From Actinomycetes bacterium (GTDB lineage Bacteria; Actinomycetota; Actinomycetes; Actinomycetales; Microbacteriaceae), in the NCBI GenBank assembly GCA_021779075.1, contig JAJYBG010000008.1:1-33350 (forward strand): a stretch of DNA of 33,350 nt, written 5' to 3'. This document shows, in pieces, positions 1 through 33,350 of this stretch (the first letter of the stretch is position 1; every line of letters begins with the position of its first letter). A program made the position numbers and the translations under genes. The notes beneath the pieces are model-generated. The model worked only from the letters and a program-made list of their open reading frames with translations. It was not told the origin of the DNA and did no database searches.

Positions 1-11
1 CCGATCTATGG

Positions 12-46
12 TGTTTCTTGACTCGTTCAGGAAAGGCTGCCACACT
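12..46 (+). promoter_or_regulatory. furA promoter with FurA-box-like operator
   Basis: TTGACT (18-23), 17-nt spacer, CACACT (41-46). TCTTGACTcgTTCaGgAAAGG resembles the mycobacterial FurA operator as I remember it. Confidence 0.55.
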
Positions 47-56
47 GGCGCCGTGA

Positions 57-2690
<2,634 letters not shown>

Positions 2691-2713
2691 CCGGAACGTG
2701 GGAGACTGACGCC

Positions 2714-2827
2714 ATGAACTTCGGAGCAATCGCCTGGGGCGGCATCATCCTGCTGGGCGTCGTCGACGGCGGCCTCGTCGTCGCTGCGCTCATCGCCATG
2801 TCGAAGAACTACCGCCAGGATCACTGA
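2714..2827 (+). CDS. 37-aa predicted single-TM small protein
   Basis: MNFGAIAWGGIILLGVVDGGLVVAALIAMSKNYRQDH; ATG preceded by a purine-rich GGGAG; 23 nt after the katG stop. Confidence 0.6.
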   Translation: MNFGAIAWGGIILLGVVDGGLVVAALIAMSKNYRQDH

Positions 2828-2855
2828 GACCCCGTCGGCGACGCATCGTGCGTAA

Positions 2856-4343
<1,488 letters not shown>

Positions 4344-4351
4344 ATCTGTTG

Positions 4352-4376
4352 TCGCGCCCTTCCTTGTCGGGCGCGA
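4352..4376. terminator. Hairpin downstream of argG
   Basis: TCGCGCCC-ttccttgtc-GGGCGCGA; between convergent argG and the PPOX-like gene. Confidence 0.5.
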
Positions 4377-4447
4377 GTCGTCACCCGGCGCGGCGGACAG
4401 GCCACCGCGCCGCTGCGGCTGGGTGGGAGCGTCCGTGGTGTCGTCGT

Positions 4448-4891
4448 CTAGTGCCTGTTCGCCCGCTTCTTCGGCGGCAGGAACGACCTGCCGGTGACCG
4501 TTCTCGGGGTGATCTGCACGTAGTTGAGCTTCTCGCCCGGCGCCCAGGTGGGAAGCTCGAGCACGCCCGAGGCGACGATGTCGCTGTCGGCGGCGAGCCG
4601 TACGGCTTCCCCGTGCACGATGACGCTCCAGAAACTGCCGGGATCGCCGAGGGTGGCGTGCTCGTGGCCGTCGATCTCGAAGGCGACCGCGTGGTTGGCG
4701 CTCAGTGCCATGAGCTTGGTTCCGGGCGCGCTGGCGAGCATGATGGTGCGCTCGTGGGCGAGGTAGTTGACGGGGAAGATCTCTACCCCGTCGCCGTAGC
4801 TCAGTGCGAGGCGGCCGAGATGCTGCGTGGCGAGCACCTGCCAGCACTCGTCGAGGGTCAATTCGCTGACCTCGCGCTCGTCGACGCTCAT
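4448..4891 (-). CDS. Pyridoxamine 5'-phosphate oxidase family / NimA-like FMN-binding protein
   Basis: LTLDECWQVLATQHLGRLALSYGDGVEIFPVNYLAHERTIMLAS...GTKLMAL: split-barrel PPOX-like N-terminus. Confidence 0.85.
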   Translation of the reverse strand: MSVDEREVSELTLDECWQVLATQHLGRLALSYGDGVEIFPVNYLAHERTIMLASAPGTKLMALSANHAVAFEIDGHEHATLGDPGSFWSVIVHGEAVRLAADSDIVASGVLELPTWAPGEKLNYVQITPRTVTGRSFLPPKKRANRH

Positions 4892-4997
4892 GCCACCTCC
4901 GTCGTCGGGTGTGCTGGATCGCCGCGCCGCGGGTGCTGCGGCGTCTCAGAGCGGTGATCAGTCCCCGAATAGATCGTAGGCGTGTCGCGGTTGCACG

Positions 4998-5036
4998 GAA
5001 TACCCGACGACGTGGTCGGGTATTCGGGCCGGCCCG
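4998..5036. promoter_or_regulatory. 28-bp perfect interrupted palindrome plus abutting 12-bp palindrome upstream of mmsA
   Basis: GAATACCCGAC-gacgtg-GTCGGGTATTC (4998-5025), followed by CGGGCCGGCCCG (5025-5036). Confidence 0.6.
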
Positions 5037-5071
5037 TTACTTCTGTTCCGGCGCAGTGGGAAGATTGACCG

Positions 5072-6613
5072 GTGACCACCGAGACCACCGTCGCCCCCGC
5101 CAGCCAGCCCTCCGAAGCCGATCTGCCCGTCGTCCCGCACTGGATCGACGGGTCCACGTACCCGTCGAAGAGCGGCCGTACGGCTCCGGTGTACGACCCG
5201 GCGCTCGGCATCCAGACCAAGCGGGTCGCGCTCGCCGATGAGGCCGAGATCAACGCCGCGGTCGCGAGTGCCAAAGCCGCCTTTCCGGCCTGGCGCGACA
5301 CCTCGCTCGCCAGGCGGCAGTCGATCGTCTTCAAATTCCGCGAGCTGCTCGAGGCGAAGAAGGGCGAGCTCGCGGAGATCATCACGAGCGAGCACGGCAA
5401 GGTCCTCTCCGACGCCCTGGGCGAGATCACCCGCGGCCAGGAGGTCGTCGAATTCGCGACCGGCCTCGCCCACCACCTCAAGGGCGAGTACAGCGAGCAG
5501 GTCTCGACCGGCATCGACGTCTATTCCACCCGCCAGCCGCTCGGCGTCGTCGGGATCATCTCGCCCTTCAACTTCCCGGCGATGGTGCCGATGTGGTTCT
5601 TCCCCCTCGCGATCGCCGCGGGCAACACCGTGGTCGTCAAGCCGTCCGAGAAGGATCCGTCGTCGCAGATCTGGCTCGCCCGGCTCTGGAAGGAGGCGGG
5701 TCTGCCGGACGGCGTGTTCACCGTCCTCAACGGCGACAAGGTCGCCGTAGACGGCCTGCTGACGCATCCTGACATCGCCGCGATCTCGTTCGTCGGCTCG
5801 ACCCCGATCGCCCGCTACGTCTACGAGACGGGGACCGCTCACGGCAAGCGCGTGCAGGCCCTCGGCGGGGCAAAGAACCACATGCTCGTGCTGCCCGACG
5901 CCGACCTCGACCTCACCGCCGACAGCGCGATCAACGCTGGCTTCGGCTCGGCCGGCGAGCGCTGCATGGCGATCTCGGTGCTCGTCGCCGTCGAGCCCGT
6001 GGCCGATGTCCTCATCGAGAAGATCACGGAGCGGATGCGGACGCTGCGCACTGGCGACGGCCGACGGGGCTGCGACATGGGTCCTCTGGTGACCCGCGAG
6101 CACCGCGACAAGGTCGCGTCGTACATCGACGTCGCCGCGGCGGATGGCGCGAGCGTCGTCGTCGACGGGCGCTCGGTGAACCCCGATGGCGACCCCAACG
6201 GCTTCTGGCTCGGCCCGACGCTGCTCGACCGGGTTCCGACGACCTCGCGCGCCTACACCGAGGAGATCTTCGGACCGGTCCTCTCGGTCGTGCGGGTGTC
6301 GTCGTTCGACGAGGGCATCAACCTCATCAACAGTGGCGCGTTCGGCAACGGCACCGCGATCTTCACCAACGACGGCGGCGCCGCCCGGCGCTTCCAGAAG
6401 GAGGTGCAGGTCGGCATGATCGGCATCAACGTGCCGATCCCGGTGCCGGTGGCCACGTTCTCGTTCGGCGGCTGGAAGGCCTCGCTCTTCGGCGACACCA
6501 AGGCGCACGGTGCCGAAGGCGTGAAGTTCTTCACCCAGCTCAAGGCCATCACCTCGCGCTGGCTCGATCCCTCGCACGGCGGCATCAACCTGGGATTCCC
6601 CCAGAACAACTAG
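5072..6613 (+). CDS. mmsA: CoA-acylating methylmalonate-semialdehyde dehydrogenase
   Basis: 513 aa; FNFPAMVPMWFFPLAIAAGNTVVVKPSEKDPS, GSAGERCMAISVLVAV, GSTPIARYVYETG. Confidence 0.93.
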   Translation: MTTETTVAPASQPSEADLPVVPHWIDGSTYPSKSGRTAPVYDPALGIQTKRVALADEAEINAAVASAKAAFPAWRDTSLARRQSIVFKFRELLEAKKGELAEIITSEHGKVLSDALGEITRGQEVVEFATGLAHHLKGEYSEQVSTGIDVYSTRQPLGVVGIISPFNFPAMVPMWFFPLAIAAGNTVVVKPSEKDPSSQIWLARLWKEAGLPDGVFTVLNGDKVAVDGLLTHPDIAAISFVGSTPIARYVYETGTAHGKRVQALGGAKNHMLVLPDADLDLTADSAINAGFGSAGERCMAISVLVAVEPVADVLIEKITERMRTLRTGDGRRGCDMGPLVTREHRDKVASYIDVAAADGASVVVDGRSVNPDGDPNGFWLGPTLLDRVPTTSRAYTEEIFGPVLSVVRVSSFDEGINLINSGAFGNGTAIFTNDGGAARRFQKEVQVGMIGINVPIPVPVATFSFGGWKASLFGDTKAHGAEGVKFFTQLKAITSRWLDPSHGGINLGFPQNN

Positions 6614-6731
6614 CCTCTGACCGTCCGGCTCGCCTCCGGCGGTGCGCTCGCGCCCGGCTGAGGGCGGTGTGCTGCGAGGACGACGCCTGTACCGACGAGG
6701 TGCTTATGGTCATGGCCTCGGCGACGCGTGC

Positions 6732-6808
6732 GTTCGGGCTGAGATCCGCGCGACCCGCCGAGACCGGGCACCCCATCACGGCGTGGCGCGCCGGATCTCA
6801 GCCCGAAC
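6732..6808. repeat. Long inverted repeat, 16-bp perfect arms
   Basis: GTTCGGGCTGAGATCC (6732-6747) / GGATCTCAGCCCGAAC (6793-6808); extends about 5 bp inward with one bulge. Confidence 0.8.
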
Positions 6809-7010
6809 ACGTGCGCACCGGGAAACGTTCACCGGCTGCGCCCGTGACGGGGATGCCGTCCCGGCGCGGCGTTCCAGCTCGGCAGCATCCGGCAGCTGGT
6901 CGTGCAGGCGGCGATCCGTTCGAGTTCACTCCCTGGTTGCCGCTGACGCGCGCGGATGCCCGAGCACCAGCCGTCGCCCCTCCGCCGTGACTGGCGGCCT
7001 ACCGTGAGAC

Positions 7011-7071
7011 GCGAAGACCTCCGTTGGGATGAGTGAGTGTGGCCACCCGCATCCGCCACGGAGGTCTTCGC
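7011..7071. repeat. Inverted repeat, 14-bp perfect arms, with inner stem
   Basis: GCGAAGACCTCCGT (7011-7024) / ACGGAGGTCTTCGC (7058-7071); interior GGATG...CATCC also pairs. Possible terminator or structured RNA. Confidence 0.8.
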
Positions 7072-7107
7072 CGACTCAGCCGTTCACGACCTCGTGGGGA
7101 ACTACAC

Positions 7108-7677
7108 CTAGGAGGTGACCCCCGTGCGCAGCGGCTTGAGCGCGTTCGCCCAGGCGATGACCTGGTCGAACAGGATCTCGAGCGCCGGCAGCTGGTAGTC
7201 GCCGGGCTTGAACACGCTGAAGTTCTCGAACTCGGTCATGAGCGAGAGCGTCAGTGTCTGGCGCACGCTGGCGAGCTGGAGCTCCGCCGCGACGAGGCGC
7301 AGGTTCTCGATGGCGCGTGCGCCGCCGACCGATCCGTAGCCGACGAATGCGACGGACTTGTTGTGCCACTCGTTGTGCAGGAAGTCGAGCGCGTTCTTGA
7401 GGACGCCCGAGGTGCTGTGGTTGTACTCGGGGGTGACGAAGATGTAGCCGTCGAACTCGTCGATCTTGGCCCCCCACTCCTTGGTGTGGTCATGCTGGTA
7501 CTGCCCCATCGATGCCGGCATGGGCTCGTCGAGGTGGGGCAGCGGGTAGTCGACGAGGTCGATGAGCTCGAACTCGGCGTCGGTGCGCTGCTTGGCGTGC
7601 TCGTAGACCCAGTCGGCGACCTGCTTGCCGTTGCGACCCGGGCGGGTGCTGCCGATGATGATGGCGATCTTCGTCAC
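7108..7677 (-). CDS. NAD(P)H-dependent FMN reductase family
   Basis: VTKIAIIIGSTRPGRNGKQVADWV...GYIFVTPEYNHSTSGVLKNALDFL: flavodoxin-like FMN_red signature; GTG at 7677. Confidence 0.92.
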   Translation of the reverse strand: MTKIAIIIGSTRPGRNGKQVADWVYEHAKQRTDAEFELIDLVDYPLPHLDEPMPASMGQYQHDHTKEWGAKIDEFDGYIFVTPEYNHSTSGVLKNALDFLHNEWHNKSVAFVGYGSVGGARAIENLRLVAAELQLASVRQTLTLSLMTEFENFSVFKPGDYQLPALEILFDQVIAWANALKPLRTGVTS

Positions 7678-7789
7678 TGATGCTCCTTGCGTATGCGTGA
7701 TATGCGGATGAGGGAATCGCTCCGGTTCTGCGCCGGTTACCCCTAGTGCGTAACGCCGGACGGCGGCGAATAATCCCGATCCACCAGAC

Positions 7790-7803
7790 GCACTTTGAAG
7801 TGC
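7790..7803. promoter_or_regulatory. Candidate HxlR-type operator
   Basis: GCACTT-TG-AAGTGC in the divergent spacer; related half-site TAGTGCGT at 7744-7751. Confidence 0.45.
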
Positions 7804-7832
7804 TTCACGAACACGAAGGGTCGTATCGCCAG

Positions 7833-8234
7833 ATGACGCTGGAACTGGATCTCTCGCCGGCGGACGCCGGCGCATCGCTCGCCGGCTGCGGCGACGCCGG
7901 CAGCACCCGGGCGCTCATCCGCGACATCCTCGTCCGAGTGAGCGACAAGTGGACGATCCTCGTCGTCCAGAACCTCGCCGCCGGGCCGATGCGCTTCACG
8001 GCCTTGCAGGGTGCCGTGAAGGGCATCTCCCATCGGATGCTGACCCGGACCCTGCGCGCCCTCGAGCGCGACGGCATGGTCACCCGAACCCCGTACGCGC
8101 AGGTTCCGCCGCGCGTGGACTACGCGCTCACGCCGTTGGGTGCGACGCTCATCGAGCCGGTGCAGGCCGTGGTCGACTGGGCGGAGCGCCACCAGGACGA
8201 GGTCGAGGCGAACCGCGCCGCCTTCGATGCGTAG
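7833..8234 (+). CDS. HxlR-family transcriptional regulator
   Basis: LIRDILVRVSDKWTILVVQNLAAGPMRFTALQGAVKGISHRMLTRTLRALERDGMVTRTPYAQVPPRVDYALTPLG. Confidence 0.94.
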   Translation: MTLELDLSPADAGASLAGCGDAGSTRALIRDILVRVSDKWTILVVQNLAAGPMRFTALQGAVKGISHRMLTRTLRALERDGMVTRTPYAQVPPRVDYALTPLGATLIEPVQAVVDWAERHQDEVEANRAAFDA

Positions 8235-8307
8235 GGTCCACCCGGGATGAGCGGCCCCGGCCCGCGTGAGCCGTGCTCTATCGCGCGAACCCGGCACCAG
8301 CGGATTC

Positions 8308-8850
8308 CTATCCGAGTCGCGACTGCTCGGTGAGCGCGTGCCACTGGCGGTTGTAGTAGACCAGCGGCGCGGCGGCGTCGGCAGGATCCGGCAGCTTCGC
8401 CTCGAGTGCGTGAACGGTGACGAGAATCGACTGCCCGGCGCGGGTGCGCTGCACGATCTCGCCGCGGATCCAGGCGTGTGCGGCGGGGAAGACGACCTCG
8501 CCGGTGGGCAGGCGCGTCCACTGCGTGGTGTCGGCGAAGCGGTCGACGCCGTGCGTCGCGCCGAGTTTGGCGAGTGGATACTGCTCCGCCTCGAGCAGGT
8601 GCACGACGACGGTCTTCGCCTGCTCGATGGTCGGCGTCGACGAGGACATGTCCGAGATCGAGAAGACGAGCAGCGGCGGCTCGGCGCTCACGGAGAACAC
8701 GCTCGTCGCCGTCATCGCGACCGGCCCGTCGCCGACATCGGCGGTGATGACGGCGACCCCGGCGGCGTGGTTGCGGAACGCGAGCTTGAAGTCGTCGGCA
8801 CTCAGGCCGGCGCCGAAATCTGCCCCGAGATTGGTGTCGACGGCGCTCAA
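8308..8850 (-). CDS. Flavin reductase family protein (DIM6/NTAB type)
   Basis: FRNHAAGVAVITADVGDGPVAMTATSVFSVSAEPPLLVFSIS; TTG start overlapping the stop of the upstream gene. Confidence 0.9.
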   Translation of the reverse strand: MSAVDTNLGADFGAGLSADDFKLAFRNHAAGVAVITADVGDGPVAMTATSVFSVSAEPPLLVFSISDMSSSTPTIEQAKTVVVHLLEAEQYPLAKLGATHGVDRFADTTQWTRLPTGEVVFPAAHAWIRGEIVQRTRAGQSILVTVHALEAKLPDPADAAAPLVYYNRQWHALTEQSRLG

Positions 8851-9194
8851 TGCTGGTGCGCCTCGGGTGCGCCCTCGTAGAGCTTGAAGGCGAGGCGGCC
8901 GTGCGTGTACGCGGCGCCGGCGCGCAGGGCGGTCGCGACCCAGGCGATCTCGGCGATCTCGTTCTCGTTCGCCCCGGCCTTCTTCGCGGCGGCGGTGTGG
9001 CCCTCGATGCAGTACGGGCACTGGGTGGTGAGGGCGACGGCGATCGCGGCGAGCTCGCGGTACTTCACCGGGATCTCGCGCCCCTCCTGGAAGATCGCGG
9101 TGTTGAAGTCGCCCCACACCTTCAGGATGTCGGGGGTGTTGTCCCTGTAGACGTGCGTGAACTTCTTGTCGTCGGTGTCGAAGTAGTCGGCCAT
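8847..9194 (-). CDS. AhpD/carboxymuconolactone-decarboxylase-like protein
   Basis: MADYFDTDDKKFTHVYRDNTPDILKVWGDFNTAIF...ELAAIAVALTTQCPYCIEGHTAAAKKAGA: CxxCxxxH. Confidence 0.88.
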   Translation of the reverse strand: MADYFDTDDKKFTHVYRDNTPDILKVWGDFNTAIFQEGREIPVKYRELAAIAVALTTQCPYCIEGHTAAAKKAGANENEIAEIAWVATALRAGAAYTHGRLAFKLYEGAPEAHQH

Positions 9195-9204
9195 CTGATG
9201 CCTT

Positions 9205-9429
9205 TCAGTCGGTTGTTCCACCGTATGCCTGCGCGTGCGCGAGCCGCCCTCGGAGGTTCCGGGCGACGAGCCGAGCAGCGGGCACGCCGGCGGCTGCCTC
9301 GATCAGCGCGTTGTAGTCGGTGTTGGTGTTGACGTCGTGGACGACCCGGCGGCCTCCCACGGTGTCGAGAAACTCGATTCCGGCCACGGCGATTCCCATG
9401 TCGACGAGAACGGCTTCGAGCCGGCGCAC
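9205..9429 (-). pseudogene. C-terminal remnant of a RimK-like ATP-grasp ligase
   Basis: IVRRLEAVLVDMGIAVAGIEFLDTVGGRRVVHDVNTNTDYNALIEAAAG resembles the ATP-grasp C-terminal E...DVN.NT.YN metal-binding segment; no N-terminal ATP-grasp domain present. Confidence 0.65.
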
Positions 9430-9443
9430 AATCGGATCGGCCG

Positions 9444-10484
9444 CTACCGACCCCGCACGGGCGAGCGCCGGCCGAGGCCGGGGGCGACGTGCTCGGCGAC
9501 GGCGGCGAACACGTGCTTCTTCTGGGCCGTCGAGAGCTCGCTGATCGGAGTGAGGAGCAGCTCGTCGGCGAGGGCCAGCGCCGGGTCGGCTGCGAGCTCG
9601 TCGACGATCCGCGCGGGCTCACCGGAGTAGAGCGGGGTCGATAGCCCGTCGAAGCCGGAGCCGTCGGTGTAATGGCCGGTGGCGTCGACGAGGGAGGCGT
9701 AGTAGGCGGCGTGCCCGCCAAAGGCGGACTCGTCGTCGGCGTCGACGATGGGCAGGATGGAGCGGCTGATGGCGACGCGCGAGACGCGGCCCGGGTGGTG
9801 CGCGGCGAACTCGGCGCGGTACGCCGCGACGATCTCGGCCTGCTGGTGGCCGAGCGAGGCGTGGCCGGTGTCGCTGCCGATCGTGGAGAGCACGAGGTGC
9901 AGGCCGCGGCGGGCGGCATCCAGTGCGCTCTCGATGCTGCCCGCCCCGTACCAGAGGCGCTCGGTGAGGCCCGGCGCGTAGGGGAGGGCGACGTCGTCGC
10001 CGGAGTGCGCGCGCACCGGGCCGCCGGGCAGGTGCTCATCGCCGGTGCGGTTGCTGGTCTCCTCCGCGGCCTCGGCGGCGCCCGCCAGCGCCGCCTGGAT
10101 CTCGTCGAGCCGCTGCCGGGTGATCGCGCGCTTCGCTGCCGGGTCGTTTCCGTCGGGGATGCCGGAGCTCAGCCCGAGTTCGAGGCGCCCGTCGGCGAGC
10201 AGGTCGGTCGTCGCCGCGGCCTCGGCGAAGCGCAGCGGGTGCTCGAAGCCCACTGGGATGACCGCGGTCGCCAGCCGGATCCGTGTCGTGCGCTGCGCCA
10301 CCGCGGCGAAGAACGGGAACGGGCTGGTGAGTGTCTGCACGCCGTGGTGCACGCGCACCCAGCCCGAATCGAAGCCGATCGACTCGGCGTGCTCGTACAG
10401 TTCGATTCCGTCGCGCAGCGACCGCGCGGCGTCCGCGTGCCTCGTGTAGTTGAGGAAGACGAGGAATCCGAGGTCGAAGCTCAT
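9444..10484 (-). CDS. LLM class flavin-dependent oxidoreductase (LLM2)
   Basis: MSFDLGFLVFLNYTRHADAARSLRDGIELYEHAESIGFDSGWVRVHHGVQTLTSPFPFFAAVAQRTTRIRLATAVIPVGFEHPLRFAEAAATTDLLADGRLELGLSSG. Confidence 0.92.
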   Translation of the reverse strand: MSFDLGFLVFLNYTRHADAARSLRDGIELYEHAESIGFDSGWVRVHHGVQTLTSPFPFFAAVAQRTTRIRLATAVIPVGFEHPLRFAEAAATTDLLADGRLELGLSSGIPDGNDPAAKRAITRQRLDEIQAALAGAAEAAEETSNRTGDEHLPGGPVRAHSGDDVALPYAPGLTERLWYGAGSIESALDAARRGLHLVLSTIGSDTGHASLGHQQAEIVAAYRAEFAAHHPGRVSRVAISRSILPIVDADDESAFGGHAAYYASLVDATGHYTDGSGFDGLSTPLYSGEPARIVDELAADPALALADELLLTPISELSTAQKKHVFAAVAEHVAPGLGRRSPVRGR

Positions 10485-11305
10485 AGCAGCGGCTCTCCTT
10501 GCGCGTCGACGGCGTTGCGTTCGCCGGCGCGCACCGCGATGGGCAGGTGGTTCTCGACGGGTGGGATCGGGCAGTTCCACGCCAGGCTGAACGAACACGG
10601 CAGCAGCGCAGCGTAGTTGAAGTCGAGGATGACGCGGCCGGGGCCGGCGGAGTCGAGCTCAAGGCTGCGGCCGGCCGAGTAGGTCTCGACCCCGTTCGTG
10701 GCATCCGCGAAGAGCACGAGCAGCGAATCCGGGCGCGCCCCGCGCGTCGCGGCGAGCCGGTACTCGGCGCCGTCGACCTCGAAGACGACCTCGGCGGTGA
10801 CCGGGGTGTCGATCGGGCGCGGGTCGCGGTGGTGGGGGATGGCGACGGTGCGGCCGGGCGCGACGGTCTCGATGCGCCCCTCGATGCGCCAGGCGTCGTC
10901 GCAGGGGTACGCGGTGATGCCGGCGAAGCGGTTCGCCCATTCCGAGTGCGGGTTCCACACCTGGAGCGCGAACTTCGAGCGGTCGTAGCTGAAGACGATG
11001 CCCTCGGCACCGTCGGGGAAGGAGGCGACGGTCGGCCCATCGGCCTCGTCGTAGTGCAGGATCGCCGTGCCGTCGACGAGTGCGCCGCCGATGCGGATGC
11101 CGTCGGCCGCGGTCGCGTCGACGCGCACTCCGGCCTCGCCTGCCGGCAGTGGCGACCAGCGGCCGGGCGCGCCCGTCACGGTCTGGCCGGGCGCGGTGAC
11201 CATGTCGCCCCAGAAGAACGACGCCGGTCCGCGGCTGGAGGCGGCGTTGCGGATGCGCGCCTCGCGGTGCGCATCGAGTCTGTCGAGTTCAGCGGTGGTG
11301 CTCAT
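10481..11305 (-). CDS. DUF1684 domain protein
   Basis: ASFFWGDM...VILDFNYAALLPCSFSLAWNCPIPPVENHLPIAVRAGERN: DUF1684-like C-terminal motif; ATGA overlap with LLM2. Confidence 0.8.
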   Translation of the reverse strand: MSTTAELDRLDAHREARIRNAASSRGPASFFWGDMVTAPGQTVTGAPGRWSPLPAGEAGVRVDATAADGIRIGGALVDGTAILHYDEADGPTVASFPDGAEGIVFSYDRSKFALQVWNPHSEWANRFAGITAYPCDDAWRIEGRIETVAPGRTVAIPHHRDPRPIDTPVTAEVVFEVDGAEYRLAATRGARPDSLLVLFADATNGVETYSAGRSLELDSAGPGRVILDFNYAALLPCSFSLAWNCPIPPVENHLPIAVRAGERNAVDAQGEPLL

Positions 11306-12624
11306 GTCTTCCATCGTGACGCGGGAGGTGCAAGTCCGAGGTGCTCGCGCAATGTTTCGCCTTCGTACTCGGTACGGAACAGCCCGCGCCGCTGCAGTTC
11401 GGGCACGACGAGGCTCGTGAAGTCCTCGAGCGTGCCGGGCAGATAGGGGAAGGACACGTTGAAGCCGTCGGCGGCGCCGGTGGTGAAGTACTCCTCGATG
11501 CGGTCGGCGACATCGTCGGCGGTGCCGATGACCGCGCCGTCGCCCTCTGCGACGAACGCCACGAGGCCGCCGACGGTGAGGCCGTCCTGCACCGCCTGCG
11601 CGTAGAGCTCGGCCTGGGCGCCCTGGCTCGCGTTCGTCGCGGGCAGTGGCGGCAGCGGGGAATCCGCCGGCAGCGAGGCGAGGTCGGCGCGCAGCCAGTA
11701 CTCGACGTCGGCGAGGGCCACGCGCGGGTGCAGCAGCTCGCGCACCGCGGCGAACTTGTCCTCGGCCTCGGCGCGGGTGCGCCCGACGACCGTCGCGAGC
11801 TCGGGCAGCACGAGGATCTCATCGGGATTCCGCCCGAACCCGGCTGCTCTGGCCTTGATGGCCGCGTACTGCTCGCGCGACGGCTCGATCGCCTGTGCCC
11901 GAGTGAAGACGAGGTCGGCGATGCGGGCGGCGAGCGCCTGGCCGGCCCCGGACGAGCCGGCCTGGGCGATGATCGGACGGCCCTGCACCGGGCGGCGGAT
12001 GTTGAGGGGGCCGGCGACGGTGAAGAACTCGCCTCGATGGTCGAGGCGGTGCCGGCGGGCGGTGTCGAGGTAGATGCCGGATGCCTTGTCCTCGACGAAT
12101 CCGCCCTCCTCGACGCTGTCCCAGAGCCCCTCGACGACGTCGTAGAACTCCTCGGCGCGCCGGTAGCGGTCCGCGTGCAGCAGATGGCTGTCGAGGCCGT
12201 AGTTGCGCGCCTCGGCGTCGTTGAGCGACGTGACGACGTTCCAGCCCGCGCGGCCGTGCGAGATGTGATCGATCGCCGCGAAGACCCGGGCGGTGGTGTA
12301 CGGCTCCGAATAGCTGGTCGATGCCGTCGCGACGAGGCCGATCCGGTTCGTCACGGCGGCGAGGGCGCCGAGCAGCACGGTCGGCTCGAGGGCGTCGTTG
12401 ACGACGGCGACGCGCTCGAGGACGGCGTCGGGAGAATCCGGCACGCCGACGAGGTCGGGGAAGAAGACGGCGTCGAACTTCGCCGCCTCGAGGCGCTTCA
12501 CCAGCCCGGCGATGAACTCGAAGTCCACGCCCGCGGCGCGCGGGGCCTCCGGATGCCGCCAGCCGGCCAGGTACTCCCCGGCCGGTTTGAGGAACCCGCC
12601 GAGGTGCAGCGTGCGCCCGGTCAC
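11302..12624 (-). CDS. NtaA/SnaA/DszA-family FMN-dependent monooxygenase
   Basis: FDAVFFPDLVGV...GLVATASTSYSEPYTTARVFAAIDHISHGRAGWNVVTSLNDAEARNYG...QAGSSGAGQALAARIADLVF: family hallmarks. Confidence 0.94.
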   Translation of the reverse strand: MTGRTLHLGGFLKPAGEYLAGWRHPEAPRAAGVDFEFIAGLVKRLEAAKFDAVFFPDLVGVPDSPDAVLERVAVVNDALEPTVLLGALAAVTNRIGLVATASTSYSEPYTTARVFAAIDHISHGRAGWNVVTSLNDAEARNYGLDSHLLHADRYRRAEEFYDVVEGLWDSVEEGGFVEDKASGIYLDTARRHRLDHRGEFFTVAGPLNIRRPVQGRPIIAQAGSSGAGQALAARIADLVFTRAQAIEPSREQYAAIKARAAGFGRNPDEILVLPELATVVGRTRAEAEDKFAAVRELLHPRVALADVEYWLRADLASLPADSPLPPLPATNASQGAQAELYAQAVQDGLTVGGLVAFVAEGDGAVIGTADDVADRIEEYFTTGAADGFNVSFPYLPGTLEDFTSLVVPELQRRGLFRTEYEGETLREHLGLAPPASRWKT

Positions 12625-13613
12625 GCGCCCACCTCGGCGGCGGCACGCTTCCAGCCGAGGACGGGGGCGACCTCGCGGGCGATGGTCTCGAGGCCGCGGA
12701 TGGCCTCGTCGAAGGTCGTCCGGTGGGCCTGGGCGGCGAAGACGAGGTCGGTGGCGAGCTCGACGACCGGCGCGGCGCCGATGCTCGCGATGACGTCGTC
12801 GACGGTGCCGTGGTGGATGTTCATCGCCGCGAGCAGCTCCTCCGGGGCTGCGTCCTCGCCGACCCAGCCGGCGCGCTGGTAGTAGGACAGCGAGCTGTCG
12901 CGCACGCCCGGCCACAGCGAGTCGGCGACGGCCTCGGCAGAGGCGCCGAAGAAGGCTGAGTGCACGATCGCGAGGCGCGGCGCGATGCCCACCTCCGCCG
13001 CCGCCGCGAGATAGGCCTGGGCGAGCTCGAGCTGGACGGTCGCGGCAGGGCCGATGCCGATGAGCACGCCGTGGCCGTCGCGCGCCACCTGGGCTTCGCG
13101 CTCGACCGACCCCGGAGACTCCCAGATGCGTTCGAGCAGTGTCGGCGCCGGCGGCTGAAGCCGGGTCCCGGGTGCGAGCTCTTCGCCGGCGAGGGCGCGG
13201 CGCAGCACATCCGACGCGTTCGCGTAGAGCGCGCGCCGATCGTCGGCCGAGCGCCCGAACGCCGCGAACTGCTCGGGGTGCGGATTGCCGCTGCCGATGC
13301 CGAGCTCGAGGCGGCCGCTCGCGAGCGCGTCGAGGACCGCGGCGTCCTCCGCGACCCGCAGGGGCTCGTCGAGGGTGATCGTCACGACCGCCGTGCCGAG
13401 CCGGATGCGCGAGGTGCGCTGCGCCACCGCGGCGAGGAAGACGAGCGGCGACGGCAGTCGGCCCTCGTTCGTCGAGAGGTGGTGCTGCGCCACCCAGCCC
13501 GTCTCGAAGCCGAGCTCTTCCGCCGCCTGGAAGAGGTCGATGCCCCCGGCGTAGAGGTCGGCGGCGCTCTGCTCGCCGTGGAGGTGCGTCTGAAAACCGA
13601 GGCGGAAGGTCAT
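12621..13613 (-). CDS. LLM class flavin-dependent oxidoreductase (LLM1; resembles the KPN_01858-type family)
   Basis: MTFRLGFQTHLHGEQSAADLYAGGIDLFQAAEELGFETGWVAQHHLSTNEGRLPSPLVFLAAVAQRTSRIRLGTAVVTITLDEPLRVAEDAAVLDALASGRLELGIGSG. Confidence 0.92.
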   Translation of the reverse strand: MTFRLGFQTHLHGEQSAADLYAGGIDLFQAAEELGFETGWVAQHHLSTNEGRLPSPLVFLAAVAQRTSRIRLGTAVVTITLDEPLRVAEDAAVLDALASGRLELGIGSGNPHPEQFAAFGRSADDRRALYANASDVLRRALAGEELAPGTRLQPPAPTLLERIWESPGSVEREAQVARDGHGVLIGIGPAATVQLELAQAYLAAAAEVGIAPRLAIVHSAFFGASAEAVADSLWPGVRDSSLSYYQRAGWVGEDAAPEELLAAMNIHHGTVDDVIASIGAAPVVELATDLVFAAQAHRTTFDEAIRGLETIAREVAPVLGWKRAAAEVGA

Positions 13614-13631
13614 GGGAATCCTCTTTCGAAA

Positions 13632-14426
13632 TCAGCGCCGGCGGCGGCCGTCGAGGCGGGGCACCGCCGACAGTAGCGCGCGGGTGTACTCGTGCTCAGG
13701 AGCGCTGAGGACCCGCTGCGACGGGCCGTCTTCGACGATCTCGCCGTCGTGCATGACGATGACGCGGCGGGCGAAGTGCTGCACCAGGCCGATGTCGTGC
13801 GAGACCAGGATCATCGAAAGGCCGAGGTCGCGGTGCAGCTCGCGGAGCAATTCGACAACCTGGGCGCGCACGGTGACGTCGAGGGCGCTGAGCGGCTCGT
13901 CGCCGATGAGCAGCTTCGGGCCGTGCACGATGGCCCGTGCGAGGGCGACGCGCTGGCGCTGGCCGCCGGAGAGCTCGTGCGGGTACCGCGTCGACAGCTC
14001 CGCGGCGAGCCCCACCCGTTCGAGCACCTCGGCGACCATGGCGCGGTGGTCGCCGTCGATGCCGAGCGCGCGCAGTGGCTCGATGACGCTGCGCCACACC
14101 GGCATGCGCGGGTCGAGCGAGGCATAGGGGTCCTGCAGCACGATGCCCGTCTCGCGGCGCAGCCAGCGCAGCGACGCGGCCGAGCCGGGCGCCACGCGGC
14201 GGCCCTCGAACTCGACCGATCCCGAGGTGGGGGAGTCGAGGGCGAGGATGAGCCGCACGAGCGTGGACTTGCCCGAGCCGGATTCCCCGATGATGGCGAG
14301 CGTGTCGCCGTCCGCCATCTCGAAGCTGACCCCTGCGAGCGCCCGCTTGACCTCGGCCGGGCCGAAGAGCGTGCGCCTCGGCAGCACATGGTCGCGGACG
14401 AGGCCGGTCACCGTCAGCAGTGTCAT
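13632..14426 (-). CDS. Oligopeptide-type ABC transporter ATP-binding protein (DppF/OppF-like)
   Basis: GESGSGKST Walker A, LSGGQRQRVALARAI, LLIGDEPLSALDVTVRAQVVELL, C-terminal EHEYTRALLSAVP. Confidence 0.95.
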   Translation of the reverse strand: MTLLTVTGLVRDHVLPRRTLFGPAEVKRALAGVSFEMADGDTLAIIGESGSGKSTLVRLILALDSPTSGSVEFEGRRVAPGSAASLRWLRRETGIVLQDPYASLDPRMPVWRSVIEPLRALGIDGDHRAMVAEVLERVGLAAELSTRYPHELSGGQRQRVALARAIVHGPKLLIGDEPLSALDVTVRAQVVELLRELHRDLGLSMILVSHDIGLVQHFARRVIVMHDGEIVEDGPSQRVLSAPEHEYTRALLSAVPRLDGRRRR

Positions 14427-15277
14427 GACAGCCCGCCTTCGGCGGCGGGTTCCGCGCGACGATCCGCGGGATCGCCGCCTCCGAGTGGAATCCGCGCATC
14501 GAAGCTCGTGAGCCGCGCCGCGGCGACGAGCCCCGCGGTGACCTCGTGCTGAGGGTGGTCGAGGATGCCCGCGACGGTGCCGCGCTCGACTGCGCGGCCG
14601 TTCGCGAGCACGAGCACGGAATCGGCCACCTGGGCGAGCACGCCGAGGTCGTGGGTCACGAAGACGAGCGCGGTGCCGGATTCGCTGACGAGGTCGTTGA
14701 AGAGTTCGAGGATTCCGGCCTGGATCGTCACGTCGAGCGCGGTCGTCGGCTCGTCGGCGAGCAGCACGCTGGGCGAGGCGGCGAGGGCGATGCCGATGCC
14801 GACGCGCTGGCGCTGCCCGCCCGAGAGCTGGTGCGGGTAGCGCTCGACGATGCGGCTCGGATCGGGAAGCTTGACGAGCGAAGCGAGGCGCACCGCTTGG
14901 CGGGCGCGCTCGTCGTGGTCGCGCCGGCCGACGATGCCGTGCAGCAGCAGAGGCTCGACGAGCTGGTTGCCGATGGTGCGCATCGGGTTGAGCGCCGTCT
15001 GCGGGTCTTGGAAGACCGATCCGATCCGGCGGCCGCGGATGCGCGCGAGCTCCTTCTCGGCCAGGCCCAGCAGCTCGACCCCGTCGAGGCGGACGCTGCC
15101 GGTCCAGGTGGCGCGCTCGGGGAGCAATCCGGGGATCGCGAGCGTCGTCAGCGACTTGCCCGAGCCGGATTCCCCGATGATGCCGAACCGCTCGCCCGGC
15201 GCGACCGAGAATGACACCGCGTCGACGACGACGCGCTCGCCGAAGCGGATGGTGAGGTCGGAGATCTCCAGGCTCAC
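14423..15277 (-). CDS. Oligopeptide-type ABC transporter ATP-binding protein (DppD/OppD-like)
   Basis: GESGSGKSLTTLAIPGLLP, LSGGQRQRVGIGIAL, LLADEPTTALDVTIQAGILELF; GTG start. Confidence 0.95.
   Translation of the reverse strand: MSLEISDLTIRFGERVVVDAVSFSVAPGERFGIIGESGSGKSLTTLAIPGLLPERATWTGSVRLDGVELLGLAEKELARIRGRRIGSVFQDPQTALNPMRTIGNQLVEPLLLHGIVGRRDHDERARQAVRLASLVKLPDPSRIVERYPHQLSGGQRQRVGIGIALAASPSVLLADEPTTALDVTIQAGILELFNDLVSESGTALVFVTHDLGVLAQVADSVLVLANGRAVERGTVAGILDHPQHEVTAGLVAAARLTSFDARIPLGGGDPADRRAEPAAEGGLS
14431..14497. repeat. Palindromic repeat copy A (inside the 3' end of the dppD-like gene)
   Basis: CGCCTTCGGCGG-N11-CGACGATC-cgcg-GGATCG-CCGCCTCC...ATCCGCGC. Confidence 0.65.
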
Positions 15278-16185
15278 GGGGTCGCCGCCTTTCGGCGGCG
15301 CCTGCTCGAGCGACGGTCCATCGGACCGTCGCTCCCGGCGAGCAGCCGGGGGTCCGTCGCCTCGCGCAGGGCATCCCCGAAGAGGTTGAACCCGAGCACG
15401 GTGAGGCCGATCGCGACGCCCGGCCACACCGCGGTCAGCGGGTAGAGGGTGATGTAGTTCTGCAGGTCGTGCAGCATGCGGCCCCACGAGGCGGTGCCCG
15501 GGTCGGCGCCGTAGCCGAGGAATGACAGGCCGGCCTCCGAGAGGATCGCCACCCCGGCGGCGAGAGACAGCTGCACGATGAACACCGGCGCGATGTTGGG
15601 GAAGATGTGGTCGACGAGGTTCCGCCACGGCCCGACCCCCGCGGCGCGCGCGGCGAGCACGTAGTCGGTGCGCGCCACCCGGCGGATCTCGCCGCGCGAG
15701 ACTCGGGCGATGTTGACGCCGAATCCGATGCCGACGGCGATGACGACGTTGACGAGCGAGGGGCCGAGGACCGCGGTGAGCATGACGGCGATGAGCAGCA
15801 CTGGGAACGCGATGAGGATGTCGACGATGACGGCGATAGTCTCGCGCAGCCATCGGCCGGTCAGCGCCCCGAGCGCGGCGAGGGCGATGCCGACGACGGT
15901 GGCGACGACGGAGGAGCCGGCGGCGACGAGCAGCGTGGTGCGCGAGCCGAGGAAGAGGTAGCTGAAGATGTCCTTGCCGACCGCGTCGGTGCCGAGGAGG
16001 TGCGCGAGGCTCGGGCCGAGCCAGGGGTGGAACGGGTCGGCGTAGAACGGGTCGACGGGCGTCCAGAAGCTCGAGACGACCGCGGAGGCCACCAGCAGGA
16101 TGATGACGATCGAGCCGAAGATGCCGGCCGGTCGCCGCCGCAGTTCGCGCAGCCAGGCCGGGCCCTGAGTCCGTCGAGGGGTCAT
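15274..16185 (-). CDS. ABC transporter permease (DppC/OppC-like)
   Basis: HLLGTDAVGKDIFSYLFLGSRTTLLVA...RAAGVGPWRNLVDHIFPN...GLSFLGYGADPGTASWGRML. Confidence 0.95.
   Translation of the reverse strand: MTPRRTQGPAWLRELRRRPAGIFGSIVIILLVASAVVSSFWTPVDPFYADPFHPWLGPSLAHLLGTDAVGKDIFSYLFLGSRTTLLVAAGSSVVATVVGIALAALGALTGRWLRETIAVIVDILIAFPVLLIAVMLTAVLGPSLVNVVIAVGIGFGVNIARVSRGEIRRVARTDYVLAARAAGVGPWRNLVDHIFPNIAPVFIVQLSLAAGVAILSEAGLSFLGYGADPGTASWGRMLHDLQNYITLYPLTAVWPGVAIGLTVLGFNLFGDALREATDPRLLAGSDGPMDRRSSRRRRKAATP
15283..15335. repeat. Palindromic repeat copy B (inside the 3' end of the dppC-like gene)
   Basis: CGCCTTTCGGCGG-N12-CGACGGTC-catc-GGACCG-TCGCTCC; contains GCGACGGTCC-ATC-GGACCGTCGC, a 10-bp perfect hairpin. 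Confidence 0.6.
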
Positions 16186-17144
16186 TCGAGGTCCCCGTCC
16201 GCCTGCCGCTCGCGCGGGTCGACGAGGCGGTGCACGACGTCGACGACGAAGCCGACGACGAGGATGAGCGCGGTGATGACGAGCAGCTCGCCCTGCACCT
16301 TGACGAGGTCGCGATTGCCGACATCGTCGACGAGCGCCTTGCCGAGGCCGGGCAGCTGGAACACCACCTCGACGAGCACGGCGCCGACGAGCAGCGCGGC
16401 GAGCTGGATGCCGAGCACCGACACCACCGAGAGGATGACGTTCGGCAGGCCGTGCGTCACGAGCGCGCGGGTCCGCGTCATGCCCTTCGCCGCCGCGGTG
16501 CGCACGAAGTCCTGGCTCATCGCCTCGAGCGCCGCGGAGCGCGTGAAGCGCAGCAGCACGGCGCCCTCGACGAGAGCGATGGACAGCGCCGGCAGGATGA
16601 GCGAGTCGAATGCGCGCCGCGGGTTCGCCCAGCCCGCATTGGGGAACCCCTGCACCGGCAGCCAGCGCAGGTACAGCCCGACGCCGACGGCGAGCAGCAT
16701 TCCGATGAACACGATCGGGATCGCTGCGACCGCCTGGGCTGCGGCGGAGATGGCGAAGCCGCTGAAGCGCCGGTGGCGCACCGCCGACACGACGCCGAGG
16801 GGGATTCCGATGGCGAGGCCGAACACGAGCGACAGGCCTGCGAGGGGCAGGGTGACGGTGAGGGCCCGGCCGATGTCGTCGGCCACCGGCACGCCGGTGA
16901 GCAGCGACTGCCCGAGGTCGCCGTGGAGCAGTCCCGCCACCCAGTCGCCGAACTGGACCAGCACCGGCTGGTCCAGTCCGAGCGATCTGCGGATGTGGGC
17001 GATCTGCTCCGGTGTGGCCTGGGTTCCGCCGATCGTGAGGGCTACGTCACCCGGGAGCACCCGGAGGGTGAAGAAGATCAGGATCGCGGCGACCGCAAGC
17101 CCCACCAGGAGCAGCAGCGCCCGAGTGGCGAGAAAGCGGGTCAC
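16182..17144 (-). CDS. ABC transporter permease (DppB/OppB-like)
   Basis: FFTLRVLPGDVALTIGG...IRRSLGLDQPVLVQFGDWVAGLLHGDLGQSLLTG...VRTAAAKGMTRTRALVTHGLPN. Confidence 0.95.
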   Translation of the reverse strand: MTRFLATRALLLLVGLAVAAILIFFTLRVLPGDVALTIGGTQATPEQIAHIRRSLGLDQPVLVQFGDWVAGLLHGDLGQSLLTGVPVADDIGRALTVTLPLAGLSLVFGLAIGIPLGVVSAVRHRRFSGFAISAAAQAVAAIPIVFIGMLLAVGVGLYLRWLPVQGFPNAGWANPRRAFDSLILPALSIALVEGAVLLRFTRSAALEAMSQDFVRTAAAKGMTRTRALVTHGLPNVILSVVSVLGIQLAALLVGAVLVEVVFQLPGLGKALVDDVGNRDLVKVQGELLVITALILVVGFVVDVVHRLVDPRERQADGDLE

Positions 17145-17148
17145 GAAC

Positions 17149-18651
17149 TCACTGTCCGCCGAGGACCGAGATGTTCGCCAGGTTGAGCCGGTTGTTGGTG
17201 TTGTTCACCGGCAGGCCCTTGAGCGAGGTGCTCACCACGTTGAGCACGACGCCCTGGTACAGCCACTCCGCCGCGGCGTCGTTCGACACGATGGCGGCGG
17301 CCTGCGAGAGATACTTCGCCTCGTCGCCCTCGGTCGTCGACGCGAGTGCCTGGTGATACCGCGACTGCACCTGAGCGTTGTCGTAGTGGAAGTAGTACTT
17401 CGGGTTCGTCCACAGCGTGCCGAAGTCGTGCGACTCGACGTGGTCGACGATGCTCAGCTGGTAGTTGCCGGCGATGAACACCTGCGACAGCCAGGTGTTG
17501 AAGTCGACCTGCTTGACGGTGAGCTTGACGCCCACCGCGTTGAGCTCGCTGGTGAGGATGTCGGAGATCGTCGTGCCGTACGGAGTGGGGATCGTCAGCG
17601 TGAGCCTGGTCACTCCCGCCGCGGCGAACTTCGCCTTGGCGTCGGCCGCGTTGTAGGCGTCGACCGAGGTGAGGTCCTGGTATCCCGGGTCCCCGGTGGG
17701 GATCGGACCGCCGAGCGGGAGGCCGGCGCCGCCGACCGCCGCGATGATCGCCTTGGGGTCGATCGCCTCGCGGATGGCGGTGCGCACGTCCTTCTTGCTC
17801 AGCGTCGGGTCGGTGTTGTTGAAGCCCAGCGTCCACTTGTCGGTGGAGTCGCCCTGGACGATGGCGAGGTTCTGAGCGCCGGCGAACTTGGCCTTCTGGG
17901 TGGGGTCGACGGGCAGCAGCGCCTGGAGATCGCCCGAGAGGGCTGCGTTCGCCGCGGTCGCGGTGTCGGCGTAGTAGTGGAAGACGATCTCCTTCACCTG
18001 CGCCTTCGTGCCCCAGTAGTTGTCGTTGCGGTCGAGGGTGAGGCTGGTGTTGGCCTGGAAGCCGGCGACCGTGTACGGGCCGGTGCCGAGCGCGGTCGTC
18101 TTGAGGTCGTTCGTCGCGCCCTTCTCGAGCACGATGCCCGCGCGGCCGGCGAGCGCCCACAGCGTCTCGATGTTCGGCTTGTCGAGCTTGACCTCGACGG
18201 TGCCGACGTCGGGTGCGGTGACCGAGGCGACGTCCGCGAGACCGGACGCATCCACGTAGGTCGTCTTGTTCTTGGTGGCATCCTGCAGCGAGCTCACGAC
18301 GTCGTCGGCGGTCAGCGCGTGGCCGTCGCTGAACGTCACGCCGGAGTTGAGCGTGAAATCGTAGGTGAGGCCGTCGGGGGAGATCGTGTAGCTCTTGGCG
18401 ATGTCGCGGACGATCTTGCCGCTGTCGTCGAGGGTGACGAGGCCCTGGTACACGTTGTCGAGCAGCGCCTGGTTGAGGGCCGCGCCGGCGGTGGTGCGGA
18501 TGTCGAGGTCGGTCGGGGCGAGGACGAGCCCGAGGTTCACGGTCGCGTCGGTGTTGACGGGGGTGGGGGTGGAGCCGCCGGTGCACGCGGCGAGCGTCAC
18601 AGCCGAGACTGTGGCGAGACCCGCGGCGAGCAGTATCTTCGAGGTGCGCAT
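17149..18651 (-). CDS. ABC transporter substrate-binding lipoprotein, SBP family 5
   Basis: MRTSKILLAAGLATVSAVTLAAC lipobox; GLVTLDDSGKIVRDIAKSYTISPDGLTYDFTLNSGVTFSDGHALTADDVVSSL. Confidence 0.95.
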   Translation of the reverse strand: MRTSKILLAAGLATVSAVTLAACTGGSTPTPVNTDATVNLGLVLAPTDLDIRTTAGAALNQALLDNVYQGLVTLDDSGKIVRDIAKSYTISPDGLTYDFTLNSGVTFSDGHALTADDVVSSLQDATKNKTTYVDASGLADVASVTAPDVGTVEVKLDKPNIETLWALAGRAGIVLEKGATNDLKTTALGTGPYTVAGFQANTSLTLDRNDNYWGTKAQVKEIVFHYYADTATAANAALSGDLQALLPVDPTQKAKFAGAQNLAIVQGDSTDKWTLGFNNTDPTLSKKDVRTAIREAIDPKAIIAAVGGAGLPLGGPIPTGDPGYQDLTSVDAYNAADAKAKFAAAGVTRLTLTIPTPYGTTISDILTSELNAVGVKLTVKQVDFNTWLSQVFIAGNYQLSIVDHVESHDFGTLWTNPKYYFHYDNAQVQSRYHQALASTTEGDEAKYLSQAAAIVSNDAAAEWLYQGVVLNVVSTSLKGLPVNNTNNRLNLANISVLGGQ

Positions 18652-18736
18652 TGCTGTGTTCTTCTTCTCTCTCAGACGGATGGATTGCGAATGGTGCGCG
18701 GTGGCGTGGGGGTGCTCAGCCGATAGTCTCCGCTGA

Positions 18737-20065
18737 TTACGGTCGGACCGCTCGCGCGGCCGCGAAGCCGCGTTCGAGGTCTGCGATGAGGTCGTCGGCG
18801 TCTTCGATGCCGACCGACAGGCGGATGAGTCCCTCGCCGATGCCGGTGGCGGCGCGCTGCTCGGGGGTCTGCGAAGAGTTCGTCGTCGACGCCGGGTGGA
18901 TGACGAGCGATCGCACGTCCCCGATGTTGGCGAGGTGGCTGAACAGCTTGACCCCTCCGATGAACGCCTTCCCGGCCTCAAGGCCGCCGACGAGGTTGAA
19001 GGAGAACACGCTGCCGGCGCCCTTGGGCAGGTACTTCGCGGCGAGCCCGGCCGACGGGTGCCCGGCGGCGAGCGGATGGTTGACGAGCTCGACCTGCGGG
19101 TGGCTCTCGAGGTAGCGCACGATCCGCTCGGTGTTGGCCACGTGCTGGCGCAGGCGCAGGCTCAGCGTCTCGATGCCCTGGATGAGCAGGAACGAGTTGA
19201 ACGCCGAGAGGGTGGGGCCATAGTCGCGCAGCAGCAGCGAGCGCAGGCGCAGCAGGTAGCCGAGGCCCTGGCCGTGGAAGCGCTCCCAGTAGCCGATCTC
19301 ACCGTGGCCGGGGTCGACGGAGTGCAGTCCCGGCCATTTGGCGGGCTCGGCTCCGAAGTCGAACGCGCCCGAGTCGACGACGACGCCGCCGAGCACCGTG
19401 CCGTGTCCGGTGAGGAACTTCGTCGTCGAATGCACGACGATGTCGGCGCCGAAGTCGATGGGGCGCAGCAGGTAGGGAGTGGCGAGCGTGTTGTCGATGA
19501 TGAGCGGCACGCCGGCGTCGTCGTGTGCGACGCGGGCGACCGTCTCGATGTCGAGCACGCGGGCGAGCGGGTTGGCGATCGACTCGGCGAAGAAGGCCCT
19601 GGTGTTCGGGCGGATGGCGGCACGCCACGCCTCGGGGTCGTCGATGTCGGTGACGATGGTGTGCTCGATGCCGAGCTCGGGGAAGCGCTGCGTGACGAGG
19701 CTCGTCGTGCCGCCGTAGACCTGGCCGGAGAGCACGACGTGATCGCCGGCGCGCACGATGTTGAGCAGGGCGAGGGTGGTCGCGGCCTGGCCGCTGGCGA
19801 CGGCGACAGCACCGACGCCGCCCTCGAGCGCGGCGATCCGGCGCTCGGCCGCTGCGGTCGTCGGGTTGCCGGTGCGCGAGTAGCTGTTGACGGTGAGATC
19901 CTCGAGGAGGAACGACGCAGCCGCCGTGTCGACGCTCTCGTAGACGTAGCTCGTCGTCGCGAAGATCGGCACCGCCCGCGCCCGGGTGGCGGGGTCGGGG
20001 AAGGCGCCCGCGTGCACCTGAAGGGTGTCGAAGGACCAGCCCGATTCGAGAGACTCGTCGCTCAT
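18737..20065 (-). CDS. metY: O-acetylhomoserine sulfhydrylase (Cys/Met metabolism PLP enzyme)
   Basis: FDTLQVHAGAFPDPATRARAVPIFATTSYVYESVDTAA...SYSRTGNPTTAAAERRIAALEGG...STTKFLTGHGTVLGGVVVD. Confidence 0.93.
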   Translation of the reverse strand: MSDESLESGWSFDTLQVHAGAFPDPATRARAVPIFATTSYVYESVDTAAASFLLEDLTVNSYSRTGNPTTAAAERRIAALEGGVGAVAVASGQAATTLALLNIVRAGDHVVLSGQVYGGTTSLVTQRFPELGIEHTIVTDIDDPEAWRAAIRPNTRAFFAESIANPLARVLDIETVARVAHDDAGVPLIIDNTLATPYLLRPIDFGADIVVHSTTKFLTGHGTVLGGVVVDSGAFDFGAEPAKWPGLHSVDPGHGEIGYWERFHGQGLGYLLRLRSLLLRDYGPTLSAFNSFLLIQGIETLSLRLRQHVANTERIVRYLESHPQVELVNHPLAAGHPSAGLAAKYLPKGAGSVFSFNLVGGLEAGKAFIGGVKLFSHLANIGDVRSLVIHPASTTNSSQTPEQRAATGIGEGLIRLSVGIEDADDLIADLERGFAAARAVRP

Positions 20066-20120
20066 CGGAATCGACGCTAGTCGGCCGATGAACGGCGTGC
20101 GAACCCGGCGTAACACAGAG

Positions 20121-20132
20121 TGCGCATGCGCA
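20121..20132. promoter_or_regulatory. 12-bp perfect palindrome in the divergent metY/phosphatase promoter
   Basis: TGCGCATGCGCA within the 87-bp spacer, 8 nt upstream of TAATCT (20141-20146). Confidence 0.4.
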
Positions 20133-20152
20133 TGACCCCATAATCTGAGGGC

Positions 20153-20899
20153 ATGAGCGAACCCGAGCGGCTGGTGCCCCTGGCCGGCACGTACAACCTG
20201 CGCGATGTGGGCGGCTACCGGGCTGCGGGCGGCGGCACGACTCGCTGGGGGAAGCTGTACCGCTCCGACTCCCTCCATGCGCTGACGGATGCGGATGTTG
20301 CGGAGCTCGCGCGCCGCGGCGTCAAGCGCGTCATCGACCTCCGCAGCGACGATGAGGCCGACTTCTCACCTTCCCGTCTCGACGCGCTCGACGCCGAGAT
20401 CATCCGCAATCCGCTGCTGTCCGGGCCGACGAGCGATTACATCGCCAGGGACGCCGCGCTCGCCGAACTCTACTCCGACATCGTCGAGCGCGAGGGGGAC
20501 CGGCTCATCGCCGCGATCCGCCATATTGCGGGCTCCGGGGATGATCCCGTCATCGTGCACTGCACGGCGGGCAAGGACCGCACCGGCCTCGTCGTCGCGC
20601 TCGCGCTCGACCTCGTCGGCGTCGACCGCGCCGAGATCATCGCCGACTACGCCGAGACTGAGAAGAACCTGCCCGCGCCGCTGCTCGATCAGATCGTGGA
20701 GCGGCTGCGCGCGCGGCATGTGCTCGAGAACCCGGTGAATCTCGACGCGCTGGTGCGTCTCAGCCCCGCCGCCGAGCTCGAGCGGGTGTTCGCCTCGATC
20801 GAGGCGCAGTACGGCTCGACGCGCGAGTACGCGCTCGCGCACGGCCTCACCGACGCCGACGTCGACGGGCTCAGGCGAGCCCTGATAGAAACCCACTGA
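20153..20899 (+). CDS. Tyrosine/lipid protein phosphatase (Y_phosphatase3, MptpB-like)
   Basis: YNLRDVGGYRAAGG...LYRSDSLHALTDADV...KRVIDLRSDDE...VIVHCTAGKDRTGLVVAL. Confidence 0.93.
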   Translation: MSEPERLVPLAGTYNLRDVGGYRAAGGGTTRWGKLYRSDSLHALTDADVAELARRGVKRVIDLRSDDEADFSPSRLDALDAEIIRNPLLSGPTSDYIARDAALAELYSDIVEREGDRLIAAIRHIAGSGDDPVIVHCTAGKDRTGLVVALALDLVGVDRAEIIADYAETEKNLPAPLLDQIVERLRARHVLENPVNLDALVRLSPAAELERVFASIEAQYGSTREYALAHGLTDADVDGLRRALIETH

Positions 20900-21761
20900 T
20901 CGCCGCCGCCAGCCCCACCGGGTCCTGCTCCTGCACGTTGTGCCCGGTGGCGAGTTCGACGACGATCGCCCGCGGCACCTTCTCGCGGAACTCCTCGACG
21001 ACCTCCGGGGCGAGGTACCCGGTCGCACCGCGCACCAGCAGCACGGGCACGTCCGCCTCGGTGAGCCCCGGCCACAGCAGGGTGAGGTCGCGCAGCCCTG
21101 CCGAGCCGAAGGTGCCGTCCTGAGGCGGGTTGCCGAAGTGGTGCTTCCAGATCACGCTCCCGTCGTCGCGCACGCGGGTGTTGAGCTCGACGCCGCGGGC
21201 GAGCGTGGCGCGGTCATCGCCGATGCCCGCTGCCAGCGCGCTCTCGACGATGGCCTCGCGGGACGGGAACACCTGCGGCCCGGTGAGGAAGTCGGACACC
21301 TGAGCGGCGTCGCCGAGGCGCAGGCCTGGCGAGACATCCACGATGACGAGCGCCGAGACGAGGTCGGGGCGGGTCGCGGCGAGCGCGATGGCACTGAGGC
21401 CGCCGAGGGAGTGGCCCACGATCGCCTGCGGCACGCCCGGGGCCACGGCATCGATGACGGCCGCCGCCGCCTCGGCGTTGACGGCGGGCGAATAGTCGAA
21501 GTCGTCGCGCCAGGCCGAGTCGCCGTGGCCGGGCAGGTCGAGCGCGATGGCGTCGCGGCCGAGCGCGAGCAACGTCGCGTCCCAGGTGTGCGCGTTGAGG
21601 GCAGCGCCGTGCAGCAGCGTCACGGCGGGGGCATCCCCCCACACGAGCGCGCTCACCTCGCCGGATGGCGTCTGCGTCGCCACTCGTCGCACGCTCGGCA
21701 GCGGTGCGGTGCGGCCGACCAGGGCGGCCTCGTCGGGAAGGAGGCGGAACTCATCGCTCAT
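20871..21761 (-). CDS. Alpha/beta hydrolase
   Basis: VTLLHGAALNAHTWDATLLALGRDAIALDLPGHGDS...AIVGHSLGGLSAIALAA; 29-bp convergent overlap with the phosphatase. Confidence 0.92.
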   Translation of the reverse strand: MSDEFRLLPDEAALVGRTAPLPSVRRVATQTPSGEVSALVWGDAPAVTLLHGAALNAHTWDATLLALGRDAIALDLPGHGDSAWRDDFDYSPAVNAEAAAAVIDAVAPGVPQAIVGHSLGGLSAIALAATRPDLVSALVIVDVSPGLRLGDAAQVSDFLTGPQVFPSREAIVESALAAGIGDDRATLARGVELNTRVRDDGSVIWKHHFGNPPQDGTFGSAGLRDLTLLWPGLTEADVPVLLVRGATGYLAPEVVEEFREKVPRAIVVELATGHNVQEQDPVGLAAAISGFLSGLA

Positions 21762-21799
21762 GCCTCGATCTTGCCGCGTTCGGGCGCCAGGAGAAGAGC

Positions 21800-21819
21800 G
21801 GCGAACGTCATAGTTCGCC
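21800..21819. promoter_or_regulatory. Inverted repeat in divergent promoter
   Basis: GGCGAAC-GTCATA-GTTCGCC, 11 nt upstream of TAGGAC (21831-21836). Confidence 0.5.
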
Positions 21820-21843
21820 CCAAACCGTGATAGGACGACTTCC

Positions 21844-22719
21844 ATGACGATCCCTGCACTGGGCAAGATCGGCGTCTGGCGGAGCGGGCGCCTGCTCACC
21901 CCCGAGCTCGCCCAGCACCTCGAGCGCCTCGGATTCGGCGCCATCTGGATCGGCGGCTCGCCGTCCGCGAACCTCGAGTTCCCCGAGCAGCTCCTCGACG
22001 CCACCGAGCGCATCACGATCGCCACGGCGATCGTCAACATCTGGACGTCCGACCCGCTCGACCTCGCCGTCGCCTTCCACCGCGTCGATCAGAAGCACCC
22101 CGGCCGTTTCGTGCTGGGCATCGGCGCCGGCCATCCCGAGCAGCTCGGCGGTCGCAGCTACACGCCCTATCAGCGCATGGTCGACTACCTCGACTGGCTC
22201 GACCTCGAGCGGGTGCCGCTCGAACAGCGGGTGCTCGCCGCCCTCGGGCCGAGGATGCTGAAGCTCGCCGCCGAGCGCGCGGCCGGCGCGCACCCCTACC
22301 TCATGACCGCGGAGTTCGACGCGCGCGCGCGGACGATCCTCGACGAGGCGCGCGGCGAGGGGGAGCGGGCGGCCCTGCTCGTGCCCGAGCAGCGGGTCGT
22401 GCTGCGTCAGGACGCCGAGGAAGCGCGGCGGATCGCGCACCCGCACATCGAGCGCTATCTCGCGCTCGCGAACTACACGAAGAACCTCCGCGAGCTCGGC
22501 TTCACCGACCAGGACCTCACTGCGCCCGGCAGCGACCACCTCATCGACGAGCTCGTCGTCTACGGGCAGGACGAGGACATCCAGGCGGGCATCCAGGCGC
22601 ACTTCGACGCGGGCGCCGACCACGTCGCCGTGCAGCTGCTCACCGGGCACGACGATCTCGTCGACATCTCCTTCACGCGCCTCGCCCACATCCTCATGAC
22701 CACCGCCGAGGAATCGTGA
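21844..22719 (+). CDS. LLM class (probably F420-dependent) oxidoreductase
   Basis: GKIGVWRSGRLLTPELAQHLERLGFGAIWIGGSPSANLEFPEQLLDATERITIATAIVNIWTSDP resembles the TIGR03620 type. Confidence 0.88.
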   Translation: MTIPALGKIGVWRSGRLLTPELAQHLERLGFGAIWIGGSPSANLEFPEQLLDATERITIATAIVNIWTSDPLDLAVAFHRVDQKHPGRFVLGIGAGHPEQLGGRSYTPYQRMVDYLDWLDLERVPLEQRVLAALGPRMLKLAAERAAGAHPYLMTAEFDARARTILDEARGEGERAALLVPEQRVVLRQDAEEARRIAHPHIERYLALANYTKNLRELGFTDQDLTAPGSDHLIDELVVYGQDEDIQAGIQAHFDAGADHVAVQLLTGHDDLVDISFTRLAHILMTTAEES

Positions 22720-23747
22720 GCTACCAGGCCGCCCCGGACCGCTATGAGGAGCTGCCTTACCGCCGCACCGGCCGCAGCGGCCTGCTGCTGCCGGCCGTGT
22801 CGCTCGGGCTCTGGCAGAACTTCGGCGACATCACGCCGCTCGACACCCAGCGCGCCATCCTGCGCCGAGCCTTCGACCTCGGCGTCACGCACTTCGACCT
22901 CGCCAACAACTACGGCCCGCCGTACGGCAGCGCCGAGATCAACTTCGGGCGGGTGCTCGCCGAGGATCTCCATCCCTACCGTGACGAGCTCGTCATCTCG
23001 ACGAAGGCCGGTTATGACATGTGGCCCGGCCCGTACGGCGACTTCGGCTCGCGGAAGTACCTCCTCGCCAGCCTCGACCAGAGCCTGACCCGCATGGGCC
23101 TCGACTACGTCGACATCTTCTACTCGCACCGCGCCGACCCCGACACACCGCTGGAGGAGACCATGGGCGCGCTGCACCAGGCCGTCGTCAGCGGCAAAGC
23201 GCTCTACGCGGGCATCTCCAGCTACTCGCCCGAGCGCACCCGCGAGGCGAGCCGCATCCTGCGCGAGATGGGCACACCCGTCCTCATCCACCAGCCGTCC
23301 TACTCGCTCTTCAACCGCTGGATCGAGGGCGGATTGCTCGATGCGGCCTCCGAGCTCGGCATCGGCGTCATCGCCTTCTCGCCGCTCGCCCAGGGCCTCC
23401 TCACCGACCGCTACCTCGGCGGCATCCCCGCGGACTCGCGCGCCGGACGCGGCTCGTCGTCGTGGTCGAGCGGATTCCTTGCTGACGACGTCCTTGCCAA
23501 GGTGCGGGGTCTGAACGACATCGCCGCCGCGCGCGGCCAGAGTCTGGCCCAGCTCGCGATCTCGTGGGTGCTGCGCGATGCGCGCGTCACCTCCGCGCTC
23601 GTCGGTGCCTCGAGCGTGGCGCAGCTCGAGGCCAATCTCGCCGCCGCAGGCAGGCTCGACTTCGCGCCGGGCGAGCTCGCGGCGATCGATCGGTTCGCCG
23701 TCGACGCCGGCATCAACCTCTGGGCTCGCTCCAGCACGATTGTGTAG
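22716..23747 (+). CDS. Aldo/keto reductase (YghZ/MgrA-like)
   Basis: LPYRRTGRSGLLLPAVSLGLWQNFG...DLANNYGPPYGSAEINFGRVL...YSLFNRWIEGGLLDAASELGIGVIAFSPLAQGLLT; GTG start. Confidence 0.94.
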   Translation: MSYQAAPDRYEELPYRRTGRSGLLLPAVSLGLWQNFGDITPLDTQRAILRRAFDLGVTHFDLANNYGPPYGSAEINFGRVLAEDLHPYRDELVISTKAGYDMWPGPYGDFGSRKYLLASLDQSLTRMGLDYVDIFYSHRADPDTPLEETMGALHQAVVSGKALYAGISSYSPERTREASRILREMGTPVLIHQPSYSLFNRWIEGGLLDAASELGIGVIAFSPLAQGLLTDRYLGGIPADSRAGRGSSSWSSGFLADDVLAKVRGLNDIAAARGQSLAQLAISWVLRDARVTSALVGASSVAQLEANLAAAGRLDFAPGELAAIDRFAVDAGINLWARSSTIV

Positions 23748-23753
23748 CCGAGG

Positions 23754-23916
23754 CGCCGGTAGCGAGTGCGGGCCTCGCCCGCCTGCGCGCGGGCCTGCTT
23801 CGCGGCCGCCTTCGGCGGTGCGGATCCCGCCCGACGATCTACCGGATCGTCGCCTCCAGCGACGAGATCCGTGCACGCGCCCGGCCACGCCTGCGCGGCC
23901 GCGCTCCCTACCGGCG
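23754..23916. repeat. Palindromic repeat copy C in the aldo/keto reductase-ybaK spacer, bounded by terminal inverted repeats
   Basis: Core CGCCTTCGGCGG-N13-CGACGATC-tacc-GGATCG-TCGCCTCC (23807-23857); ends CGCCGGTAGCGAG (23754-23766) / CTCCCTACCGGCG (23904-23916), 12/13 complementary. Confidence 0.65.
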
Positions 23917-24396
23917 AAGCGGACTCGTGATCGCAGCCGTCACTCGGACGAGGTCGGCGGGGGAGAGCTCGATGTCTACGCCGCGGCGGCCGCCGGAGAC
24001 GAGGATCGTCTCGTGCTCGAGCGCGGAGTCGTCGAGCACGGTCGGCAGAGCGGTCTTCTGGCCGATGGGGCTGATGCCGCCGACGATGTAGCCGCTCTTG
24101 CGCTCGGCGTCCCTCGGGTCGGCCATCGTGGCGCGCTTGCCGCCGACCGCGGCGGCGAGCGCCTTGAGGTCGAGCATCGCGTCGACGGGCACGATGCCGA
24201 GGACGAATCCGACATCCGTCGACGCCATCAGCGTCTTGAAGACACGGCCCGGCTCGACTCCGAGCACCCGGGCGGCTTCGGCGCCGAAGTCGCTCGCGGC
24301 CGGGTCGTGCTCGTAGCCGCGCACGGCGAACGCGACCCCGGCCCGCGCGAGCGCGACGATGGCCAGGGTCGGTGCTGCGCCGCTCTTCTTCGCCAC
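23908..24396 (-). CDS. ybaK: Cys-tRNA(Pro)/YbaK-type deacylase
   Basis: YEHDPAASDFGAEAARVLGVEPGRVFKTLMASTD...KRATMADPRDAERKSGYIVGGISPIGQKTALPTVLDDSAL. Confidence 0.93.
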   Translation of the reverse strand: MAKKSGAAPTLAIVALARAGVAFAVRGYEHDPAASDFGAEAARVLGVEPGRVFKTLMASTDVGFVLGIVPVDAMLDLKALAAAVGGKRATMADPRDAERKSGYIVGGISPIGQKTALPTVLDDSALEHETILVSGGRRGVDIELSPADLVRVTAAITSPLRR

Positions 24397-24431
24397 AGCT
24401 CACAGTCAACCAAACGCGTAGGCTCGGGAGG

Positions 24432-24947
24432 GTGATCGACCTCCCTCCCGGCCCGCCGCCGAACCTGCACCGCGGCCCGGGTGACGGCTGGGTCATGGGC
24501 CCCGACGGGCAGCGGTTCTGGGGCAAGTTCGGCGCGGCCGGGCTGCTGCTCGTGCACCCCGAATCGGGGGTCCTGTTGCAGCACCGCGTCGCGTGGTCGC
24601 ATTTCGGCGGGACGTGGGGGATTCCGGGCGGCGCACGCCAGCCCGAGGAATCCGCCGCCGCCGGCGCCGTCCGCGAGGCGGTCGAGGAGGCCGGCGTGCC
24701 GGCCGAGCTCGTGCGCGTCGACTTCGAGTCCGTGCTCGATCTCGGCTGGTGGAGCTACACGACGGTCGTCGGCCACGTCGCCGACCACTTCGAGCCCGCC
24801 GTCACCGACGCCGAATCCCTCGAAGTCCGCTGGGTGTCTATCGCCGAGGTCGATTCGCTGGAACTGCATCCAGGCTTCGCGGATGCCTGGCCCCGTCTTC
24901 GCCCCAGCGTCGAGGAGATCAGCCGGCGGTTGGCCGGATCGGCCTAG
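24432..24947 (+). CDS. NUDIX hydrolase
   Basis: GGTWGIPGGARQPEESAAAGAVREAVEEAGVPAE (Nudix box); GTG start. Confidence 0.93.
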   Translation: MIDLPPGPPPNLHRGPGDGWVMGPDGQRFWGKFGAAGLLLVHPESGVLLQHRVAWSHFGGTWGIPGGARQPEESAAAGAVREAVEEAGVPAELVRVDFESVLDLGWWSYTTVVGHVADHFEPAVTDAESLEVRWVSIAEVDSLELHPGFADAWPRLRPSVEEISRRLAGSA

Positions 24948-25420
24948 GCCCGCGCACGGGCGGGAATCTCAGCCGGCTCCGCGAGCCGCAACGCGCCCTT
25001 CCACCGCACGAGCGCGCGGACCTGGCGCGAGGGGTCGTCCGCGAGGACCGCCATCGTGTCGTCGGGGACGAGGTAGTTCACCGCGAGGAATGACCGCACC
25101 TGCTCGGACTCGTCGTGGGCGAGCGAGCGCAGCACATGGCATGGGGTCGCCTCGTTGCGGGCGACGCAGCCGCGCACGCCCGCGTCGGGGTCCGCGGCGA
25201 GGGCTGCGAACACGTCGGCCGGCGTGTTGCAGCTTGCCGCCGCCGCCTCGCGGATCTTGGGGTTCGGGTCCGCGGCGAGCAGGCGCAGCCGGTTGAGCTT
25301 CGATTCCGTCACCGGAGGAGCGGGATGCAGCGCCGCGACCTCGGCCGGCGTGAGCTGCGACGGCGCAAACCGGCGCATCGCCTCGCGCTGGGCGGGCGTG
25401 TTGAACCGGATGCAGGACAT
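24944..25420 (-). CDS. Leucine-rich-repeat-variant (LRV) protein
   Basis: Four ~24-aa units of the form LAADPNPKIREAAAASCNTPADVF / LAADPDAGVRGCVARNEATPCHVL / LAHDESEQVRSFLAVNYLVPDDTM / LADDPSRQVRALVRW. Confidence 0.75.
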   Translation of the reverse strand: MSCIRFNTPAQREAMRRFAPSQLTPAEVAALHPAPPVTESKLNRLRLLAADPNPKIREAAAASCNTPADVFAALAADPDAGVRGCVARNEATPCHVLRSLAHDESEQVRSFLAVNYLVPDDTMAVLADDPSRQVRALVRWKGALRLAEPAEIPARARA

Positions 25421-25429
25421 GGCGCCAGG

Positions 25430-26299
25430 CTAACTCCGCCCGCTGTCGTCGGCGGCCTCGACGCGCGTTGCGCGCTTGGGGAACCAGGGCACGAGCGGCC
25501 AGATCCGCGCCTGGTACTCGGCGTATTCCGGGTACTTGGCGAGCGACAACTCCTCGGTGAAGCGCGTGGAGCCGAGGAAGAGCACGGTGAGGAGGGCCGC
25601 GCCTGCGACCGTCCACTGCCAGAGCGAGCCGGCGGCGACGCATCCGAAGAAGAACAGCAGCCACCACTGCGCCTGCTCGGCGAAGTAGTTGGGATGCCGC
25701 GAGACGCTGAACAACCCGGTGGTGACGAAGCGCTCCGCGGGCTCTCGCCCTGCCGCGATCTCCGCCTTCTTCCGATTCTGGAAGTTCCACTGCTGCTGGT
25801 CGGCGGCGGTCTCGACGACGAGCGCCGCGAGGAATGCGGCGGCGAGCAGGACATCCCAGGGCGTCAGCGGCGAGCCCGCCTGATAGGCGGTGAACGCCGG
25901 CAGCGCGATGAGGAGCAGCAGGATGTTCTGGTAGATGACGATGAAGAAGAGGTTGAACACCGCGAAGGCGCCGCGCGACATCCGCGCGCGCAGCACCGCC
26001 CAGCGGTAGTCCTCGCCGCCCGCCCGGTAGCCGCCCTTGCGCGCGAAGTTGAAGGTGAGCCGTGCCCCCCACAGCGTCACGAGCGCGGCCATGAGGTCGA
26101 GGCGGGTGTCGGCGAGTCCGGCGAAGCCGGCGAATACCCAGACATAGGCCACGGGCACGATCGACCAGAGCCGGTCGACCCAGGAGTGCTCGCCGGTGAC
26201 GAGCGAGAGCACCCAGGTGAGGGCGCAGACTCCGAGCAGGATCCAGAGATCGGCTATGAGCGGGGCCATGCCTATGAGCATAGGCAGCGGCGAGGTCAT
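25430..26299 (-). CDS. DUF1295 (steroid 5-alpha-reductase-like) membrane protein
   Basis: TLWGARLTFNFARKGGYRAGGEDYRW...TTGLFSVSRHPNYFAEQAQWWLLFFFG; start uncertain (26299, 26281 or 26269). Confidence 0.92.
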   Translation of the reverse strand: MTSPLPMLIGMAPLIADLWILLGVCALTWVLSLVTGEHSWVDRLWSIVPVAYVWVFAGFAGLADTRLDLMAALVTLWGARLTFNFARKGGYRAGGEDYRWAVLRARMSRGAFAVFNLFFIVIYQNILLLLIALPAFTAYQAGSPLTPWDVLLAAAFLAALVVETAADQQQWNFQNRKKAEIAAGREPAERFVTTGLFSVSRHPNYFAEQAQWWLLFFFGCVAAGSLWQWTVAGAALLTVLFLGSTRFTEELSLAKYPEYAEYQARIWPLVPWFPKRATRVEAADDSGRS

Positions 26300-26358
26300 C
26301 GGAGCCTCTTCGGGCCTCTTGCCTTTCCTATACTCTGGGTGACACGAGAGGGGATGGC

Positions 26359-26814
26359 GTGTCCGACGAGCAGCCGCTGCGCGAGCCTGCGCACAGCAAC
26401 GAAGCGACGACAGCGCGCTTCGGCGACGACTTCCGCGACGCCCTGAACGTCGACGGCAGCGGCATCACCGCCGATGAGCTCGGCGCGATCAACTCGCTTC
26501 CCTTCGGCAGCGCACTGCTCATCGTGCGCCGCGGCCCGAACACCGGTGCGCGCTTTCTCCTCGACCATGATGTGACGGCCGCCGGCCGCCACCCCGACGC
26601 CGACATCTTCCTCGACGACGTGACGGTTTCGCGCCGCCACGCCGAGTTCGACCGCGTCGGGGCGAGCACGTTCGAGGTGCACGACCTCGGCTCGCTCAAC
26701 GGCACCTACTACGACGGGGTGCGCGTCGAGTCCGCGGTCCTCGCCGATGGCGCCGAGGTGCAGATCGGCAAGTACCGCTTCACGTTCTACGCCTCGCGGG
26801 CCAAGGCGAACTAG
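26359..26814 (+). CDS. FHA-domain protein (GarA/OdhI-like)
   Basis: AAGRHPDADIFLDDVTVSRRHAEFDRVGASTFEVHDLGSLNGTYYDGVRVESAVLADGAEVQIGKYRFTFY; N-terminal EATTARFGDDF. Confidence 0.92.
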   Translation: MSDEQPLREPAHSNEATTARFGDDFRDALNVDGSGITADELGAINSLPFGSALLIVRRGPNTGARFLLDHDVTAAGRHPDADIFLDDVTVSRRHAEFDRVGASTFEVHDLGSLNGTYYDGVRVESAVLADGAEVQIGKYRFTFYASRAKAN

Positions 26815-27506
26815 TGGCCCGCGTGACCGGGCAGGCGCGGCCTGCGCAATCGCTGTTGAGCATCGGGCAGGTGCTCGCGAAGCTCACCCCGGAGTTCGCC
26901 GACCTCAGCCCCTCGAAGCTGCGCTTCCTCGAGGAGCAGGGCCTCGTCTCGCCGTCGCGGACCCCGAGCGGCTACCGCAAGTACGCCCCGGGCGATCTCG
27001 AGCGCCTGCGCCTCATCCTCACGATGCAGCGCGACCGTTACCTCCCGCTCAAGGTCATCGGCGACTACCTCGCCGACCTCGACCGCGGGCTCAGCCCGCT
27101 CCTACCGGGGCAGGCCGGGCCGAGCGTTCCCGGCATCCTGGCGACCGGCCGCCGCTTCACCCGTGAGGACCTGGTGCGCGAGGCGGGCGCGACTCCGCAG
27201 CTGCTCTCTGATGCCGTGACGGCATTGCTCATCCCGGCCGCCGACGTTTTCGGCGAGGACGCGCTCCACGTGCTCGCCTCGCTCGTCGACCTGCAGAGCC
27301 GCGGCATCGAGCCGAGGCATCTGCGGGCGCTGCGCGCCGCCGTCGAGCGGGAGGCGGGCCTCATCGAGAGCGCCGTCGCGCCGCTGGTCCGTCGGCGCGA
27401 CGCCGCGAGCCGTGCCAAGGCCGCAGAGGCGGCGCACGACATCGCTCGCTCGCTCGACGTGGTGCGATCGCAGTTGCTGCGCGCCGCGATCGAGCGACTC
27501 GCCTGA
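26814..27506 (+). CDS. ftsR: MerR-family regulator (FtsR-like)
   Basis: LLSIGQVLAKLTPEFADLSPSKLRFLEEQGLVSPSRTPSGYRKYAPGDLERLRLIL; immediately after the FHA gene. Confidence 0.88.
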   Translation: MARVTGQARPAQSLLSIGQVLAKLTPEFADLSPSKLRFLEEQGLVSPSRTPSGYRKYAPGDLERLRLILTMQRDRYLPLKVIGDYLADLDRGLSPLLPGQAGPSVPGILATGRRFTREDLVREAGATPQLLSDAVTALLIPAADVFGEDALHVLASLVDLQSRGIEPRHLRALRAAVEREAGLIESAVAPLVRRRDAASRAKAAEAAHDIARSLDVVRSQLLRAAIERLA

Positions 27507-27519
27507 GGACGGAATCCAT

Positions 27520-27544
27520 AACTCTCAGGCTGAGCTTGAGAGTT
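27520..27544. promoter_or_regulatory. 25-bp inverted repeat, candidate MerR operator
   Basis: AACTCTCA-ggctgagct-TGAGAGTT upstream of merR2; interior CTCAGGCTGAG also palindromic. Confidence 0.55.
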
Positions 27545-27579
27545 CGACACGCCGAGAGATCGGATTCGAGCCCATTTCG

Positions 27580-27608
27580 TTGAGAGGGCCTGCGGCGACG
27601 GATAGCCT
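27580..27608 (+). promoter_or_regulatory. Promoter of merR2
   Basis: TTGAGA (27580-27585), 17-nt spacer, TAGCCT (27603-27608). Confidence 0.6.
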
Positions 27609-27651
27609 TAGGGCACACCCGGCGCCGATAGCGATCCCGAGAGGTCACACA

Positions 27652-28203
27652 GTGAGCGAAGTCAGCAGCACGGGCGGAGAAGACCGCCTCGACCTGCAGT
27701 ACCTGTTCACCGACGGTCTGCCCGAAATGGACGACCAGGTCGGCTACAAGGGTGCCGTCGCCGCGCGAGCCGTCGGCATCTCGTACCGGCAGCTGGACTA
27801 CTGGGCGCGCACCGCGCTCGTCGAGCCGACCGTCCGCGCCGCCGCGGGCTCGGGGTCGCAGCGCCTCTATGGCTTCCGCGACGTCGTCGTCCTCAAGCTC
27901 GTCAAGCGACTCCTCGACACCGGCATCTCGCTGCAGCAGATCCGCACCGCCGTCGACCAGCTCCGCCTCGCCGGCGTCACCGACCTCGCCGAGACGACCC
28001 TCATGAGCGACGGCGCGAGCGTCTACCTCTGCACCTCGAACGCCGAGGTCATCGACCTCCTCAATCAGGGCCAGGGCGTGTTCGGCATCGCCATCGGCCG
28101 CGTCCTGCGCGAGGTCGAAGCGAGCCTCGTCGACATCGACGCCTCGCTCGACCCCGAGGACGAACTCGCCGCGCGCCGCGCCGCGCGCAAAGCGGCCGGC
28201 TGA
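27652..28203 (+). CDS. Second MerR-family regulator (Rv1830-like)
   Basis: YKGAVAARAVGISYRQLDYWARTALVEPTVRAAAGSGSQRLYGFRDVVVLKLVKRLLDTGISLQQIRTAVDQL; GTG start. Confidence 0.9.
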   Translation: MSEVSSTGGEDRLDLQYLFTDGLPEMDDQVGYKGAVAARAVGISYRQLDYWARTALVEPTVRAAAGSGSQRLYGFRDVVVLKLVKRLLDTGISLQQIRTAVDQLRLAGVTDLAETTLMSDGASVYLCTSNAEVIDLLNQGQGVFGIAIGRVLREVEASLVDIDASLDPEDELAARRAARKAAG

Positions 28204-28235
28204 GCCGAACCGCCGCAGTCGGGCGCGATGGAAAC

Positions 28236-29039
28236 CTACGCTTGCGCGTCCGCGCCGATCTTCGCGATGCGGATGACGCGGTCGAGGAGCTGGTCGAAGT
28301 TGTGCGCCATCTCCTGGGCGCTCTCGCCCGGCCAGATGTGCAGCGGTTTCGCGGCGCCCTGCGCCTGCTGCAGCGAGGTGCGCTCCGGCAGCTGCGGTGC
28401 GAGCACGAGCGGGCCGAACATGTCGCGCAGCTCCTTGATGCGGAACTGGTGCTCGAGCGACTGAGAGCGCACCCGGTTGACGATGATGCCGAGAGGCTGC
28501 AGGCGCGGCACGAGCCCGCGCCGGATCTCCTCGATGGCGCGCAGCGCCCGGTCGGCGGCCGCGACCGAGAAGAGGCCTGGCTCGGTGACGACGGCGACCC
28601 GGTCGGATGCCGCCCACGCGGTGCGGGTGAGCGCGTTGAGCGACGGGGCGCAGTCGATGAGCACGAGGTCGTAGTCGTTCTCCAGCAGCACGAGCGCGTC
28701 CTCGAGCTTCCAGATGTCACGCACCGAGGGGTGCGGGCCGTCGAAGTTGATGGCCGACGGGCTGCCGATCATGACATCGACGGTGCCGGGCCGCCCCCGC
28801 GTCCAGCCGCTCGGTGCGATCGCGGCGCGCACGATCTTCTCCTTCGGGGAGGCGAGCACGTCGGCGACGTTGAGGTGGCCTGCGATCTGGATGTCCATGC
28901 CCGTTGAGACGTCCGACTGGGGGTCGAGATCGACGACGAGGACCCGCAGCCCGCGCGCGAAGGCGGCCGAGGCGAGGCCCAGCGTCACGGTCGTTTTGCC
29001 GACCCCGCCCTTCAAAGAGCTGACGCTGAGAACATGCAC
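28236..29039 (-). CDS. ParA-family ATPase (no adjacent parB)
   Basis: MHVLSVSSLKGGVGKTTVTLGLASAAFARGLRVLVVDLDPQSDVSTGM...YDLVLIDCAPSLNALTRTAWAASDRVAVVTEPGLFS. Confidence 0.94.
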   Translation of the reverse strand: MHVLSVSSLKGGVGKTTVTLGLASAAFARGLRVLVVDLDPQSDVSTGMDIQIAGHLNVADVLASPKEKIVRAAIAPSGWTRGRPGTVDVMIGSPSAINFDGPHPSVRDIWKLEDALVLLENDYDLVLIDCAPSLNALTRTAWAASDRVAVVTEPGLFSVAAADRALRAIEEIRRGLVPRLQPLGIIVNRVRSQSLEHQFRIKELRDMFGPLVLAPQLPERTSLQQAQGAAKPLHIWPGESAQEMAHNFDQLLDRVIRIAKIGADAQA

Positions 29040-29103
29040 GCAACGAACTTACCCGCGCCTCTTCGCAGGAACCTAAACATCGCCTGGGCGCTAGAGTGCA
29101 TGG

Positions 29104-30588
29104 GTGGCAGACACGACCAGCAAGCGCCCCGTGGACTCCTCGGCCGCGCCGACGCGCACGTCGTCACCGGCGTCGCCGGCTGCAGCCGAGGACACCGATC
29201 TGAGCCCGGCCGAGGTGGGCGGCGCCGTCTCCGAACCCGACGAGACGGCGGGCGACGAGGTCGTCGCCGACCTCGAAGCGGACCTCGACGTCGACGAGGT
29301 CCAGGTCGTCGTCGACCTCCCCGAGGCGCAGCACGAGGCCCCGGAGGACGAGAAGGCCGTCGCGATCGACGACATCCCGGTCGACCCGGGCGAGGTCGTC
29401 GCACCGTCGACGCGCTCGGTGACCGTCGTCACCGCGGTCGCCCCGGTGTCGGGCCCGACGCCGGTCGAGATCCCCGCGACGGTCGTCGCGACCCCGATCA
29501 CGGGGCCGACTCCGCTCGCGGCGAACAGCACCGGTCCGCAGCCCGCTTTCAGCACCTCGCGTCGCGACCGCCTCCGCGGCGAGATCTCCGATCAGCCGGA
29601 ACCGGCCACGATGCTCACCGCCGACCGCATCCTCGACGGCCGCTACCAGAAGAAGAACGAGCCCACCGGCTGGTGGCGCCGCGCGGTCTGGTACCTCACG
29701 CTGAAGAACGTCAACCTCGGGGATTCCCCGGCCGAGCGCCACCGCAAGGAGCTCGACCACCGCATCCGCAAGACCTTCGATGGCACGACGCGGTTCGTCC
29801 CGATCCTCACCCGCAAGGGCGGCGTCGGCAAGACGACGGTGACGACGCTGCTCGGCATGGCCCTCGCGGACGTGCGCGACGACCGCATCATCGCGATCGA
29901 TGCCAACCCCGACCGCGGCACGCTGCTCGAGCGCGTGCCGCGCTACACGCGCTTCACGGTGCGCGACGTCGTCGACCGGGCGCCCGGCATCGGCAGCTAC
30001 ACCGACTTCTCGGCGTACGTCTCGCGCGACGAGACCCGCCTCGACGTACTGGCCTCCGACACCGACCCCAACCTCTCCGAGGCGTTCAACGAGAACGACT
30101 ACAACGTCGTCGCCGACCTCGTGTCGAAGTACTACTCGATCGCCCTCACTGACTGCGGCACCGGCATCGTGCACTCGGTGATGCGGGCGACGCTGCGCCG
30201 TGCCGACTCGATCGTCATCGTCTCCGGCGGCTCCGTCGACGAGGCGCGGCTCGCGAGCGAGACGCTCACCTGGCTCGACGCGAACGGCTACGCCGACCTC
30301 GTGCGCAACGCGATCGTCGCGATCAACACCGCGACCCACGGCACCAATCTCGTCAAACTCGACGAGATCGAATCGCATTTCCGCTCGCGGGTGCGCGACA
30401 TCGTGCGGATTCCGTACGACCCGGTGCTCGCCGCCGGCTCCGTTGTTCCCTATCAGCACCTCAGGGCCATCACCAAGGAGGCGGCGCGCCAGCTTGCTGC
30501 GCTCGTCGTCGAGGGCCTGCCCGCGACGCGCGAGAAGGCCGTGCCGGCTGCTGTCGACGCGCTGGCCGAGGCGCCCGTCGAGGCCTGA
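29104..30588 (+). CDS. MinD/ParA-like ATPase with long acidic, Pro/Thr-rich N-terminal region
   Basis: ~180-aa low-complexity N-terminus (DLEADLDVDEVQVVVDLPEAQ), then VPILTRKGGVGKTTVTTLLGMALADVRDDRIIAIDANPDRGTLLERV; GTG start. Confidence 0.9.
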   Translation: MADTTSKRPVDSSAAPTRTSSPASPAAAEDTDLSPAEVGGAVSEPDETAGDEVVADLEADLDVDEVQVVVDLPEAQHEAPEDEKAVAIDDIPVDPGEVVAPSTRSVTVVTAVAPVSGPTPVEIPATVVATPITGPTPLAANSTGPQPAFSTSRRDRLRGEISDQPEPATMLTADRILDGRYQKKNEPTGWWRRAVWYLTLKNVNLGDSPAERHRKELDHRIRKTFDGTTRFVPILTRKGGVGKTTVTTLLGMALADVRDDRIIAIDANPDRGTLLERVPRYTRFTVRDVVDRAPGIGSYTDFSAYVSRDETRLDVLASDTDPNLSEAFNENDYNVVADLVSKYYSIALTDCGTGIVHSVMRATLRRADSIVIVSGGSVDEARLASETLTWLDANGYADLVRNAIVAINTATHGTNLVKLDEIESHFRSRVRDIVRIPYDPVLAAGSVVPYQHLRAITKEAARQLAALVVEGLPATREKAVPAAVDALAEAPVEA

Positions 30589-30592
30589 GAGG

Positions 30593-31084
30593 GTGGCTGT
30601 CCGTGCTCTGCGCCTCTTCGGCGACCCTGTGCTGAGGACCGTCTCGGCGCCGATCGAGGTCCTCGACGCCGGCATCCGCTCTCTCGTCGACGATCTCGTC
30701 GACACGACGACGCCGCCCGGCCGGGCTGGAGTCGCCGCCCCGCAGATCGGCGTGAATCTGCGCGCCTTCAGCTACAACGTCGACGGCGCGGTGGGTTACC
30801 TCCTCAATCCGCGCATCGTCGAACTCGGCGGTGAGCCCGAACTCGTCGGCGAGGGCTGCCTGTCGCTGCCAGGGCTGTGGTTCGAGACGCCGCGCCACCC
30901 CTATGCGAAAGCGCTCGGCGTCGACCTCGACGGGAACGAGGTCGAGCTCTCCGGCGAGGGCGTCTTCGCGCAGATGCTGCAGCACGAGGTCGACCACCTC
31001 GACGGCCACGTCTATCTCGACCGCCTCGACAAGCCGACCCGCCGCGAGGCGATGAAGGCCGTCCGCGAATCGAGCTGGTTCTAG
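30593..31084 (+). CDS. def: Peptide deformylase
   Basis: GVAAPQIG, EGCLSLPG, QHEVDHLDG; GTG start. Confidence 0.95.
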   Translation: MAVRALRLFGDPVLRTVSAPIEVLDAGIRSLVDDLVDTTTPPGRAGVAAPQIGVNLRAFSYNVDGAVGYLLNPRIVELGGEPELVGEGCLSLPGLWFETPRHPYAKALGVDLDGNEVELSGEGVFAQMLQHEVDHLDGHVYLDRLDKPTRREAMKAVRESSWF

Positions 31085-31163
31085 TTCTGCTGCTGCTCCC
31101 TTCTTTCCTTCCGTTTATAGATATATAGAGACCAGTAGTTCGACCCTTCGGGTCAGGTCGGGT

Positions 31164-31223
31164 GCACTTCTGTCGCACAGGGCAGGAACCCGGCCATGTC
31201 CTCCGGCCCGACGCCAGAAGTGC
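31164..31223. repeat. Inverted repeat in the def-aroG spacer, possible structured leader
   Basis: GCACTTCTG (31164-31172) / CAGAAGTGC (31215-31223); TCG/CGA continues the stem across a 3-nt bulge. Confidence 0.6.
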
Positions 31224-31273
31224 GATGACCGCAGTCGCCCTGCGGAATGCATCCCCGATTAGGCTGGATCCTC

Positions 31274-32638
31274 GTGGCAATCATCGATCCGGTCATCCCC
31301 GCTGATCCCTTCACGCTGGCGGGCCTCGACCACTGGCGCACGCTGCCCATCAAGCAGCAGCCGGTCTGGCCCGACGCGGAGGCTGCGCGCGCCGCCTCCG
31401 CCGAGCTCGCCACCTATCCTCCGCTCGTCTTCGCGGGCGAGGTCGACCAGCTGCGCGAGCGGCTCGCCAAGGCGGCGGAGGGCAAGGCCTTCCTGCTGCA
31501 GGGCGGCGACTGCGCCGAGACCTTCGCGGGCGCGACCGCCGACCAGATCCGCAACCGCGTCAAGACGGTGCTGCAGATGGCGGTCGTGCTCACCTACGGC
31601 GCCTCGGTGCCCGTCATCAAGATGGGCCGCATGGCGGGGCAGTTCGCGAAGCCGCGCTCGAGCGACACCGAGACCCGCGGGGATGTCACCCTGCCCGCGT
31701 ACCGCGGCGACATCGTCAACGGCTACGACTTCACCCCCGAGTCGCGCCAGGCCGACCCTGCTCGTCTTCTCAAGGGCTACCACACCGCCGCTTCGACCCT
31801 CAACCTCATCCGCGCGTTCACGCAGGGCGGCTTCGCCGACCTGCGCGAGGTGCATTCCTGGAACCGGGGCTTCACCGACAACCCGCTGAACCAGCGTTAC
31901 GAGGGCCTCGCGCATGACATCGACAAGGCCATCCGTTTCATGGAGGCCGCCGGTGCGAACTTCGACGAGATCAAGGCGGTGGAGTTCTATGCGAGCCATG
32001 AGGCGCTGCTCATGGACTACGAGCGCCCGCTGACCCGTATCGACTCGCGCACCGGACTGCCGTACGACGTGTCGGCGCACTTCGTGTGGATCGGCGAGCG
32101 GACCCGCGACATCGACGGCGCGCACGTCGACTTCCTCTCGCGCGTGCGCAACCCGATCGGCGTCAAGCTCGGCCCCGCGACGACCGCGGACGACATGTTC
32201 CGCCTCATCGACAAGCTCGACCCTGCGCGCGAGCCGGGCCGCCTGACCTTCATCACCCGCATGGGCGCCGGAAAGATCCGCGACGTGCTGCCGGGGCTGC
32301 TCGAGGCCGCCAAGTCTCACGGCGAGACGCCGCTGTGGGTGTCGGACCCGATGCACGGCAACGGCCTCACGACGCCCACCGGGTACAAGACGCGCCGCTT
32401 CGACGACGTCGTCGACGAGGTGAAGGGATTCTTCGAGTCGCACCGCGCCGTCGGAACGCACGCCGGCGGCATCCATGTCGAGCTCACCGGGGATGACGTG
32501 ACCGAGTGCCTCGGCGGCTCCGAGATGATCGACGAGGCGACGCTGGCGACGCGCTACGAGTCGCTCTGCGACCCGCGCCTCAACCACATGCAGTCGCTCG
32601 AACTGGCGTTCCTCGTCGCCGAGGAGCTCGGCCAGTAG
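31274..32638 (+). CDS. aroG: Class II 3-deoxy-7-phosphoheptulonate (DAHP) synthase
   Basis: LLQGGDCAETFAGATADQIRNRVKTVLQMAVVLTYGASVPVIKMGRMAGQFAKPRSS...HAGGIHVELTGDDVTECLGG; GTG at 31274 preferred to 31247. Confidence 0.96.
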   Translation: MAIIDPVIPADPFTLAGLDHWRTLPIKQQPVWPDAEAARAASAELATYPPLVFAGEVDQLRERLAKAAEGKAFLLQGGDCAETFAGATADQIRNRVKTVLQMAVVLTYGASVPVIKMGRMAGQFAKPRSSDTETRGDVTLPAYRGDIVNGYDFTPESRQADPARLLKGYHTAASTLNLIRAFTQGGFADLREVHSWNRGFTDNPLNQRYEGLAHDIDKAIRFMEAAGANFDEIKAVEFYASHEALLMDYERPLTRIDSRTGLPYDVSAHFVWIGERTRDIDGAHVDFLSRVRNPIGVKLGPATTADDMFRLIDKLDPAREPGRLTFITRMGAGKIRDVLPGLLEAAKSHGETPLWVSDPMHGNGLTTPTGYKTRRFDDVVDEVKGFFESHRAVGTHAGGIHVELTGDDVTECLGGSEMIDEATLATRYESLCDPRLNHMQSLELAFLVAEELGQ

Positions 32639-32642
32639 GTCG

Positions 32643-33350
32643 TCACCCCCCGGCGAATGTGCCGGAGATGGTCAGTGCGATGGTGCTGCCCTTCGTGAGC
32701 TGCTGCGTCGAGTCGGGGCTCTGGTAGGTCACCTGAAAGTACTTCTCGTTGCCGGTCACCGGGACGAAGCCGAGGCGCGACGGGTACTGGGGGACGAAGC
32801 CATCCGACTCGATGTCGTTGATCGCCTTGTTGAGCTTCTCGCCGACGACATTGGGCACCGGGAAGAGCTGGGCGCCCTTCGAGATGGTGAGCAGCATCGT
32901 GTCGCCGGGGCGGACGACCCCGCTGCCCTGCTCCGGGGCAGCGCTGATGACGCTGCCGTTCGGAACGGTGTTGTCGTACTGCTGCGTCGAGTGCGGTGAG
33001 ACCTGCAGCTGCACCGCGGTGAGCTGTGCCTCGGCCTCGCTGAGCGGGAGACCGGCCACGTTCGGGACCGGGCCGGCCGACACGACAAGGTCGACGGTCG
33101 CGCCTTGGACGGTCTTGCCGCCCTGCGAGACGTCCGTCCCGATGCCGTCGATGGTCGCCGCGATCACGGCGCCCTTGGCGACGCCGGCAGTGAACCGGGT
33201 GTCGATCGCGCTGCCGACGATCGCGCCCTGGCCGGTGATCGCCGCCGTCGCCTTGGCCAGAGAGAGATTGGCGAGGACGGGCAGGGTGATGGGCTTCGGC
33301 CCCTGCGAGACGACGATCGTGACGGTGTCGCCCTTGTGCAGCGGCGTGCC
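32643..33350 (-). CDS. PASTA-repeat protein, probable C-terminus of a PknB-like Ser/Thr kinase (runs off the window)
   Basis: Frame stays open to the window end; repeated units PNVAGLPLSEAEAQLTAVQL..., VPNVVGEKLNKAINDIESDGF... with KGSTIALTIS/PGDTMLLTISKG. Confidence 0.85.
   Translation of the reverse strand, partial: GTPLHKGDTVTIVVSQGPKPITLPVLANLSLAKATAAITGQGAIVGSAIDTRFTAGVAKGAVIAATIDGIGTDVSQGGKTVQGATVDLVVSAGPVPNVAGLPLSEAEAQLTAVQLQVSPHSTQQYDNTVPNGSVISAAPEQGSGVVRPGDTMLLTISKGAQLFPVPNVVGEKLNKAINDIESDGFVPQYPSRLGFVPVTGNEKYFQVTYQSPDSTQQLTKGSTIALTISGTFAGG

Follow-up and report, generated by a model that had tools for sequence, protein, structure and literature searches.

The window analysed here, a 33,350-nucleotide stretch of DNA from a member of the Microbacteriaceae, carries a minus-strand gene cluster in which luciferase-like monooxygenases lie together with a flavin reductase, an ABC transporter and a sulfhydrylase-like enzyme (Table 1); the operon looks dedicated to sulfur scavenging. 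Two NCBI models, TIGR04027 and TIGR04028 (named KPN_01858 and KPN_01854), are distantly related to LLM3 (and LLM2) and the substrate-binding protein, and the cluster may be the counterpart of that uncharacterised KPN_01858/KPN_01854 gene set. The ABC transporter ATPases, at 13.6–15.3 kb, had been suspected of containing a second broken gene; their frames proved to be open.

Table 1. Features in and around the LLM2–AhpD interval, numbered along the window.
Feature	Position	Strand	Remarks
Flavin reductase (PF01613)	8308..8850	-	
AhpD/carboxymuconolactone decarboxylase family protein (PF02627)	8847..9194	-	
Putative RimK-like ATP-grasp ligase remnant	9205..9459	-	Frame ...ALARAGSVAADPIVRR...DVNTNTDYN...GGTTD*
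Proposed deletion junction zone	9444..9480	-	LLM2 3' end GLG|RRSPVRGR*, continuing into the ligase remnant in another frame
LLM2, luciferase-like monooxygenase (PF00296)	9444..10484	-	Last few residues altered
DUF1684 protein (PF07920)	10481..11314	-	Shares 49% identity with the protein encoded ahead of LLM2 in Galbitalea
LLM1, NtaA/DmoA-family FMN monooxygenase	11302..12780	-	TIGR03860 above cut-off
LLM3, luciferase-like monooxygenase	12621..13613	-	Nearest model TIGR04027, below cut-off
ABC transporter and OAH/OAS sulfhydrylase-like enzyme	13632..20278	-	Open, no break seen
Two ABC transporter ATPase frames	~13632-15270	-	
ABC transporter permeases	15274-17144	-	
ABC transporter substrate-binding protein	17149-18981	-	
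OAH/OAS sulfhydrylase-like enzyme	18737-20278	-	

Between LLM2 and the AhpD gene there is an ORF of 74 aa (9205–9429, minus strand), which stops just ahead of the AhpD ATG at 9194. Its GTG start at 9429 is a codon internal to the old ligase gene and, as the original prediction had stated, lies 14 nt past the LLM2 stop (TAG, 9446–9444 on the minus strand). The companion claim, that the frame read upstream runs into the 3' end of LLM2 with no ATP-grasp N-terminus, was likewise accurate: the reading there is GSVAADPIVRRLEAV / ALARAGSVAADPIVRR, out of LLM2’s frame. The ligase-like frame as a whole comprises ~80 codons, equivalent to residue ~228 to the end of a protein of ~310 aa.

On its own, the 74-aa fragment matched no family in a Pfam search, so that intact relatives were needed to show ATP-grasp homology; in the PDB there was no more than a hint of it, from the ATP grasp ligase 5ig8 (E 1.2). 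Set against intact family members, the proposed identity of the ORF as the C-terminal end of an ATP-grasp protein is unambiguous: it aligns with residues 233–304 of a 309-aa ligase from Galbitalea sp. SE-J8 (54% over 72 aa; BLASTP, E 2e-21), and it represents the C-terminal ~75 residues of a RimK-like ATP-grasp protein of ~310–330 aa. In a sample of 400 whole genomes from this family, the window’s own included, the remnant matched 83, its own genome among them; in the other 82 (E 2e-9 to 6e-20) the match always lies within an open frame of at least 275 aa. All 30 of the loci that we examined align along nearly the entire ligase, about residues 5–305 of 310, whereas the window retains the last ~80 positions only. 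Scanning genome contigs with the fragment turned up no relative.

The intact proteins carry a glycine-rich stretch, KHNQGGKGLGV, and a C-terminal E...DxNTNTNYN motif. Their family profile matches the RimK structures 5zct and 4iwx (E 2e-6), 4 of 13 match PF08443, and against TIGR00768 they score 52 bits (E 6e-14), below the cut-off of 143; judged by these profiles, the family is a distant branch of the RimK/ATP-grasp group, weakly matched and falling below the TIGR00768 threshold. The window ORF preserves the metal-binding motif E...DxN (as GIEF and DVN), in which the glutamate of GIEF and the aspartate and asparagine of DVN are presumably the three metal ligands, as in RimK-type enzymes. The nucleotide-binding N-terminal and central parts, including the glycine-rich loop, are absent from it, and the N-terminal three quarters or so of the ligase were found neither in the window nor elsewhere in the 89%-complete assembly. 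With the three presumed ligands kept but no nucleotide-binding part, the remnant would therefore be unable to catalyse a reaction.

In Galbitalea sp. SE-J8 (G032/L035), a DUF1684 gene, LLM2 and a full-length ligase gene follow one another in this order on one strand, the LLM2 stop overlapping the ligase start in a 4-nt GTGA. The Galbitalea cluster also holds orthologues of the window’s ABC transporter, sulfhydrylase, LLM3, LLM1 and AhpD genes, partly rearranged, and its AhpD gene is elsewhere in the cluster rather than directly after the ligase. Two tandem LLM1-type genes lie there (L089, 2890–5540), 69% and 44% identical to the window’s single LLM1. In two genomes of another genus (L041 and L052), AhpD comes immediately after the ligase, so that both halves of the ancestral order LLM2–ligase–AhpD are seen, though not in one genome. 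The expectation that relatives would have a full-length ATP-grasp gene in the LLM2–AhpD interval is thus borne out in two parts: after LLM2 in the one genome found to share the gene set, and ahead of AhpD in a further two. LLM2 adjoins an intact ligase in Galbitalea alone, at ~50% identity, which makes the ancestral interval a reconstruction. Scanning genome contigs with an LLM2 alignment gave Galbitalea as the sole match, an LLM2 search of 400 family and 386 order genomes turned up no closer syntenic cluster, and no close relative with either the same junction or an intact interval was found in these genomes. DUF1684 by itself was too common to serve as a cluster marker; its other top matches (genus g2) are in another context.

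The end of LLM2 was also said to look non-native. When C-termini are aligned, homologues end in ...APLLGWRTPAGAIA or ...APALGWTP.., whereas the window reads ...APGLGRRSPVRGR; the window protein thus departs at the conserved tryptophan of ...LGW, and to that extent the claim stands, but the few residues that follow (R-S/T-P) could be native. In Galbitalea, 710 bp separate the two positions that are neighbours in the window. On the Galbitalea scale, then, about 710 bp would be missing, a gap consistent with one deletion, whose breakpoint probably lies somewhere within 9444–9480.

It is highly likely, in our view, that a complete RimK-like ligase gene once lay between LLM2 and AhpD, that a deletion of ~0.7 kb cut it, and that the ORF is what is left of its 3' end. 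A single event of this size would have removed the last few LLM2 codons together with ~230 codons from the start of the ligase gene, including those for the glycine-rich ATP-binding loop, and would have put the ligase C-terminus behind LLM2 in a different frame; LLM2 would now end where a TAG happens to occur a few codons past the junction, and the remnant would have drifted since. The original proposal, an internal deletion of most of an operon ligase gene, accordingly finds support in the homology, the missing N-terminus, the Galbitalea synteny and relaxed constraint.

Evidence for relaxed constraint was derived from sites that are invariant across 29 intact sequences, the intact ones being scored in the same way: the remnant breaks 5 of 18 such sites (4 of 16 without the columns near the junction), and each intact sequence breaks 0–1. 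Its mean identity to the intact sequences is 43%, compared with 55–66% among themselves; its terminal branch measures 1.02, the next longest being 0.51 and the median 0.18; and its GC3 is 0.78, against a mean of 0.93 (sd 0.05) for 131 equal-sized windows of neighbouring genes. These values fit a gene freed from selection some time ago, although similar values could in part come from a divergent subfamily of the ligase. It also speaks against decay that the frame runs through ~80 codons without a stop, but stop codons are rare in such GC-rich DNA.

The broken sites, long branch and low GC3 speak against both a fresh assembly artefact and a conserved mini-protein. An assembly error, by which a contig was misjoined or a minority deletion assembled while the ligase is intact in the real genome, seems improbable to us: the source does consist of 197 contigs (89% complete, 1.78 Mb), but if a working gene had been misjoined, its invariant residues and GC3 should be preserved, which in the remnant they are not, and the missing N-terminus is on no other contig. 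Still less probable is that the 74-aa product works as a small protein, perhaps as an accessory or regulatory domain that the operon has put to new use. The open frame, the retained metal-site residues and the proximity of the start to the LLM2 stop, which makes coupled re-initiation possible, would suit such a role; however, the start has no visible ribosome-binding site, no promoter-like site is nearby, and no free-standing short homologue, of the kind whose conservation under purifying selection would have told against decay, turned up in the 400 family genomes. Equally hard to credit is that the fragment arrived beside LLM2 already truncated by recombination and was never a full gene here. 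At the threshold used, none of the three genus relatives shows a close LLM2; two of them have no ligase match, and the operon could have been laterally acquired, but this account is at odds with the intact ligase at the same place in Galbitalea and ahead of AhpD in L041 and L052. We give very little credence to the remaining notion, that the operon runs without the ligase since its loss changed the substrate range and that the C-terminal piece persists as a re-initiated small metal-binding protein.

As to what the ligase did, the gene directly after it at 20 loci picked by similarity to the window (L034–L053) most often encodes a luciferase-like monooxygenase, and otherwise a Cys/Met PLP enzyme, AhpD or an M20 peptidase. 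These neighbours suggest that the breakdown of sulfur compounds includes an ATP-dependent conjugation. The intact enzyme may make an amide or peptide bond on a sulfur substrate of the operon; an amino acid or peptide, the original proposal’s example, is a putative substrate. The remnant in this way points to an uncharacterised RimK-like ligase that in the Microbacteriaceae accompanies luciferase-like monooxygenases, sulfhydrylase-type PLP enzymes, AhpD or M20 peptidases; its natural loss would mean either that the step is dispensable or that this operon has ceased to be fully used. The window’s assembly measures 1.78 Mb at 89% completeness and three genus relatives 2.9–3.7 Mb; the genome may be reduced, which would suit ongoing gene loss.

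One described parallel is the yxe operon of B. subtilis, which serves an S-(2-succino)cysteine salvage pathway that first acylates its substrate, then oxygenates it and finally takes the acyl group off again (PMC9706529). It likewise combines an FMN-dependent monooxygenase with an ABC transporter, and an N-acyl bond is made and undone as cysteine sulfur is regained; by this analogy, the ligase may add an amide-linked group before oxygenation. The likeness is one of analogy only: yxe works with an acetyltransferase and a deacetylase, and PMC9706529 mentions no ATP-grasp enzyme or ligase. With RimK-like ATP-grasp ligases (PF08443; RimK, LysX and alpha-L-glutamate ligases), the intact relatives share the GGKG loop and the E...DxN motif but form a separate branch, for which we found no characterisation, and the window copy differs in lacking the N-terminal three quarters; our literature search for a RimK-like ligase in operons of this type yielded no relevant paper. 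The remnant also resembles ordinary bacterial partial-deletion pseudogenes, which likewise leave an in-place 3' remnant, an altered neighbour tail and relaxed constraint. We see no difference of principle: the intact orthologue by which a pseudogene is recognised stands at the syntenic place in a relative (G032), and the remnant is an ordinary pseudogene. With only the last quarter of the ligase left in the operon, one step of an uncharacterised pathway has thus probably been lost by ordinary deletion.
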